A DNA stretch of 64,000 bases. It comes from Hyphomicrobiales bacterium (GTDB lineage: Bacteria > Pseudomonadota > Alphaproteobacteria > Rhizobiales > Xanthobacteraceae). The position numbers and the translations under genes are program-made. Positions 1-64,000 of this stretch are shown one piece after another; the first letter of the stretch is position 1, and each line of letters begins with the position of its first letter. Location of the stretch: assembly GCA_017305665.1 (NCBI GenBank), contig JAFKKH010000010.1, positions 62,001 through 126,000 on the forward strand. Direction: 5' to 3'. The notes beneath the pieces are model-generated. The model made no database searches. It worked only from the letters and a program-made list of their open reading frames with translations, and was not told the DNA's origin.

Positions 1-1045
1 TCGGCGCCAGCGGATCCGAGCGCGGCGGCGTGCGGGTGACGATACCGCTCGCCAGAATCGATGCGCCGAGCGAGGGCTCAGCCTCGATCGTGGCCTCCGG
101 TGCGATGCTCGCTTCGGCACTCTCTGCGATGATCTCCGGTTCGGATGCGGCATCGGGTTCGACGGTCACAGCTTCGACACCGGCAGCCTCACCCATTTCG
201 GGTTCGTCAAGATCCGGCGCGCCCATTTCCAGTGCGATCATATCGAGCACGGCATCGTCGTGCGCGATGTCCTCGTCATTGACTGCGGTGGTGGGCGTGG
301 ATTCGGCTTGATCCTGCGCCACCATTTCATCGGCCGCATCGCTGCTCGCTTCGGAGACTGGGGTTATTTCCGCGTGGGGGGCAACAAGATCTGCATCGGC
401 AGTCGATTGGTCGAACACAGCCGTGGACGCAGGCGAGGCGGATGTTTCGTCGCTGGTGGCGGAGGGGCGCGCAGATTCTGCTGGTGATGCATGAACCGTT
501 GCGGCCGGCGCGGCCGACAGATCGTCGAGGGTGGTCTCGATCAGTCCGAATGCTGCCTCGAGTGCGGACGTATCGTCCCTGGCAGCGAGTTGCGCGGAAG
601 CGCCCTCAATAGCCGTCGCCTGGGAATCGAGAAGGTCGCAAATCCGGCCGTCGCCGCCGATCTCGCGCCAGCGCCAGGAAATTTCGCGGATGATCCGCAC
701 ACCCTTCTGGATTGGGGCGATGGCGTCGTCCCGGGATGGGTTGGTGAATGCCTTCGCTGCGGTGGCCCTTGCTTCCTCGAGGCTGCTTCTGATGACAGCA
801 AGCGCCTTGGCCAACCCGTCATCGGCTGTTGCCTGCTTCTGGGTAGCGAGAGTCTGTTCGATGCGCGCAACGGCATCCAGCACCATGGTGGTATCGGCGT
901 TGCGGTTGCGCTTGGCGTATTCGGTAAGGAACCAGCGGCCGCGCGAGGTCTCCATGAAGGCTTCGCGAATGGCGTCGTAGTCCGCCTCGCTGGGCAGCGC
1001 AGCGCGGGCGGAAATCGGCGACAGGGCAAAAGCTTCATCGGCCAT
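1..1045 (-). CDS. Hypothetical protein, C-terminus outside the window
   Basis: The minus-strand frame is open from an ATG at 1045 to the window edge, giving 348 visible residues with no stop. A GGTGAG motif lies a few bases upstream of the ATG. The first ~170 residues are predicted mostly helical and open with MADEAFALSPISARAALPSE. The rest is an Ala/Glu/Thr/Ser-rich acidic stretch, probably disordered. I recognise no catalytic motif, membrane segment or signal peptide. It is divergent from the MFS transporter with a 75-base gap. The function is unknown; I only vaguely recall similar proteins in Bradyrhizobium relatives. Confidence 0.75.
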   Translation of the reverse strand, partial: MADEAFALSPISARAALPSEADYDAIREAFMETSRGRWFLTEYAKRNRNADTTMVLDAVARIEQTLATQKQATADDGLAKALAVIRSSLEEARATAAKAFTNPSRDDAIAPIQKGVRIIREISWRWREIGGDGRICDLLDSQATAIEGASAQLAARDDTSALEAAFGLIETTLDDLSAAPAATVHASPAESARPSATSDETSASPASTAVFDQSTADADLVAPHAEITPVSEASSDAADEMVAQDQAESTPTTAVNDEDIAHDDAVLDMIALEMGAPDLDEPEMGEAAGVEAVTVEPDAASEPEIIAESAEASIAPEATIEAEPSLGASILASGIVTRTPPRSDPLAP

Positions 1046-1120
1046 GGCAAACTCACCGCGCAAATCAGTGCACGTTCCTGTAACGATCACCATGATCCGC
1101 CGCGAATCGCAATTGAATTG

Positions 1121-2338
1121 ATGTCTTCCGAATCAGAAATCCCCACCCGCTCGCACTCCGACAGCCGGCGATTCGCCGTGCGTCTGGCTGTGTTCTACGG
1201 GACGTTGTTCGGCCTCGTCGGCACGCATCTGCCGTTTTTTCCGGTCTGGCTGAAGGCCGTGGGTATCGACGCATCGTGGATCGGAATCATCATCGCGGTC
1301 CCTGCGGTGACACGCTTTACCACCTTGCCGTTCGTCACAGGCCTTGCGGAGCAGCGTCAAACCCTGCGCGGCGCCATAATTGCCACGGCGTTTCTGACCG
1401 CGATCGGCTTCTCCATTGTCGGCCTGTTTCAGGTCGCTGTCGCCGTGTTCGCGGCCTATGTGTTCACCGCATGCGTCTGGACGCCGATGGTTCCATTGAC
1501 CGACGGATATGCGCTCAAAGGCGTCGCGCGCTATGGCCTCAATTATGGCCCGCTGCGGCTCTGGGGATCGGCCGCTTTCATCGCCGGCGCGCTGGTCTGC
1601 GGACTTCTGGTCGACGTTATCGCGCCGCAGCATCTGATCTGGGTGATCGCAGCCATGGCGACGGTCGGTGCCATTGCCGGTCTTGGGCTTCGGCCGATCG
1701 ATATGGCCGGTGCAACGCCGGCAGGGTCGGCGGGAGCAACTGGGCTGCTCCGCCAACCCGGATTTCTTGCCATCATCGTAGCTTCCGCGCTGATCCAGGG
1801 CAGTCATGCGGCTTACTATGCTTTCGCCTCTATCACCTGGCAGGCGACAGGCTTCGGCGGTCTGACCATCGCCGGATTATGGGTGCTGGGCGTCATTGCG
1901 GAGATCGTCGTGTTCGCGCTGTCGCCTCGGTTCACGGTGTCTCCGGTGCTGCTTGTGATCATCGGGGCATCCAGCGCCATTGTACGCTGGCTGGTGACCG
2001 CTCAAGAGCCATCAGTCGGCGTTTTGGTGATCGCTCAACTGATGCACGGACTGACCTACGGGGCGACCTTGCTCGGCACGATGGGACTTCTGATGCGCAA
2101 CGTGCCAAGCCATGTCGCGGCGCGCGCCCAAGGCTATCTCGCAGCCTGTTCGGGGATCGTCGCCAGCAGCGCATCGATGCTGTCGGGCGCAATCTACGCC
2201 CAGCATGGACAAGGCGTTTATTACGTCATGGCTGCGATGGGAGCCGCCGGAGGTCTCGTGATCGTGCTGGCGCGTCATCGGGTCGACGGTACGCGCGCGC
2301 TCGTGGATCAGCCCCAGAGTGCCGGATCGGGCGGATAG
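1121..2338 (+). CDS. MFS transporter, phenylpropionate permease (HcaT)-like
   Basis: The protein has 405 residues and about 12 hydrophobic segments. It begins near FYGTLFGLVGTHLPFFPVWL, the layout of the MFS_1_like / HcaT group. The substrate cannot be read from sequence. The frame is open upstream to 491, but that part lies under the opposite-strand gene, so I chose the ATG at 1121. No strong Shine-Dalgarno site is visible. Its last 31 bases overlap convergently with the epimerase gene, so the two cannot share a conventional terminator. Confidence 0.85.
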   Translation: MSSESEIPTRSHSDSRRFAVRLAVFYGTLFGLVGTHLPFFPVWLKAVGIDASWIGIIIAVPAVTRFTTLPFVTGLAEQRQTLRGAIIATAFLTAIGFSIVGLFQVAVAVFAAYVFTACVWTPMVPLTDGYALKGVARYGLNYGPLRLWGSAAFIAGALVCGLLVDVIAPQHLIWVIAAMATVGAIAGLGLRPIDMAGATPAGSAGATGLLRQPGFLAIIVASALIQGSHAAYYAFASITWQATGFGGLTIAGLWVLGVIAEIVVFALSPRFTVSPVLLVIIGASSAIVRWLVTAQEPSVGVLVIAQLMHGLTYGATLLGTMGLLMRNVPSHVAARAQGYLAACSGIVASSASMLSGAIYAQHGQGVYYVMAAMGAAGGLVIVLARHRVDGTRALVDQPQSAGSGG

Positions 2339-3297
2339 ACGGTGCTGCCTTCGTAGCGAAGGCCGGGCACGCGGTCTTCAGCGAGCAACAGTGGACCATC
2401 GAGATCGACGAAACGAGCCTGCTGCGCCACCAGCATCGCGGGCGCCATCGACAACGACGTCGCAACCATGCAGCCGACCATGATCTCGAAGCCCAGTGCT
2501 TGCGCGGCATCCGCCATGGCCAGCGCTTCGGTCAGTCCGCCGGTCTTGTCGAGCTTGATGTTGATGGCGTCGTAGCGTTCACGGAGGCCATCGAGTGAGG
2601 AGCGGTCATGGACGCTCTCGTCCGCACAGACGGCGATCGGTCTTCGAATGTGCGCCATTGCCTCGTCTTTGCCAGCAGGCAGCGGTTGCTCGACCAGCGT
2701 GACGCCGGCGGCCTCGCATGCCGCGAGATTTTGCTCAAGGTTATGTGGCGTCCATGACTCGTTGGCGTCGACGATCAGCTCTGATTCCGGGGCGTGTTTC
2801 CGCACAGCAGCAATGCGTTCAGCATCGCCGTCGCCGCCGAGCTTGATCTTGAGCAGAGGTCGGTGTGCAGCCTTGGCGGTGGCTGCGCCCATGGTTTCCG
2901 GTGAGCCCAGCGAGATCGTATAGGCCGTGGAGCGCGCGGTCGGGGCCGGGCGGTCCAGCAACGTCCAGACCCGCTGGCCGTTCGACTTGGCCGCGAGATC
3001 GGACAGGGCGCAATCGAGCGCATTGCGGGCCGCACCGGCCGACATGGCTGTCAGGAGGGATCGGCGATCCAGGCCTGCGGCGAGAGACGCCTGCATCGCG
3101 AGGAGCGCGGCCTGAACGCCATCGGGTGTTTCGCCGTAGCGCGCATAGGGAACGCATTCGCCACGCCCCGTATAATCACCCTGACTGACCTCGGCAACGA
3201 CCACAACGGCTTCTGTCTTGGCTCCACGGCTGATCGTGAAGCTGCCTGCGATCGGCCAGCGTTCGATGCGACAGCGAAGCGTAGGCGGTCCATTCAT
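2308..3297 (-). CDS. dgcA: Dipeptide epimerase / N-acetyl-D-Glu racemase (enolase superfamily)
   Basis: The protein has 329 residues with the muconate-lactonizing-enzyme fold. Expected active-site elements are present: the K-x-K motif at K150/K152, metal ligands D177 (VDANES), E203 (VEQPL) and D226 (CADES), and a second acid-base Lys near 248-251 (INIKLDKTGG). This pattern fits L-Ala-D/L-Glu epimerases (YcjG/YkfB) and the closely related DgcA racemase. Choosing between peptidoglycan-peptide recycling and D-Glu metabolism needs biochemistry. It overlaps the MFS gene tail to tail and starts 136 bases from the divergent Mla operon. Confidence 0.85.
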   Translation of the reverse strand: MNGPPTLRCRIERWPIAGSFTISRGAKTEAVVVVAEVSQGDYTGRGECVPYARYGETPDGVQAALLAMQASLAAGLDRRSLLTAMSAGAARNALDCALSDLAAKSNGQRVWTLLDRPAPTARSTAYTISLGSPETMGAATAKAAHRPLLKIKLGGDGDAERIAAVRKHAPESELIVDANESWTPHNLEQNLAACEAAGVTLVEQPLPAGKDEAMAHIRRPIAVCADESVHDRSSLDGLRERYDAINIKLDKTGGLTEALAMADAAQALGFEIMVGCMVATSLSMAPAMLVAQQARFVDLDGPLLLAEDRVPGLRYEGSTVYPPDPALWG

Positions 3298-3433
3298 GGC
3301 GTTTCCAGATCAGGCAGGGTCGAAATCGCTCGTATTGTAGCCGGCCATGGATACAAGGATCGCGCCCACAGGCCACCGAGGGCATGTTAAAGTTCTGCCA
3401 TGTGATAGCAGAGATTCGGCGCGGGAGTTGATC

Positions 3434-4567
3434 GTGGACGATGGGCCTACCTTGGAGCAGATTGCGCAGGGTGATGGCTTGGCGCTTTGTGCGGCCGGGC
3501 CGTGGACGGCCGGCTTCGCGCCGGTGCTCGAACGAATCGTGGCCGATGCGGAAACGTTGACCGGCAGCCGGCCCAACATCTTCATCGATGTCTCGCAAAT
3601 ATCGAAGCTGGACACGTTCGGCGCCTGGCTGATCGAGCGTCTGCGCCGCGGGCTTACCCACGGAAACGTCGAAGCCAAGATTGCCGGGCTCTCCGCGAAC
3701 TATGCTAGTCTGGTCGATGAGGTTCGCCGCGTGCCTGCCGCCGAGCCGACAGCAGCGCGTCAAAACGCCCTGATCACGCTGCTCGAAGACATCGGGCGCA
3801 ATGTCGTTGGATTCGGAACGACGCTGACGGACTTGATCGGGATGCTCGGCGCGGTGCTGGCGGCGAGCGGCCGCGTGCTGCGGCATCCGCGTTCGTTCCG
3901 GCTGACCTCGACCGTGCATCATCTCGAGCAGGTGTGCTGGCGCGCGGTTCCGATCATCGTTCTGATCACCTTCCTGATCGGATGCATCATCTCGCAGCAG
4001 GGCATCTTTCACTTCCGCAAATTCGGCGCCGATATTTTCGTGGTCGATATGCTGGGTGTGTTGGTGCTCCGGGAAATTGGGGTGCTATTGGTGGCGATCA
4101 TGGTAGCTGGCCGCTCGGGTAGCGCTTACACCGCCGAACTCGGCTCCATGAAGATGCGCGAGGAAATCGATGCTCTGCGTACCATGGGCTTCGATCCGGT
4201 CGAGGTGCTGATTTTGCCACGCATGCTTGCGCTGGTGATCGCACTGCCGATCCTGGCTTTTCTCGGTGCAATGGCGGCGCTTTATGGTGGCGGGCTGGTG
4301 GCATGGCTCTATGGCGGCGTGCAGCCCGAGGCATTCCTCATCCGGTTGCGCGACGCGATCTCGATCGATCACTTCGTGGTCGGCATGATCAAGGCACCGG
4401 TGATGGCGGCCGTGATCGGCATTGTCGCCTGTGTCGAAGGGCTTGCCGTGCAGGGCAGCGCGGAGTCGCTCGGTCAGCGCACCACATCGTCGGTGGTGAA
4501 GGGCATATTCTTCGTGATCGTGATGGACGGCGTGTTCGCGATCTTTTTTGCGACGATCGGAATGTAG
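3434..4567 (+). CDS. mlaE: MlaE-family ABC lipid transporter permease with N-terminal STAS-like domain
   Basis: With the GTG at 3434 the protein has 377 residues. The first ~95 resemble a STAS/MlaB domain (FIDVSQISKLDTFGAWLIER). The rest is a typical MlaE permease with several membrane segments and the conserved ELGSMKMREEIDALRTMG loop. Role: inner-membrane part of a retrograde phospholipid or hydrophobic-compound importer. The start is uncertain. GGGAG lies six bases before the GTG at 3434; an ATG at 3347 and a TTG at 3428 are in-frame alternatives without good ribosome-binding sites. The MlaF gene starts two bases after the stop. Confidence 0.85.
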   Translation: MDDGPTLEQIAQGDGLALCAAGPWTAGFAPVLERIVADAETLTGSRPNIFIDVSQISKLDTFGAWLIERLRRGLTHGNVEAKIAGLSANYASLVDEVRRVPAAEPTAARQNALITLLEDIGRNVVGFGTTLTDLIGMLGAVLAASGRVLRHPRSFRLTSTVHHLEQVCWRAVPIIVLITFLIGCIISQQGIFHFRKFGADIFVVDMLGVLVLREIGVLLVAIMVAGRSGSAYTAELGSMKMREEIDALRTMGFDPVEVLILPRMLALVIALPILAFLGAMAALYGGGLVAWLYGGVQPEAFLIRLRDAISIDHFVVGMIKAPVMAAVIGIVACVEGLAVQGSAESLGQRTTSSVVKGIFFVIVMDGVFAIFFATIGM

Positions 4568-4569
4568 CG

Positions 4570-5340
4570 ATGGCAGGCGATCGATCCGATCCCATCATCC
4601 GTGTCCACGACGTGTCCGTCCAGTTCGGCGTCACGAAGGTGCTGGACGGTTTGAGCCTCGATGTGAAGCGCGGTGAAATCCTGGGTTTCGTCGGTCCGTC
4701 GGGTGCGGGGAAATCCGTGCTGACGCGCACTATCATCGGGCTCGTGCCGAAGATTGCCGGCAGCATCGAGGTTTTCGGCGTCGATCTCGATGCTGCGGAT
4801 GAGTCCGCACGACGTGCGATTGAACGCCGCTGGGGCGTGCTGTTTCAGCAAGGCGCGCTGTTCTCGTCGCTGAACGTGCGCCAGAACATCCAGTTCCCGG
4901 TGCGAGAATATCTCAATGTCTCGCAGCGCCTGCTTGATGAGATCACCATTGCCAAACTCGGCATGGTGGGACTGCGGCCTGAGGTCGCGGATCGCTACCC
5001 GTCGGAACTGTCAGGCGGCATGATCAAGCGCGTGGCGTTGGCACGGGCATTGGCGCTCGATCCAGAACTGGTCTTCCTCGACGAGCCGACTTCGGGTCTC
5101 GATCCGATCGGCGCGGGTGACTTTGACGACCTCGTGCGGACGCTGCAGCGCACTTTGGGGTTGACCGTTTTCATGGTAACTCATGACCTGGATAGCCTTC
5201 ATACCGCCTGTGATCGTATCGCCGTGTTAGGGAACGGTAAGATTATTGCGGCAGGATCCATGGCCGATATGCTGGCCTCGTCTCATCCTTGGTTGAGGGC
5301 CTACTTTCACGGCAAGCGCGCCCGCGCCGTCGTGGGTTAG
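4570..5340 (+). CDS. mlaF: MlaF-type ABC transporter ATP-binding protein
   Basis: The protein has 256 residues with all ABC ATPase motifs: Walker A GPSGAGKS (42-49), Q-loop near 93, signature LSGGM (147-151), Walker B LVFLDEP (167-173) and the H-loop in VTHDLDS. It energises lipid transport together with the upstream permease. The ATG is two bases after the permease stop, so the genes are almost certainly co-translated. The MCE-protein gene follows 27 bases downstream. Confidence 0.93.
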   Translation: MAGDRSDPIIRVHDVSVQFGVTKVLDGLSLDVKRGEILGFVGPSGAGKSVLTRTIIGLVPKIAGSIEVFGVDLDAADESARRAIERRWGVLFQQGALFSSLNVRQNIQFPVREYLNVSQRLLDEITIAKLGMVGLRPEVADRYPSELSGGMIKRVALARALALDPELVFLDEPTSGLDPIGAGDFDDLVRTLQRTLGLTVFMVTHDLDSLHTACDRIAVLGNGKIIAAGSMADMLASSHPWLRAYFHGKRARAVVG

Positions 5341-5367
5341 TTCAAGTCGGTAACCGGAGTAGATGTA

Positions 5368-6240
5368 ATGGAGACGCGGGCGAACTACGTCCTGATCGGA
5401 TCGTTCACGCTTGCGGTTATTGCCGCTGCGTTTGGATTCGTCCTCTGGTTTCAGAGCCTGCATACCACCAAGGCGCGCAGTCCGCTCCGCATCGTGTTCG
5501 AGGGTTCGGCGTCGGGACTGCGCAACGGCGGCAGCGTCAATTTCAACGGCATTCGTGTCGGCGAAGTGGTCTCGGTCAAGCTCGATGATCCCCGTCGCGT
5601 TGTTGCGCTCGCGATGGTCGAAAACTCCGCGCCGATCCGGAAGGATACCGTGGTCGGACTTGAGTTTCAGGGGCTGACCGGTGTTGCCGCGATTTCGTTG
5701 AAAGGGGGCGAGGCTGCCGCGCCGCCGGTGCCGCTCGACGAGGACGGCGTTCCGATCCTCACCGCCGATCCGGCCGCCTTGCAGGACGTGACCGAGTCGA
5801 TTCGCGCGACGTTGCAGAACGTCAATCGCGTCGTTGCCGAGAACCAGGCCGCTGTGAAGAACACGTTGCAGAATGTCGAGACCTTCACCGCCTCGCTTGC
5901 TCGCAATGCCGGGAAGATCGACGACGTGGTGCAGAAGTTCAACGACGTGATGGTGAAGGCCGACGGCGTCATGACCAAGACGGACGACCTGATGCTGGGC
6001 CTCGACGCCATTGCCGGCGGCAAGGGGGGCGGCGAGTTGCTTCAGACGGTGAAATCGATCCGCGAACTTGCCGACGATTTCAACAAGCGCTCAGGTGCGT
6101 TGATGACCGACGGCCGCCGTACCCTCGGCGACATCAGCCGTGCCGTCAACAATCTGGACCGCAATCCGACCCGTTTGCTGTTCGGTGCGAGCAGTTCCAG
6201 TACGCCCGCGCCGGCGCCGGCGCCTCCGAGGCGGCGTTGA
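5368..6240 (+). CDS. mlaD: MCE/MlaD family substrate-binding protein
   Basis: The protein has 290 residues: one N-terminal membrane anchor (about 8-27), a single MCE domain (about 35-115, with a GLRNGGSVNFNGIRVGEV-type core), then a long amphipathic helical tail and a Pro/Ala-rich C-terminus. It should form the periplasmic hexamer that hands lipids to the permease. GGAGTAGATGTA precedes the ATG. It is the last gene of the operon and a strong terminator follows at 6310. No mlaC or mlaA lies nearby. Confidence 0.9.
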   Translation: METRANYVLIGSFTLAVIAAAFGFVLWFQSLHTTKARSPLRIVFEGSASGLRNGGSVNFNGIRVGEVVSVKLDDPRRVVALAMVENSAPIRKDTVVGLEFQGLTGVAAISLKGGEAAAPPVPLDEDGVPILTADPAALQDVTESIRATLQNVNRVVAENQAAVKNTLQNVETFTASLARNAGKIDDVVQKFNDVMVKADGVMTKTDDLMLGLDAIAGGKGGGELLQTVKSIRELADDFNKRSGALMTDGRRTLGDISRAVNNLDRNPTRLLFGASSSSTPAPAPAPPRRR

Positions 6241-6309
6241 GAAAATGCCGTGCGTGAATTGGGCTTTGTGATCATCCGGCTTAGCTTGAGACAATAAAAC
6301 TTGGCGCAA

Positions 6310-6342
6310 TAAAAAAACGGAGGCTTTCGCCTCCGTTTTTTA
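6310..6342. terminator. Bidirectional intrinsic terminator after mlaD
   Basis: A perfect stem ACGGAGG / CCTCCGT is flanked by A7 on the left and T6 on the right. It can therefore end both the Mla operon (+) and the giant coiled-coil gene (-), which converge here. Confidence 0.9.
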
Positions 6343-6360
6343 TGATCCAATGGAGCAGCG

Positions 6361-9300
6361 TTACCCAAGCCGCCCCGCCGCATGTGCGAGCAGGGTGTAG
6401 ACCAGCCCGGTTTCCGATGTCAGATGGCCGCGTAGCACCGCTGGCCCGCGCTCGTCTCGCGCGACTTCGTCGAGCAGGCGCTCGAATTCGGTGATGTAGC
6501 GATCGACCGTCTGCTTGAACGCTCGATCTGATCGGTATTTCCGGGAAACCTCATCAAAGGTCTTCTGGCCAGCTGGCGTATAGAGACGCTTGTTGAAGGC
6601 TTTGCGCTCGCCGCGCTGATAACGGTCCCACATCTCGGCCGCGAGGTTACGGTCCATCAGCCGGCCGATGTCCAGCGACAGCGAGCTCAGTGGGTCCGCG
6701 GCTGCAGGCTGTGGTGCCGGCCGTCCGCGGGGAACGTCGCGGTCATTGCCGCCTGTATCGGCCCGGCTCAGCAGATCCGAGAGCCAGCCATCGCGGCTCT
6801 GATCATTGCCAGCCGGGCTGACCGGCGGAGCTTCCGTCCGGCGGGATGGAGGGATGCCGAGGTCGGGCGGCGGCAGATTGGACGCGCTGCCGTTATCCCG
6901 CATGCGGGGTGCAGTGCGCGTTTCGCTGCGGCCGCCGGCGGTCACCATCACCGGCTCTTCCTCACGTTGTGAGCTTGAGCGGCTGCTGCTGACGACATCG
7001 AAGCCGTGGCCATGACGTGCGACGATCCGGTTTAGTTCGGCAAGAGCTTCGATCTGATCGACGATGACCTTGCGCATCTGCGCGGTGTTCTCGGCTGCCT
7101 CCTGCGGCATCTCGAGCACGCCACGACGGAGCTCATTGCGAGTCGCCTCGAGCTCGATGTGCATCTCGGCGCTCATCTGCTTCATGCCTTGCACTAGCGC
7201 CGCAAACTTGTCGGCGGACTGCTTGAGCATGGAATCGGCTTCCTGGGTGGCCTGACGGTAAATCTCATTCATGGATTCGGAGGTCAGGCGACGCTCTTCC
7301 TCGGCAGAAACGCGGACGGCTTCGAACTGGCTGCTGATCGCAGCCGACCCGGCGCCAGCGGTCTCTGCCACGACCCGCGCGATATCGCGAGCGCGCTCCT
7401 CGGCCGCGGCCAGCGATTCGTCGAGCAGGCTCGTGAACCGCGTCAGCCGCTGATCGAGATCTGCGGTTCGCAGGTCGATCGTCGTGACGAGGGACTCGAG
7501 CATGGATTTGCGGTCCTCGACTGACGATGTCGTGCTGCGATTACTCTGTTCGACCTGCACTGCGGCTTCGGCCAAGGCCTTGCCGTGCGTCGCGAACTGG
7601 CTGGACAGGGCGCCCAGATCTTCGAGAGCCTTCGAGGTCTTGGTGGTGAATGACGTCAATTGATCGTCGAGCGTCTGCGTCGCGACGCCGTTCCGCGAGG
7701 TGACGTCGTTCATGGTCGACACGAAGTCGGCCACGCGCGTGACGAGCGTACGCTCCAGCGAATTGAGGTTGTCGTGCGCGCCGGTAAGCACTTCCTGGAG
7801 GAGGATGTTGCCCTCACGCAGCCGCTCGAACAGTGCGACCGTGTCGGTGCGCAGGATCTTGCTGGTTTCCTGCATCTCGGTGACTGCCGCGACGGAGACC
7901 TGCCGCGATTGCTCGATCGCGGAGCGGGAGGCTTGCTCCAGCTCCTTCAGCGATTTGCTGACAGCACCCGTTGCGAGTTCGCCGGCATTGGTGATGGTAC
8001 GGGCGACATCGGAACCGTTCGCAACGATCGACTGCGAGAACGCTTGCCCCCTGACTTCGATCGACTTGAGGGCGTCGGCGGTGACTCGGTCGATCTCGCT
8101 GTTGAGCAGGTTGGTTTTGTCGCCGAGGGATTCCACCAGGGCTCCGCGCTTGCTGTCGATCATCTGCGAGAGACGATCGGTCTGCTGCTGGACATAGGTG
8201 ACGATCTCGTCCGCTTTCCCGGTGATCGTCGTTCCGAAGCTGCCGCTGGCGGCAAAGATCGAACGTTCGACATCGGCCGATGTCGACTTGACCTTGGCGC
8301 TGGCCTCGTTCGATGCGGTGAGCAGGGAGTTGTGCGCATTCTGCGCACTCGCCTGGATCGTTTCGGCGGTATTCGTCGCTGCGGCCTGAAGCGACCGTTC
8401 GATGTCCGAAGAGATAGCCTTGATCTGGCTTGCCGTATCGGCGGACGTCGCGGTGAGCGAGCTTTGGACTTCGCGTGCACTGCCGAGGATTGCGGCTGCA
8501 GTATCGGTGCCCACGGCTGATAGCGTCCGCTCGATGTCGCTCGCCAGCGATTTGACATGGCTTGCGGCATCCGCGGAGGCGTTGACCAGCGTCGTTTGCG
8601 CCGCGCGTGCTCCCGACAGCACAGTATCTGCGGTGGAGGTGCCCACGGTCGTCAGCATGCGCTCGACGTCGGATCCGACGGCCGTGAGCGTACGTTCGAT
8701 ATCGCTCGTGAGCGATTTCACATGGGTCGCGGCATCGGACGAGGCCGTCACCAGCGCGGTTTGTGCCGCTCGTGCCCCGGACAGTACGGCATCTGCGGTG
8801 GACGTGCCCGCAGTCGTTAGCATGCGCTCGACGTCGGCTCCGACGGTCGCGAGCGTGCGTTCGATATCGCTCGTGAGCGATTTCACGTGAGTCGCGGTAT
8901 CCGACGAGGCGGTCACCAGCGCGGTTTGTGCTGCGCGCGCGCCTGCGAGAACCGTATCCGCAGTGTTGGTGCCGGCTGCGGCGAGCGTCCGTTCCATATC
9001 GGCGGACAAGGATTTGATCTGGTCGACAGCGTCGGTGGACACACCGACCAGCGTGGTCTGTGCATCGCGAGCGCTGTTGACGATGGAGTTGGCGGCGGTG
9101 GTTCCCGCTGCAGTCAGCGCGCGTTCGACTTCGGTCGACGTCAGTTGCAACTGCGCGCCGACGTCGGTCGACACCGAGAGCAGGGACTGCTGCGCGGTGC
9201 GAGCGCCGGTCTGGATGGTTTCGCTGGTATTGACCACCAGATTGGTCAGCGAACGTTCCGCGTCTTCAACGTGGGACTTGATTCCGAGCGACAGCTCTTC

Positions 9301-11577
9301 GGCGCGCGCCATCAGCACGTCGCTGGCTTCCCGTCCGCTCGATTCGAAACGACCCGCCACAGCCTCGATCCGGGATCCCAACAGATCCTCGAACTGGATG
9401 ACCCGCGTTTCGATCGCCGTTGCGACGAGGTTGACGCGCTCGTCGAGGCCCTGATGGATGTCCTGGAAGCGCGCCGTGACCGTGTCCGCAAGGTGGACGG
9501 TGCGGCCGTCGATGGTTTCGGTGACGCCGGAAATGCGACGGTCGATCGCTTCGATGGCTTGGGTCGCACCGTCCGTCAGCGATGAGGTGAGGTGGGTGAG
9601 GCGGCTCTCGACCGAACTGAGCACATGCGCCGCGCCGTCAGTCAGCGACGACGACAGCGCACCAAGCCGGGTATCGACGGTTTCGGTGACGGATCGCGCA
9701 CGGGAATCCAGGGCTTGTTCCAGAGTCTTGATGCGGCCATCGACTGTTTCGTCGAACGATTTGATCCGGGTATCCAGCGACGCGTCGAAAGTCGTAATCC
9801 GGTTGCCGAGCGAGACATCGAGGTTGGTCACGCGCGACTGCAGCGCCGTCTCGAATTGCGCGAGACGCTGATCGAGCGCGGCGCTGATCTCGCCGCCGTT
9901 GGAGGTCAGTCGCGTGTCGAACGTATCGACATAGGTCTTCAGGCTCTGGGCGATGTCCTCGGTGCGCTGACCGAGGCGGTCGACGATCTCGCCGCCGAAG
10001 GTCTTGACGGTGCGGTCGAACTCCGAGATGTGCCGGGTGATGAGCGAGCCAAGAGTGCCGCTGTCGCGCGCAAACTTCTCCGCAAGCTCGGAGCCTTGCT
10101 CCTTCACCAACTGATCGAACGCGCTCATCTGGAGGCTGAGCGTGCCGTGCGTCGTCTGGGTCTGGCTGACCACCTTGGCGACCAGCGTATTGACGGTGAC
10201 ATCGAGCGCTTCGCTCGCCTTGTCGCCGCTTGTCAGAACCTGAGTCGCCAGCCGGTTGCCGGCTTCGTCGATCTTGGTGACGAGGTCGCCGCTGCGCAAC
10301 TCGAGTTCCAGCAGCAGGGAATCGCTGGAGTTCTTCAGGGAATCGTGGACCTGTTCGGTGCGTTCGGAAATTCCGTCGATGATCGACGACGACTTCTGTT
10401 CGAACTCGCCCGTGATGCGATCGATGCGTTCGTTGAGCATGTCATGGACACGATCGGCGAGATCGACGAACTCGTCATGGACGTGCCCAGTCTTGAAATT
10501 CAAGCTTGTGGTCAGGCGCTCGCTCGCGTCCAGCACGGCGCGCGTGGTCTCGGCGCTTGCCTCTTCCAATCGGTCGAGCAGATCGCCGCCGCGCTCGCCG
10601 AGCGCAAGAATCATGTTGTCGCCGGCATTGCCGAGGGCAGTCGTGATATGCGCGCCGCGCTCCTCGAGTGCCCCGGTGATGCTCTTTGCAACTTCGTCGA
10701 CACGCGAGGCGATTGCATCGCTGATCAGCGCGATATCGTGACGCAGATCGATCTGAACACCTGAGATGGCGCTGCGAACCTGCTCGGCCTGGCCGACGAG
10801 GTTGTCGCGCTGATGGGCGATGTCCTGGAGCAGGGCGCGGATGCGCACCTCGTTGTCCGAATAGGCATGCTCCAGCGCGGAGACTTCGTTCGCGACGAGG
10901 GTTTCCAGCTCGCCGGCACGGGCGATTGCGCGCTCGACACCGTCACCCATGGCGGCGACCTCGCGGCGAATCGCCTGTCCGACCGTCACCATGGAATCGG
11001 CCGCGGCGCCTTCCGGTTCGGAGAAGCGGATAGCGACTTGCGCCATGGACTCTGCAATCATGCGCAGCTCCTGGCCGCGCCACGCCAAGCTGGCGAGGAA
11101 ATAGAACAGTAGCACGGGTGCGAAGAACAGGGCGATCAGACCGGCGAGAGCCAGCGTGCCGCCACCGCCCTGGCCGATCACGGCCTTCAGGGATGGAAGG
11201 AAGCTGATCGTCAAGAGGCCGGCGCCGATGAGCCAGACGCCGGCAAAAAGGGTCGCGAGCGTATAGATATTGCGGGCGGGGCGGCCCTTCTGAATCGCCT
11301 GAAGGATCTGGCCGATCGTTTCGCGATCGTCGTTGGCCGGGCGCCGCGCCGCAAAGCGGGACTCGTCCGCGGGCTCGAATGTCGGCCTGGCACTGGCGCG
11401 CTCATCGAATCCGCCCTCGCCAGAAGCCGCCGGAGATGGAATCGCCGGGATGGCGTCGTGCCGAACCGCAGCCTGGTCGGCATTCACCGAGGACGAGTCG
11501 CCGATGTTCAGCGCCTCCTGGATGGCAGAAAGAGCGACCTCTGTCGGATCCTTGGCCTTCTTGGGATTGTTTGCCAT
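6361..11577 (-). CDS. Giant coiled-coil membrane protein, GPR/RgsE (growth pole ring)-like
   Basis: The protein has 1738 residues. Residues 1-90 are charged and low-complexity. Two membrane segments lie at about 104-165. About 1,250 residues of apolipoprotein/tropomyosin-like amphipathic helix follow, with many T/S-D-I-E-R and D-x-R-I-x-x heptad-like units. A disordered Pro/Arg segment and a conserved globular C-terminus (DRYQRGERKAFNKRLYTPAG onward) complete it. Within the helix there are near-identical 55-residue (165-bp) tandem repeats. Known family: GPR of Agrobacterium and RgsE of Sinorhizobium are similarly huge, membrane-anchored, apolipoprotein-like proteins needed for polar growth. 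The identification rests on architecture, not alignment. A CtrA-type site lies upstream. Confidence 0.7.
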   Translation of the reverse strand: MANNPKKAKDPTEVALSAIQEALNIGDSSSVNADQAAVRHDAIPAIPSPAASGEGGFDERASARPTFEPADESRFAARRPANDDRETIGQILQAIQKGRPARNIYTLATLFAGVWLIGAGLLTISFLPSLKAVIGQGGGGTLALAGLIALFFAPVLLFYFLASLAWRGQELRMIAESMAQVAIRFSEPEGAAADSMVTVGQAIRREVAAMGDGVERAIARAGELETLVANEVSALEHAYSDNEVRIRALLQDIAHQRDNLVGQAEQVRSAISGVQIDLRHDIALISDAIASRVDEVAKSITGALEERGAHITTALGNAGDNMILALGERGGDLLDRLEEASAETTRAVLDASERLTTSLNFKTGHVHDEFVDLADRVHDMLNERIDRITGEFEQKSSSIIDGISERTEQVHDSLKNSSDSLLLELELRSGDLVTKIDEAGNRLATQVLTSGDKASEALDVTVNTLVAKVVSQTQTTHGTLSLQMSAFDQLVKEQGSELAEKFARDSGTLGSLITRHISEFDRTVKTFGGEIVDRLGQRTEDIAQSLKTYVDTFDTRLTSNGGEISAALDQRLAQFETALQSRVTNLDVSLGNRITTFDASLDTRIKSFDETVDGRIKTLEQALDSRARSVTETVDTRLGALSSSLTDGAAHVLSSVESRLTHLTSSLTDGATQAIEAIDRRISGVTETIDGRTVHLADTVTARFQDIHQGLDERVNLVATAIETRVIQFEDLLGSRIEAVAGRFESSGREASDVLMARAEELSLGIKSHVEDAERSLTNLVVNTSETIQTGARTAQQSLLSVSTDVGAQLQLTSTEVERALTAAGTTAANSIVNSARDAQTTLVGVSTDAVDQIKSLSADMERTLAAAGTNTADTVLAGARAAQTALVTASSDTATHVKSLTSDIERTLATVGADVERMLTTAGTSTADAVLSGARAAQTALVTASSDAATHVKSLTSDIERTLTAVGSDVERMLTTVGTSTADTVLSGARAAQTTLVNASADAASHVKSLASDIERTLSAVGTDTAAAILGSAREVQSSLTATSADTASQIKAISSDIERSLQAAATNTAETIQASAQNAHNSLLTASNEASAKVKSTSADVERSIFAASGSFGTTITGKADEIVTYVQQQTDRLSQMIDSKRGALVESLGDKTNLLNSEIDRVTADALKSIEVRGQAFSQSIVANGSDVARTITNAGELATGAVSKSLKELEQASRSAIEQSRQVSVAAVTEMQETSKILRTDTVALFERLREGNILLQEVLTGAHDNLNSLERTLVTRVADFVSTMNDVTSRNGVATQTLDDQLTSFTTKTSKALEDLGALSSQFATHGKALAEAAVQVEQSNRSTTSSVEDRKSMLESLVTTIDLRTADLDQRLTRFTSLLDESLAAAEERARDIARVVAETAGAGSAAISSQFEAVRVSAEEERRLTSESMNEIYRQATQEADSMLKQSADKFAALVQGMKQMSAEMHIELEATRNELRRGVLEMPQEAAENTAQMRKVIVDQIEALAELNRIVARHGHGFDVVSSSRSSSQREEEPVMVTAGGRSETRTAPRMRDNGSASNLPPPDLGIPPSRRTEAPPVSPAGNDQSRDGWLSDLLSRADTGGNDRDVPRGRPAPQPAAADPLSSLSLDIGRLMDRNLAAEMWDRYQRGERKAFNKRLYTPAGQKTFDEVSRKYRSDRAFKQTVDRYITEFERLLDEVARDERGPAVLRGHLTSETGLVYTLLAHAAGRLG
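8520..9010 (-). repeat. 165-bp tandem repeats inside the giant coiled-coil gene
   Basis: Sequence around 8560-8640, 8725-8800 and 8890-8965 recurs at 165-base spacing with few changes. It encodes units of the form SGARAAQTALVTASSD / THVKSLTSDIERTL / VERMLTT-GTSTAD. More diverged copies extend on both sides. The high nucleotide identity suggests recent duplication or ongoing repeat-number change. Confidence 0.85.
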
Positions 11578-11941
11578 GTTCAGTCCACGCCCTCGTGTTA
11601 CGCAACCGGAAGTTCGCGTTCGTCGCTGAAGTCTGATCCACCCGCCCCGAGCCCCAGGCGGGTTTCAGGCAGGTCCTCACGGCCCGCCTTGTCGGTCACT
11701 TCCCCCCAACATCCTATTGGCTTGGCGCGTCGAATGAAATGGTTGGGATTAATACAATCTTAATCATCGTTAACGGCAGGCCGCGCTAAACACTTCCAGT
11801 TGCTCGAAATTATGGGATGCCGGTCCGATTGAGGGGAAAGCGGCAGGGAACCCGGGTTCCGTACGCGAAACGTTCCGTTAACCAATTCCGTGATTGGCTC
11901 AAGGGATTCCGCAGGAAAATGCGGAGGTCCGGATCGCCGCC
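11578..11941. other. Divergent intergenic region, 364 bases
   Basis: Besides the CtrA-type site, this gap holds a perfect 14-base palindrome GGAACCCGGGTTCC at 11848-11861. I see no open frame with coding character and no RNA gene. The palindrome could be an operator for the Hpt gene; this is a guess from position only. Confidence 0.5.
11749..11763. promoter_or_regulatory. CtrA-type binding site (TTAA-N7-TTAA)
   Basis: TTAATACAATCTTAA matches the CtrA consensus exactly. A third TTAA lies six bases further right at 11770-11773. The site is between the divergent giant coiled-coil gene (starts 11577) and the Hpt gene (starts 11942), so it could regulate either. Confidence 0.65.
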
Positions 11942-12319
11942 ATGCCGTTTCACCTCGAACAGGTCGCCTGGATGCCGTCGCCACCGCTCGCTCCGGACGA
12001 TGGTCCGATCGACTTTGCTCATCTCAGCCATATGACGCTCGGTGATGAGGCCCTCGAGCGTGAGGTTCTCGCGATGTTCGCGGGGCAGGCTGCGAAGCTG
12101 GCCGCGGCGCTGGCGCGGCTTCCTCCGGATGCCACGGCGGTCGCGCACAAGCTGAAGGGTTCGGCGCGGGCGGTCGGTGCGACACGTGTCGCAGCCGCCG
12201 CGAGCGATCTGGAAACCGCGCTTCAGAACGGCGCCGATCCGGCCAGTTCGCTGGCTGCGCTGAACGACACGGTTGGCGAAGCTCGTGCTGCTATAGACGC
12301 GATCCTCCGCCGCTCCTGA
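11942..12319 (+). CDS. Hpt domain phosphotransfer protein
   Basis: The protein has 125 residues, nearly all one Hpt four-helix domain. The phospho-accepting histidine is H69 in AHKLKGSARAVGA. It would relay phosphoryl groups in a multistep phosphorelay; the partner kinase is not in this window. The ATG at 11942 was chosen. A TTG at 11894 would add 16 residues, and GGAGG lies about 14 bases upstream of the chosen start. The shared upstream region with the polar-growth protein and the CtrA site hint at a cell-cycle role, which is inference. Confidence 0.85.
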   Translation: MPFHLEQVAWMPSPPLAPDDGPIDFAHLSHMTLGDEALEREVLAMFAGQAAKLAAALARLPPDATAVAHKLKGSARAVGATRVAAAASDLETALQNGADPASSLAALNDTVGEARAAIDAILRRS

Positions 12320-12449
12320 GCGGCAGTGACGATCTCCAGAGCTTTTCCGGAAGAAATCAGCCTTTTTGCGCCGAACGCTGGCGCTCGCCGGATCGTTTCG
12401 TTATAGGACAGCCGGACCCTTCCATCGCTATCCGGCAGTACGAGCACCC

Positions 12450-12770
12450 ATGACCAAGATCAACTTTGTCGACCATTCCGGCGAAACCCGTACAGTTGAC
12501 GTCGAGAACGGCGCGACCGTCATGGAGGCGGCGATCCGCAACGCCATTCCCGGCATCGAAGCCGAATGCGGCGGCGCCTGCGCCTGTGCCACCTGCCACG
12601 TCTATGTGGACGAAGCCTGGACCGACAAGGTCGGCAAGCCGACGCCGATGGAGGAGGACATGCTCGATTTTGGCTTCGACGTACGACCGAACTCACGGCT
12701 GTCGTGCCAGATCAAGGTGAACGACGACCTCGATGGTCTCGTCGTCACCACGCCGGAGCGTCAGGCGTAG
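12450..12770 (+). CDS. [2Fe-2S] ferredoxin, adrenodoxin type
   Basis: The protein has 106 residues. The cluster ligands are in C-GGACAC-ATC followed by a fourth Cys in RLSCQIKV, the C-x5-C-x2-C-xn-C spacing of vertebrate-type/ISC ferredoxins. It shuttles single electrons, for example to P450s or Fe-S assembly. A ferredoxin-NADP reductase gene lies about 700 bases downstream and may be its reductase. There are no isc genes nearby, so the exact partner is open. Confidence 0.92.
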
Positions 12771-12818
12771 TTCTCGCCCGTCTTCATTTCGAACTGCGCG
12801 GCGATTCCTTCCGCGCCG

Positions 12819-13268
12819 TCATCCGCGCGCGCCCGTCTGCATCTGCCAACGCTCGAAGTTGCGCAGGATCTCGTCTGTCAGCGGCGTCGGTCGGCGCGTG
12901 ACCTCATCGATCAGCACCGTCGTCGCCTGGGCCGATGCCACGCAGCGTCCCTCTGAAAACACCACCTGATCGAACGTCACCGAGGTGCGTCCGAATTTCA
13001 CGACGCCGAGTCCGAGCTCGATGGTGCCCGGCCAGTGCAACTCGCCGCGAAAGTTCATGTCGAGGCGCACCATCACCCAGCCGAGTCCGGGGGGCATCAG
13101 GCCCATGCTCCTGTCCTTCACCAGCGTGACACGGCCGGTTTCGAAATAGACCGCGTAGCTCGCGTTGTTGACGTGCTGGTTGGGATCAAGATCGCCGAAC
13201 CGCACGTTATCGGTCAGGCGATAGGGATAATCGTCGAGGCGTGGTTCGGGACGGGTAGGTGCATTCAC
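12819..13268 (-). CDS. Acyl-CoA thioesterase, 4HBT/YbgC family
   Basis: The protein has 149 residues and a hot-dog fold. The signature VRFGDLDPNQHVNNASYAVY contains the catalytic Asp and the HVNN motif of 4-hydroxybenzoyl-CoA thioesterases. The start is a GTG at 13268 with GGAG nine bases upstream; the ATG at 13264 is out of frame. It should hydrolyse acyl-CoA esters in the cytoplasm; chain-length preference is unknown. It lies between the ferredoxin and ferredoxin reductase genes, on the opposite strand. Confidence 0.88.
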   Translation of the reverse strand: MNAPTRPEPRLDDYPYRLTDNVRFGDLDPNQHVNNASYAVYFETGRVTLVKDRSMGLMPPGLGWVMVRLDMNFRGELHWPGTIELGLGVVKFGRTSVTFDQVVFSEGRCVASAQATTVLIDEVTRRPTPLTDEILRNFERWQMQTGARG

Positions 13269-13382
13269 AGATGAGAACTCCGAAAAACCGCGCTTTTACA
13301 GCCTTTTTGGCGGCCTCTCGCAAGAGCATCCCCGGCATGGCAGGGTATATTATGCCTTCCCTCGAACCGCCCGGTTGGCTAG

Positions 13383-14480
<1,098 letters not shown>

Positions 14481-14943
14481 ACCCGCGCCCTTGCACCTCA
14501 AGACGACGGTGCAGCGTCCGGAGGCGATGCTTGATCGGCGCCAGCACCGTCCGGAAAAGTCTTGCGGCAAACCCAAGGCAACGATGTTCGCCGCAAATCC
14601 GTTGCGGCGAAGTGGCGGCGTTGGGGTGGCAAAGTCGCAGCAGCGCGGCTGCCTCGAAAATATCGGCAGGACCTGGGTAAACATTCCTAGATCTGGTCGT
14701 GCGGACGGCGGGGTTGTATGAACTGAAGCGCGCGACGGGAGCATGGCTAGCTCTCTCAAACGGGACTCGCGCCTTCGACCGACCGCGACAGATGCAGGCA
14801 GCGCTGACTGCGATCCGGCCAATCGCAGAATTTGCAAAAGGGCTCGACAAGTAGACCGCGTCCGGACAAGGCTTTGCTGAGGCCGTCCGCCAAACCGCCA
14901 TACTCGGCGGGCACCCTTGACGGAGCATATCAGGGTGAAGCGA
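14481..14943. other. Intergenic region, 463 bases
   Basis: I see no convincing gene here. Short open frames exist on both strands but lack ribosome-binding sites and recognisable protein sequence. No terminator-like stem, RNA gene or repeat stood out. Confidence 0.5.
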
Positions 14944-15525
14944 ATGCGAATGATAAGATCAGGATTTCGATTGCTGCCGGTCATAACCGGGGTGGCCATG
15001 TTGCTCGGCACGTCGTTCGCGGCGCGGGCGCAGGAGCCGACCGCCGCCGGGCTTTGGCAGAAGGTCGAGAAGGGCAAGCCCGTGATCTGGGTGCTGATGA
15101 TCGATCATGACGGCACCTTCGAAGGCGTGATGGCGCGGATGTTTCCCGAGAGTGAAGAGAACGCCGGTCTGATTTGCAGCAAATGCACGGACGATCGCAA
15201 GAACGCGCCGGTGCTCGGCATATCCTTTATCCGCGCGATGAAGCGCAAGGGGCTCGAATACCTAGGGGGCAACGTTCTCGATCCGCGCGACGGCGACATC
15301 TGGAAAGCCAAGATGACCGTCAGTCCCGATGGCCAGGCGCTGACACTGCGCGGCTATGTGCTGACGCCGATGCTCGGCAAGAATGAAACGTGGTACCGGC
15401 TTCCCGAAAGCGCGATGGCCTCGGTCGATCCCGCCATCATCGCGAAATACCTGCCGGCACAGGCTGTCGCCCCGAAGCCGCCGGTCGTGACGAAAAAGCA
15501 TCCCGTGCCATTGCGCGCGCACTGA
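14944..15525 (+). CDS. DUF2147 family secreted protein
   Basis: The protein has 193 residues. An N-terminal signal peptide (cleavage near ARA-QEP) is followed by a domain with GLWQKVEKGKPVIWV, FEGVMARMFP and GYVLTPMLGKNETWYR, typical of DUF2147. Two Cys (ICSKC) could form a disulfide or bind metal. The function of this family is not established. The start at 14944 follows GGGTGAAG; an in-frame ATG at 14950 is also possible. The gene is monocistronic and ends at a shared terminator. Confidence 0.8.
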   Translation: MRMIRSGFRLLPVITGVAMLLGTSFAARAQEPTAAGLWQKVEKGKPVIWVLMIDHDGTFEGVMARMFPESEENAGLICSKCTDDRKNAPVLGISFIRAMKRKGLEYLGGNVLDPRDGDIWKAKMTVSPDGQALTLRGYVLTPMLGKNETWYRLPESAMASVDPAIIAKYLPAQAVAPKPPVVTKKHPVPLRAH

Positions 15526-15581
15526 CGCGTGACCGCGGCCGGAAAACCGTATCGCGGTTGCGTGGCATTGAGGCGCAAATA

Positions 15582-15613
15582 AAAACGCGACCGGGATGTC
15601 CCGATCGCGTTTC
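15582..15613. terminator. Bidirectional terminator
   Basis: A stem ACGCGACCGGGA / TCCCGATCGCGT (one G-T pair) is flanked by A-rich sequence on the left and TTTCG on the right. It separates the convergent DUF2147 gene and the ABC binding-protein gene. Confidence 0.8.
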
Positions 15614-15645
15614 GTCATTCGCGGAAAATCCGGGAGCTCGCCGCT

Positions 15646-16896
15646 CTACTGCGTCAGCTTGACGAAGCTTGGATACTTCAGCTTGCCCTCGGCGATGTTC
15701 TTGGGCCAGACCACGACCTGCTTCTTGTTCTGCCACTGGAACACAAGGCCCGTGACGAAGCCGGGACCGGACTTGATGCCGTGGGTGAACTTGTCGTTCT
15801 TGCCGTAGAAGGCGATGTGGCCGATGGTGCCCTCGTAGTTGGTCTTTTCCATCTCCGCGACAACCTTGTCGCCCTCGGTCGAGCCCGCGCGCTTGATTGC
15901 TTCGGCGATGATGTAGACGTCGTCATAGGCGGTGTAGCCGGTGTAGGCCGGGTCGCTGCCGTATTTCTTCTTGTAGGCGGCGGCGAACGGCTTGGTCTTC
16001 GGGGTGACCGCGACATCGGCGGTCGCCACTGCAAGCGAGGGGATGCCTTCCGCCGCGCCGTTGGTGTCGTTCCAGAAGGTCGGGCTCAGCGCCTGCGCGC
16101 TGATGCCGAACATCGCGATCGGCACCTGCTGGTTCTTCCACTGCACCGTCGGCTGCACGCCGACATGGGAGATGCCGGTCACGATCGCATCCGGCTTGTT
16201 GGCCTCGATCTTGTTGAAGATCGGGGTGAAGTCGGTGGTGTCAGGCGAGAAGCGGATGTGGTCGGTGACCTTCAGCCCCGCTTTCGGCAAGCACGCGAGA
16301 TAGCCTTCGTCGAGCGGTTTGGTCCAGGCCGCGTCCTCGCTCATGACCGCGACGCTCTTCATTTTCAGGTTGTCGACCAGAAGCTCCTTGGCCGCGTCGC
16401 AGACCAGTTGCGCCTGCGCGGCCGAGGTCAGATAGCCGTGGAAGGTGTACTTGTTCTTTTCGTAGTCGTTGTGAACGGCCTTGGTGATTTCGTTCGACGC
16501 CGCGCCGGGCGTGATGAACGGCATCTTCAGCCGCGCCGCCCACGGCTCGAGCGCCAGCACCACCTCGCTGATGTAGCTCGAGATGACGGCCGAGACCTTG
16601 TCCTCGCTCGCCGCGCGCTGGAAGGCGCGCACCGCGTCGGCCGATGAACTCTTGTCGTCATAGACCACGATTTCGATCTTGCGGCCGTCGATGCCGCCCT
16701 TGGCGTTGATCTCGTCGGCTGCGATCTGCGCGCCGCCACCGGTGGACTGCCCGGCAATCGCCTGCACTTCGGCGATCACGCCGATCTTGATCGGAGGTTT
16801 TGATTGCGCCAGCGCCGGCGCAGCGGTGATGGCTGCCGCGAAACCGAGCGCGAGCGGCAAGGCACCGCCCCATGACGCGATGGAGTGTTTCGTCAT
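15646..16896 (-). CDS. Periplasmic branched-chain amino acid-type ABC substrate-binding protein
   Basis: The protein has 416 residues. A signal peptide MTKHSIASWGGALPLALG... ends at ALAQ. A Peripla_BP_6 (LivJ/LivK) fold follows: IKIGVIAEVQAIAGQSTGGG, then NAKGGIDGRKIEIVVYDDKS. It binds a small organic ligand, perhaps an amino acid, amide or aromatic acid, for an ABC importer. The permease and ATPase genes are not adjacent. The start is the ATG at 16896 rather than the upstream extension, because the signal peptide begins there. Confidence 0.9.
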   Translation of the reverse strand: MTKHSIASWGGALPLALGFAAAITAAPALAQSKPPIKIGVIAEVQAIAGQSTGGGAQIAADEINAKGGIDGRKIEIVVYDDKSSSADAVRAFQRAASEDKVSAVISSYISEVVLALEPWAARLKMPFITPGAASNEITKAVHNDYEKNKYTFHGYLTSAAQAQLVCDAAKELLVDNLKMKSVAVMSEDAAWTKPLDEGYLACLPKAGLKVTDHIRFSPDTTDFTPIFNKIEANKPDAIVTGISHVGVQPTVQWKNQQVPIAMFGISAQALSPTFWNDTNGAAEGIPSLAVATADVAVTPKTKPFAAAYKKKYGSDPAYTGYTAYDDVYIIAEAIKRAGSTEGDKVVAEMEKTNYEGTIGHIAFYGKNDKFTHGIKSGPGFVTGLVFQWQNKKQVVVWPKNIAEGKLKYPSFVKLTQ

Positions 16897-17155
16897 TATC
16901 TTCTCCCTGGTTGTTCTTGTTTTGCTTTCGGTGTGCGCCCCGCCTCGAGCGGCGGGACAACGCAAGTCTAGACCCGCTTTCGCCGAGGGTAAAATTACCC
17001 ATGCGGTGTAGATGCGAACTTTAGGCCGGAACGTCGTCAGATCGACTGCGAGATCGCGGTCGCAGCGACACGATTGGGTGAAGTTGGGTCAGGCACGTGT
17101 CGCACAGCCTCCCCCGCAAGCGGGAGAGGTCAAAGAGTCGTCGGCACGTTTTCTC

Positions 17156-19291
17156 TTACCGCTGCGGCGCGGACGGGATCGCGGCCGGCGGCGTCAACGG
17201 TTGCGGCGCGGCCGCGGGCGGCACGGAGGGCGGGATGGTGGAGGGCGCGGGCATCAGTTGCGCCGGCGCCGGCGCTGTGGGCGAGGGCGGCGCCAGCGGC
17301 TCCTGCGTCACATCGCTGCCGTCGGCTGCATTGAGATGCAGCTCGGCTTCGACCGCGGGCAGCGCGGCATCTGCCATGGCTGCGTGGCCTTCGGCGGTTG
17401 GATGGATCGCGCCGCCATAGACCGCGGAGAGCATGCCCCATGTCGCATCGTGGATGTCGGACGGCTGCATCGACGTCGGCAGCGCCTGCGGATAGGTCAT
17501 CGCCGTGAAGTAGCTGTCGTCGGCATCGCGGATCCAGCGCGCGCGCGGCAGATAGGCGCGGAAGTCGCTGGCCGGGCGGCCGCAGGTCAGAGGCTGCTGC
17601 GGCGCGGCCACGATGTCGCTGACAAAACTATCGCCCTTGGCGGAGAAGCACTGGCGGTCGAACTCGGGATCGCTGTCGGCGCGGGCGCAAAATCCGTGCG
17701 CGGCGAAGCCGGCCTGGTGCGCGTCGACGAAGGTCATGCGATCGCTATTGGGGTCGCGGCAGATCACGCCGGACTGGCACAGTGCGATCGCCTTCAGCCG
17801 AGGCAGGAACTCGCTCTGGACGTAGCCCTCGACCTCGGCGAGCCGCCGCGGATCGGCGTTGAACGAGGGATGCACGTCGAAGCCGGCCTTGCCGCCGGGG
17901 CAGGGCGCACCGTTCGCCATCGCCGGGTTGGCATAGGAGACGAACACGACGCGCGACATGTCGTTGCCGACCAGCGGCTTCAGCGCGGCCCGCAGCTTGC
18001 CGAAGGCTTGTGGCAGGTTGCGCACGAGGCTCGACCGGGAGTCGTCGACCGATCCGATCAGGCCGCCGCGCTTGAACAGGGCTCGCTCGGTCGGCGCATC
18101 AATGATGACGTCGGATACGAGGCCCGAGAAGTTGATGTCGTTGGCGCCGACGGTCAGTAGCACGAGGTCGAGCTTGCGATCCGGCTGGCGGCGCTTCGCG
18201 GCCGTGAGTGCTTCGCGCAGCTCGGCGATCTGGCCGCTCACCGTGCCCTGGCACTTGGTCGAGGATTTCGATGTGACGCATTCGCGCGCGCGCTGCGAGC
18301 CGAGCAGTCCGTCAGGAATGCTGGCGCCGGTGCAGGCGAGCGGCAGGTAGGTCACGGCGATGTGCGGATACTGTACGGCGAGCGCGAGCGCGGTACGGGT
18401 CTGGTAGCTGTAGAGTGAGCGGTGGCAGGCCGCGTTCATCCACAGCGCGCTATAGTGCTGCCAACTTTGCAGCGAGCCCGAGGTGCCGCAGGCGCGGCCG
18501 CCCTTATAACCGGCGCGGCTCGGCCGGTAATATTCGTCCGACGCGCCGCCGAGATAGGAGCGGAAGCAGAAGCCCTCGTCGGACAGTGCGATGGCGCGGT
18601 CGGGATTGCCTTCGCCCGACGCGATGGAATCGCCGAGACCGGCGATCAGGATGTCGCGCACCTGGATCTGGGTCATCAGGCGCTGCGGCGCGTCGCTGCC
18701 GCTGCTGACATCGACGGTGGTGTTGGTGGCACGGCCGTAGCGAGCGCGGAAGTTGATCGGCTCGGCGCAGTCCTGCGTCGTCGTGCGCGGGTCGTCGCCG
18801 TCGTCAAACGACCAGGCGCAGGTGGCGCCGACCGGGACCGCGCCGGTCAGCTGCACGGTGACCGGATGCTCGGTCGGCGTTAGATAGCTTTCCTTGACGT
18901 TGTCGCGGGTGCAGGGCTCGCTGATGTGGCCGTTGAGATCGATGCACAGGCGTTTGACGGTGTTGCGGGCCCAGCCGCGGCCGTCGCTCTGCACTTCCAG
19001 TGCGCGTTCGGAGGCGAGAACGCTGCCGTTGCGCTCGGTGGCGACATGAATCTGGAAGTCGCGCTCCTCGCGAAACAACCGGAAGCGGTTGCGCACCTGC
19101 CACGAGATCTGCATCCCGTTGACGGTCTGGTCCGGGATCGGTTGAGCCTGGGCCGGCTGGGTTTGGGCGGGACCCGGCGGCGGCGCCAGGTTGGCGGGCT
19201 GCGCTACCGCGCGGGGTGCGGGAAGCAGAACGAGGACTGCCAGCAGCGGGGCTATCCAGGCAACGGATGGGGTGACGTGAGCGCGGGTCAT
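17156..19291 (-). CDS. Large secreted SGNH/GDSL hydrolase
   Basis: The protein has 711 residues. A signal peptide ends at AVAQ and a Pro/Gln-rich linker follows. A beta-rich segment (about 45-190) may be a carbohydrate-binding-like fold. The SGNH core follows: block I GDSIASGEGN, block III GANDINFSG and block V HPTAEGHA, giving the Ser-His catalytic pair. The C-terminus is a Pro/Ala-rich tail. It should be an esterase or lipase acting outside the cytoplasm; the substrate is unknown. The start is the ATG at 19291; the longer upstream frame does not look coding. Confidence 0.85.
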   Translation of the reverse strand: MTRAHVTPSVAWIAPLLAVLVLLPAPRAVAQPANLAPPPGPAQTQPAQAQPIPDQTVNGMQISWQVRNRFRLFREERDFQIHVATERNGSVLASERALEVQSDGRGWARNTVKRLCIDLNGHISEPCTRDNVKESYLTPTEHPVTVQLTGAVPVGATCAWSFDDGDDPRTTTQDCAEPINFRARYGRATNTTVDVSSGSDAPQRLMTQIQVRDILIAGLGDSIASGEGNPDRAIALSDEGFCFRSYLGGASDEYYRPSRAGYKGGRACGTSGSLQSWQHYSALWMNAACHRSLYSYQTRTALALAVQYPHIAVTYLPLACTGASIPDGLLGSQRARECVTSKSSTKCQGTVSGQIAELREALTAAKRRQPDRKLDLVLLTVGANDINFSGLVSDVIIDAPTERALFKRGGLIGSVDDSRSSLVRNLPQAFGKLRAALKPLVGNDMSRVVFVSYANPAMANGAPCPGGKAGFDVHPSFNADPRRLAEVEGYVQSEFLPRLKAIALCQSGVICRDPNSDRMTFVDAHQAGFAAHGFCARADSDPEFDRQCFSAKGDSFVSDIVAAPQQPLTCGRPASDFRAYLPRARWIRDADDSYFTAMTYPQALPTSMQPSDIHDATWGMLSAVYGGAIHPTAEGHAAMADAALPAVEAELHLNAADGSDVTQEPLAPPSPTAPAPAQLMPAPSTIPPSVPPAAAPQPLTPPAAIPSAPQR

Positions 19292-19433
19292 GGATGATTT
19301 TTGACGTGACAGTTGGGGCGGAAATAAGAGGGATTTGGCGGACAGGCCGGGGATGAAGCGAATGTGACGGTCGCGATACGGGGACGGCTCCGGAGGGTGG
19401 GCGGCACGATGACGCGGTACGTCCCGCGCACCG

Positions 19434-20516
19434 TCAACTCTGCGGAACCCGGGTCTTGACCGCGGCGCGCGGCCGCGGTGCCTTGCCGGCGGTCGCGCCA
19501 TTGCCATTGCCATTGCCGTTGGTCCTGCGGCGATGCTGCCAGGGCTGCACGACGTTGAGCCAGAGCTCGCGGGTGCCCATGATGGTGATGGCGATCGCGA
19601 AGGGGATCATGAAATAGAGGACGCGGTACACCAGAAGCGTCGCCAGCAACTGCTCCTTGCCAAACTGCGGCAGCGCCACCAGCATCGCCGCGTCGAACAC
19701 GCCGAGGCTACCGGGGGCGTGGCTCGCGAAGCCGAGCAGGGTGGCCAGAATGAAGACCACCGACACCGACACGAAGTCGATGGGCGGATGCGTCGGCATC
19801 AGCAGGTACATCGCGCAGGCGCAGAAACCGAGGTCGACCACACCGATCAGGATTTGCACGAAGGTCAGCCGCGCCGACGGCATCACGACCTTCCAGCCGT
19901 TCTGCCCGAGTTCGCGGCGGTTGCGGCCGGTCATGATCCAGGCCAAATAGATCACAATGCCGGCGAGGCAGCCGACCGCGATCAGGCGGTTGACCGGCGG
20001 CGGCAGCAGGTCCATCGCGCTCGCGGCCCAGGGATGCCAGGCCATGCCGAGGCCGAGCACGAACAGGTTGCCGAGCCAGAACGTCAGCCCGGAGATGAAG
20101 CAGACCTTGGCGACGTCGATCGCGGTCAGTCCGTAGTCGGAATAGATGCGGAAGCGGATCGCGCCGCCAGTGAAGACGGTGGCGCCGATGTTGTGGCCGA
20201 TGGTGTAGCTCGTGAACGCTGACAGCGCGGCGATACGGTAGGGGATGTGGTTCTTGCCGATCGTGCGCAGCGCGAAGAAATCATAGAAGGTCAGCGTGCA
20301 GAACGCGCCAACCACGCAGAGCGCGGCCATCGCGATCTGGTGCGGCGACTTCTCGGTCAGCGCGATCAGAACGACGCCGGTATCGACCCCCTTGAGGGTG
20401 CGGATCAGCGTCATGACGGCGAAAGCAATGATCAGGAGGCTCGCGGCGAGCCCGAGCCGTTTCCAGCCGATCCATTCCTTGAAGCCGCGCTGAAGCGCGG
20501 TCAGCAGCCGATGCAT
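19434..20516 (-). CDS. YbhN/AglD-type membrane protein (LPG synthase transmembrane domain family)
   Basis: The protein has 360 residues with about 8 membrane helices. Typical family features are the FYDFFALRTIGK segment, SAFTSYTIGHNIG and FASHAPGSLGVFDAAML. The C-terminus is polar with an Asn-Gly repeat (NGNGNGNG). Related domains flip or modify lipids (MprF) or span the membrane in glycan pathways; no specific activity can be assigned. There is no soluble aminoacyltransferase domain. The neighbour 143 bases downstream is the SGNH hydrolase, in the same direction. Confidence 0.85.
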   Translation of the reverse strand: MHRLLTALQRGFKEWIGWKRLGLAASLLIIAFAVMTLIRTLKGVDTGVVLIALTEKSPHQIAMAALCVVGAFCTLTFYDFFALRTIGKNHIPYRIAALSAFTSYTIGHNIGATVFTGGAIRFRIYSDYGLTAIDVAKVCFISGLTFWLGNLFVLGLGMAWHPWAASAMDLLPPPVNRLIAVGCLAGIVIYLAWIMTGRNRRELGQNGWKVVMPSARLTFVQILIGVVDLGFCACAMYLLMPTHPPIDFVSVSVVFILATLLGFASHAPGSLGVFDAAMLVALPQFGKEQLLATLLVYRVLYFMIPFAIAITIMGTRELWLNVVQPWQHRRRTNGNGNGNGATAGKAPRPRAAVKTRVPQS

Positions 20517-20989
20517 TCGTCCTCCCGCTAGTGTCCCGATTCAGAAGTTCGCATGTCCGTGCAGCAACCTCCAATGCGAACGTCTGAACTCGCCACACCA
20601 GGTGGCAACACGTTTCGAACCGATCGGGGAGATGGGTGGCAAGCGGCCGTTCCGTTACTCATACGCGAAGAACCCATAAGACAAAAAGGACGGGTTGGGC
20701 AGTCCTTGACAACACAACGTTATGCCTCTGCGGCATGTCATCCGCCGTTCATATACCCATCGACCCATCGGGAAATGCGATTCACTCGTCGGGAAAAAAC
20801 GATGGATGCCGTCGTCGCATCCGGCTCCATATAGGCACAAAACATCCACTGTTCCATGGCCGATTTGTGGTTTCACAGGAACATCAGTGCGCATCGACGG
20901 TTAGCGCAGGTATCCGCAATCGAACGGTTTTGGTCATCCGCAATGAGACAGCGGAGGCTGGCCTGTTCCTGATCATGAGGGTTCAAACG
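20517..20989. other. Intergenic region, 473 bases, with possible stress promoter
   Basis: This region contains the inverted repeat at 20541 and no convincing gene. GGAAC at 20878-20882, followed after 16 bases by GGTT, is one mismatch from the EcfG general-stress consensus (GGAAC-N16/17-CGTT). It lies about 90 bases before the DUF892 gene. It is only a weak candidate promoter. Confidence 0.4.
20541..20587. repeat. Near-perfect inverted repeat, likely dispersed intergenic palindrome
   Basis: TCAGAAGTTCGCATG at 20541-20555 pairs with CAATGCGAACGTCTGA at 20572-20587, with one mismatch and one bulge. Sequence around GTGTCCCGATTCAGAAGTTCGC resembles a short repeat I associate with Bradyrhizobium-group genomes. 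It could also be an operator or transcript-stabilising stem at the 5' side of the YbhN gene. Confidence 0.6.
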
Positions 20990-21496
20990 ATGGGACTGTT
21001 TACCAAAGACATCAAAACCATGAACGATTTGTTCGTGCACCAGTTGCAGGACATTTATTACGCCGAGAAACAACTCGTGAAGGCGTTGCCGAAGATGGCG
21101 GACAAGGCGAGTGATCCCATGCTCAAGCACGGCTTCCTGACCCATCTTGATGAGACCAGGGGTCACGTGAAGCGACTGGAGCAGGTTTTCCAGATGCACG
21201 GCGCCCAGATCAAGGCGGTGGATTGCCCGGCGATCGACGGCATTATCGAGGAGGCGGACGAGGTGACGGGCGAGGTCGCGGACAAGTCGGTGCTCGACGC
21301 CGCGCTGATCAACGCCGGTCAGGCCGCCGAGCACTACGAGATCACCCGCTACGGCAGTCTGATCGCATGGGCGAAGCAGCTTGGCCGCAACGATTGCGCA
21401 GCGGTGCTGCAGAAGACCCTCGACGAGGAGAAGGCGACCGACAAGAAACTCACCGCGCTTGCCGAGAGCAAGATCAACCTGCGCGCCGCGAGCTAA
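20990..21496 (+). CDS. DUF892 (YciE/YciF) ferritin-like protein
   Basis: The protein has 168 residues and a four-helix bundle. The carboxylate/histidine pattern HQLQDIYYAEKQLVKALP, HLDETRGHVKRLEQVF, AAEHYEITRYGSLIAWAK and TLDEEKATDKKLTALAE is the DUF892 signature, with di-iron-like E and E-x-x-H positions. The family is associated with stress responses. GAGG nine bases upstream supports the ATG at 20990 over the ATG at 20975. A strong terminator follows. Confidence 0.88.
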   Translation: MGLFTKDIKTMNDLFVHQLQDIYYAEKQLVKALPKMADKASDPMLKHGFLTHLDETRGHVKRLEQVFQMHGAQIKAVDCPAIDGIIEEADEVTGEVADKSVLDAALINAGQAAEHYEITRYGSLIAWAKQLGRNDCAAVLQKTLDEEKATDKKLTALAESKINLRAAS

Positions 21497-21521
21497 CAGC
21501 CGCGCGTCAGCATAGAGTCCC

Positions 21522-21554
21522 GAGAAACGCCGCGCGATCTGCGCGGCGTTTCTC
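21522..21554 (+). terminator. Intrinsic terminator after DUF892 gene
   Basis: A perfect 14-base stem GAGAAACGCCGCGC / GCGCGGCGTTTCTC has a 5-base loop. The T-tract is short and inside the stem arm. Confidence 0.8.
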
Positions 21555-21678
21555 TGTCGGCGCTGCTGACATGATTCGATCTATACCGAAGCGTTGCGGG
21601 AAACGGCGCGCTAACTGAAGCGTTCACAACTGACACTTTGCGTCGCGACGCGATGTCATGATCCTTCAGAGGTGCCTC

Positions 21679-23130
21679 ATGCACGCAACGTCCCTTTCGC
21701 CCGCCGGTGAACCGGCCGTGGCCGCACGCAACCAAAACCGTAAATCCTCCCGCGCGTCGTCGTCGCTGACGCTCGCCGCCATGAGCCTCGGCTACGGCGT
21801 CGTCCAGCTCGATGTCACCATCGTCAACACCGCGCTGGAAGCGATCGGCCGATCGCTCGGTGGCGGCGTCGCCAACCTGCAGTGGATTGTCAGCACCTAT
21901 ACGATCGCGTTCGCGGCATTGATCCTGACCGCCGGGGCGCTGGGCGATCGCATCGGCGCGCGGCGTGTGTTCATGAGCGGCTTCTCGATCTTCACGGCGG
22001 CGTCGCTCGGCTGTGTTGTCGCGCCCAATGCAGCGATCCTGATCGCGGCGCGAGCGGTGCAGGGTCTTGCCGCGGCGCTTCTGGTGCCGAACTCGCTCGC
22101 GCTTCTCAATCATGCCTATCCGGATAACCGCGACCGAGGTCGTGCGGTCGGGACCTGGGCGGCCGGCGCAAGCCTGGCGTTGACCGCAGGGCCTCTGGTC
22201 GGCGGTGGGCTGATCGCGCTGAGCGGGTGGCGTGCGATCTTCCTGGTCAACCTGCCGATCGGCCTTGCCGGTCTGTGGCTGACGTGGCGCTACGCCGGCG
22301 AGACCACCCGCTCGCCCAGGCATGAACTCGATCTTCCGGGTCAGGTGCTGGCGATCGCGTCGCTCGGCGCGCTCGCCGCCGCGCTGATCGAGGGCGGTCA
22401 CGCCGGCTGGCGCAATCCATGGGTGATGGCAGGATTCGTCGCGGCAGTACTGCTTGGCGTGCTGTTCGTCGCGCAGGAGCGGCGCGCGGCACAGCCGATG
22501 CTGCCATTGCTGCTGTTCCGCAACCGGAGGTTCGCGCTCATTTCGCTGATCGGTCTGCTCGTCAACGTCGCGTTCTATGGATTGATCTTCGTCTTCAGTC
22601 TTTACTTCCAGCAGATCAACCATTGGTCGCCGCTTGCGACCGGGCTCGCGTTCGTGCCGATGATGGGTGCGGTGCTGCCGGTCAATCTGATCGCGCCACG
22701 GCTCGCCGAACGGTTCGGCGCACCGGCGGTCATCGCGGCCGGCGCCGCGATCGCGGCGATGGGCTGTCTTGCGCTGCTCGGGATCGGGGCAGGGACGAGC
22801 TACCCGGCGGTCGTTGCGCAACTCATCGCAATCGGCGGCGGACTCGGGCTGCTGGTACCGCCGCTGACGTCGGCCTTGCTCGGCAGCGTGGACAAGGCGC
22901 GCTCGGGTCTCGCCGCGGGCGTTCTGAATTCGACGCGGCAGACCGGAAGCGTTGTCGGCGTCGCGCTGTTCGGCTCGCTGCATGGCGGCGCGGGTGATTT
23001 CGTGCACGGCGCGCATCTCGCGCTTGGAATTTCCGCCGCGCTGCTGATTATCGCCGCCGCGACCATCTGGTTGGGAACACGCATCGGTGAGCGAACAGCC
23101 ACCGTGAGTCAGGGCGACGCAGCACGCTGA
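21679..23130 (+). CDS. DHA2-family (EmrB/QacA type) MFS drug exporter
   Basis: The protein has 483 residues and about 14 hydrophobic segments. DHA2 motifs are present: LDVTIVNTALEAIGRSL in TM1, WIVSTYTIAFAALILTAGALGDRIGARRVF (motif A), and motif C-like GPLVGGGLIALSGWRAIFLVNLPIG. It exports hydrophobic compounds by proton antiport. AGAGGTG six bases before the ATG at 21679 fixes the start. No regulator or membrane-fusion protein is adjacent. Confidence 0.9.
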   Translation: MHATSLSPAGEPAVAARNQNRKSSRASSSLTLAAMSLGYGVVQLDVTIVNTALEAIGRSLGGGVANLQWIVSTYTIAFAALILTAGALGDRIGARRVFMSGFSIFTAASLGCVVAPNAAILIAARAVQGLAAALLVPNSLALLNHAYPDNRDRGRAVGTWAAGASLALTAGPLVGGGLIALSGWRAIFLVNLPIGLAGLWLTWRYAGETTRSPRHELDLPGQVLAIASLGALAAALIEGGHAGWRNPWVMAGFVAAVLLGVLFVAQERRAAQPMLPLLLFRNRRFALISLIGLLVNVAFYGLIFVFSLYFQQINHWSPLATGLAFVPMMGAVLPVNLIAPRLAERFGAPAVIAAGAAIAAMGCLALLGIGAGTSYPAVVAQLIAIGGGLGLLVPPLTSALLGSVDKARSGLAAGVLNSTRQTGSVVGVALFGSLHGGAGDFVHGAHLALGISAALLIIAAATIWLGTRIGERTATVSQGDAAR

Positions 23131-23296
23131 CGTCTGCGACAGATACGCGCACCGTTTTCCGGACATTCGAGAACGCGCGTGAATACGCGACTATCTCGCT
23201 TGGCATTAGACGTAAGGACCAAGTTCCTTGCGCAGTTTACGCTGGACCCGCGGTGCTATCTTCCGCAAGACAGTCTCCGGCGGAAGGGGACACCAA

Positions 23297-24259
23297 TTGT
23301 CAGATATAGCCGGACGGGCGAGTGCGCGTGCAACGATATTCCAGGCGCAATCGCTGCCGCATCCGGCCGGCGTAAGTGGCCGCCAGGTCAACTGGCGCTA
23401 CGTGTCCGCGGTGGGAACCTATCATCTGCTGGCCTTACTGGCGTTCAATCCGTGGTTCTTCAGTTGGACCGGCGTGGTGCTCGCGGTCGCCGGCGTCTAC
23501 GTCTTCGGCGCGCTCGGCATCAATCTCTGTTATCACCGGTTGTTGAGTCACCGCAGCTTCAGTTGCCCGCTGTGGCTCGAGCATACGTTTGCGATCATCG
23601 CGGTGTGCTGCGTCGAGGATACGCCCGCGCGCTGGGTGGCTACCCATCGGCAGCATCACCATCGCGCCGACGATCAACCCGATCCGCACAGTCCGCTGGT
23701 CAGCCTTTTCTGGTCCTACATGGGCTGGCTGTTCGTCGAGAACACCGACCTCAGCCGCGCCATCGGCTACGACCGCTATGCGCGCGATATCGTCCGTGAC
23801 AGGTTCTACCGATGGATCGAGCGCGCGGTAGTATGGATCACGCTCGCGCAGTCGCTGGTGTATTTCGTGGCGGGTTATCTCGCCGGGCTATTGCTTGCGG
23901 GGACGGTTGCCGGCGCACTGCAATTCGGCGCCAGCGTCTGGCTGTGGGGTGTCGTCGTCAGGACTGTTCTGGTGTGGCATGTGACGTGGTGCGGAAATTC
24001 CTTTCCTCATCTGTTCGGCTATCGCAACTATGAAACTGGTGACAACAGCCGCAACAATGCGTGGGTCGCCATCATCACCAGTGGCGAGGGATGGCACAAC
24101 AATCATCACGCCGACCCCAACTCGGCCACCAACCAGCGGCACTGGTGGGAAGTGGATCTGACCTATCAGCTATTGCGATTGCTGGTCCTGCTGGGCCTAG
24201 CGTGGGATGTGCAGTTGCCGCAGCGCGCACCTTTGCCCCGGCCGAAAACGCCGAACTGA
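23297..24259 (+). CDS. Membrane fatty acid desaturase (acyl-CoA delta-9 type)
   Basis: The protein has 320 residues. The three histidine boxes that hold the di-iron centre are HRLLSH, HRQHHH and HNNHH, with membrane segments between them. It should introduce a double bond into membrane acyl chains. The TTG at 23297 preceded by GGAAGGGGAC is my preferred start (SDIAGRASARATIF...). The longer frame from 23228 lacks a better ribosome-binding site. The partner electron donor is not encoded next to it. Confidence 0.87.
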   Translation: MSDIAGRASARATIFQAQSLPHPAGVSGRQVNWRYVSAVGTYHLLALLAFNPWFFSWTGVVLAVAGVYVFGALGINLCYHRLLSHRSFSCPLWLEHTFAIIAVCCVEDTPARWVATHRQHHHRADDQPDPHSPLVSLFWSYMGWLFVENTDLSRAIGYDRYARDIVRDRFYRWIERAVVWITLAQSLVYFVAGYLAGLLLAGTVAGALQFGASVWLWGVVVRTVLVWHVTWCGNSFPHLFGYRNYETGDNSRNNAWVAIITSGEGWHNNHHADPNSATNQRHWWEVDLTYQLLRLLVLLGLAWDVQLPQRAPLPRPKTPN

Positions 24260-24264
24260 AAATC

Positions 24265-24699
24265 TCACCTCTTGCGCAGCGCGAAGTGCGCGCCGCAGAA
24301 GGCCATGACGGTGCCGAGGATGAGCGCGGCGAGGCCGCCGAGCATCCCCGCGACGGTGGGCACCGCGCTCGGTGCCGAGGCGGCCTGACCGACGCCGGCC
24401 AGCACCAGCACGCCGACCGCGATCAGGAATTGCCGCATCCGGTTCGGAATTCGCCCCGAGGCCGCGCTATCCATCAGCGTTGCGACGAAGTACCCGCCGG
24501 AGAAGCCGGCCGTTGCGATCAGCCACCATGCGATCGCGGCGCCTGCCGGCATGAACTCCGTTGAGTCCGAGCGCCACAGCCCGCCGAGATCGAGGCCATA
24601 GCGCGCGCCGAGCATGTGCACGGCGAGTGCGAGCAGCATGCCCGACACCATGGCGCCGCCGAGAATCAGGTGGCGCGGAAAATATGTCGTTTCGGCCAT
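24265..24699 (-). CDS. Small four-helix membrane protein, unknown
   Basis: The protein has 144 residues with four predicted membrane helices (about 10-30, 52-75, 85-105, 112-137) and short loops. I do not recognise a family motif. It converges with the desaturase, the two stops being only five bases apart. The start at 24699 (MAETTYFPRHLILGG) was preferred over an upstream in-frame start because the first helix begins soon after. It is divergent from the 195-residue membrane protein. Confidence 0.7.
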   Translation of the reverse strand: MAETTYFPRHLILGGAMVSGMLLALAVHMLGARYGLDLGGLWRSDSTEFMPAGAAIAWWLIATAGFSGGYFVATLMDSAASGRIPNRMRQFLIAVGVLVLAGVGQAASAPSAVPTVAGMLGGLAALILGTVMAFCGAHFALRKR

Positions 24700-24772
24700 C
24701 GCCGATTTGTAGGATAGAACGCGCTGGCCACGCAAGCGAACCCAGCTTGCGCCAGATCAAGGATCTCCGATC

Positions 24773-25360
24773 GTGTCACAGCCGCCCGGGACCTCAGCGC
24801 CAGGTCTCACCTACGCCTACAAGGCATCATTGGTCGGATCGGCGCATCAGTTCGCGCTGGAGGATGACGCCATCGTCTGGCAGGCGGGCCGCAGGTCGGG
24901 GAAGTGGCGCTATGCGGATATCGTGGGGGTGCGGATGTCGTACCGGCCGATGTCGATGCAGACGCGGCGCTTCCGGACCGACCTCGAACATCGCGGCGGC
25001 GACCGTCTCGTCGTGATGTCCACCACCTGGCAGACCGTGACGCTGATGGTCGCGCAGGACCGCGACTATCGCGCCTTCATCCTCGAAGTGCATCGGCGGC
25101 TGGCGGCGCAGGGCCACCGGGTTGCGCTGATCGGCGGCATCGGGCCGGTCATCCACACCATCGGGCTTGCCGGCGTGGCGCTGGTGAGCATTGCGATCGC
25201 GGGGCTGCTGGCGCGGGCGCTCGCGACGCACGCCTATGGCGGCGCGCTGTTCATCGCCGGATTCGCCGCGCTGTTCGGCTGGCAGATCGGCGGCTTCCTG
25301 GCGTGCAACAAGCCGCGCCCCTACACGTTCGATGCGCTGCCGCAGGATCTGCTGCCGTAA
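24773..25360 (+). CDS. Hypothetical protein with two C-terminal membrane helices
   Basis: The protein has 195 residues starting at a GTG (24773). The first ~115 residues look like a soluble PH-like beta domain (FALEDDAIVWQAGRRSGKWR, VMSTTWQTVTLMVAQD). Two hydrophobic helices (about 120-145 and 150-172) and a short tail follow. I do not recognise a named family. It ends six bases before the convergent Usp gene. Confidence 0.7.
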   Translation: MSQPPGTSAPGLTYAYKASLVGSAHQFALEDDAIVWQAGRRSGKWRYADIVGVRMSYRPMSMQTRRFRTDLEHRGGDRLVVMSTTWQTVTLMVAQDRDYRAFILEVHRRLAAQGHRVALIGGIGPVIHTIGLAGVALVSIAIAGLLARALATHAYGGALFIAGFAALFGWQIGGFLACNKPRPYTFDALPQDLLP

Positions 25361-25366
25361 ATTACC

Positions 25367-25792
25367 TCAACGCCGTACCACCAGCACCGAGCACTTGGCA
25401 TAACGCACGACGTGGCCGGCGTTGGAGCCGAGAAAATAGGTCTTCATCGCCGGGCGATGCGAGGTCATCACGATCAGGTCGGCCTTGATCGCCTGCGCCT
25501 CTTCCAGAATCTCGTGATAGATGCCGCCCTGCCGCACCACGCTGGAAATGCGCGAGGGCTCGAGGCCGGCCTCGCGCGCGACGATCGCGAGCGCATCTTC
25601 CGACGACTGGCGCTGCTGCACGTCGAAATCAGCCGGCACGTATTCCGCGAGCATCACCGGCGTCATCTGCAGCACGTTCAACAGTCGCACGGTCCCGTTC
25701 GAGGACTGCGACAGCGATATGGCGGTATCGATCGCGGGCTTTGCGAGATCGGTATCGGCGAGATCGATCGGCACGAGAATGGATTTGAACAT
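25367..25792 (-). CDS. Universal stress protein (UspA family)
   Basis: The protein has 141 residues and a single Usp domain starting MFKSILVPIDLADTD. The C-terminal nucleotide-binding region reads MTSHRPAMKTYFLGSNAGHV, a variant of the G-x2-G-x9-G-S/T loop, ending in CSVLVVRR. ATP binding is likely but the loop is not canonical. No stress-promoter motif was evident upstream. Confidence 0.9.
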   Translation of the reverse strand: MFKSILVPIDLADTDLAKPAIDTAISLSQSSNGTVRLLNVLQMTPVMLAEYVPADFDVQQRQSSEDALAIVAREAGLEPSRISSVVRQGGIYHEILEEAQAIKADLIVMTSHRPAMKTYFLGSNAGHVVRYAKCSVLVVRR

Positions 25793-25942
25793 CGGCGCCC
25801 TCCATCATGGTCCGGGTCCGCTTGTCGCCTCCTGTCTTCCGCAGGTTTTCCTGAACCCAAAGACCGCTTGCACATGACGCGGTGTCCCCCGCGCATCGGG
25901 CCAGAGTAGCACAAAACGGGGCGAATGCGACGCGCGCAGGTG

Positions 25943-26476
25943 TCACGCGTCCTTTAGAAGCTTCGGGCTGATGAATTGCTGGAGTTGTCCGCCTCGGAAC
26001 GAAACATCGTCCCAGTTCTCGATGGCGAAGTCGAGCACGGCGAGGCCCGAGGTCGGCAGGTTGTCGGCGAGCGCCGCGCGCGCTGCGGCATCGCCGCCAC
26101 CGGTCAGGCTGAGTGCGATCTCGTGAAAACCGGGATTGTGGCCGATCAGCATCAGACGTTTCGGATCCTCGGCCGCGGCGGCGCGGATGATTGCCAGAAG
26201 TTGTGCAGGCTCGGCGCCGTAGAGATCGGGCAGGTGAACGGCATGCGGCTGCGCGGTCGCCGCGAGCGCGCGCTCCACGATATCCCACGTGGCGCGGGCG
26301 CGCACCGCGGTGGAGACCAGCGCGAGATCGGGCAGCAGATCGCGCCGGCCGGCGATCCAGTGGCCGATCTCCGCGGCATCGGCGTTGCCGCGCGCGTCGA
26401 GCCGGCGATCCCAGTCGTTGCCGCTGGGTGAATCGCTTTCGGTTTTGGCGTGACGAAGCAGCAGCAGGCGGCGCAT
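25943..26476 (-). CDS. SixA-like histidine phosphatase
   Basis: The protein has 177 residues. The phosphoglycerate-mutase-like RHAK motif (RRLLLLRHAKTESD) is at residues 2-15, and the second catalytic His is in LMLIGHNPGFHEIA. This layout fits SixA-type phosphohistidine phosphatases. The ATG at 26476 places the RHAK motif at the expected distance from the N-terminus; upstream in-frame starts would add 16 unlikely residues. Its target phosphorelay is unknown. No Hpt gene is adjacent; the nearest in the window is at 11942. Confidence 0.85.
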   Translation of the reverse strand: MRRLLLLRHAKTESDSPSGNDWDRRLDARGNADAAEIGHWIAGRRDLLPDLALVSTAVRARATWDIVERALAATAQPHAVHLPDLYGAEPAQLLAIIRAAAAEDPKRLMLIGHNPGFHEIALSLTGGGDAAARAALADNLPTSGLAVLDFAIENWDDVSFRGGQLQQFISPKLLKDA

Positions 26477-26716
26477 GACGCAATCTCGATTCGGCGTTAC
26501 AGCATGACCGGGAACGCCGGACACACATATCTACTTTGCGGATTAATCTACAGGCCAGTGGGGTGATTCCAACATTCGCATTCCCTTTCAGCACGCGTCC
26601 CTGCGAATATCAGAATCAAAGAACCACTAGTGGATACAAATTGCTAGTGAAGCTTTTTCCGCTCCATTTGTGCGGGACAAGGTGACAAGCTCGATATGGT
26701 CTCGTAAGGACATGCG

Positions 26717-28147
26717 ATGACCTCGGAGATCACAGGTGCGGCCAATGGTCCCGGCGAGTCGGAAGCATCCGCCGACGCGGCGCCGGAACGCCTGCGGTTG
26801 AGGTCCGATCACGATGCCGATGTTTGCGTGATCGGTGCTGGCCTTGCGGGCCTGACGGTAGCGTTCGAGGCGGCGCGGATGGGCGCGAGCGTCGCCGTGC
26901 TTGAAGGCCGCCATGTCGGCTGGAACGCGTCGGGCCATCATCTCGGCACGGTGATGCCGGGTTACGCGCTGCCGCTATCCGATCTGATCGCGCGAGTCGG
27001 GTTCGACGATGCGCGCGAGTTGTGGTTGCTGTCGAAGCAGGGCGCCGAATATGTCCGCGCGCAAGCCGCCGAGGATGTCATTCCCGATCTTGCGCTGAGC
27101 GACGGTGCGCTCGAGGTCTCCAATGTCGACGCCGGTGACCGGCTGATCAGCCGTCTGCAGATGCTCACCGAGGATTTCGCAACGGAAGTGGAAGGCTGGC
27201 AGGTCGATCGTGTGCGCGACGCGCTGCGCACCGAGCGCTATTTTCACGCGGTGCATTACCCAAAAGCGTTCCAGATCGACGGCCGCAAATACATTCACGG
27301 CCTCGCGGAGCTCGCCCGCAGGGCCGGTGTGCGCATTTTCGAGGAGACGCCTGTGGTCGGCATCGATGCCGCCGGTGTCCGAAAACGAATCGTGACGCCG
27401 CAGGCGCGGCTGCGCGCCTCGCATGTCGTGCTTGCCGGCAACGTCCATCTCGGCGAGGCGTCGCGGCGGCTGTCGGATACGTTGCTCCCGGTGTGGCGCT
27501 ATGCCGCCGTCACCGCGCCGCTCGGAGAGCGGCTCGCGGAGGTGATCACGTTCCAGGGTTCCGTCACCGACAGCGACGGCATCGATCATTTCCGGATCGT
27601 CGAGGGCGATCGCCTGATGTGGGCGAGCCCCGAAACCACCTGGGAGGCGCGGCCGCAACGGTATGCCGGCGCCATCCGCAACCGCATCCGTACGATGTTT
27701 CCGAAGCTCGGCAAGGTCGAGATCGCCGAGACGTTCTGCGGTGCGATCGGGCAGACCGTGCACGGCATGCCGCAGATCGGCCAGTTGCGCCCGGGCCTCT
27801 GGGTCGCGAGCGGCTTTGGCCGGCAGGGGCTGAACACCTCGGCGATGGCGGGTCAACTGCTCGCGCGCAGCATGTTCGCGAGCGACGACCGCTGGCGGCT
27901 GTTTTCGCCGTTCGAACTGGTGTGGGCTGGCGGAACCAGCGGGCGCGTCGCCGGATACGCCCTCAATGTGGCCGGGCGTGCAGGCTCGGCCGCCGCCGGC
28001 ACGCTTGCGCGCTACCGGGAGCGGGCGCGGGGCAGGGAGCGCACGCGGGAGGCGCGGCTCGCCGCCGCCAACCGGCAGGCGGGAACGCAGTCGTCGCGCT
28101 CTGGCGCTGCGTCATCGTCGCCGGATCGTTCCGAAGGAATAGAATGA
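26717..28147 (+). CDS. FAD-dependent oxidoreductase, DAO/PuuB-like
   Basis: The protein has 476 residues. After a ~35-residue polar leader comes a dinucleotide-binding motif VCVIGAGLAGLTVAFEAARMG. The GWNASGHHLGTVMPGY segment is typical of amine/glutamylputrescine oxidases. The C-terminal flavin-contact region has GLWVASGFGRQGLNTSAMAG, followed by a ~60-residue Arg/Ala-rich tail. It probably oxidises an amine or amino acid. AAGGA lies nine bases upstream of the ATG. No polyamine genes are nearby to identify the substrate. Confidence 0.83.
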   Translation: MTSEITGAANGPGESEASADAAPERLRLRSDHDADVCVIGAGLAGLTVAFEAARMGASVAVLEGRHVGWNASGHHLGTVMPGYALPLSDLIARVGFDDARELWLLSKQGAEYVRAQAAEDVIPDLALSDGALEVSNVDAGDRLISRLQMLTEDFATEVEGWQVDRVRDALRTERYFHAVHYPKAFQIDGRKYIHGLAELARRAGVRIFEETPVVGIDAAGVRKRIVTPQARLRASHVVLAGNVHLGEASRRLSDTLLPVWRYAAVTAPLGERLAEVITFQGSVTDSDGIDHFRIVEGDRLMWASPETTWEARPQRYAGAIRNRIRTMFPKLGKVEIAETFCGAIGQTVHGMPQIGQLRPGLWVASGFGRQGLNTSAMAGQLLARSMFASDDRWRLFSPFELVWAGGTSGRVAGYALNVAGRAGSAAAGTLARYRERARGRERTREARLAAANRQAGTQSSRSGAASSSPDRSEGIE

Positions 28148-28262
28148 GATCATAGGGGTTCGCCTCTCGGGAATGTGAGCGGCGCCGGTCCGGATCGGTG
28201 TAACTTTACGGGCTACGGCTGCGTATCTCGCACGGTCCCTTTCGATTGCCACGGAGATATCC

Positions 28263-28778
<516 letters not shown>

Positions 28779-28857
28779 TGAGTTGACGCGGTTTCGGCCT
28801 CGCGGCCCACGCAACCACCGCGATCCTCCCGGCAAGAGTTGCCCCGCTAGGCAAGAG

Positions 28858-28890
28858 TGCCCCGGTCTGTCGGCCGGGGCATTCTTTTTA
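28858..28890 (+). terminator. Intrinsic terminator
   Basis: TGCCCCGG and CCGGGGCA form an 8-base perfect stem followed by ATTCTTTTTA. It ends transcription before the flgE promoter. Confidence 0.85.
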
Positions 28891-28918
28891 TCATATTGAA
28901 GCAACAATACTTTTCCTG

Positions 28919-28935
28919 TTGGCACGGGGCTTGCG
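28919..28935 (+). promoter_or_regulatory. Sigma-54 promoter of flgE
   Basis: TTGGCACGGGGCTTGCG matches the -24/-12 consensus (TGGCACG-N4-TTGC) with invariant GG and GC separated by exactly 10 bases. It lies 75 bases upstream of the flgE start. An activator such as FlbD would be required. Confidence 0.85.
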
Positions 28936-29009
28936 ACATCGTTCTCCGACTGCGGCTGTGGTTTGGCTGACCTCCGGCGGGCCGCCCGGATCGAGTTGGA
29001 GACGATGTT

Positions 29010-30851
29010 ATGGGTATTTTCGACGCACTGAATACTTCAGTCGGCGGTCTGCAGGCGCAGTCCTTCGCGCTGCAGAACATCTCCGGCAACATCGCGAATG
29101 CCCAGACCACGGGCTACAAGGGCATCAGCACCGCCTTCAGCGACCTGATCCCCGACTCGACCAACCCAGACCGCCAGGTCGCCGGCGGCGTCACCGCCTT
29201 CGCGGTCTCCACGATCACCACCCAGGGCACGGTGTCGGCCTCGACGGTCGGCACCTACATGGCGATCACCGGCGACGGCTTCTTCAACGTGCAGGCCCCG
29301 ACGGGCCGGGTGGATAACCAGCCGGTGTTTTCCGGCGTCACCTACTACACGCGGCGCGGCGACTTCCAGGTCGACGCCAACGGCAACCTCGTCAACAGCG
29401 CCGGCTACTACCTGATGGGCGTGCCGGTCGATCCCAAGACCGGCAACCCGCTCGGCAACGTGCCGCAGGTGCTGCAGTTCCAGAACAACTTCATTCCCGC
29501 GCAGGCCACCACGACGCTGCAATATGCCGCCAACCTGCCGGCCGTTCCGACCACGCTGTCGAGTTCGACCGCGACCGCCGGCACGATTACCGCGGCGGGT
29601 GGATTGAATCCGTCCGACTTCACCAGCGGCTTCAATCCGCTGGTCGTCGGCACCCCGGCGCCGCCCCATACCGACAACACCATTTCCGGCTCGGCCGCGA
29701 CCAATCAGCAGACGCCACCGGTCGCGATCACCAATGCGACGCTGCTGTCGGGCACGGCTCCGAGCAACTCGCTGCCGGGGGGCTTTGCCTCGGGTGATAC
29801 CATCGTCGTCGACGGCACCACCATCACCTTCACCGACGCCAGCACCGCGGTGCCTCCGGGCGCGCAGGACGCGACCCACGTGCGCATCGACGATACCGTC
29901 GGCGATCTCCTCGGCAAGATCGGCGCGATCACCGGTCAGGCTCCGACGATCGATGCCAGCACCGGCGCGATCACGCTGCATACCGGCACGGCGCAGGACC
30001 TCTCGGTCACCAGCGCTTCGGCCGGCTGGACCGCGATGGGCTTCGGCACGACGACCACCCTCGCACGCGGCGGCGGCGGCACGCCCGGCGCCGGCACGGT
30101 CATCGCCAACGACCAGACCATCTTCCAGCAGGAATCGATCAGCGGCGGCGCGGTGACGGTTTACGACGCGACCGGTACGGCGGTGAACCTGCAGTTGCGC
30201 TGGGCCAAGACCGACAGCGCCTCGCTCGGCGCGGGCCACGCCGACAGCTGGAACCTGTTCTATCAGGCCAACCCGAACGCCACCGGTACGCAGGCCGCCT
30301 GGATCAACGTCGGCACCAACTTCACCTTCGGCACCAACGGCCAGCTCTCGAGCCCGGTCGGTTCGTCAATTACGATTCCGAACGTCACCGTCGGCACCCA
30401 GTCGCTCGGCAACCTCTCGCTCAATCTCGGCACCGGCGGCCTGACCCAGTACGCGAGCAGCGGCGGCAACGCCACCATCAACGCGATCAACCAGAACGGC
30501 TACGCCGCCGGTCAGTTGCAGTCGGTCGCCGTCAACAACGACGGCATCGTGGTCGGCACCTTCTCGAACGGCCAGAACCTCGACCTCGCGCAGGTGTCGC
30601 TGTCGCACTTCAACGGCACCAATTACCTGAAAGCCATGGACGGCGGCGCCTACGCCGTGACCGACGAGTCGGGACCGGCGATCGCGGGGGCGTCCGGACA
30701 CATCAGCGGCTCGTCGCTCGAAGGCTCCAACACCGACATCGCCGACGAGTTCACCAAGCTGATCGTGACGCAGCAGGCCTATTCGGCGAACACCAAGGTC
30801 ATCACCACGGCGAACAGCATGGTTCAGGATCTCCTGAACGTGCTGCGATAG
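29010..30851 (+). CDS. flgE: Flagellar hook protein FlgE
   Basis: The protein has 613 residues, against about 400 in enteric bacteria. The N-terminus MGIFDALNTSVGGLQAQSFA and NISGNIANAQTTGYKG carries the rod/hook/filament signature. The C-terminus has SGSSLEGSNTDIADEFTKLI and the helix QAYSANTKVITTANSM. The extra length lies in the middle, including a DGTTITFTDAST / VGDLLGKIGAITGQ module similar to the inserts in the flagellins (DUF1522-like). Exported by the flagellar type III system. GGAG precedes the ATG. First gene of flgE-flgK-flgL. Confidence 0.95.
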   Translation: MGIFDALNTSVGGLQAQSFALQNISGNIANAQTTGYKGISTAFSDLIPDSTNPDRQVAGGVTAFAVSTITTQGTVSASTVGTYMAITGDGFFNVQAPTGRVDNQPVFSGVTYYTRRGDFQVDANGNLVNSAGYYLMGVPVDPKTGNPLGNVPQVLQFQNNFIPAQATTTLQYAANLPAVPTTLSSSTATAGTITAAGGLNPSDFTSGFNPLVVGTPAPPHTDNTISGSAATNQQTPPVAITNATLLSGTAPSNSLPGGFASGDTIVVDGTTITFTDASTAVPPGAQDATHVRIDDTVGDLLGKIGAITGQAPTIDASTGAITLHTGTAQDLSVTSASAGWTAMGFGTTTTLARGGGGTPGAGTVIANDQTIFQQESISGGAVTVYDATGTAVNLQLRWAKTDSASLGAGHADSWNLFYQANPNATGTQAAWINVGTNFTFGTNGQLSSPVGSSITIPNVTVGTQSLGNLSLNLGTGGLTQYASSGGNATINAINQNGYAAGQLQSVAVNNDGIVVGTFSNGQNLDLAQVSLSHFNGTNYLKAMDGGAYAVTDESGPAIAGASGHISGSSLEGSNTDIADEFTKLIVTQQAYSANTKVITTANSMVQDLLNVLR

Positions 30852-30891
30852 CCGCGGCACGGGTTGATCTGATTTCGAGGCGGGCAAAAAG

Positions 30892-32760
30892 ATGAGTTTG
30901 AGTTCGGCCCTCTCCATCGCGATATCCGGCCTGCGCGCCAACCAGGCGGCGCTGTCGATCGTCTCCGGCAACGTCGCCAATGCGAACACGCCCGGTTACG
31001 TCTCGCAGACGCTGGTGCAGGATCAGATCGTCACCGGCAGCACCGGTTCGGGTGTCCGCGTCATCGGCGTCGAACGCACGCTCGATACCTACGTGCAGTC
31101 GCAACTGCGCACGGAAAACGCCGGCGCCTCCTACGCCGACCAGATCGCCAACGTGCTCGGCCAGTTGCAGAACGTCTATGGCACGCCGGGCAACGACGGT
31201 ACGCTGGAAAACGCGCTCAACAACTTCACCTCGGCGCTGCAGGCGCTGTCGGCAAGTCCGGGCAACACGGCCGCGCAATCGTCGGTGCTGAATGCCGCGC
31301 AGGCGCTGGCGCAACAACTCAACGCCACCACGAGCGGCATCCAGACGTTACGCTCCAACGCCGAACAGGATCTCTCGGTGTCGGTCTCGCAGGCCAACGC
31401 AGCGATGCAGCAGATCGCGCAGCTCAATCAGAAGCTGCAAAGCATGAGCGCCCAGGACCCGGCGGCCGCGACGCTGATGGACCAGCGCGATTCCGCGATC
31501 GATCAGCTCTCGAAGCTGATGGACATCCGCGCCGTCACCGACAGCACCAACCAGACCTCGATCTTCACCACGGCTGGCATCCAGCTCGTCGGCGGCGTGC
31601 AGGCCTCGACGCTGTCGTTCAACGCGCAGTCCTCGCTCACCGCGAGCTCGCAGTGGAACGCCGATCCGAGCAAATCGAACGTCGGCACCATCATCTGCCA
31701 GCTCCCGAACGGCGCCAGGGTCGACATGATCGCGACGCAGGGCATCAATTCCGGCCAGATCGCGGCCGACGTCCAGTTGCGCGACAAGACGCTGGTGCAG
31801 GCGCAGAACCAGATCGACCAGATGGCGGCGACGCTTTCGAGCGCATTGTCCGACGTCACCACGAACAGCACCCCGGTCGCAGGGCCGCCATCGGGCTTCG
31901 ACACCGATCTGTCGAACGTGCTGCCGGGCAACTCCTTCAACGTCACCTACACGGACTCGAGCAACGTCTCGCATACCGTCACCGTGGTGCGGGTCGACGA
32001 TCCGACCGCGCTGCCTATACCGAACACGGCGTCGAATCCGAACGACAAGGTGATCGGCGTCAATTTTTCCGGCGGGCTCGGCTCGATCATGGCGCAGCTC
32101 AACGCGCAGATCGGCGGCACGGCGCATCTGACGTTCTCCGCGTCGGGGTCGCAGCTCCGCGTCACCGGCGACGGCTCGGGCGCGTCGACGGTGACCGCGG
32201 CCTCGACCACGACCACCACGCAGTCGCTGGCCTCGGGCAATCCGCAACTGCCGTTCTTCACCGACCGCAGCTCGCTCTATACCGGCGCGATCACCGGAAC
32301 GGCGTCGCAGATCACGGGGTTGGCCGGACGTATCCAGGTCAATGCCGCGCTGCTCGCCGATCCCTCGAAGCTCACGGTCTACAGCACGTCGCCTGTAACG
32401 CCTGCCGGCGACACCACGCGCTCCGATTTCCTCTATGACCAGTTGACGTCGGCGACCTATACCTACTCGCCGAACACCGGTCTTGGCGCCGCATCCGCGC
32501 CGTTCACCGGCACGCTGCCGTCGTTCCTTCAGCAGTTCGTCAGCGTGCAGAGTGGTGCCGCGACCACGGCGAAGCAGGTGGCGCAGGGCCAGGACGTCGT
32601 CGTCAACACGCTGCAGGAGAAGTTCAACGCCAAGGCGGGCGTGAACATCGACACCGAGATGACAAACCTGATCGCGTTGCAGAATTCCTACGCAGCGAAC
32701 GCGCATGTGATGTCGGTGGTACAGACCATGATGCAGACGCTGCTGCAGGCTCAGGTGTAA
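30892..32760 (+). CDS. flgK: Flagellar hook-associated protein 1, FlgK
   Basis: The protein has 622 residues. The N-terminus MSLSSALSIAISGLRANQAAL with SGNVANANTPGYVSQ and the C-terminus VNIDTEMTNLIALQNSYAAN are diagnostic of FlgK. It forms the hook-filament junction. The middle holds a Thr/Ser-rich segment with the VNFSGGLGSIMAQLNAQIGG pattern, again like the shared insert. The gene starts 41 bases after flgE and is probably in the same transcript. Confidence 0.94.
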   Translation: MSLSSALSIAISGLRANQAALSIVSGNVANANTPGYVSQTLVQDQIVTGSTGSGVRVIGVERTLDTYVQSQLRTENAGASYADQIANVLGQLQNVYGTPGNDGTLENALNNFTSALQALSASPGNTAAQSSVLNAAQALAQQLNATTSGIQTLRSNAEQDLSVSVSQANAAMQQIAQLNQKLQSMSAQDPAAATLMDQRDSAIDQLSKLMDIRAVTDSTNQTSIFTTAGIQLVGGVQASTLSFNAQSSLTASSQWNADPSKSNVGTIICQLPNGARVDMIATQGINSGQIAADVQLRDKTLVQAQNQIDQMAATLSSALSDVTTNSTPVAGPPSGFDTDLSNVLPGNSFNVTYTDSSNVSHTVTVVRVDDPTALPIPNTASNPNDKVIGVNFSGGLGSIMAQLNAQIGGTAHLTFSASGSQLRVTGDGSGASTVTAASTTTTTQSLASGNPQLPFFTDRSSLYTGAITGTASQITGLAGRIQVNAALLADPSKLTVYSTSPVTPAGDTTRSDFLYDQLTSATYTYSPNTGLGAASAPFTGTLPSFLQQFVSVQSGAATTAKQVAQGQDVVVNTLQEKFNAKAGVNIDTEMTNLIALQNSYAANAHVMSVVQTMMQTLLQAQV

Positions 32761-32778
32761 CGGTGTAGGGCGGTTCGT

Positions 32779-34554
32779 ATGGCAATCAACGGCATCAGCT
32801 TCGGCAACACGATTCTCAGCAGTTCGGTCCAGAACCTCAAGGCGCAGATGGCCGATCTGCAGAACCAGCTCACCAGCGGCAAGCGCGCGACGACCTATTC
32901 GGGCATGGGTGCCAATGAGGGTTTCGCGATTGCCGCGCGTTCGCAACTTGCGAACATCGCCGCCTATACCGACACGATGTCGAAGATCACCACCAACATC
33001 AACGTCGGCAACACAGCCTTGCAGGCGCTGGCCGACATCGGCACGCAGTTGCAGACCGCCGCGAACAGCGGATCGCAGGCGCTGAACAGCGCCGGCCAGA
33101 CCGCCGGTCAGCAAACGGCAGTCGCCGAATTCTCCTCGGTCGTCGGCATCCTGAACACGCAGGCCGGCGACCGTTACATCTTTTCCGGCAGCACCATCTA
33201 CACCCAGCCCGTGGCGTCGTCCGATCTGATCCTGAACGGAAACGGGGCCGGGCAGGCCGGATTGAAGCAGGTCATCTCCGAACGCAATCAGGCCGACCTC
33301 GGTGCCGACGGCCTCGGCCGCGTCGCGATCTCATCGCCGACAGCGACATCGATGTCGGTGGCGGAGGACGCCTCGCCGTCGACCTACGGCATGAAGCTGA
33401 GCAAGGTCACCTCGACGCTTTCAGGCGCGACCGTCACCAACACGCCGGCGACGGTCAACCTCGCCAGCAATCCGGCGGACGGCGACACCTTCAATTTCAC
33501 CTTCCTGCAGGCCGACGGCAGCAGCCAGACGGTTCAACTGACGGCAACGACGACGGCGCCGCCGCCCGCGGGCTCGTTCGCGATCGGCGCGACTGCCGCC
33601 GACACCGCCACCAATTTGAACGCCGCGCTGACCAGCGCCGAGGCCAGTTCGTCGCCCTACGGCGCGCAACTGACGAACGTGAGTTCGACGAGCGCGGCGG
33701 GCGTAACGGTGACGCCGGCGCAGGCGTCCATCGACCTCGGGACCAGCAATCCGGTGGACGGCGACACGGTGAGTTTCACCTTCAACCTTCCGGACGGCAC
33801 CAGCGAAACGGTGCAACTGACTGCCTCCAGCGAAGTGCCGACACCGGCCGGCAGCTTTGCCATCGGCGCAACGCCGGCGGCGACCGCCGCCAATCTCAAT
33901 GCCGCGGTGACGAGCTCGGTCGGTACGCTGGCCAAGACGTCGCTGGTCGCAGCCTCCGCGATCAAAGCGTCGGACGATTTCTTCGACACGCCGCCGCAAC
34001 GCGTCGACGTGACGCCGCCGGCAACGCTGGCGACCGCGACGGCCGCGGTGAACGGCACGGCGGCGAACACCGTGCAGTGGTACACGGGCGATGCCGGCAC
34101 CGGCTCGGCGCGTGCGACCTCGACAGTGCGGGTCGATCCGACCGTGACGGTGCAATACGGCATGCGCGGCAACGAAGATGCCATCCGCTCGCTCGTCCAG
34201 TCGGTCGCCGTTCTCGCTGCGGTGACGACATCGCCGACCGATCCGAACGGGGCCGATCAGATCTCGGCGCTCAACGCACGCGTCGCGCAGAATCTCACGG
34301 CGACGCCCGGCAAGCAGAACATCCAGGATATTCAGGCCGACCTCGCCAACGCGCAGACCGTGATGAAGGACGCCACCGCGCGCCAGACGCTGACGCAGGC
34401 CACGATGCAGAACATCGTCGATCAGGCCGAGAACGTCTCCACCGACGAGGTCGCGAGCCAGTTGCTGGCCCTGCAGACCGACTTGCAGGCCTCGTACCAG
34501 ACGACGTCCATGCTGTCGCAGCTCAGCCTGGTGAAGTTCCTGCCGGTTGGCTAG
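32779..34554 (+). CDS. flgL: Flagellar hook-associated protein 3, FlgL (enlarged)
   Basis: The protein has 591 residues, about twice the enteric length. The flagellin-like N-terminus (ISFGNTILSSSVQNLKAQMA, LTSGKRATTYSG) and the C-terminus (LLALQTDLQASYQTTSMLSQ) are FlgL-like. The middle contains two tandem copies of a ~95-residue module (DGDTFNFTFLQADGSSQTVQ and DGDTVSFTFNLPDGTSETVQ, each followed by AGSFAIGAT). It is the second junction protein between hook and filament. It starts 18 bases after flgK. Confidence 0.92.
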   Translation: MAINGISFGNTILSSSVQNLKAQMADLQNQLTSGKRATTYSGMGANEGFAIAARSQLANIAAYTDTMSKITTNINVGNTALQALADIGTQLQTAANSGSQALNSAGQTAGQQTAVAEFSSVVGILNTQAGDRYIFSGSTIYTQPVASSDLILNGNGAGQAGLKQVISERNQADLGADGLGRVAISSPTATSMSVAEDASPSTYGMKLSKVTSTLSGATVTNTPATVNLASNPADGDTFNFTFLQADGSSQTVQLTATTTAPPPAGSFAIGATAADTATNLNAALTSAEASSSPYGAQLTNVSSTSAAGVTVTPAQASIDLGTSNPVDGDTVSFTFNLPDGTSETVQLTASSEVPTPAGSFAIGATPAATAANLNAAVTSSVGTLAKTSLVAASAIKASDDFFDTPPQRVDVTPPATLATATAAVNGTAANTVQWYTGDAGTGSARATSTVRVDPTVTVQYGMRGNEDAIRSLVQSVAVLAAVTTSPTDPNGADQISALNARVAQNLTATPGKQNIQDIQADLANAQTVMKDATARQTLTQATMQNIVDQAENVSTDEVASQLLALQTDLQASYQTTSMLSQLSLVKFLPVG

Positions 34555-34655
34555 CGATTCATTAACCACGTCTGTTTACGATTTGTTGAGGGACGAAGGC
34601 CGCTCCGCCCAGGGTTGAGTGGCTTTGTGCGGAATTGGGTCTGGGGAAATCGCCA

Positions 34656-35906
34656 ATGGATCATCGGCCGCTCGAGATTGCGGACAACGGCGACGTCTTG
34701 CGCGCCGACCGGATCGGCTTTGCCAAGCTTGCGAAACTCGCGTTCGACGGATGCGATCTGCGGCCGATGCTACAGACGACGCTGCGCAGGATCGGCGAGG
34801 GGATGGCGAGCGCCGGCGAGACCATCGACCTGTCCGTCATCGCGCAACTGCTCGGCAACAAGCAGGCGGGGCTCGATATCCAGTCCCAGGTGCTATCAGC
34901 TCAGCGGCTGTTCCGCTCGCCCTGCGCCAGCGCATATCCGTCGTTGCGCGTGCTGGCACTCGCGGCCGCGATGGATGTCGGCGGCAATACGCCGATCGAA
35001 TTTCTGGTCGAGGATTTCGATATCGAACTCACCACACTCTACGTGGTGCCGGGCACGTCGCTGCCGCCGCTGCCGGATCACGACGTGGCGATCGTGGTCG
35101 CATCCGATTCCGAAGAGTGTCGTGACGCGCTGAAGGAGATGGCAGCGCTCGCATCGCGCTGGCCGCGGCCGCTGCTGAATGCGCCGGATCGCATCGGCAA
35201 TCTCGACCGCGACAAGCTCTGTCGTTTGCTGAGGGGCGTTCCGGGTCTCGAGATTCCGGAGACTCTGGTGGCAAGCCGGGTGCTGCTCGAGAGGTTGGCG
35301 AGCGGCGCGATGGCGTTGAGCGACATCGCGAGCGATCTTGCATTTCCAATCATCGTTCGGCCGCGCGGCTCTCATGCCGGTCTTGGATTGGCGAAGATCG
35401 ACGACCGCGCGGCATTAATCGGTTATCTCGCGGAGCGCAACGAAGAGGACTTCTTCATCTCGCCCTTCGTCGATTACTCCGACGCCGATGGACAGTTCCG
35501 CAAATACCGGCTCGCCTTCGTCGAGGGGCGGCCATTCGCGGGTCATATGGCGATCGCTGCGCAGTGGAACATCTGGTACCTCAACGCCGGCATGGCGTTC
35601 AGCGCCGAGAAGCGGCGCGAGGAAGAACAGTTCATGCGCAACTTTGATACTGAGTTCGCGCATCGTCATCGCGACGCGCTGCGCGCGATCGCCGATCGTG
35701 TCGGCCTCGATTATTTCACGATCGATTGCGCCGAAAACAAGCGCGGTGAACTGTTGTTGTTCGAGGCCGACAACACCGCCGTCGTGCACAACATGGATTC
35801 TCCGGATCTGTTTCCCTACAAGCCGCCGCAAATGCGCATGATCTTCGATGCGTTTGCACGGATGCTCCGGCGCCGTGCGCGCGACAGCCGGGAACGCGCG
35901 GCATGA
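34656..35906 (+). CDS. ATP-grasp ligase-like protein, unknown substrate
   Basis: The protein has 416 residues. Residues 1-110 are helical and unfamiliar. Residues 120-180 look like a pre-ATP-grasp Rossmann-like domain. An ATP-grasp core follows: FPIIVRPRGSHAGLGLAKI (230-248) for nucleotide/Lys contacts, DGQFRKYRLAFVEGRPFAGH (278-297), and the metal-binding strand GELLLFEADNTAVVHNMD (364-381) with E370 and N373. These enzymes join a carboxylate to an amine via acyl phosphate. GGGGAAA precedes the ATG. Its stop overlaps the next gene by four bases (ATGA), so the two are translationally coupled. It sits 101 bases after flgL, inside the flagellar cluster. Confidence 0.75.
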   Translation: MDHRPLEIADNGDVLRADRIGFAKLAKLAFDGCDLRPMLQTTLRRIGEGMASAGETIDLSVIAQLLGNKQAGLDIQSQVLSAQRLFRSPCASAYPSLRVLALAAAMDVGGNTPIEFLVEDFDIELTTLYVVPGTSLPPLPDHDVAIVVASDSEECRDALKEMAALASRWPRPLLNAPDRIGNLDRDKLCRLLRGVPGLEIPETLVASRVLLERLASGAMALSDIASDLAFPIIVRPRGSHAGLGLAKIDDRAALIGYLAERNEEDFFISPFVDYSDADGQFRKYRLAFVEGRPFAGHMAIAAQWNIWYLNAGMAFSAEKRREEEQFMRNFDTEFAHRHRDALRAIADRVGLDYFTIDCAENKRGELLLFEADNTAVVHNMDSPDLFPYKPPQMRMIFDAFARMLRRRARDSRERAA

Positions 35907-37402
35907 CGGTCGCGTGGCGCGATGCGCCGCCGCTGGCGCCACAAGATCTATCATCCGATCGTAGTGAAACACTCGATCCCGAGGATTGGAAGGCATTGCG
36001 CACACAGGGGCATCGCATGCTCGACGATATGTTCGATCATGTCGCCGGCGTTCGCGCGCGTCCAGTGTGGCAGCCGATTCCACCTGAGACCCGTGCGCGC
36101 TTTCGCGGAGCGCTTCCGCAAGCGCCGACCGATCTCGGCGACGTCTATCGCGAATTCGCAGATCACATCGCGCCCTACACCACCGGCAATATTCATCCTG
36201 GCTTCATGGGATGGGTGCACGGCGGCGGGAATGCCGTCGGCATGCTCGCGGAAATGCTCGCAGCGGGGCTGAACGCCAATTGCGGCGGACGCGATCACGT
36301 TCCGATCGAGGTCGAACGCCAGATCGTCCAGTGGACGCGGCAGATGTTCGGTTTTCCTGACACCGCGAGCGGCCTCTTCGTCACGGGCACGTCGATGGCG
36401 AATCTGATGGCGGTGCTGGTTGCGCGCGCGACGCGGCTCGGGCCTTCGGTGCGCCAGCATGGATTGTCGGATTGCGGCGCGCGGCTCACCGCCTATACAT
36501 CGGTCGCGACCCACGGCTGCATCGCGCAGGCGATGGATCTCGCCGGCTTCGGCACGGACGCTTTGCGCCGCATTCCGGTCGATCACTGTCATCGCATCGA
36601 CGTCGCGGTCTTGCGCGCGCAGATCGCCGCCGATCGCGTCGCGGGTTTCGAGCCGTTTCTCGTGGTCGGCTCGGCCGGCACGGTCGATATCGGCGCGATC
36701 GACGATCTCGCCGCACTCCATGACGTGTGCCGCGACGAGGACATATGGCTGCACGTCGATGGTGCGTATGGCGCGCTCGGCATTCTGTCGGCGGAAATCG
36801 CGCCGCGTCTCGCCGGCATCGAAAGCGCCGACTCGATCGGGTTCGATTTCCACAAATGGGGGCAGGTGCCCTACGACGCCGGCTTCCTGCTGGTGCGCGA
36901 CGGTGAGCAGCATCGCGCGACGTTCGCGGCGTCCGCGGCTTATCTGCGTCGCGAAACGCGAGGGCTTGCGGCGGGCTCGCCATGGCCGTGCGACTACGGG
37001 CCGGATCTGTCGCGCGGCTTCCGCGCACTGAAGACCTGGTTCACGCTGAAGACCTATGGCACCGATAAGCTCGGTGCGGTGATATCGCGCACCTGTGAAC
37101 TCGCACGCTATATGGAAGCGAAGGTCGCCGCAGAGCCGCGGCTCGAATTGCTCGCACCGGTGCAGCTCAATATCGTCTGCTTTCGTTATCGCGCCGAGGA
37201 TGCGGATGCCGTCAACGCGGACATCGTCGCGGCACTGCACGAGTCCGGAATCGCCGCGCCGTCGACGACCACGCTCGATGGCCGGATCGCGATCCGCGCC
37301 GCGATCGTCAATCACCGCACCGACAGGCGCGACATCGATGCATTATTGTCTGCGGTGCTGGAATTCGGTGCGTGCGAAACGGCAGCGCGAATCGAAAGGT
37401 GA
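35903..37402 (+). CDS. PLP-dependent group II amino acid decarboxylase-like protein
   Basis: The protein has 499 residues and fold type I. PLP contacts are the stacking H204 (VATHGC), D286 (HVDGAYG) that pairs with the ring nitrogen, and the Schiff-base K318 in FDFHKWGQ. The LSRGFRALKTWFTLKTYG segment is typical of aromatic/tyrosine decarboxylases and sphingosine-phosphate-lyase relatives. The usual Pro before His-Lys is Phe here. It overlaps the ATP-grasp gene by four bases, suggesting a two-step pathway: decarboxylate an amino acid, then ligate the amine or a related carboxylate. That pathway is inference. Confidence 0.82.
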   Translation: MTVAWRDAPPLAPQDLSSDRSETLDPEDWKALRTQGHRMLDDMFDHVAGVRARPVWQPIPPETRARFRGALPQAPTDLGDVYREFADHIAPYTTGNIHPGFMGWVHGGGNAVGMLAEMLAAGLNANCGGRDHVPIEVERQIVQWTRQMFGFPDTASGLFVTGTSMANLMAVLVARATRLGPSVRQHGLSDCGARLTAYTSVATHGCIAQAMDLAGFGTDALRRIPVDHCHRIDVAVLRAQIAADRVAGFEPFLVVGSAGTVDIGAIDDLAALHDVCRDEDIWLHVDGAYGALGILSAEIAPRLAGIESADSIGFDFHKWGQVPYDAGFLLVRDGEQHRATFAASAAYLRRETRGLAAGSPWPCDYGPDLSRGFRALKTWFTLKTYGTDKLGAVISRTCELARYMEAKVAAEPRLELLAPVQLNIVCFRYRAEDADAVNADIVAALHESGIAAPSTTTLDGRIAIRAAIVNHRTDRRDIDALLSAVLEFGACETAARIER

Positions 37403-37438
37403 GAAGTGGTCAGCGGCGCGCTCGCGCGCGGCGCCGCG

Positions 37439-37870
37439 TCAGGCCGATTTCTGCTCTTTCATATCCGTGCGGTCGGCGCCGTCCGTGCTCATGTCCACGA
37501 GCTTCTTCTCATAGGCGATCAGCTTCTTGACTTCCTTGAGCGCCTTGTAGAGGTCGCCGTTGAGGATGTCGTTGTTGATGCCTTCGATGATCGGCCATGC
37601 GCTCGGCATGGTGGTGATGATGTCGCGCAGCAAACTGAAATACGTGCCGTGATTGATCTGCGGCTCCGGCGACAGATACATCAGTTGCACGGCGAGATAG
37701 ATCAGCTTCGCCGGCGTATCCGCTGTTTCCGGCGTCAGGATGTCCTTCTCGCGAAGGATTGGAATCCGGTCGCCATCGATCAGCAGCCGCGCACGCTGAT
37801 CGGTATTGGTGACGACGCATGCGCCGATGATGATGCGTTCGTGCGGCTTCAGTTCGACTTTCAGAGCCAT
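37439..37870 (-). CDS. flbT: Flagellin biosynthesis repressor FlbT
   Basis: The protein has 143 residues starting MALKVELKPHERIIIGACVV, with LRDIITTMPSAWPIIEGINN, characteristic of FlbT. In Caulobacter it binds the 5' untranslated region of flagellin mRNA and lowers its stability until the hook is complete. The C-terminus is charged. The ATG at 37870 was chosen over the longer frame. Its target flagellin genes lie next door on the opposite strand, and flaF lies beyond them. Confidence 0.93.
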   Translation of the reverse strand: MALKVELKPHERIIIGACVVTNTDQRARLLIDGDRIPILREKDILTPETADTPAKLIYLAVQLMYLSPEPQINHGTYFSLLRDIITTMPSAWPIIEGINNDILNGDLYKALKEVKKLIAYEKKLVDMSTDGADRTDMKEQKSA

Positions 37871-38248
37871 GCCGGGTTTCCCTGTTGCTGGAGCAAGCCG
37901 AGCGTTGATCGGTTCATACCGTTTGCCGGCGTGCGGATGATCGCGCGGCCGCACACGGTTTGACCGATCTTGCCGCAATCCTTTCCGATCATGGTTAACG
38001 CGAGGTTAATGCCTCGCTCCACTGGCTGAGCGGAATCGCCTGAAAGTGCTGTCCTGTCAGCGACGTTCGGGTCGGCGCGTAAATCGAAGTCCGGCCGGTG
38101 CCGGCGGAAGTGTGCCGCATGTGGGGCAGGTTGTAACGATCTACTTCACGCTTTTTTAGAGTCTTGGCCTCAGGGTGAGCCATCGTCCGAAGACTACGTT
38201 TCGGCGTTACGCACGCAGTATGTGTATTCACACCAGAAAGGTATGAAA
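37871..38248. other. Divergent flbT / flagellin regulatory region, 378 bases
   Basis: Holds the CtrA-type site at 37991-38009 and the presumed untranslated leader of the first flagellin gene. I see no coding frame with support. No sigma-54 element was found here. Confidence 0.5.
37991..38009. promoter_or_regulatory. CtrA-type site between flbT and flagellin 1
   Basis: TTAACGCGAGGTTAA at 37995-38009 fits TTAA-N7-TTAA exactly. The same TTAA reads as TTAACCAT on the minus strand (37991-37998), facing flbT. The site is 121 bases from the flbT start and 240 bases before flagellin 1. Confidence 0.65.
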
Positions 38249-39778
38249 ATGTCAGGTATCGTCCTCTCCGCATCGGTTCGCCAGAACCTGCTCTCCCTCC
38301 AGTCCACCGCCGATCTGCTCTCCACCACGCAGAACCGCCTTGCCACCGGCAACAAGGTCAATTCGGCCCTCGACAATCCGACCAACTTCTTCACCGCTCA
38401 GGGCCTCGACAACCGCGCCAGCGACATCAACAACCTGCTCGATGGCATCGGCAACGGCGTGCAGGTGCTGCAGGCCGCCAACACCGGCATCACCTCGCTG
38501 CAGAAGCTGGTCGATACCGCCAAGTCGATCGCCAACCAGGCGCTGCAGGCAACCTCGGGCTATTCGACCAAGTCGCAGGCGACCACCGCCGCCGTGACCG
38601 GTGCGACGGCGTCGAACCTGCTGGGCGGCACGGCGTCTGCGGCGACCAACGCCAAGACCACGAGCACCGTCGATCTGAGCGCCGGAATCGATGCTTCTGG
38701 CGGTGCCAAAACCTTCACGGTCAACGGCCAGACCGTGACGCTGGCCACGAACGGCGGCAGCTCCAGTAACGGCCAATATTCGATCAGCGACATCGAAGCC
38801 GCGATCAATGGGACGGCCGGTGTCGGCGTCAACGCTACCGATGACGGCGCGGGTCATCTGATCCTCACCAGCACCGGCACCGCGGGTGCGGCCGATACCA
38901 TTACGCTCGGCGGCACGGACGTCGCTTCGGTATTCGGCGCAACCCCCACGGTGACTCCCGGCACTGACGCGGGTACCACGGGCGGTCTGTCTGGCCTCAC
39001 CCTGACGATCGCTGCGACCGACGGCGGCACTGCCACGAACATCACTTTCGGCACCGGCACCGGCCAGGTTTCGACCCTTGATCAGTTGAACACGGCGCTG
39101 GCCGCGAACAACCTGACGGCGTCGATCAATTCGTCTGGCGCGCTGACGTTCACCACGACGAACGATCACGCTTCGGCGACGATCGGCACCGTTGGCGGCA
39201 CCGCGACTGGCGCAGGCAATCCGCTCGGCGCAATTACGGTGAATGCTCCGGTGGCCGATGCCAACGCGCAGAACACCCGTGCAACGCTGGTCAGCCAATA
39301 CAACGCGGTGATCGATCAGATCAAGACCACCGCGCAGGACTCGTCCTTCAACGGTATCAACCTGCTCAACGGCGACCAGCTCAAGCTGGTGTTCAACGAA
39401 ACCGGCAAGTCCACCCTGAACATCCAGGGCGTGACTTTCGATCCGGCTGGCCTCGGCCTGTCGTCGCTGGCGTCGGGTACCGACTTCCTGGATAACGCCA
39501 GCACCAACAAGGTGCTCGACTCGCTGAACAACGCGTCCAGCACGCTGCGTTCACAGGCCTCGACGCTTGGTTCGAATCTGTCGATCGTGCAGATCCGTCA
39601 GGACTTCTCGAAGAACCTGATCAACGTGTTGCAGACCGGCTCGTCCAACCTGACGCTCGCCGATACCAACGAGGAAGCGGCGAACAGCCAGGCGCTGTCC
39701 ACCCGCCAGTCGATCGCGGTGTCTGCGTTGGCGCTCGCCAACCAGTCGCAGCAGAGCGTGCTTCAGCTGCTCCGCTGA
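38249..39778 (+). CDS. Flagellin 1
   Basis: The protein has 509 residues. The N-terminal helix SGIVLSASVRQNLLSLQ and the C-terminal helix ending ANQSQQSVLQLLR are conserved flagellin core domains. The middle carries one DUF1522-like beta module (TFTVNGQTVTLATNGG, IEAAINGTAGVGVNATDDGA). AAAGG seven bases before the ATG at 38249 supports this start over the ATG at 38243. It is the filament subunit, presumably controlled by FlbT and FlaF. A strong terminator follows. Confidence 0.95.
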   Translation: MSGIVLSASVRQNLLSLQSTADLLSTTQNRLATGNKVNSALDNPTNFFTAQGLDNRASDINNLLDGIGNGVQVLQAANTGITSLQKLVDTAKSIANQALQATSGYSTKSQATTAAVTGATASNLLGGTASAATNAKTTSTVDLSAGIDASGGAKTFTVNGQTVTLATNGGSSSNGQYSISDIEAAINGTAGVGVNATDDGAGHLILTSTGTAGAADTITLGGTDVASVFGATPTVTPGTDAGTTGGLSGLTLTIAATDGGTATNITFGTGTGQVSTLDQLNTALAANNLTASINSSGALTFTTTNDHASATIGTVGGTATGAGNPLGAITVNAPVADANAQNTRATLVSQYNAVIDQIKTTAQDSSFNGINLLNGDQLKLVFNETGKSTLNIQGVTFDPAGLGLSSLASGTDFLDNASTNKVLDSLNNASSTLRSQASTLGSNLSIVQIRQDFSKNLINVLQTGSSNLTLADTNEEAANSQALSTRQSIAVSALALANQSQQSVLQLLR

Positions 39779-39802
39779 TACCGACGACACATCATTAAAC
39801 GA

Positions 39803-39829
39803 AACGGCGGGGGAAACCCCGCCGTTTTT
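39803..39829 (+). terminator. Intrinsic terminator after flagellin 1
   Basis: AACGGCGGGG / CCCCGCCGTT with a GAAA-like loop, followed by T5. It separates the two flagellin genes into different transcripts. Confidence 0.9.
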
Positions 39830-40165
39830 GCGTTTGGAGCGCCGCACAGTTCATCCTGAGCTGAACTGTCAGCGATGACTCTCAACCCGCTGGACGACTG
39901 CAGTAAATGCCGTATGAGATGCGATTTTGAAACTTCTGAATCATCCGTTGAGTGGAGTGCTCTAAGGCTATCGCAGACCTCGCATTTTGCCATCTGGATT
40001 GAGAAAGCGCGTCGGCAGTTCATCCCGGGGCGGGGCGGGCGATATCGGGCCGGCGTCGGTTAATGGACCATTAACCATAAATTAAAAGGTCTTGTTCATA
40101 CCTTCCAGCGCGGAACCGGCTCCCGCCGCGAGTCGGACTCCGCCCACGTCAGGGAAGGGCCAGAA
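39830..40165. other. Promoter region of flagellin 2
   Basis: Contains a short inverted repeat ACAGTTCA / TGAACTGT (39846-39869) and the double CtrA-type site at 40060-40085. I see no gene. Confidence 0.5.
40060..40085 (+). promoter_or_regulatory. Tandem CtrA-type sites upstream of flagellin 2
   Basis: Three TTAA boxes (40060-40063, 40071-40074, 40082-40085) are each separated by exactly seven bases, making two overlapping TTAA-N7-TTAA sites. The middle box is part of TTAACCAT. The array lies 80 bases before the flagellin 2 start codon. Confidence 0.75.
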
Positions 40166-42025
40166 ATGTCCGATATCGTTCTCTCCGCATCGGTTCGCCA
40201 GAACCTGCTCTCGCTGCAGTCGACCGCCGATCTGCTCGCCACCACGCAGAACCGTCTCGCCACCGGCAAGAAGGTCAACACGGCCCTCGACAATCCGACC
40301 AACTATTTCACGGCCGCCGCGCTCGACAATCGCGCCAACGACATCAACAGCCTGCTCGATGGCATCAGCAATGGCGTGCAGGTGCTGCAGGCCGCCAACA
40401 CAGGCCTGACTTCGCTGCAGAAGCTCGTCGACAGCGCGAAGTCCGTCGCCAACCAGGTGCTGCAGAGCACGGTCGGCTATTCGCAAAAATCCACCGTGAC
40501 CTCGCAGCCCGTCGCGGGCGCGGACCCGCTCAACCTGCTCGGCAGTGGTGGCGGTCCGATCAACGCAGTCCTGACCGGAACGAGCGCGATCACCCCGATC
40601 GACCTCACCGGCACGCCGGCGGCCAACGCCAAGACTACCAGCACGGTCGATCTCTCGGCCGGTCTGACCGATCCGGGCTCGAACGTCGCCTTCACAATCA
40701 ACGGCCAGACCGTGACCCTGGCCACAGGTAGCGGTACCGGCACCGGCGGCGCATTCACGCTGTCGAATATTGAAGCTGCGATCAACGGCACGGCCAGCGT
40801 TGGCGTCAACGCCACCGACGATGGCGCGGGTCATCTGGTCCTGACCAGCACCGGCACGGCCGGCGCGGCCGACACCATCGTGACCTCGGGTCTCGCTACC
40901 GCGGGTCTCGGCATTGCCGACAATACGTATAACGGCTCCGCTGCGGCGCCCCTTGCGAACGTCACGTTCCAGGTCAACGGCCAGACGGTGACCCTGGCGG
41001 GTGGCGCATCGTACGACGGCAACGCCATCGCAAGCACGATCAATACGCAGGTCGGTACCTCCGCGAGCGTCACGGCATCCTACGCCAGCGGTAAGCTGGC
41101 GATCACCAGCAACGGGACTGCCGGCGCGTCGGACGCAGTGACGGTGGCCACCTTCAGCACCGGCGACGCCTCGCAGCTCGGCTATCCGGCAGGCGCGTCA
41201 GCAACAGCAAATGGTGCAGCGACCTCGGGCAGTCTGTCTGGCAAGACGCTGACCATCGCGGCGACCGGCGGCGGCACGCCGGTCAATATCACCTTTGGCA
41301 CCGGCGCCGGTCAGGTCTCAACGCTGAACGCTCTCAATGCCGCGCTGCTGCCGAACAACCTGCAAGCCGCGATCAGCGCCGCGGGCGTCATCACCATCAC
41401 CACCTCGAGCGAGGGCGCCTCGTCCACCATCGGCACGATCGCCGGCACCGCGACCGATCCCGGCGGCCCATTCGCTGGCGCGGTCGGCACACCGCCGGTC
41501 GCCGATCCGGTCTCGCAGCAGGCGCGCGCGGGGCTGATCGACCAGTACAACAACATCATCGCGCAGATTAACACCACCACGGCCGACTCCTCGTTCAACG
41601 GCATCAACCTGCTCAACGGCGACACGCTGAAGCTGATCTTCAATGAGACCGGAAAGTCGGTGCTGTCGATCACCGGAACCAACACCAACGCTGTGGGTCT
41701 CGGCTTGTCGGCGCTCACTGCGGGAACCGATTTCCTCGACAACGGTTCCGCCAACCGCGTGATCGCGGACCTCGACAAGGCCTCGAGCATCCTGCGCACG
41801 CAGGCCTCGACGCTGGGTTCCAACCTGTCGATCGTGCAGATCCGCCAGGACTTCTCGAAGAACATCATCAACGTCCTGCAGACCGGCTCGTCGAACCTGA
41901 CGCTGGCCGACACCAACGAGGAGGCTGCGAACAGCCAGGCGCTGTCCACCCGCCAGTCGATCGCGGTGTCCGCACTGGCACTGGCGAACCAGTCGCAGCA
42001 GAGCGTGCTGCAACTGCTTCGCTGA
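40166..42025 (+). CDS. Flagellin 2, longer paralogue
   Basis: The protein has 619 residues. N- and C-terminal core helices are nearly identical to flagellin 1, including the last ~60 residues. The central region is 110 residues longer because the NGQTVTL module occurs twice (FTINGQTVTLATGSGTG and FQVNGQTVTLAGGASYDG). GAAGGGCCAGAA precedes the ATG. It is expressed from its own promoter, since a terminator lies upstream. The two products may build different filament regions, which is inference. Confidence 0.95.
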   Translation: MSDIVLSASVRQNLLSLQSTADLLATTQNRLATGKKVNTALDNPTNYFTAAALDNRANDINSLLDGISNGVQVLQAANTGLTSLQKLVDSAKSVANQVLQSTVGYSQKSTVTSQPVAGADPLNLLGSGGGPINAVLTGTSAITPIDLTGTPAANAKTTSTVDLSAGLTDPGSNVAFTINGQTVTLATGSGTGTGGAFTLSNIEAAINGTASVGVNATDDGAGHLVLTSTGTAGAADTIVTSGLATAGLGIADNTYNGSAAAPLANVTFQVNGQTVTLAGGASYDGNAIASTINTQVGTSASVTASYASGKLAITSNGTAGASDAVTVATFSTGDASQLGYPAGASATANGAATSGSLSGKTLTIAATGGGTPVNITFGTGAGQVSTLNALNAALLPNNLQAAISAAGVITITTSSEGASSTIGTIAGTATDPGGPFAGAVGTPPVADPVSQQARAGLIDQYNNIIAQINTTTADSSFNGINLLNGDTLKLIFNETGKSVLSITGTNTNAVGLGLSALTAGTDFLDNGSANRVIADLDKASSILRTQASTLGSNLSIVQIRQDFSKNIINVLQTGSSNLTLADTNEEAANSQALSTRQSIAVSALALANQSQQSVLQLLR

Positions 42026-42147
42026 TAGCGGGAAGATGACGTCGCGACGGAGCTTGCGAGCGAAACGGCGCGGCATCCATCGCGCCATCGCGCGACACGG
42101 TTCGCGGCATCCGTTCGCCGTGTTCCCGTCGCATTTGAAAACGCCGC

Positions 42148-42162
42148 GTAACCATATTTTAA
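42148..42162 (+). promoter_or_regulatory. Partial CtrA-type site upstream of flaF
   Basis: GTAACCATATTTTAA differs from TTAA-N7-TTAA by one base. It lies 57 bases before the flaF start and could serve flaF. Confidence 0.45.
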
Positions 42163-42219
42163 AAGCGGTGCCGGTATAAATATAAAGCCGTGCGCTCCCT
42201 CTCTTTCCCGAGGTTCTGA

Positions 42220-42585
42220 ATGTCGAATGCTGCTCAAGCCTACGCCCGGACGGCGCAGACATCGTCGTCTCCCCGCGAAATCGAGGCCCAGGCTTTGCTG
42301 AAAGCAGCGCGACAGCTTCAGGAGATCCAGTCCAACTGGAACGGGCCGGACAAGGCGATGCACAATGCGCTGCTGTTCAACCGCCGTCTGTGGTCGATCT
42401 TCATGAGCGCGGCGGACAGCAACGACAATCAGCAGTCGCTGGAGGTTCGTCAGAACATCACCAATATCGGCGTGTTCGTGATGAAGCAGACCGTCGACAT
42501 GCAGATGAATCCCGATCCCTCGAAGCTGAAATCGTTGATCGACATCAACTGCAATCTCGCCGCCGGTCTGTCCGGGCGCGCGTGA
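42220..42585 (+). CDS. flaF: Flagellar biosynthesis regulator FlaF
   Basis: The protein has 121 residues starting MSNAAQAYARTAQTSSSPRE with LLKAARQLQEI and ALLFNRRLWSIFMSAA, the FlaF pattern. In Caulobacter it is needed for flagellin synthesis or secretion and works against FlbT. GAGG seven bases upstream of the ATG supports the start. It follows flagellin 2 after 194 bases. Confidence 0.93.
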   Translation: MSNAAQAYARTAQTSSSPREIEAQALLKAARQLQEIQSNWNGPDKAMHNALLFNRRLWSIFMSAADSNDNQQSLEVRQNITNIGVFVMKQTVDMQMNPDPSKLKSLIDINCNLAAGLSGRA

Positions 42586-42613
42586 CGCGGCGCATCGCCG
42601 GCGGAGCTGCAGC

Positions 42614-42979
42614 GTGGCTGATATCCTGAGCATCATCGCATCGAACTACACGACGGTCGGACAGAACACCAATCTGACCACCGGCAAGTACGTCGACGTC
42701 GATCCAGCGACGTTCGAGGGCACATGGAGCGGCAAGTACGCCAACCAGAAGCCGTTCTCGGTGACGATCTCCAGCGTCAACGGTTTCCGCGCCAAGGCCA
42801 AGTATCAGTACGGCACCACGATCAAGTATCAGGACGTGCTGATCAAGAATAACTCTTTCCGCGTTGGCGACTCGAAATTCGTGCTGAAGAGCAACGGCAC
42901 TGCGCAGGTCAGCACGATCATGACCGATGCGGCGACGGGCGCGAGTTCGCTTGAAACCGCCTACGTACAGCAGGGCTGA
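42614..42979 (+). CDS. Small conserved-looking protein in flagellar cluster, unknown
   Basis: The protein has 121 residues starting at a GTG with GGCGGAG about ten bases upstream. It has no signal peptide. The sequence is beta-rich (DPATFEGTWSGKYANQKPFS, FSVTISSVNGFRAKAKYQYG) and suggests a small lipocalin- or hemolysin-repeat-like barrel. I do not recognise the family. It is 28 bases after flaF and probably co-transcribed, so a motility-related role is possible. Confidence 0.7.
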   Translation: MADILSIIASNYTTVGQNTNLTTGKYVDVDPATFEGTWSGKYANQKPFSVTISSVNGFRAKAKYQYGTTIKYQDVLIKNNSFRVGDSKFVLKSNGTAQVSTIMTDAATGASSLETAYVQQG

Positions 42980-43083
42980 CCGGTCGCACTGATACGATTG
43001 ATTGCGCCGCCTTCAATCGGCTTCGTCATGCCCGGCATAAAGTCGGCCGTGATAGGAATGTGATTAAATCTCGGACGTCCGGC

Positions 43084-43449
43084 TCAGGCGCGCCGGTCGG
43101 TCGCGACGGTCTGTTCGCGTTCCTGCTTCACCAGATCGAGCGCGCGGAAATAGGCGCGCCGCCGCAGCATCGCTTCGTCAGGGAACTGCTTGATGACGAG
43201 GCTCGTGCGGTTGTCGACGACCTGATAGACAATCGAGGCCGCGTCGCTGTCGACATAGGCCTGACGCGACAATGAATCGCCCGTACCCGGCGGATCGTTG
43301 CGCACAGCTCCGCCGGCTTCCGCGGCCGTGACGGTCTGGCTGGGGGGAAGTTGAGTCGCGACGCCGTCGTTCGCGGCCTGTCCGGCCGACTGAACGAGCG
43401 TCGTGACAACCGGTGCCCCAACCGGTTTGATGCTGAAATCCGTACTCAT
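43084..43449 (-). CDS. FlaG-like flagellar protein
   Basis: The protein has 121 residues. The C-terminal half IVYQVVDNRTSLVIKQFPDE-AMLRRRAYFR resembles the FlaG core (V-D-x-x-T-x-x-V-I-x-Q-x-P-x-E). The N-terminal half is Ala/Thr/Pro-rich and probably disordered, also like FlaG. FlaG influences filament length in other bacteria. The ATG at 43449 was chosen. It is convergent with the upstream small gene and divergent from the nitrite reductase gene. Confidence 0.72.
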   Translation of the reverse strand: MSTDFSIKPVGAPVVTTLVQSAGQAANDGVATQLPPSQTVTAAEAGGAVRNDPPGTGDSLSRQAYVDSDAASIVYQVVDNRTSLVIKQFPDEAMLRRRAYFRALDLVKQEREQTVATDRRA

Positions 43450-43642
43450 GGTCGCCCTCCAGGCTCCCTTCGAGTCAAATCCCAACCCTCACCAGCCGCA
43501 ACCCTAACGTCGGTTTCTCAACGGCGCGTTAGAAAACGTATTCAACGCGTTACTGCCGCCGATGCAGCAATTTGAATCAAATAGATGACGCGGGCGGAGG
43601 GTCTGCGGGGCGACAAGCGTTCGCGTCGATGTTGCGTCTGAT

Positions 43643-43656
43643 TTGATATGGAGCAA
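43643..43656 (+). promoter_or_regulatory. FNR/FixK/NnrR-type box upstream of nitrite reductase
   Basis: TTGATATGGAGCAA fits TTG-N8-CAA and nine of ten positions of TTGAT-N4-ATCAA. It is centred about 64 bases before the start codon, suitable for a class II activation site. It would link expression to low oxygen or nitric oxide. Confidence 0.6.
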
Positions 43657-43713
43657 ACTGCCCGGATCGGAACGTCCTATAATCAGCGAGACGGCACGGC
43701 AGGGGAGCAGACG

Positions 43714-45861
43714 ATGTGGGATGTTGTTGCGAGTGCGCTGCGGCGCTGGTCGATTCTTCTGACCGCGTTCGTGTTGATGATAGGCAGCATCTGGCTCGGT
43801 AGCGTGCTCTATGCAACCGACAATGGTGCGCCCCAAAGCCAGGTGACCGCGCAGACCTCCGCGCCTCCGACGAAACAGGTGGCGCAGCAAAGCGCTTCAT
43901 CGCCTGCCGTTCCGCCGCCTGCGACGAAACAGGCGCCAGCGCCATCCGACTCCGGACATTCCCACACGCAAATGGCGGCGAAGCCTGCCCCGCCGCCGCC
44001 CGCGCCGCAGGCCGCTGCGTCTGGTGCCGCGCCGAAGCCGGCGGGCGATCATGACCATGCCGCCAAACCGGCTCCCGCTTCACCGCCGCCTGCTGCGGCC
44101 GCGAAAGCGCCAGCCCCTGCCGCCACGGCCTCGGCAGTAGCGGACAACGACGGCGACCCGGCCGCGGGGCGGCTGGTGTTTCGCAAGTGTCAGGCGTGTC
44201 ACTCGATGGATCCCGGCAAGAACATGCTCGGCCCGTCGCTCGCCGGCGTCATCGGCCGCAAGGCCGGCACCGAGGCCAACTACAATTATTCGCCGGCGAT
44301 GAAGCAGGCGAATATCGTCTGGTCGGTTGAGACGCTCGATCGCTATCTCAGCAATCCGGCCAAGGTGGTGCCGGGCAACAAGATGCCGTTCCCCGGCCTG
44401 AAGACCGATCACGACCGCGCCGACATCATTGCATTCCTCGCGGCCGCTCCAGCGAGCGGCAAGAGCGCCGCTCAAGGCGCGGCTCCGCAGGCGCAGGCAC
44501 AGGCTGCGTCTCCTCCCGCCGCGAGCGGTACGCCGACGTCCAATGCACCGCCAAGCAAAACCGGAGATGACATCGGCTACATCGCCGACGCGAAATACAC
44601 GCTGCGATCCGGAATCGCCGAGGGACGCATGGTCTATATCGGCGTCGGCGGATCGATCGAAGGCAAGGTCAATCCCTTGCTGACCGCGGCCGAAGGCCAG
44701 GTCGTGCAGCTGACGCTGATCAACGGCGAGGGCGCGGAGCACGATATCGTGTTTCCCGATCAGGACGCGAAGTCTCCGCGGGTCACCGGCAAGGGTGCGA
44801 GCACGACGATCGCCTTCCGCGCCACCAAGTCCGGCGACTTCATCTATTACTGCGGCGTGCCGGGCCATCGGCTCGCCGGCATGGAAGGCCAGTTCATCGT
44901 CACGCCCAAGCCGGCGCAGCAAACGGTCGTCGAGGCGGACATCTCGCGCGAGCCCGGAGATCTGCCGCCGCCGATCGGCAAGCGCGAACCCCAGACCGTT
45001 CGCGTCGATCTGTTCAGCGTCGAGGTCGAAGGCCGCCTCGCCGAGGGCACGACGTTCGGTTACTGGACGTTCAACGGCAAGGTGCCGGGCCCCTTCATCC
45101 GCGTCAGGGTGGGCGACACCGTGGATATTCATCTGAAGAATTCGGCCGACAGCGCCATGATCCATTCGGTCGATTTCCATGCCGTGACGGGTCCAGGCGG
45201 CGGCGCCGCATCGCTGCAGGTCGATCCGGGCGGCGAGAAATCGATGACGTGGAAGGCGCTGGTGCCCGGACTCTTCGTCTATCACTGCGCGACCCCGATG
45301 GTGGCCGAACACATCGCCAACGGAATGTACGGATTGATCCTGGTCGAGCCGGAAGGCGGCCTGCCGCCGGTCGATCACGAGTTCTACGTGATGCAAGGCG
45401 AAATCTATTCCGATATCGCCTTCGGTCAGCACGGCAGCGCCGAGTTCAGCGTTGACAAGCTTCTCGCCGAGCATCCGGAATACTTCGTGTTCAACGGCTC
45501 GGTCGGTGCGCTGACCAAGCTGCATCCGCTGCATGCAAAAGTCGGCGACAAGATCCGGATTTTCTTCGGGGTTGGCGGACCGAACTTCACGTCGTCATTC
45601 CACGTGATCGGCGAGATCTTCGACAAGGTCTACATGCTGGGCGGCGTGACCTCGCCGCCGCTCGAAGGAATCCAGACGGTCACAGTGCCGCCGGGCGGTG
45701 CTGTCATCACTGAATTCAAGGTGGAGGTGCCCGGCAACTACACGCTCGTCGATCACGCGCTTGCGCGTGCCGAACGCGGCCTGCTCGGCATCCTCAACGT
45801 CGAGGGGCCGAAAAATCCGGAAATCTATAACGGCGAGGTGATGCCCGGCATGGGGCACTAG
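43714..45861 (+). CDS. nirK: Four-module copper nitrite reductase: anchor, cytochrome c, cupredoxin, NirK core
   Basis: The protein has 715 residues. A membrane anchor lies at 12-33 and a Pro/Ala/His-rich linker at 35-145. The cytochrome c domain has heme motif CQACH (159-163) and axial M224. After a second linker comes a cupredoxin with type-1 Cu ligands H343, C380, H385, M390. The AniA-type NirK core follows: type-1 ligands H484, C525, H533, M538; type-2 ligands H489, H524, H681; catalytic D487 and H630. All needed residues are present. It reduces nitrite to nitric oxide in the periplasm, with its own electron-relay domains. GGGGAG precedes the ATG. No nirV or nor genes are adjacent. Confidence 0.92.
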   Translation: MWDVVASALRRWSILLTAFVLMIGSIWLGSVLYATDNGAPQSQVTAQTSAPPTKQVAQQSASSPAVPPPATKQAPAPSDSGHSHTQMAAKPAPPPPAPQAAASGAAPKPAGDHDHAAKPAPASPPPAAAAKAPAPAATASAVADNDGDPAAGRLVFRKCQACHSMDPGKNMLGPSLAGVIGRKAGTEANYNYSPAMKQANIVWSVETLDRYLSNPAKVVPGNKMPFPGLKTDHDRADIIAFLAAAPASGKSAAQGAAPQAQAQAASPPAASGTPTSNAPPSKTGDDIGYIADAKYTLRSGIAEGRMVYIGVGGSIEGKVNPLLTAAEGQVVQLTLINGEGAEHDIVFPDQDAKSPRVTGKGASTTIAFRATKSGDFIYYCGVPGHRLAGMEGQFIVTPKPAQQTVVEADISREPGDLPPPIGKREPQTVRVDLFSVEVEGRLAEGTTFGYWTFNGKVPGPFIRVRVGDTVDIHLKNSADSAMIHSVDFHAVTGPGGGAASLQVDPGGEKSMTWKALVPGLFVYHCATPMVAEHIANGMYGLILVEPEGGLPPVDHEFYVMQGEIYSDIAFGQHGSAEFSVDKLLAEHPEYFVFNGSVGALTKLHPLHAKVGDKIRIFFGVGGPNFTSSFHVIGEIFDKVYMLGGVTSPPLEGIQTVTVPPGGAVITEFKVEVPGNYTLVDHALARAERGLLGILNVEGPKNPEIYNGEVMPGMGH

Positions 45862-45960
45862 AGTCTTTCCGCTTCTGATGGAATCAGAAGCAGAGCTCCA
45901 TGATTCGACGCGTTTCTTTACGCGAACTGGTACCCACTTCGCTCGAAACGCTATGGCTAA
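45862..45960. repeat. Dispersed intergenic palindrome-type repeat
   Basis: Contains a perfect 9-base stem GCTTCTGAT / ATCAGAAGC at 45871-45891 and the string GACGCGTTTCTTTACGCGAA. I recognise the style from intergenic repeats of Bradyrhizobium-group genomes (memory, not a search). Its right end supplies the stop codon of the FlgN-like gene (TAG at 45957-45959, minus strand), and the stem may terminate nirK. Confidence 0.6.
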
Positions 45961-46448
45961 AGCGAGCGGCTGACCGCGATCGGGGTGGTGTGCTGACGCG
46001 GCGGGCCGCTGCGCTGGCCGGTCGCCGTATAGGTCTGCGGCATGGTGCGGCGCTGCGCTTCGGCGCTGACGCCGCGCACGATGCCTTCGGACACCGCATG
46101 CGCCGTGGCGAGCACCGTCAGGTTCACCTGCAGCATGGCGCGAAACATCTCGTGATGGCGTTGCAGGGCGGCGAGCAGGTCCGGCACCGATTGCGTCATG
46201 TAGGGCTGGCTGTTCTTGAACCGGCTGATCTCGCCGGCGTAGCGGCGCGACAATTCGCTCTTTTGTTTTTCGAGCGCCATGCCGTCGCGGATCTTGCCAG
46301 CGCGCACCAGTTCGGTCTCGCGTTCGATGACGGAGAGCAGCGCATTCATGGTGTCGAGCATGCCGTCGGCGAGCTTGCGCGCGTCTCCCGGCGTGGTGAC
46401 GGGCGGCAGGGGCGCGGGCGCCGGTTGCGTTTGCGGTTTCGGCGTCAT
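45957..46448 (-). CDS. FlgN-like flagellar chaperone
   Basis: The protein has 163 residues, mostly helical: DGMLDTMNALLSVIERETEL, then ALEKQKSELSRRYAGEISRF, similar in pattern to FlgN-type export chaperones for FlgK/FlgL. The start overlaps the flgJ stop by four bases (ATGA), so it is the third gene of flgI-flgJ-flgN-like. Its C-terminus runs into the intergenic repeat at 45862-45960, and the last residues (PIAVSRSL) may be repeat-derived. Confidence 0.72.
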   Translation of the reverse strand: MTPKPQTQPAPAPLPPVTTPGDARKLADGMLDTMNALLSVIERETELVRAGKIRDGMALEKQKSELSRRYAGEISRFKNSQPYMTQSVPDLLAALQRHHEMFRAMLQVNLTVLATAHAVSEGIVRGVSAEAQRRTMPQTYTATGQRSGPPRQHTTPIAVSRSL

Positions 46449-46840
46449 TTGGCCTCCTTCGGTGCCGGGCTGGTCTGGCTCGCCTGCTGCATGATGAGGG
46501 TGCGGAACACGGCGTCGGACACGCCGACGCCGCCGGCCTTGGCGAACGACTTGGAATATTGCTCGGTCAGCATCGAGCGCCACACGCCGGTGCTCTGCGT
46601 ATCGCCGAACGGACCTTCGCCCTTCAGCCCGCTGGTCATCTGTGAGAACATCGAATTGAGGAACATCGCCTCGAAATCCTGCGAGGTATTTTTCGCCTTC
46701 TCGATCGCCTGCGGCGAGACCTTTTCCAGCGCCTTCTCGAGCTGCGGATCGGGACGTCCGTTCAGCATCGGCATCATCGCCTTGCGCGGCATGCTGCGAT
46801 AGGCGCTCGTGATCAGGCTGTTGTCGACCTGAGGCTGCAT
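46445..46840 (-). CDS. flgJ: Rod-binding protein, FlgJ N-terminal type
   Basis: The protein has 131 residues. SQDFEAMFLNSMFSQMTSGL and GVWRSMLTEQYSKSFAKAGG are the rod-binding signature. The muramidase domain of enteric FlgJ is absent, as usual in alphaproteobacteria, so a separate lytic enzyme must open the peptidoglycan. Start and stop overlap with flgI (TGATG) and with the FlgN-like gene (ATGA). Confidence 0.88.
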   Translation of the reverse strand: MQPQVDNSLITSAYRSMPRKAMMPMLNGRPDPQLEKALEKVSPQAIEKAKNTSQDFEAMFLNSMFSQMTSGLKGEGPFGDTQSTGVWRSMLTEQYSKSFAKAGGVGVSDAVFRTLIMQQASQTSPAPKEAK

Positions 46841-47964
46841 CACATCACCTCGATGTCGGCTTCGATGGCGCCGGCGGCCTTGATCGCCTGCAGAATGCCG
46901 ATCAGGTCGCGCGGGCCGATGCCGAGGCCGTTGAGGCCGTCGACCAGTTCCTGCAGCGAGACGCCGTTCTTGACTAGCGCGAGTTTCTTGCCGTCTTCGC
47001 TGACGCCGACAGCGGTGCGCGGGGTCACCACAGTGCGGCCGCGCGACAGTGGGTTGGGCTGGCTGACCTGCGGGCTCTCGGAAATGGTGACGGTGAGGTT
47101 GCCTTGCGCCACGGCGACGGTGGCGACGCGGACATCGCGGCCCATCACGATGATGCCGGAGCGCTCGTCGATGACGATCTTCGCCGCGATGTCGGGCTCG
47201 ACCTGCAGCTGCTCGATCTCGGTCAAGAGCGCGACGACGTTGCCCTTGAATTCCGCCGGGATCGACAACTGCACGGTCGAGGGATCGATCGGCTCGGCGG
47301 TCTTGGTGCCGAGGAAGTCGTTGACGGCGGCGGCGATCCGCTTGGCGGTGGTGAAATCGGCATTGCGCAGCGCCAGCCGCACATTCGGCATCTTATTCAG
47401 TGCGAACTCGATCTCGCGCTCGACGATGGCGCCGTTGGCGATGCGCCCGTTGGTCGGCACGCCCTTGGTGACGCTGGCGGCAGCGCCTTCCGCGGCAAAA
47501 CCGCCGATCGTGAGCGAACCCTGTCCCACGGCATAGACGTTGCCGTCGGCGCCGAGCAGCGGTGTGACGAGAAGCGTGCCGCCTTGCAGGCTCTTGGCGT
47601 CGCCCATCGCCGACACCGTGATGTCCATGCGGGTGCCTTGCGTCGCGAAGGCCGGCAGGTTGCCGGTGACCATGACGGCGGCGACGTTGCCGGTGCGGAT
47701 GGTGGCGCCGCGGATGTTGACGCCCATGCGCTCGAGCATTGCCTGCAGCGATTGCTTGGTGAAGGGGATGTTGTTGAGGGTGTCGCCGGTACCATTGAGG
47801 CCGACCACGAGGCCGTAACCGATCAACTGGTTCTGCCGCACGCCTTCGATGTTCGCGAGATCCTTGATCCGCGATGTCGCGTGCGCCGACGTGCCCAGCG
47901 CCGCCAGCACGGCAAGCGCCGCGCAAACGGTCCGGACGATCCTTGAAATACCAACACCAGGCAT
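46840..47964 (-). CDS. flgI: Flagellar P-ring protein FlgI
   Basis: The protein has 374 residues. A signal peptide ends at SAHA. The mature sequence SRIKDLANIEGVRQNQLIGY-GLVVGLNGTGD is diagnostic. It polymerises in the peptidoglycan as the bushing around the rod. The start is the ATG at 47964 (MPGVGISRIV...), where the signal peptide begins. A sigma-54 element lies about 72 bases upstream. Operon order is flgI-flgJ-flgN-like. Confidence 0.95.
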   Translation of the reverse strand: MPGVGISRIVRTVCAALAVLAALGTSAHATSRIKDLANIEGVRQNQLIGYGLVVGLNGTGDTLNNIPFTKQSLQAMLERMGVNIRGATIRTGNVAAVMVTGNLPAFATQGTRMDITVSAMGDAKSLQGGTLLVTPLLGADGNVYAVGQGSLTIGGFAAEGAAASVTKGVPTNGRIANGAIVEREIEFALNKMPNVRLALRNADFTTAKRIAAAVNDFLGTKTAEPIDPSTVQLSIPAEFKGNVVALLTEIEQLQVEPDIAAKIVIDERSGIIVMGRDVRVATVAVAQGNLTVTISESPQVSQPNPLSRGRTVVTPRTAVGVSEDGKKLALVKNGVSLQELVDGLNGLGIGPRDLIGILQAIKAAGAIEADIEVM

Positions 47965-48027
47965 CCTCTGCTCCCCGCTGAGGGTTCGGTCCGGCTGACT
48001 GCCACTCCCATGACGATCACCCGGCAT

Positions 48028-48035
48028 TAACCATG
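48028..48035 (+). promoter_or_regulatory. TTAACCAT half-site
   Basis: TTAACCAT, the CtrA half-motif described in Caulobacter, abuts the flgI sigma-54 element on its downstream side. Binding here could affect transcription from that promoter. Confidence 0.4.
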
Positions 48036-48052
48036 CGAGGGCCGTGCCATTC
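48036..48052 (-). promoter_or_regulatory. Sigma-54 promoter of flgI operon
   Basis: On the minus strand the sequence reads AATGGCACGGCCCTCGC: perfect TGGCACG at -24 and TCGC for TTGC at -12, with GG and GC ten bases apart. Confidence 0.75.
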
Positions 48053-48174
48053 CGGCGTTCGATTCAAGGTTATGATTTTGCTGGAATATTTACAGGAGCG
48101 TCTCGGCGGGGCGGACTGGCTCCCATGGCAAAGTTGCCGTCACCGGCAGTTTTTGCCGGGCTGTTTACGCGCCG

Positions 48175-48182
48175 TTAACCAT
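48175..48182 (+). promoter_or_regulatory. TTAACCAT half-site upstream of fliX
   Basis: TTAACCAT lies 114 bases before the fliX start. A small stem CCGGCA-N5-TGCCGG precedes it at 48143-48159. Confidence 0.45.
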
Positions 48183-48295
48183 AAGCGGGCCACGGTCCCT
48201 GCCGGGACCATCCGGCGCACTCGGCTTGGACAGAGTGGCCGGTCTCCCGGGCCGGCTTGCGCGGTTCGTGACCACCACAACCGGTGAGAGACGCG

Positions 48296-48709
48296 ATGCG
48301 AATTTATGGACCGAACGGCACTACGCTGGGGACCAATACCCCCACCACGCGGCGGACCGGGGGGAGCGGCTTTTCCCTGCCGGACATGACAGCGACATCG
48401 GAAAACCGTGCTGCCATCGCGCCGAAGGCGACCGCGAACATCGACGCGCTGCTGGCGCTGCAGGGTGTCGAGGAAGATCCGGTCGAGCGGCGCAAGCGCT
48501 CGGTGCAGCGGGGCAGGGGCGCGCTCGACGTGCTCGACGATCTCAAGATCGGATTGCTGTCGGGCAATTTCGATCCCGCGACGGTGACGCGGCTGCGCAC
48601 CGCCGCCGCCGATCTGAAATCATCATCGGGCGATGCGGGTCTCGACGCGGTACTGTCGGAGATCGAACTGCGCGTCGAGGTCGAACTGGCAAAAGCCGGG
48701 CAGTATTGA
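48296..48709 (+). CDS. fliX: Flagellar assembly regulator FliX
   Basis: The protein has 137 residues starting MRIYGPNGTTLGTNTPTTRR, with IDALLALQGVEEDPVERRKR, the FliX pattern. In Caulobacter FliX couples completion of early flagellar structures to the sigma-54 activator FlbD. Its presence fits the sigma-54 promoters of flgE, flgI and flgF in this window. Upstream GGTGAGAG supports the ATG at 48296. Confidence 0.92.
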   Translation: MRIYGPNGTTLGTNTPTTRRTGGSGFSLPDMTATSENRAAIAPKATANIDALLALQGVEEDPVERRKRSVQRGRGALDVLDDLKIGLLSGNFDPATVTRLRTAAADLKSSSGDAGLDAVLSEIELRVEVELAKAGQY

Positions 48710-48723
48710 GGGCAGCAAACTGC

Positions 48724-48849
48724 TCGTCATTCCGGGCGATGCGGAGCATCGAGCCCGGAATCCATACCCCCTGTGCCTGCTTTCGTCCGAAACATTAGCG
48801 CAGAGATTATGGATTCCGGACAGCCGCTTCGCGGCTTCCGGAATGACGA
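48724..48849. repeat. Nested palindromic intergenic element, 126 bases
   Basis: Outer perfect inverted repeat TCGTCATTCCGG / CCGGAATGACGA (48724-48735, 48838-48849). Inner perfect inverted repeat CCGGAATCCATA / TATGGATTCCGG (48755-48766, 48808-48819). The structure resembles a small non-autonomous palindromic repeat of the kind dispersed in this bacterial family. It has no coding content. Confidence 0.8.
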
Positions 48850-48897
48850 CAAGTTCTTTTATTTTGCCTATCTACTGCCGCCGATGAATCTTATGCC

Positions 48898-49266
48898 TCA
48901 CGCCGTCGCCTTCCGCGCGTCATAGCGCCGCTGCGCGGCGGTGACCTCTTTCAGATTGCGCTCGGCCCAGTCCCGCAAGGGATCGACGGCTTTCGCCAGC
49001 GTCTTGCCGAGCGGCGTGATGGAATATTCCACCGTCACCGGCACCGTCGCGATGGCGCGACGATGCACCAGTCCGTCGCGCTCGAGACTCTTCAGCACCT
49101 GCGACAGCATCTTCTGCGAGATGCCGTCGATCGCGCGGCGCAGCCCGTTGAAGCGCGCCGGCTCGTCGTAGAGCAGCAGCAGGATCAGCACCGCCCATTT
49201 GTCGCCGACGCGATCCAGGATCTGCCGCGTCGGGCAGTCGGCGGCGTACACGTTCGCGGATTTCAT
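48898..49266 (-). CDS. HxlR-family transcriptional regulator
   Basis: The protein has 122 residues with a winged helix. CPTRQILDRVGDKWAVLILL at the start carries the conserved HxlR Cys (residue 11), often a redox or electrophile sensor. ISQKMLSQVLKSLERDGLVH is the recognition helix. It is divergent from an NAD(P)-binding oxidoreductase that it probably regulates through the inverted repeats in the 114-base gap. Confidence 0.92.
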   Translation of the reverse strand: MKSANVYAADCPTRQILDRVGDKWAVLILLLLYDEPARFNGLRRAIDGISQKMLSQVLKSLERDGLVHRRAIATVPVTVEYSITPLGKTLAKAVDPLRDWAERNLKEVTAAQRRYDARKATA

Positions 49267-49303
49267 CGGGTTACTCGCAGGTTAGCAGGTGGTGTTGAAG
49301 TGC

Positions 49304-49349
49304 GTTCTTAACACCTGAGAACTTTTCGCTATCTAGTCACTGATAGATA
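49304..49349. promoter_or_regulatory. Candidate HxlR operators
   Basis: Two inverted repeats occur: GTTCT-N9-AGAAC at 49304-49322 and TATCTA-N8-TAGATA at 49330-49349. Both lie between the divergent regulator and oxidoreductase genes. Confidence 0.5.
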
Positions 49350-49380
49350 CCACATTGGGTGTAAAAAAGAGGATAACCTC

Positions 49381-49992
49381 ATGAAGATCGCAGTCATTGG
49401 CGCCTCCGGAAACGTGGGCTCGCGCATCGTGGCGGAGCTGGTCCGGCGCGGCCACGCCGTCACCGCCATCGTCCGCAATCCCGAGAAGGTTACGCCGCAG
49501 GATGGCGTGACGCCCGTGAAAGGCGACTTGTTCGACCAGCCGGCCATGACGCGGCTGCTGGCCGGACATGATGCCGTCATCAGCGCGGTGCACTTTCTCG
49601 CGAGCGACCCGGTCAAGCTGATCGGCGCGGTGCGGGAGTCCGGCGTGCCGCGCTATCTCGTGGTCGGCGGCGCCGGCAGCCTTGAGGCCGCACCAGGCGT
49701 ATCGCTGGTGATGACGCCGAACTTTCCCGTGGTATACAAGGCGGAGGCGGAGAAAGGCGGCGCGTTCCTCGATCTGCTGCGGCGGCAAACCGGCCTGAAC
49801 TGGACGTTTCTGTCGCCTTCGGCGCTGTTCGTGGCAGGTGAGCGCACCGGCAAGTTCCGGCTCGGGACCGACCGGCTTCTGACCGGGACGGACGGAAAAA
49901 GCTGGATTTCCTTCGAGGACTTCGCAGTTGCACTCGTGGACGAAATCGAGCGGCCTGCACATATCCGCCAGCGATTCACCGTCGGGTATTGA
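49381..49992 (+). CDS. NAD(P)-binding atypical SDR oxidoreductase
   Basis: The protein has 203 residues starting MKIAVIGASGNVGSRIVAEL, a G-x-x-G-x-x-G dinucleotide-binding motif, with YLVVGGAGSLEAAPG later. It resembles the YwnB/NmrA-like SDR group. These are often quinone- or electrophile-responsive and lie next to HxlR regulators, as here. AGGATAACCTC precedes the ATG. Confidence 0.88.
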   Translation: MKIAVIGASGNVGSRIVAELVRRGHAVTAIVRNPEKVTPQDGVTPVKGDLFDQPAMTRLLAGHDAVISAVHFLASDPVKLIGAVRESGVPRYLVVGGAGSLEAAPGVSLVMTPNFPVVYKAEAEKGGAFLDLLRRQTGLNWTFLSPSALFVAGERTGKFRLGTDRLLTGTDGKSWISFEDFAVALVDEIERPAHIRQRFTVGY

Positions 49993-50100
49993 GGCTCGCC
50001 CAAGGCGTTCCAGGGTGGCTTTCCCCAGGCGGCGATATTGTCTGTCACATGCCGCCGCTATATAAGCTGCGCCGCAGCCGGAGGGTTTCCGGCGCCTTGC

Positions 50101-50529
50101 ATGGACCATGGAACGCCTTTGGAAAAGCTGAAGAATTACAAGCCCTCTGAAAAAGAGCCTTTCATGAACGACCGCCAGCGCGAGTATTTTCGCGCCAAGC
50201 TGCTGGCATGGAAGGAAGAGATCCTCCGCGAATCGAAAGTCACGCTACAGACGCTGCAGGAAGAGAACGTCAATCATCCCGACCTCGCCGACCGCGCATC
50301 CTCGGAAACCGACCGGGCCATCGAGTTGCGGGCCCGCGACCGGCAGCGCAAGCTGATCTCCAAGATCGATGCCGCGGTGCAACGGATCGAGGACAACACC
50401 TACGGCTACTGCGAGGAAACCGGCGAGCCGATTTCGCTGAAACGCCTCGAGGCCCGGCCCATCGCGACGCTCTCGGTCGAGGCGCAGGAGCGCCACGAGA
50501 AGCGCGAGAAGGTCTATCGGGACGAGTAG
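50101..50529 (+). CDS. dksA: DksA-family RNA polymerase-binding regulator with depleted zinc finger
   Basis: The protein has 142 residues. The coiled-coil tip motif D61-x-x-D64-x-A66 (DLADRA), needed for action in the RNA polymerase secondary channel, is intact. Of the four zinc-finger Cys only C104 (YGYCEETG) remains; the other positions are Thr, Ala and Ser. This agrees with other alphaproteobacterial DksA proteins as I remember them. It modulates transcription with ppGpp. The ATG at 50101 is the likely start; a start at the ATG in EPFMNDRQR is possible but would drop a conserved leader. Confidence 0.88.
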   Translation: MDHGTPLEKLKNYKPSEKEPFMNDRQREYFRAKLLAWKEEILRESKVTLQTLQEENVNHPDLADRASSETDRAIELRARDRQRKLISKIDAAVQRIEDNTYGYCEETGEPISLKRLEARPIATLSVEAQERHEKREKVYRDE

Positions 50530-50584
50530 GGGCGGGTGGCGACCCGCGTAGCTCTGTCAGTTTTCCAAGAGACGCAATGACCAT

Positions 50585-50615
50585 CCAGCAAATCCGGTAT
50601 CCGGATTTCTGCTGG
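50585..50615. terminator. Stem-loop between dksA and patatin gene
   Basis: CCAGCAAATCCGG and CCGGATTTCTGCTGG form a long stem with a small internal bulge. No T-run follows on the plus strand, so terminator function is uncertain. The genes on either side converge here. Confidence 0.5.
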
Positions 50616-50676
50616 ATAAAGAATCGGATCGGCCGGATTTCTCAGGGGCTGTCTGAACGATCTTCAGCGATCCGCT

Positions 50677-52551
50677 TTACCTGAACATTCCGCGCTGCGC
50701 GTCGGTCAATCCGGCCAGCACCTCTTTCGCGTGGCTATAGCCCGCGGCGACCACCGTCTCGAAACGACTCCAGTCCAGCAGGCGACCCTCGGCGACGCGG
50801 GGCTGGAACAACAGGTCGGTGAATCTCCCCATCGCCTTCTGCTTCGCGATCGAGGTGATGAACGACGAGCGCAGCATGGTCTCCGGCACGCTCGGCAGGC
50901 GATAGCGCCGCTGCGCGTGCGGTCGCAGCCTGTCGCGCAGCAGCGCCAGCGTTCCCGGCACGCGGTCGATGTCGAACACCTGCTCGCGGTCGATCGAGAG
51001 ATCGACGCCAATGATGCAGCCGGCGCCGAGCTGCGCCATCACGTCAACCGGGAAATTGTTGAAGGTGCCGCCGTCATACATCATGTGGCCGCCGACGAAG
51101 ATCGGCGGCAGCGCGCCGGGGATCGCGTAGCTCGCGCCGACGTTGCGGGTGAGGTCGCCGCGCACCAGCACGGCTTCCTGGCCGGTCGAGAAATTCGACG
51201 CCACTGTGAAGAAGGTGATCCAGCTATCCTCGCTGTCGATCGCATCGAGCCCGGTGGCGTCGCGCACGGCTTGGGTCATCGCGCTGCGCGAGCGTGCGCC
51301 CTTGATCAGCGACACCAGCGGAATGAAGTTGTAGTCGCCGGTGACGTTGCCCATGGGATGCTGCAGGAACGCCTTGCGCACCGCGGCAGCCACCGCATCC
51401 GCGTCGAGCCCCATCGCCAGCACCATGCCCATGACCGCGCCGATCGAACTGCCGCCGATCAAGTCGATGGGAATGCCGGCCTCCTCCAATGCCTTGATGA
51501 CGCCGACATGGGCGAAGCCGCGCGCGCCGCCGCCCGACAGCACCAGTCCGATGCCGCGCCCGGACAGGATGCGGGCGATGCGCTGCATGTCGCGCGGCGA
51601 GTCGTCGCGGATGTGAAAGTGCCGTGCGACCGGCCGCGCCGCCAGCCACCGCGCGGTACCGGTGGGGATTTTGGTGTCGGGCTTGTGCAGCAGCACCAGG
51701 GTTTGTCGGGCGACCGAAATCGGCGCCGCCGGCGACAGGCAGGCGTGCTCCACCGGGGACAGGCCGGGATCGTGGCCGGCGCTGGCGAGCAGCAGCACCT
51801 CGTCGGCGTGTCGCAAGCAGAACCGGGTCCATGCGGTGTCGCGATCGTCGGCGGCGAGATAGACCGCCTGGCTCTTCGCCTCGATCTCGTCGATATGGCT
51901 GGCGAGTGCGTCGTAGTGCTGCCCGATCGGGTGCGCCGGGGCGGTGCCGAAGCGTGCCGCGATCTGGTCGGCCGCGATCACCGCGATCGATCCGGCCTCG
52001 GCGCCTTGCGCCTCGCGCAAGGTGCGCGCGAATCCGGCGGCGTCGAGCCCGGTCGTGACTGGCAGGATGCAGACATTCACCGGAACGACCGGCGTCTGAC
52101 GCTCGCGCTCGCCGCGGCGGAAGCGCTGGATCACCAGCCGCGTCATCGAGATTTCCACCTCGGGGTTCTGCATGATCGCGCGCTCGATCATCGCGCGCGT
52201 CACCTTGACCAGCAGGGAGTCGCGCACCGCCACGATACTCGCCGAGCGCGGCTCGCCGGTGAACAGCGCGAGTTCGCCGATGGTTTCGCCACGGCCGATC
52301 TCGCTGAGAATCTTTCGCGCGCCGGACTCGGTTTCGGAGAAAGCGCGCAACCGGCCGGACAGCACGAAGTAGACGTCGTCGCTGATGTCGCCCTGGCGCA
52401 GCAGCGTCTCGCCAGAGGCGAGCTCGACGTAGTCGGCGTCGGACTGGATGGTGCGCAGGATTTCGGCGTTGTCGGATGCGAAGTAGTTGCGCAGAACGGT
52501 CCTGAGCAGCGTCTCGCGTTGCTGACGATCGGGATCGGGTCTCGGTATCAA
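50677..52551 (-). CDS. Patatin-like phospholipase with N-terminal cyclic-nucleotide-binding domain (NTE-like)
   Basis: With the TTG at 52551 (AAGGAG eight bases upstream) the protein has 624 residues. Residues 20-140 form a CNB-like domain (FVLSGRLRAFSETESGARKI, IGELALFTGEPRSA). The patatin domain follows, with oxyanion loop GGGARG (340-345), nucleophile S369 in GSSIG, and the catalytic Asp in YDGGTFNNFP. It is similar to neuropathy-target-esterase relatives: a lysophospholipase possibly gated by a nucleotide. In-frame ATGs at 52698 and 52680 would overlap the divergent hydratase gene and lack a good ribosome-binding site. Confidence 0.88.
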   Translation of the reverse strand: MIPRPDPDRQQRETLLRTVLRNYFASDNAEILRTIQSDADYVELASGETLLRQGDISDDVYFVLSGRLRAFSETESGARKILSEIGRGETIGELALFTGEPRSASIVAVRDSLLVKVTRAMIERAIMQNPEVEISMTRLVIQRFRRGERERQTPVVPVNVCILPVTTGLDAAGFARTLREAQGAEAGSIAVIAADQIAARFGTAPAHPIGQHYDALASHIDEIEAKSQAVYLAADDRDTAWTRFCLRHADEVLLLASAGHDPGLSPVEHACLSPAAPISVARQTLVLLHKPDTKIPTGTARWLAARPVARHFHIRDDSPRDMQRIARILSGRGIGLVLSGGGARGFAHVGVIKALEEAGIPIDLIGGSSIGAVMGMVLAMGLDADAVAAAVRKAFLQHPMGNVTGDYNFIPLVSLIKGARSRSAMTQAVRDATGLDAIDSEDSWITFFTVASNFSTGQEAVLVRGDLTRNVGASYAIPGALPPIFVGGHMMYDGGTFNNFPVDVMAQLGAGCIIGVDLSIDREQVFDIDRVPGTLALLRDRLRPHAQRRYRLPSVPETMLRSSFITSIAKQKAMGRFTDLLFQPRVAEGRLLDWSRFETVVAAGYSHAKEVLAGLTDAQRGMFR

Positions 52552-52648
52552 AACCGCGGCTCCTTGACTGCCCGTGCCGCCGCCGGTGTTGTCGACATCC
52601 TGCGGTCGCGTGGTCGGCCCAACCGAGCATAATTCAGAAAGCCACTTG

Positions 52649-53434
52649 ATGAACGAAATTCTTGCTGCCGCCGAACTCATCGCCGCGGCACGGCGCACCG
52701 GGGTGTCGCTCGCTGCATTGCCTTCGGCGCTCGCACCGCGGGATGAGGCCGACGGCTATCGCATTCAGACCACGGTTCACGACATTCTGGGTCGCGAGCG
52801 GGGGCGGCTTGCCGGCTACAAGATCGGTTGTACCAGTCCGGTGATGCAGCAGTATCTTGGCATTCCGCATCCGTGCGGCGGTGGCGTGTTTGCAAGCGCC
52901 GTGCAGGCCAGCGGCGTCGCGTTGAACCACGGCGACTTCGTGCGCGTCGGCGTCGAATGCGAGATCGCGGTGCGGCTCGGCCACGATCTCGACGCAGGGC
53001 TTGCGCCGTTTACGGCGGAGACGGTGGCGGAGGCGATCGAGGCCTATCATCCGGCGATCGAGATCGTTGACGATCGCTATGCCGACTGGTCAACGCTCGG
53101 CGCGCCGACGCTGATCGCCGACGATTTCTTCGCGGCCGGTTGTGTGCTCGGCGAGGCGGTGCCGCGCAGTCGCGCGCCCGCGCTTGCGACGGTGGCCGGA
53201 CGCGCGATCCTCAATGGCGCCGAAGCGGCGCGTGGAACTGGCGCCGACGTGCTCGGTCATCCGCACAATGCGCTGGCGTGGCTCGCCAACCATCTCGCTG
53301 CCGGCGGCTCGATGCTTCGCGCTGGCGAGATCGTGCTGACCGGCAGCCTGGTCAAGACGCTCTGGCTCGACGCGGGCGATGAGGTGACGATGGACTTGTC
53401 GGAACTGGGATCGGTGTCGGCGCGGTTCGGCTAA
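52649..53434 (+). CDS. 2-keto-4-pentenoate hydratase-like protein (MhpD/FAH family)
   Basis: The protein has 261 residues. YKIGCTSPVMQQYLGIPHP, then VGVECEIAVRLGHDL (metal-binding Glu pair) and VEIVDDRY-type sequence are typical of the MhpD branch. In aromatic meta-cleavage the family hydrates 2-hydroxypenta-2,4-dienoate; some members decarboxylate oxalocrotonate. No pathway partners are adjacent, so the substrate is open. The ATG at 52649 leaves room for the divergent patatin gene if that gene starts at 52551. Confidence 0.85.
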   Translation: MNEILAAAELIAAARRTGVSLAALPSALAPRDEADGYRIQTTVHDILGRERGRLAGYKIGCTSPVMQQYLGIPHPCGGGVFASAVQASGVALNHGDFVRVGVECEIAVRLGHDLDAGLAPFTAETVAEAIEAYHPAIEIVDDRYADWSTLGAPTLIADDFFAAGCVLGEAVPRSRAPALATVAGRAILNGAEAARGTGADVLGHPHNALAWLANHLAAGGSMLRAGEIVLTGSLVKTLWLDAGDEVTMDLSELGSVSARFG

Positions 53435-53718
53435 TCCCGTCCTACCTTGCCGGGGAATCCCGGCGCGATCGGGCTATCGCCGCTCAGGCCGCTCGGCACC
53501 GCGCCGGTGCCGATGGTGCCGGGCCGCAAGGTGTTCGGTACGCCGGGCTGGTTGGTCCCGCTGGTGTTGAGTCCCGGGGCGGGCGCGGGCATCACGACGA
53601 CTGGCGCGGCCGGCATCGGCGCGAAGACGCGGCGGTGACGGTGACGCGCCTGGGCGGCGTCCAGCAGGCCGGTCAGGCAAACCGCAACGACAAGCAGCAT
53701 GCGAAGGGTGAAAGTCAT
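53431..53718 (-). CDS. Small secreted Pro/Gly-rich protein, unknown
   Basis: The protein has 95 residues. A signal peptide (MTFTLRMLLVVAVCLTGLLD, cleavage near AQA) is followed by RHRHRR and a Pro/Gly/Thr-rich low-complexity sequence without Cys. It overlaps the convergent hydratase gene by four bases. Function unknown; probably an envelope-associated peptide. Confidence 0.6.
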   Translation of the reverse strand: MTFTLRMLLVVAVCLTGLLDAAQARHRHRRVFAPMPAAPVVVMPAPAPGLNTSGTNQPGVPNTLRPGTIGTGAVPSGLSGDSPIAPGFPGKVGRD

Positions 53719-53855
53719 TGAACGCTCCGGCGGTCTTCAGCGCGATTGCCCATACATATAAGTATAGCAAGCCGCGACGAGCAGGCCGGTTTCATGAAAT
53801 TTCGTTGAGGCTTTTGCCCGACACCCTTTCGCTGATGTCGGAGTGGGCGCCGCGC

Positions 53856-54392
53856 TCAGTGCGCGAAAGCATTGCCTTCCTGCATCCGGCAGCTGGCCGG
53901 CCCGGCTTCGAGCGAGCGGATTTCGAAATGGCGGCCATCTGTGCGCGTGAAGCTGGCGGCGACTGCGCCGGGCAGCTTTCCAACCGTCACGTGGGCGGTG
54001 CAGCCGGAGCCGGTGATCTCGACGGTGATACGCCGCGCCGCCTGACCGAAGGTCGACGTCTGGACAAAACCCGAGCCTGTGAACGTCATACCGCGCTCGC
54101 CGCCACCGAACGACTTGGCGCCTTTGCCGACGACCTCATGGCGCCCGGCGCCTCTGTTCGCGCCGATGTTGATCCGGCCAAAACCTCGCCCGGCAGAACT
54201 GAAATAAACCGTCCATCCGTAGGGAACTGAGTAATCGCGAAACGGGCCGCCGTCGCGGCTCTGATTGTGCGTTTCGTTCCAGGTCACGATGAACGAGTGG
54301 TTGCGGATGTTTTCGGGTGCAGCGGCATGGGCTGAAGGTGCTGCTGCAAATGTGAGCGTCGCCAACAATGCGAGTGCCTTGATCGAATCCAT
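53856..54392 (-). CDS. Secreted protein of unknown function
   Basis: The protein has 178 residues. A signal peptide ends near AHAAAP. The mature part is beta-rich with a Gly/Arg-rich centre (SSAGRGFGRINIGANRGAGR) and two Cys (SGCTAH, ASCRMQ) that could form a disulfide. I do not recognise a family. It is monocistronic in a non-flagellar insert between flgI and flgH operons. Confidence 0.68.
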   Translation of the reverse strand: MDSIKALALLATLTFAAAPSAHAAAPENIRNHSFIVTWNETHNQSRDGGPFRDYSVPYGWTVYFSSAGRGFGRINIGANRGAGRHEVVGKGAKSFGGGERGMTFTGSGFVQTSTFGQAARRITVEITGSGCTAHVTVGKLPGAVAASFTRTDGRHFEIRSLEAGPASCRMQEGNAFAH

Positions 54393-54465
54393 GGAATTCT
54401 CGAAAAAAAATGATTGATGGCAGATGCGAGATGTAATGTCCGCCGAAGGGGCACTGTCAATCGCC

Positions 54466-54507
54466 TAAAAGTAAGACGGCCACCGGCAGGGGAGCTACCG
54501 GTGGCCG
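54466..54507 (-). terminator. Terminator of the flgF-flgG-flgA-flgH operon
   Basis: CGGCCACCGG / CCGGTGGCCG is a perfect 10-base stem at 54477-54507. On the minus strand it is followed by TCTTACTTTT. It lies 79 bases after the flgH stop. Confidence 0.8.
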
Positions 54508-54585
54508 CAAGACCGGACGATGCACGCATCGCCGGGACGTCACCGTCTCGCGCCTAGGTTCGCGACACGGCGGGGAGCTCGAAGA

Positions 54586-55344
54586 TTAGAACGGCAGCAG
54601 CACGTCCATGACCTGTTGACCGTAGCGCGGTTGCTGGACGTCGCTGATCTGGCCGCGGCCGCCGTAGGAGATGCGGGCTTGCGCGATCTTGCTGGAGTCG
54701 ATGGTGTTGTCGCTCTGGATATCCTCCGGCCGCACGATGCCGGCGACGATCAGTTCGCGGATTTCCATGTTGACGCGGATTTCCTGCTTGCCCTCGACCA
54801 CGAGATTGCCGTTCGGCAGCACTTGCGTGACGACGGCGGCAACACTGGTCTGCAGATTCTCCTGCCGCTGCACCGAACCCTTGCCGTCGCTGGAGGCAGT
54901 CGAATCCGCCGTCAACAGACGGCCCGGCAGCACCTTCTGCGCACTGGCGCCGAGCAGCTTGGAGCCCGCGAAATCGGTAATTCCGGAGTCTTCCTTGTTG
55001 GTGCGGCTGCGCTGGGTCTCGTTGGCGATGTTGGCCTTGTCGGTGAAGTTCACGGTCACGGTGAGCAGATCGCCGACGCGGGCGGCGCGCTGATCCTTGA
55101 AGAACGCGCGGGAGCCGTTCCGCCACAACGAGTTGGCGTTGTAGGACACCGTCTCCGGTTTCGGCATCGGCATCTGCACCGGTTTGTAGCCGGGTTGCGT
55201 CGTCGGATTGTCGATCGCGGTCAGCTTTGGCTGTTCGCCGATCTGCGAGAGACGATTGATCGCCGAGCAACCGCCATTGAGTCCGGCTACGCTCAGCAAG
55301 GCGCCCGTTAGTACGATGCGGTTGATCCTGGATGACTTCAACAT
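54586..55344 (-). CDS. flgH: Flagellar L-ring lipoprotein FlgH
   Basis: The protein has 252 residues. A lipoprotein signal peptide with lipobox LNGGC (Cys near residue 26) is followed by NSLWRNGSRAFFKDQRAARV-GDLLTV, the FlgH signature. It forms the outer-membrane ring around the rod. It is the last gene of the flgF operon, six bases after flgA. Confidence 0.95.
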   Translation of the reverse strand: MLKSSRINRIVLTGALLSVAGLNGGCSAINRLSQIGEQPKLTAIDNPTTQPGYKPVQMPMPKPETVSYNANSLWRNGSRAFFKDQRAARVGDLLTVTVNFTDKANIANETQRSRTNKEDSGITDFAGSKLLGASAQKVLPGRLLTADSTASSDGKGSVQRQENLQTSVAAVVTQVLPNGNLVVEGKQEIRVNMEIRELIVAGIVRPEDIQSDNTIDSSKIAQARISYGGRGQISDVQQPRYGQQVMDVLLPF

Positions 55345-55349
55345 GAACG

Positions 55350-56459
55350 TTACTCGACTTTTGCGGATACGGGAGTGCTGTCGCTGGTGGTGGAGGCTGG
55401 GGCGGACGCGGTGTCGATAGCCGGCTCGGCGCTGGCGAGCCTGCGCGGCAGCACCGGTGCCGCGGGCGAGACCGACACCTTGCCGCGGCCGACCACGACG
55501 CCGGTGACGGTGCGCTTCGATTGCAGGTTGAGCACGCTGACGACGTCGCCTTCGGTGCCGGCCTCGGTGGCCTTGCCGCGCACGGTCAGATAAATCCCCG
55601 CCGCCTGATAGATCAGCGTCACGGCCTGATCCCGTTCGACGAGGTCCGGCTTGGTGAGATCCATGCGGTGCAGGGCCTGGCCGGCGCGCATCTGGCGGCG
55701 CGTCTGCATGCCGATGACATGATCGCGGTTCGCCGCGTCATTGCCGACTTCGGCCTTGGGGCGACGCTCCATCACCACGTCGGAGAATTTCAGCAGCGTG
55801 TTGCGGTCGACATCGCGCGTGAGCACCGGGGCTTCGACGGTTTCGACGGCGGTGCCGGTGAAGCGGAGGCGGGCGGGCGACTTGCCGGCATCATTGCCGA
55901 CTTCGAGCGTGACGTCGAAGCGGCCGTTGCGGGAATCGAACCGGGTCACCACCGGGCTGATGGCGCCGTTGTTGGTCGCGTCGAGCTGCATCGTGCGCAG
56001 GTCGGTATCGAAGGTCAGCGACAGGTCCTTGGCGTCGCCAAGCCCGTTGCGATGCTCGAGCGCGACCGCGATCTGCAATTCGATCTCGTCGGCGTCGAGG
56101 GTGCGCGCGAGCCGCGTCACCGTGACGCTTTGGATGCCCTTGGTGTCGACGCCGATCACCTGATGAGCGCGAAGCGCCTTGAGTACCTGCGCGGCGGGGA
56201 GGGTACCGGTGGTGCCGAGATCGGGCGCGCGGTAGATCGCGATCTGCGCGGAGCTGCCGGCGTTGTCGATGACGTCGCCGATCCGCACCACGTCGCCAGT
56301 GACCTTGACGGCGGCGCGCAACACCGGGACCGGAATCGCGGCGGCGGTCTGGATGGCGTTTGCCGTGGTAGCGTTCGTCGGGGCCGCATCGGTCGCGGCC
56401 AGCGCGGGGGCCGACAACGCGAGCAGCGCGGCGGCAACAAGGAGAGAGCGGATGGCCAT
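55350..56459 (-). CDS. flgA: Flagellar P-ring assembly chaperone FlgA
   Basis: The protein has 369 residues. A signal peptide (MAIRSLLVAAALLALSAPAL) is followed by an SAF-domain-type C-terminal half (GDVVRIGDVIDNAG; LTRDVDRNTLLKFSDVVMER; RRQMRAGQALHRMDL). The first half is longer than in enteric FlgA. It helps FlgI assemble in the periplasm. GGAGCTGACC precedes the ATG at 56459, which is preferred over 56474. Confidence 0.92.
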   Translation of the reverse strand: MAIRSLLVAAALLALSAPALAATDAAPTNATTANAIQTAAAIPVPVLRAAVKVTGDVVRIGDVIDNAGSSAQIAIYRAPDLGTTGTLPAAQVLKALRAHQVIGVDTKGIQSVTVTRLARTLDADEIELQIAVALEHRNGLGDAKDLSLTFDTDLRTMQLDATNNGAISPVVTRFDSRNGRFDVTLEVGNDAGKSPARLRFTGTAVETVEAPVLTRDVDRNTLLKFSDVVMERRPKAEVGNDAANRDHVIGMQTRRQMRAGQALHRMDLTKPDLVERDQAVTLIYQAAGIYLTVRGKATEAGTEGDVVSVLNLQSKRTVTGVVVGRGKVSVSPAAPVLPRRLASAEPAIDTASAPASTTSDSTPVSAKVE

Positions 56460-56470
56460 GGTCAGCTCCC

Positions 56471-57259
56471 TCACCGGAACAGTGCGGTTGCGGACTGCAG
56501 CATCTGATCGGCGGCGCTGATGACCTTGGCGTTCATCTCGTAAGCGCGCTGCGCGGCGATCAGGTCGGAGATTTCGGAGACCACCTCGACGTTGGCCTGC
56601 TCGAGATTGCTCTGCTGCATGTCGCCGTAGCCGTCGATATTGGCGATGCCGTCCTGCGGCGGACCGGAGGCCGGCGTTTCCGTGAAGTTGTTGTCGCCGA
56701 CCGGTTGCAGGCCGGCCTTGTTGACGAAGCGGGTGAGGCCGATCTGGCCGAGGATGGTCGGCGTGGTCGATCCCGGCAGTGTCACCGAGACCTGGCCTTG
56801 CGCGTTGATGGTGATGCCGGCGGAATTTTGCGGGATCGTGATCGTCGGCTGCACCGGGTTGCCCTGCGCGTTGACGATGCGGCCCTGGTTGTCCATCTGG
56901 AAGGTGCCGTCACGGGTGTATTGATAGGTGCCGTCGGGCATCTGGATCTTGAAGAAGCCTTCGCCGCGGATGGCGATGTCGAGATCGTTGCCGGTCTGCG
57001 ACAGCGTGCCCTGGCTCATCAGGCGCGGCGTGCCGACGGTCTTGACGCCGCCGCCGAGATCGATGCCCACCGGCAGGATGGTGCCCTGATCGGACGCCTG
57101 CGCGCCGACGCGGCGGACGTGGTCGTAGATCAGATCCTGAAATGCGGCCCGCTGCTTCTTGTAGCCGGTGGTGCGCAGGTTCGCGATGTTGTTGGAGATG
57201 ACCTGGACATTGAGCTCCTGGGCCGCCATCCCGGTCGCCGCGGTATAAAGTGCGCGCAT
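56471..57259 (-). CDS. flgG: Flagellar distal rod protein FlgG
   Basis: The protein has 262 residues. MRALYTAATGMAAQELNVQV, ISNNIANLRTTGYKKQRAAF and the C-terminus SNLEQANVEVVSEISDLIAA with ISAADQMLQSATALFR are diagnostic. It forms the distal rod through which L- and P-rings assemble. It is the second gene of the operon, 11 bases after flgF. Confidence 0.96.
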   Translation of the reverse strand: MRALYTAATGMAAQELNVQVISNNIANLRTTGYKKQRAAFQDLIYDHVRRVGAQASDQGTILPVGIDLGGGVKTVGTPRLMSQGTLSQTGNDLDIAIRGEGFFKIQMPDGTYQYTRDGTFQMDNQGRIVNAQGNPVQPTITIPQNSAGITINAQGQVSVTLPGSTTPTILGQIGLTRFVNKAGLQPVGDNNFTETPASGPPQDGIANIDGYGDMQQSNLEQANVEVVSEISDLIAAQRAYEMNAKVISAADQMLQSATALFR

Positions 57260-57270
57260 GATCTGTCTCC

Positions 57271-58038
57271 TTATGCCGGAACGTCAGCGAGTTTTTCGAT
57301 GGCCGACTTCTGCAGGTCGCTTTGCTGTTGCAGCAGCGTCGCCATCTGCGTGTAGGCGCGCGACACCTCGACCAAGCGGCTCATCTCGGTCACCGCATTG
57401 ACGTTGGACTTCTCGATGAATCCCTGATGGACCCGCGCGTTGACGTCGGGCTGGGCGAAGTTGCCTTCGCCGGCGGCGTAGAGGTTGGAACCTTCCTTGA
57501 GCAGCTTCTGCGCCTGCGTGAAGGAGACGAGCCGCAGCTTGCCGCGGATCGAGTCGGCGGCGTTGTTGGTGCCCTCGATCACGGTCACGGTGCCGTCGGC
57601 TGAAATCGCGACGTCGTGGTCGGTCTGCTGGAAGGTGATCGGCCCGTTGGAGCCGAGCACCTGATCGCCCGACGCGGTCACCAGCTGGCCCTGCGCGTTG
57701 ATCTGCAGCGCGCCGTCGCGGGTGTAGCGTTCGCCGGCCGGGGTCTGCACCACCAGAAACGCCTTGCCGTCGATGGCGACGTCGAGCGGGTTCTTGGTCT
57801 CCTCGGTCGGCCCGCCGGAGAAGTCGTGGAAGGTCGCGCGATCCTGCACGAAGCTGAGGCGGCGGTCGCGGCCGACGAAGTTGTCTTCGTGGGCGCCCGG
57901 CATCAGGTATTCCTCGAACAGCGAGCGGTCGGCCTTGAAACCGTTGGTGTTGACGTTCGCGACGTTGTTCGCAACGACATCCATCTGCCGTTCGAGCATC
58001 ATCTGCCGCGATAGTCCGATGAGGAGCGTATTCTCCAT
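57271..58038 (-). CDS. flgF: Flagellar proximal rod protein FlgF
   Basis: The protein has 255 residues starting MENTLLIGLSRQMMLERQMD, with VVANNVANVNTNGFKADRSL and a C-terminal QGFIEKSNVNAVTEMSRLVE helix. It is a proximal rod component and the first gene of flgF-flgG-flgA-flgH. Transcription probably starts from the sigma-54 element about 100 bases upstream. Confidence 0.93.
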   Translation of the reverse strand: MENTLLIGLSRQMMLERQMDVVANNVANVNTNGFKADRSLFEEYLMPGAHEDNFVGRDRRLSFVQDRATFHDFSGGPTEETKNPLDVAIDGKAFLVVQTPAGERYTRDGALQINAQGQLVTASGDQVLGSNGPITFQQTDHDVAISADGTVTVIEGTNNAADSIRGKLRLVSFTQAQKLLKEGSNLYAAGEGNFAQPDVNARVHQGFIEKSNVNAVTEMSRLVEVSRAYTQMATLLQQQSDLQKSAIEKLADVPA

Positions 58039-58140
58039 CGGTGGTTCTCCCCTTGCTGACCCGCGTCAGGCCCTCCCAGGCCGCCTGCGGATCGTTTCGA
58101 ACCTCGAGGCTCTCCCAAGCCTGCGGTTCGCCAAGGGTGT

Positions 58141-58158
58141 AGCGAAAGCCGTGCCAGT
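58141..58158 (-). promoter_or_regulatory. Sigma-54 promoter of flgF operon
   Basis: The minus strand reads ACTGGCACGGCTTTCGCT: TGGCACG at -24 and TCGC for TTGC at -12, with GG and GC ten bases apart. It lies 103 bases before flgF. Confidence 0.75.
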
Positions 58159-58284
58159 TCAGAAAATCATGTATTCACAGTAGCTTACTGAAAATGGCCG
58201 GGCCGAAGAGGGCGGCAGAAAGGTCTTGTTGACCATAATGACCCGGCAAAATCTTCCCAGCGCAGGGCTAAAAGAAAGATTCCA

Positions 58285-58313
58285 TTAACCATTGCGAACC
58301 TACTGTTAACCAT
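58285..58313 (+). promoter_or_regulatory. Pair of TTAACCAT motifs upstream of fliL
   Basis: TTAACCAT occurs at 58285-58292 and 58306-58313, 21 bases apart (two helical turns), same orientation, 80 bases before fliL. These are CtrA-type half-sites on the side facing the early flagellar genes. Confidence 0.55.
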
Positions 58314-58392
58314 ATGGGCGGTTGTGCGCCGGGGGCATTCGTATCGCGTTCTGGGCCTGCTCGGCGGCATTCGATTGAGACCAGGCAGAGCG

Positions 58393-58887
58393 ATGGCAGA
58401 AAACGAGCAGACCGAAGGTGCGGCGGCCGAAGGCGGCGGGCCGCTCGTCGCCAAGAACAGGTTCAAGCTGATCGTCGCGGCCGTGGTGCTCTTTTGTGTC
58501 GTCAGCGGCGCAGGCACCTGGTTCTTCTTCTTCCGCCACCATGGTGAGGAACAACACGCCGAGGCGCCGCCGCCGAAGCCGCCGGTGTTCGTCGATGTTC
58601 CGGAGATGCTGGTCAATCTGGTCGGGGCGCCGGGCGAGCGGGTGCAATATCTTAAGGTGAAGGTCGTCCTCGAAGTAAAGGACGAGCCGCAGGTCGAGAA
58701 GATCAAGCCGGCGCTGCCGCGGGTCACCGACCTCTTCCAGACCTACATGCGCGAACTCAGGCCCAGCGATCTCAACGGCTCGGCCGGACTGTTCCGCCTG
58801 AAGGAAGAAATGACCAAGCGGGTCAACACGGTGATCTCGCCCGGTCACGTCAACGCCGTGCTGTTCAAGGAAATCGTCATTCAGTGA
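58393..58887 (+). CDS. fliL: Flagellar basal body-associated protein FliL
   Basis: The protein has 164 residues. A cytoplasmic N-terminus (MAENEQTEGAA) is followed by a membrane helix (about 27-47) and a periplasmic SPFH-like domain (VDVPEMLVNLVGAPGERVQY; VNTVISPGHVNAVLFKEIVI). FliL encircles the stator and aids torque. The ATG at 58393 was preferred over 58324 because the upstream sequence is not FliL-like. First gene of fliL-fliM-DUF6468-motE-TPR. Confidence 0.92.
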   Translation: MAENEQTEGAAAEGGGPLVAKNRFKLIVAAVVLFCVVSGAGTWFFFFRHHGEEQHAEAPPPKPPVFVDVPEMLVNLVGAPGERVQYLKVKVVLEVKDEPQVEKIKPALPRVTDLFQTYMRELRPSDLNGSAGLFRLKEEMTKRVNTVISPGHVNAVLFKEIVIQ

Positions 58888-58929
58888 CGGGGGGAGTGTC
58901 GCCGGAAACGGTGCGCAGGGGTCTAGGTC

Positions 58930-60135
58930 ATGGCGGGCGAGAACGATCAAGTCGACCAGGATGCAATCGCAGCCCAGTGGGAAGCCTCGCTCGACTCCGA
59001 GGATCCCGCCGAGGCCGCGAAGGCCGCCGCCGCCAATGAACTCACAGAGGCGATGGCGGAGCAGTGGGCCGCCATGGTCGACGACGGCAGCCGCAACTTC
59101 GGCAACGGCAAGAACGGCGGCGAGCGGGTCCTGTCGCAGGAGGAAATCGACAACCTGCTCGGCTTCAGCGTCGGCGAGATGAATGTCGACGACAATTCCG
59201 GCATCCGCGCGATCATCGACTCGGCGATGGTGTCCTACGAACGCCTGCCGATGTTGGAAATCGTCTTCGACCGCCTGGTGCGGCTCATGACGACCTCCTT
59301 GCGCAATTTCACCTCCGACAACGTCGAGGTGTCGCTCGACCGCATCACCTCGGTGCGCTTCGGCGACTACATGAACTCGATTCCGCTGCCCGCGGTGCTC
59401 AGCGTGTTCAAGGCCGAGGAGTGGGAGAATTTCGGCCTCGCGATGGTCGACTCCAGCCTGATCTACTCCATGATCGACGTGCTGCTCGGCGGCCGGCGCG
59501 GCCAGACCTCGCTCCGCATCGAAGGCCGGCCCTACACCACGATCGAAACCAACCTGGTGAAGCGGCTGGTCGAAGTCGTGCTGGCCGACGCCGAGCAGGC
59601 GTTCCGCCCGCTGTCGCCGGTGACGTTCTCGATCGACCGCCTCGAAACCAATCCGCGTTTCGCCACCATCACCCGCCCGGCCAACGCCGCGATCCTGGTC
59701 CGGTTGCGCATCGATATGGAAGACCGCGGCGGCTACATCGAGCTGTTGCTGCCCTATGCCACCATCGAACCGATCCGCAACGTGCTGTTGCAGATGTTCA
59801 TGGGCGAAAAGTTCGGCCGCGACCCGATCTGGGAAGGCCATCTCGCCACCGAGATCGCGCAGGCGCAGATCGCGGTGGATGCGGTGCTGTACGAGGCCGA
59901 AATCCCGCTGAAGCAACTCATGACCCTGAAAGTCGGCGACACGTTGCCGCTGGAGATGCGCCCCGATGCCTCGGTCGCGGTGCGGTGCGGCAGCGTCACG
60001 CTGACCGAAGGCCGCATGGGCCGTGTCGGCGATCGCGTCGCCATCCGCGTCACCAAGCAATTGCGCAAACCGAATACGACCTTCGCCATGTTCGAGAAGG
60101 CCGACGAACAGACCAAGATGATGGAGGCCCAATGA
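58930..60135 (+). CDS. fliM: Flagellar motor switch protein FliM
   Basis: The protein has 401 residues. VLSQEEIDNLLGFSVGEMNV near residue 65-84 is the family motif normally near the N-terminus. Here it is preceded by a ~60-residue acidic Ala-rich extension (DQDAIAAQWEASLDSEDPAE). The central CheC-like domain and the C-terminal SpoA domain (ALKVGDTLPLEM-type) are complete. It binds CheY-P and switches rotation. Four-base overlap with the next gene. Confidence 0.93.
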   Translation: MAGENDQVDQDAIAAQWEASLDSEDPAEAAKAAAANELTEAMAEQWAAMVDDGSRNFGNGKNGGERVLSQEEIDNLLGFSVGEMNVDDNSGIRAIIDSAMVSYERLPMLEIVFDRLVRLMTTSLRNFTSDNVEVSLDRITSVRFGDYMNSIPLPAVLSVFKAEEWENFGLAMVDSSLIYSMIDVLLGGRRGQTSLRIEGRPYTTIETNLVKRLVEVVLADAEQAFRPLSPVTFSIDRLETNPRFATITRPANAAILVRLRIDMEDRGGYIELLLPYATIEPIRNVLLQMFMGEKFGRDPIWEGHLATEIAQAQIAVDAVLYEAEIPLKQLMTLKVGDTLPLEMRPDASVAVRCGSVTLTEGRMGRVGDRVAIRVTKQLRKPNTTFAMFEKADEQTKMMEAQ

Positions 60136-60578
60136 ACCACTCATTCGGATTAGTGATCGAGAGCCTTGTCGCGGTTCTTCTCATGCTGACAATCGGTTAC
60201 TGCATGCTGCTGAACAAGCGGCTGAAGCGGCTGAAGGCGGATGAGCAGTCGCTGAAGGCGACCATCGGCGAGTTGATCACGGCGACGGAAATCGCCGAAC
60301 GCGCCATCGGCGGGCTCAAGCACACCGTGCGCGACGTCAACGAAAACCTCGGCAACCAGATCGTAACCGCGACCGAACTGTCGCGGCATCTGTCGAAGCA
60401 GTTGACCGAAGGGGACGCCGTGCTCCGCCGCTTGTCGCGGATCGCTCTCGCGGCGCGTCCGGCTTCGGCGCAGGACTCCGAGGATGCCGAACAGCCCGCA
60501 CCGACCGATGCCCGCTCGGTTGCGGCCGCGGCTCGCGCATTCTCTGAACGCCGAAGGGCCAGCGGCCTCGCAGCATGA
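60132..60578 (+). CDS. DUF6468-type flagellar-operon membrane protein
   Basis: The protein has 148 residues. One N-terminal membrane helix (FGLVIESLVAVLLMLTIGYC) is followed by a long cytoplasmic or periplasmic coiled coil (KRLKRLKADEQSLKATIGEL) and a low-complexity Ala-rich tail. I know it as an unnamed protein conserved between fliM and motE in Hyphomicrobiales, with no established function. Start and stop each overlap the neighbouring genes by four bases, so it is translated with fliM and motE. Confidence 0.8.
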   Translation: MNHSFGLVIESLVAVLLMLTIGYCMLLNKRLKRLKADEQSLKATIGELITATEIAERAIGGLKHTVRDVNENLGNQIVTATELSRHLSKQLTEGDAVLRRLSRIALAARPASAQDSEDAEQPAPTDARSVAAAARAFSERRRASGLAA

Positions 60579-61372
60579 ATGCTTTCAAGGACATTCGTGT
60601 CATTCCGGTCGTCATGGTTGCGATCTTCGGGTTCGCCGTGATCAAGGTGGCCGGGCTCGTGATCGATGGCGGCTACGTCTTCGATTATCAGCCGAATGCG
60701 ACACAGCCATCCTGGGCCCAGGACAACCTGAATTTTCCGGGCGCGAAAACCGGCGATGCTGCCGACATCACCGGATCGGTGCCGGAGAAGAAGGAGGAGC
60801 CGAAGAAGGACGAGGCGAAGAAAGAGGAGTCCAAGCCGGCTGCTCCCGACGTGGCGAAGCCGGGCGTCGTCGCGATCCCAGAGCCCGGGCAGGCGGTCTC
60901 GCCGTCCGAGCGCGCGATCCTCGAGCGTCTTCAAAGCCGGCGCCAGGAACTCGATGCGCGCGCACGAGAAATCGACATTCGCGAGAGTCTGTTGAAGTCC
61001 GCCGAAAAGCGCATCGAGGGCCGCGTCGAGGAGATGAAGGGTATCGAGGCGCGGATCGCAACCGCGACCGAGCAGAAGAACGAGGCCGAGGCCGCGCGCT
61101 TCAAGGGCATCGTCACGATGTATGAGAACATGAAGCCGAAGGATGCCGCCAAGGTGTTCGACCGGCTGGAGATGCCGGTGCTGTTCGAGATCGCCTCGAA
61201 GATCGCGCCGCGCAAGATGTCGGACATTCTTGGCCAGATGTCGCCGCAGGCGGCCGAACGGCTGACCGTCGAGCTGGCCCGCCATGCCACCGGCGGCGAC
61301 GCCACCACGGCGTCCGCCGATCTGCCGAAGATCGAGGGCAAGCCGACGCCTCAACCTCAGACACGCAATTAA
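60575..61372 (+). CDS. motE: MotE family periplasmic motility chaperone
   Basis: The protein has 265 residues. A membrane/signal segment lies at about 11-32, a Lys/Glu-rich linker at 70-100, a coiled coil at about 110-165, and a C-terminal MgtE-N-like domain (MYENMKPKDAAKVFDRLEMP, KMSDILGQMSPQAAERLTVE). In Sinorhizobium MotE is a chaperone for the periplasmic motility protein MotC. It begins inside the stop of the DUF6468 gene (ATGA). Confidence 0.85.
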   Translation: MNAFKDIRVIPVVMVAIFGFAVIKVAGLVIDGGYVFDYQPNATQPSWAQDNLNFPGAKTGDAADITGSVPEKKEEPKKDEAKKEESKPAAPDVAKPGVVAIPEPGQAVSPSERAILERLQSRRQELDARAREIDIRESLLKSAEKRIEGRVEEMKGIEARIATATEQKNEAEAARFKGIVTMYENMKPKDAAKVFDRLEMPVLFEIASKIAPRKMSDILGQMSPQAAERLTVELARHATGGDATTASADLPKIEGKPTPQPQTRN

Positions 61373-61471
61373 TATCCTTGTTTAACAAGTCCTTAATTCC
61401 ACAATCCTAGAGTCCTGCCTGATCGGTGTCCAAGCGCCGGTCATGGGTTTTGAGTCGAGAGACGGTCTGGA

Positions 61472-64000
61472 ATGGCGCGGACGACTGCCGCTGGATGTTG
61501 GTCGCAAGCGCGTGCCCGCGCGCGGCGGCTTTGCCGCGTCCGCATTCCAGTGCTTGCCGCGATGCTGTTGCCGTTCGTTGTGGCGTTCTCCGATGCGAGC
61601 CACGCGCAGGCGGTGAAAGGCGAGGCCAGCTTTTCGAAGGCGAACGGTTTTGCGCGCCTGGTGCTGACGCTCGACGACGATGTTGATTCCGAAGTGACGG
61701 TGGCGGGCACGATCCTCCTGATCCGCTTCAAGCGGCCGGTGGATATTCCCGTCGACAAGCTGTCGGATGCGGTGCCGGACTACGTCGGTTCGGCGCGCCG
61801 CGACCCCGACGGTTCGGCCATTCGTCTGGCGCTGGCGCGCAAGGTCACCGTCAATACCATGACGGCGGGCGAGCGCGTGTTCATCGATCTGATGCCCGAC
61901 GGCTGGAAGGGACCGCCGCCGGGGTTGCCGCAGGAGGTCGTTCGCGAGCTTGCGGAACGGGCGCGTGTTGCTGAGCGCGCCTTGCGCGAACAGCGCGCGC
62001 TGGAAGCCGCGAAGAAGCGTCCACCGGTCCGGGTGCGCGCCTCGGTGCAGCCGACCTTCGTGCGCTATGTCTTTGAACTGCCCGACGGCGCCAGCGTATC
62101 CTCCGTGCTCAACGAGCAGAAGCTGGCGCTGGTGTTCAAGCCATCGCTGACTTTCGATCTTGCTGACGCGAAACTGGTGGCACCGGCCAATGTCGCCTCG
62201 ATCGCGCAGAAGGTCGACGGCGATGGCTCGCGGATCGACATCAAGCTGATTGGCGATGTCGATGTGCATTCGTTCCGCGAAGAAAAGAACTACGTCGTCG
62301 ATATCGGTTTCCAGCAGGGCGAAAAGCCGGTGCTGCCGATCCCGCCCGCGGCCTCCCAGGCACAGCCGGCGAAGCCAGCGGAAAAGCAGAGCAGTGCCGC
62401 GTCCACGCCCGGCGATATTGCGCCACCGACCTCGCAGACGATCGCCGCGCAGGCCGGACTGACGGTGAAGCCTGCCGATCCATCGGACGTCAAAGCCATG
62501 CCGGCGGCGAAAGCGGCCGAGCCGGCAGCGATAGCATCCGGAGCCGCCGTGCCGCCTGCGGCGGAAACGCCGGCCGTCGCCGCCGCGCCTCAATCCCCAG
62601 CACCGACAACACCGGCTGCTGCGCCTGCAGAGGTGCCTGCGAAACCCGTCACCGTCGCCGACAGTCCCGCGAAGGAAGCTCCGCCGAAGGTCGCGGCGGC
62701 AAAGCCCGCAGTCGCGCCGGTGACGCCGTCCGCGGCCACAACCGCAAAGGATGACGCCAGCCTCGACGTCGCGCGAAGCAGCGAGGGTCTGCGTCTGACG
62801 TTCGGTTTCAAGGAACCGACGCCCGCCGCGCTGTTTCGCCGGGCCGATACGGTCTGGCTGGTGTTCGACTCGGAGAAACCCATCGATATCGGCGCGATCC
62901 GCCGTGAAGGCGGTTCTCTCGTCACCGATATCGACCGCCGCCCCATCGACGGGGGGCAGGCGATCCGCATCCGTCTCACCCGTCCGCAACTGGCCTCGCT
63001 CTCGGTCGGTGATCCCGACGGCTCCGCACCGGTCGCCGCGGGCCGACGCTGGGTGGTGATGTTCGCAGATGCCGTGCAAAAGCCGTCGCGCGCGCTCACC
63101 GCGCAGCGGAATGTCGTCGATCGGGTCCATGCGAGCGTCACCGTTCCGCTCGCGGGCACCGGAAAGCTCCACCACATCGTCGATCCCGACTCGGGCGATG
63201 CCTTGATGGTTGTGACCGCGCTTCCGCCGGCGCAGGGTTTTGTCCGGCACCAGGAGTTCGTGGAGTTCGCGCTGCGCGAGTCGACCCACGGCGTGGTGAT
63301 CGAGCCGAAGTCCGACGACATCAGCGTCGATGTGGCGCCCGACAAGGTCACGGTGACCCGGCCCGGCGGGCTCACGTTGTCGGCGGCCAATGCCCGGCCC
63401 GAACGCGCGGCTACCGCTGCGGGTCCGATCTTCGATGTCGAGGAATGGCGGAAGGACAGCAAAGCGGACTTCTTCAAGCGGCTCGACGAGTTGGTCTATG
63501 CGGCGTCCACGGCGGGCACCGACGACGCGCGGACGGCGGCGCGGATCGACCTCGCTCGCTTCTACATGGCGCGCGGCTTCTATCACGAGGCCAAGGCGGT
63601 GCTCGACCTCGCGCTGTCCGAGCAGAATCCCGGGCAGGAGGATCCGGTTCTCCTGATTGTTCATTCGGTCGCGAGTTCGCTGACCAACTACACCCGTGCC
63701 GCGTTCAAGGATCTTGCCAACCCCGCGATCGGCGCCAACTACGATTCCCAGCTCTGGAAGGCGCTGGCGCTCGCGCGTGAGCACAAGTGGGCGGAGGCGC
63801 GCGAGAAATTCAAGAACGTCCAGTTCGCCATCTCCGCATTGCCGATCGATCTGCAGCGTGTGATCGTCGCCGACGCGATGCGGGCCTCGCTCGAGGTCAA
63901 GGACTATTCCGGCGCGGTGGCGCGCAGCAGCGACCTCGACGTCATCGGCGTTCCCGACGAGATGAAGCCCGAGGTCATGGTGATGCGCGGCCGGCTGTCG
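61472..64000 (+). CDS. Large exported TPR-containing motility protein, truncated by window end
   Basis: 843 residues are visible with no stop. A signal peptide (hydrophobic core RIPVLAAMLLPFVVAFSDAS) is cleaved near HAQA. Two beta-rich segments follow, separated by a ~130-residue Ala/Pro/Lys linker (about residues 285-425), then helical TPR-like repeats (FYMARGFYHEAKAVLDLALS; WKALALAREHKWAEAREKFK). It follows motE by about 100 bases in the same direction, so it may fill the MotC role, although MotC of Sinorhizobium is much shorter. No strong ribosome-binding site precedes the ATG, but a stop lies just upstream in frame. Confidence 0.75.
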   Translation, partial: MARTTAAGCWSQARARARRLCRVRIPVLAAMLLPFVVAFSDASHAQAVKGEASFSKANGFARLVLTLDDDVDSEVTVAGTILLIRFKRPVDIPVDKLSDAVPDYVGSARRDPDGSAIRLALARKVTVNTMTAGERVFIDLMPDGWKGPPPGLPQEVVRELAERARVAERALREQRALEAAKKRPPVRVRASVQPTFVRYVFELPDGASVSSVLNEQKLALVFKPSLTFDLADAKLVAPANVASIAQKVDGDGSRIDIKLIGDVDVHSFREEKNYVVDIGFQQGEKPVLPIPPAASQAQPAKPAEKQSSAASTPGDIAPPTSQTIAAQAGLTVKPADPSDVKAMPAAKAAEPAAIASGAAVPPAAETPAVAAAPQSPAPTTPAAAPAEVPAKPVTVADSPAKEAPPKVAAAKPAVAPVTPSAATTAKDDASLDVARSSEGLRLTFGFKEPTPAALFRRADTVWLVFDSEKPIDIGAIRREGGSLVTDIDRRPIDGGQAIRIRLTRPQLASLSVGDPDGSAPVAAGRRWVVMFADAVQKPSRALTAQRNVVDRVHASVTVPLAGTGKLHHIVDPDSGDALMVVTALPPAQGFVRHQEFVEFALRESTHGVVIEPKSDDISVDVAPDKVTVTRPGGLTLSAANARPERAATAAGPIFDVEEWRKDSKADFFKRLDELVYAASTAGTDDARTAARIDLARFYMARGFYHEAKAVLDLALSEQNPGQEDPVLLIVHSVASSLTNYTRAAFKDLANPAIGANYDSQLWKALALAREHKWAEAREKFKNVQFAISALPIDLQRVIVADAMRASLEVKDYSGAVARSSDLDVIGVPDEMKPEVMVMRGRLS

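Follow-up and report, generated by a model that had tools for sequence, protein, structure and literature searches.

Why does a flagellar gene cluster contain, between a flgL-like gene and flbT, two overlapping genes for an ATP-grasp ligase (ATPg) and a pyridoxal-phosphate (PLP) decarboxylase (PLPdc)? A reading made from the sequence alone had suggested a two-enzyme route, in which an amine is made and then attached to a carboxylate, yielding a small metabolite or a modification of flagellin or another protein. Analysis of the window, i.e. the whole stretch of 64,000 nucleotides, confirmed both open reading frames and their ATGA junction as well as the proposed placement, which Pfam supports for flbT and the first flagellin and our own reading of the gene for flgL (Table 1).

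Table 1 Features of the ATPg-PLPdc locus, numbered from the first nucleotide of the window.
Feature	Position	Strand	Description
ATPg	34656..35906	+	ATP-grasp ligase closest to RimK clade, 416 aa; short four-helix, possibly TPR-derived N-terminus
ATPg four-helix N-terminal part	34719..34901	+	codons 22-82; from structure model, homologue L216 and TPRs of paralogues
ATPg pre-ATP-grasp and ATP-grasp domains	34944..35879	+	codons 97-408; aligned to RimK 5zct_C
PLPdc	35903..37402	+	group II PLP decarboxylase, 499 aa; start codon within ATGA of ATPg stop
PLPdc FDFHK, with K318 the expected PLP lysine	36842..36856	+	codons 314-318; aligned to H-K of solved decarboxylases
flgL-like gene, upstream neighbour	32779..34554	+	name from our reading; same place in eight other loci of the genus
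flbT, convergent downstream neighbour	37439..37978	-	PF07378, 5e-40
Two flagellin genes	38222-39778, 40166-42025	+	first by Pfam, second by similarity to the first

The flgL-like gene ends 101 bp upstream of ATPg and only 36 bp separate PLPdc from the convergent flbT, which is followed by the two flagellin genes and flaF. While flaF was likewise confirmed by Pfam, the flgL-like protein scored slightly below the cut-off of Flagellin_N (25.4 of 26.6 bits), and the names flgL, flgK and flgE are our own reading. The ATPg-PLPdc stretch matches only itself within its genome, and in comparison with the nearest relative (L032) the dN/dS values of the two genes (0.11 and 0.15) resemble those of flgL (0.15) and flgK (0.14). 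Searches with PHROGs and PADLOC gave no useful match, and a phage or defence reading was therefore dropped; Rfam had no match between positions 28000 and 44000, and a scan for sigma-70 promoters and terminators gave no signal above shuffled sequences. The window also encodes a 121-aa protein after flaF (42614-42979, plus strand), which belongs to no Pfam family and has counterparts at the same place in five of the eight other loci of the genus and, judged by eye, also in L036 and L038. At 6361-11577 on the minus strand, it encodes a protein of 1738 aa whose helical repeats are of the apolipoprotein type (PF01442, 9.4e-49).

The ATP-grasp identity of the first gene product, originally read from motifs, holds at the level of the fold according to a structure model and fold comparison, although the protein stays below every Pfam cut-off. 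Its nearest folds are protein-modifying ligases, with small-molecule ligases and kinases following within about 3 Z units. The closest known ATP-grasp system consists of the RimK alpha-L-glutamate ligases (TIGR00768; ribosomal protein S6 modification) and ArgX/LysX, from which ATPg differs by a score far below the curated family cut-off (13.5 of 143.4 bits), which places it outside TIGR00768, by an arginine (R235) in place of the strand lysine, by an extra helical N-terminus and by an operon shared with PLP enzymes. Matches to TIGR00768 at E 0.1 or better occur in 13 of 20 ATPg rows (best 1.2e-5), and the sequence tie to RimK is weak, the ATPg profile aligning with E. coli RimK in hhalign with a probability of 0.9 out of 100 and an E value of 0.065. 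The ATP-binding residues, loss of which the sequence-only reading had named as a refutation, appear to be kept in part: D357, E370 and R285 are invariant in a 20-row alignment, whereas every row has R235 instead of the strand lysine and K187 is a lysine in 13. The ExN asparagine is replaced in the window protein. From known ATP-grasp motifs and a non-significant hhalign alignment, we take K187, R235, R285, D357 and E370 to serve in ATP and Mg binding. The helical N-terminus noted before appears in the model as four helices (residues 22-30, 36-47, 53-65 and 69-82). It is possibly a worn TPR, since paralogues carry full TPRs and the homologue L216 shows one sub-threshold TPR match (19.8 of 42 bits); a homologue annotated as a TPR protein gave no TPR match in the Pfam search.

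Likewise, the second protein is indeed a group II PLP decarboxylase (PF00282, 223.7 bits, cut-off 27). Its FDFHK site, which had been regarded as unusual, is present but only mildly so in view of five solved relatives (DAHK, NAHK in two, DYHK and NPHK), and D315, F316, H317 and K318 are invariant across 16 aligned rows. The best NCBIfam match is the model of the rhizobactin-type L-2,4-diaminobutyrate decarboxylase RhbB (NF052646, 2e-59). PLPdc shares the PF00282 family and the PLP lysine with RhbB and other group II decarboxylases, but its score of 201.5 bits (cut-off 900) and its DFHK context set it apart from RhbB. More distant relatives (L206, L212, L213 and L204) adjoin a cysteine-synthase-like gene and a SARP-like regulator according to our reading, which suggests another pathway for this decarboxylase family.

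The pairing of both genes recurs well beyond the genus, as the check for conserved adjacency had envisaged: ATPg and PLPdc stand together in 28 of 44 loci. The gene order varies, the pairs are spread over more than one class, and their frames frequently overlap. The earlier notion of a two-enzyme set thus holds for the pair but missed a frequent third member, the PLP enzyme PLP2, which belongs to the set in 23 of the 44 loci. PLP2 was found in 13 of 149 genomes of the family and a search of the window's own genome yielded none; the window pair is best explained as a local form of a PLP2-ATPg-PLPdc cassette that has been shortened. Named Rhodopseudomonas genomes carry the triplet or the pair, plasmid-borne copies of cassette genes exist, and we found no account of the set in open-access papers. 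PLP2 is probably a second enzyme of fold type I, an aminotransferase, judging from fold and motifs. It differs from class V aminotransferases and cysteine desulfurases in that four PLP2 proteins matched no Pfam family, PF00266 (class V aminotransferase) included, and in that no real relative by sequence was found in the PDB. Foldseek ranked group II decarboxylases first, not class V enzymes, and two of 50 VIA-align rows, which cover only families already ranked by Foldseek, were oxononanoate synthases. In a single genome, PLP2 and the ATP-grasp protein are fused in one 953-aa open frame (L037:7772-10633). In one genus, a glycosyltransferase-like protein of 261-277 aa (our reading) is encoded between flgL and PLP2 (L040:10410-11195, L042 and L043), the L040 copy being without a Pfam match.

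Co-occurrence extends to whole genomes. ATPg has a match in 26 of 149 family genomes, the own genome included, four of which (G076, G097, G115 and G146) carry only a TPR-type paralogue. Across the phylum, 32 of 398 sampled genomes have a match to the ATPg family, a few of these matches being TPR-type, weak or partial. PLPdc was found at E 1e-110 in 29 family and 38 phylum genomes. Both occur together in 19 family genomes (expected 5.1, P 1.6e-11) and in 23 phylum genomes (expected 3.1, P 2.4e-20), with P values that are too small owing to the relatedness of the genomes. Among 20 ATPg genomes tested for PLPdc, it lies beside ATPg in G000, G046 and G301 and elsewhere in the genome in G043, G114, G013, G057, G082 and G485, with a weaker match in G214.

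On a tree of 43 ATPg rows, which excludes L100, L033-L035 and the TPR-type paralogues and includes some short contigs, flagellar genes are nearby in 12 rows with four changes, at least three of which are forced by well-supported branches. The linkage to flagellar loci, which the sequence-only reading had proposed to check, thus recurs in independent lineages. Examples are L101, where fliC-flaG-fliD and two small open reading frames precede the triplet, and L109, a long branch on the tree, where ATPg lies by fliK and a flhB-like gene. Chemoreceptor (methyl-accepting chemotaxis protein) genes are nearby in ten rows (five changes, at least four forced), six of which keep the full triplet; among the linked chemoreceptors are proteins that combine MCPsignal with sCache_2 or PAS domains. 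None of 500 label shuffles needed as few changes for either label, a result which near-copies make easy to obtain. Neither kind of gene is nearby in 21 rows, L111 being scored so despite a chemoreceptor gene about 4.7 kb off, and we therefore rejected the view that the set is defined by flagella. At the genome level, flagellin (PF00669) was detected in all 26 family genomes with ATPg (background 120/149, P 0.002) and in 31 of the 32 in the phylum (background 330/398, P 0.016), both P values ignoring relatedness; the one exception is an assembly that is 68% complete, and because five genomes are common to both draws, this amounts to 52 of 53 distinct ATPg genomes.

With fold classes, cassette structure, co-occurrence and repeated motility linkage established, we propose, at a probability of roughly 40%, that the genes form an amine-making and amide-forming module that has been recruited by motility systems and that modifies a filament protein or its glycan in flagellar contexts. 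PLPdc, judging from its family, would decarboxylate an amino acid to the amine; PLP2, where present, would prepare the amino acid or a partner, as its fold and motifs suggest; and ATPg, given its fold, would activate a carboxylate with ATP and form an amide with the amine or the parent amino acid. The likeliest acceptor in flagellar contexts might be a carboxylate on the filament protein or its glycan, and the helical N-terminus of ATPg may hold the protein partner. Such an acceptor is favoured by the protein-modifying relatives, the helical N-terminus, the flagellar linkage and the precedent of SfmE, the ATP-grasp protein of the Shewanella flagellin modification operon sfmABCDE, deletion of which lowers flagellin mass (PMC3765264). 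The likeness lies in an ATP-grasp protein tied to flagellin; the genes of the operon as described there are of the NeuB-domain, TPP-enzyme, reductase and methyltransferase kinds, and a PLP decarboxylase is not among them (PMC3765264).

Instead, the product could be a soluble amide or amine, such as a signal, chemoeffector, osmolyte or cofactor, with the siting near motility genes reflecting shared regulation or a chemoreceptor that senses the product, which we regard as possible, if short of probable. Such a route would resemble the decarboxylase and ATP-grasp steps of methanofuran and methylofuran synthesis. The tyrosine decarboxylase of the methanofuran pathway is MfnA. Both routes would combine a decarboxylase with an amide-forming ATP-grasp ligase, but the genomic context differs, PLPdc falls short of the MfnA model (82.8 of 299.4 bits), and models of the ligases were not among the NCBIfam matches of ATPg (E up to 1 or 0.1), a collection that may not include them. 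MfnD and MyfA are described as ATP-grasp ligases of these pathways, the methylofuran enzyme providing a precedent (PMC8141765). The forced changes in chemoreceptor linkage with its six full triplets, the 21 rows without either motility neighbour and the plasmid copies also speak for a free metabolite. However, proximity to chemoreceptor genes may count for less than proximity to flagellar genes, since chemoreceptor genes are usually numerous in these genomes, no recurrent transporter gene was found in the cassette among the three families looked for, and the nearest folds of ATPg are the protein-modifying ligases, albeit with small-molecule ligases and kinases close behind.

Whether the two enzymes depend on each other at all is addressed by the own genus, in which flbT is present in all nine genomes with PLPdc adjoining it. 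ATPg is at the locus in only two, the window's genome and G539, while the other seven show flgL-PLPdc-flbT; in six of these it is absent genome-wide at E 0.001, G538 being checked at the locus only. We aligned each flgL-PLPdc gap to the ATPg bases alone, with 25 dinucleotide shuffles per gap. A remnant corresponding to window positions 35617-35694, or part thereof, is clear in L140-L143 (35.6-56.3 bits) and weaker in L144 (29.2 bits) and L146 (28.3 bits), whereas the L145 gap holds a 3' piece (35862-35900, 26.5 bits). The L146 score was reached by two of 25 shuffles, those of the other six gaps by none; with flgK as an unrelated control, scores did not exceed 22.9 bits. From these remnants we conclude that ATPg was very probably ancestral in the genus and later deleted. 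In the members without ATPg, the PLPdc frame is still open and under purifying selection (dN/dS 0.11-0.22 in 21 pairs). As PLPdc stays at the site without ATPg in seven of nine genomes, the proposed route of making an amine and attaching it is not obligatory, and an obligate two-enzyme pathway was rejected.

This loss, like the loci without motility genes, favours a metabolite or separate jobs. In the latter case PLPdc would supply an amine for general use, ATPg would be an amino-acid ligase of the RimK type that is gained and lost, and adjacency would reflect shared mobility, which we consider doubtful. It fits with the ten of 20 tested ATPg genomes that lack PLPdc at E 1e-60 (three carrying only a TPR-type paralogue), with the lack of ATPg in 15 of the 38 PLPdc carriers in the phylum and in 10 of the 29 in the family, and with 20 PLPdc-only regions, which contain ATPg in none and PLP2 in two cases and some of which adjoin a cysteine-synthase-like gene (our reading). 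On the other hand, the pairing in several orders and more than one class, the overlapping frames and a co-occurrence far above expectation are hard to reconcile with separate jobs, and so is the result for the 14 tested genomes in which the main ATPg has no PLPdc next to it, of which six encode a strong PLPdc at another site and one (G214) shows a weaker match. That both genes are degenerate, functionless passengers in the window is highly improbable given their low dN/dS (0.11 and 0.15), intact frames and invariant positions, even if the loss of ATPg in the genus would agree with it.

The proposed amide-forming module of motility systems is itself weakened by this loss, by the ATPg genomes without PLPdc, by the rows near no motility gene, by PLPdc in two genomes without detected flagellin (G348 and G062), by the Foldseek ranking of PLP2 and by the weak sequence tie to RimK. 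In a more specific form, which we consider unlikely, a mobile three-gene cassette would provide a new amide-type flagellar decoration, in which PLPdc, together with a novel PLP partner of class V-like fold, would produce the amine locally and a RimK-like ligase, guided by its TPR-like part, would couple it to acidic side chains on the filament protein or its glycan, with varying gene orders and piecemeal loss. Since the ATPg family has a match in 32 of 398 phylum genomes, 31 with flagellin, what the cassette makes may be a widespread trait of bacterial motility that has so far escaped notice.

A second protein-modification set may be represented by a cluster of TPR-type ATP-grasp and oxygenase genes. 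In G114, a TPR and ATP-grasp paralogue, an FkbH-like protein (our reading, with a sub-threshold hydrolase match in Pfam) and a protein with AhpC/TSA-like and 2OG-Fe(II) oxygenase parts are encoded after the flagellins (L044:3002-8173); the main ATPg comes next, then flbT. In L060 and L061, TPR-type ATP-grasp genes have the same oxygenase cluster as a neighbour.
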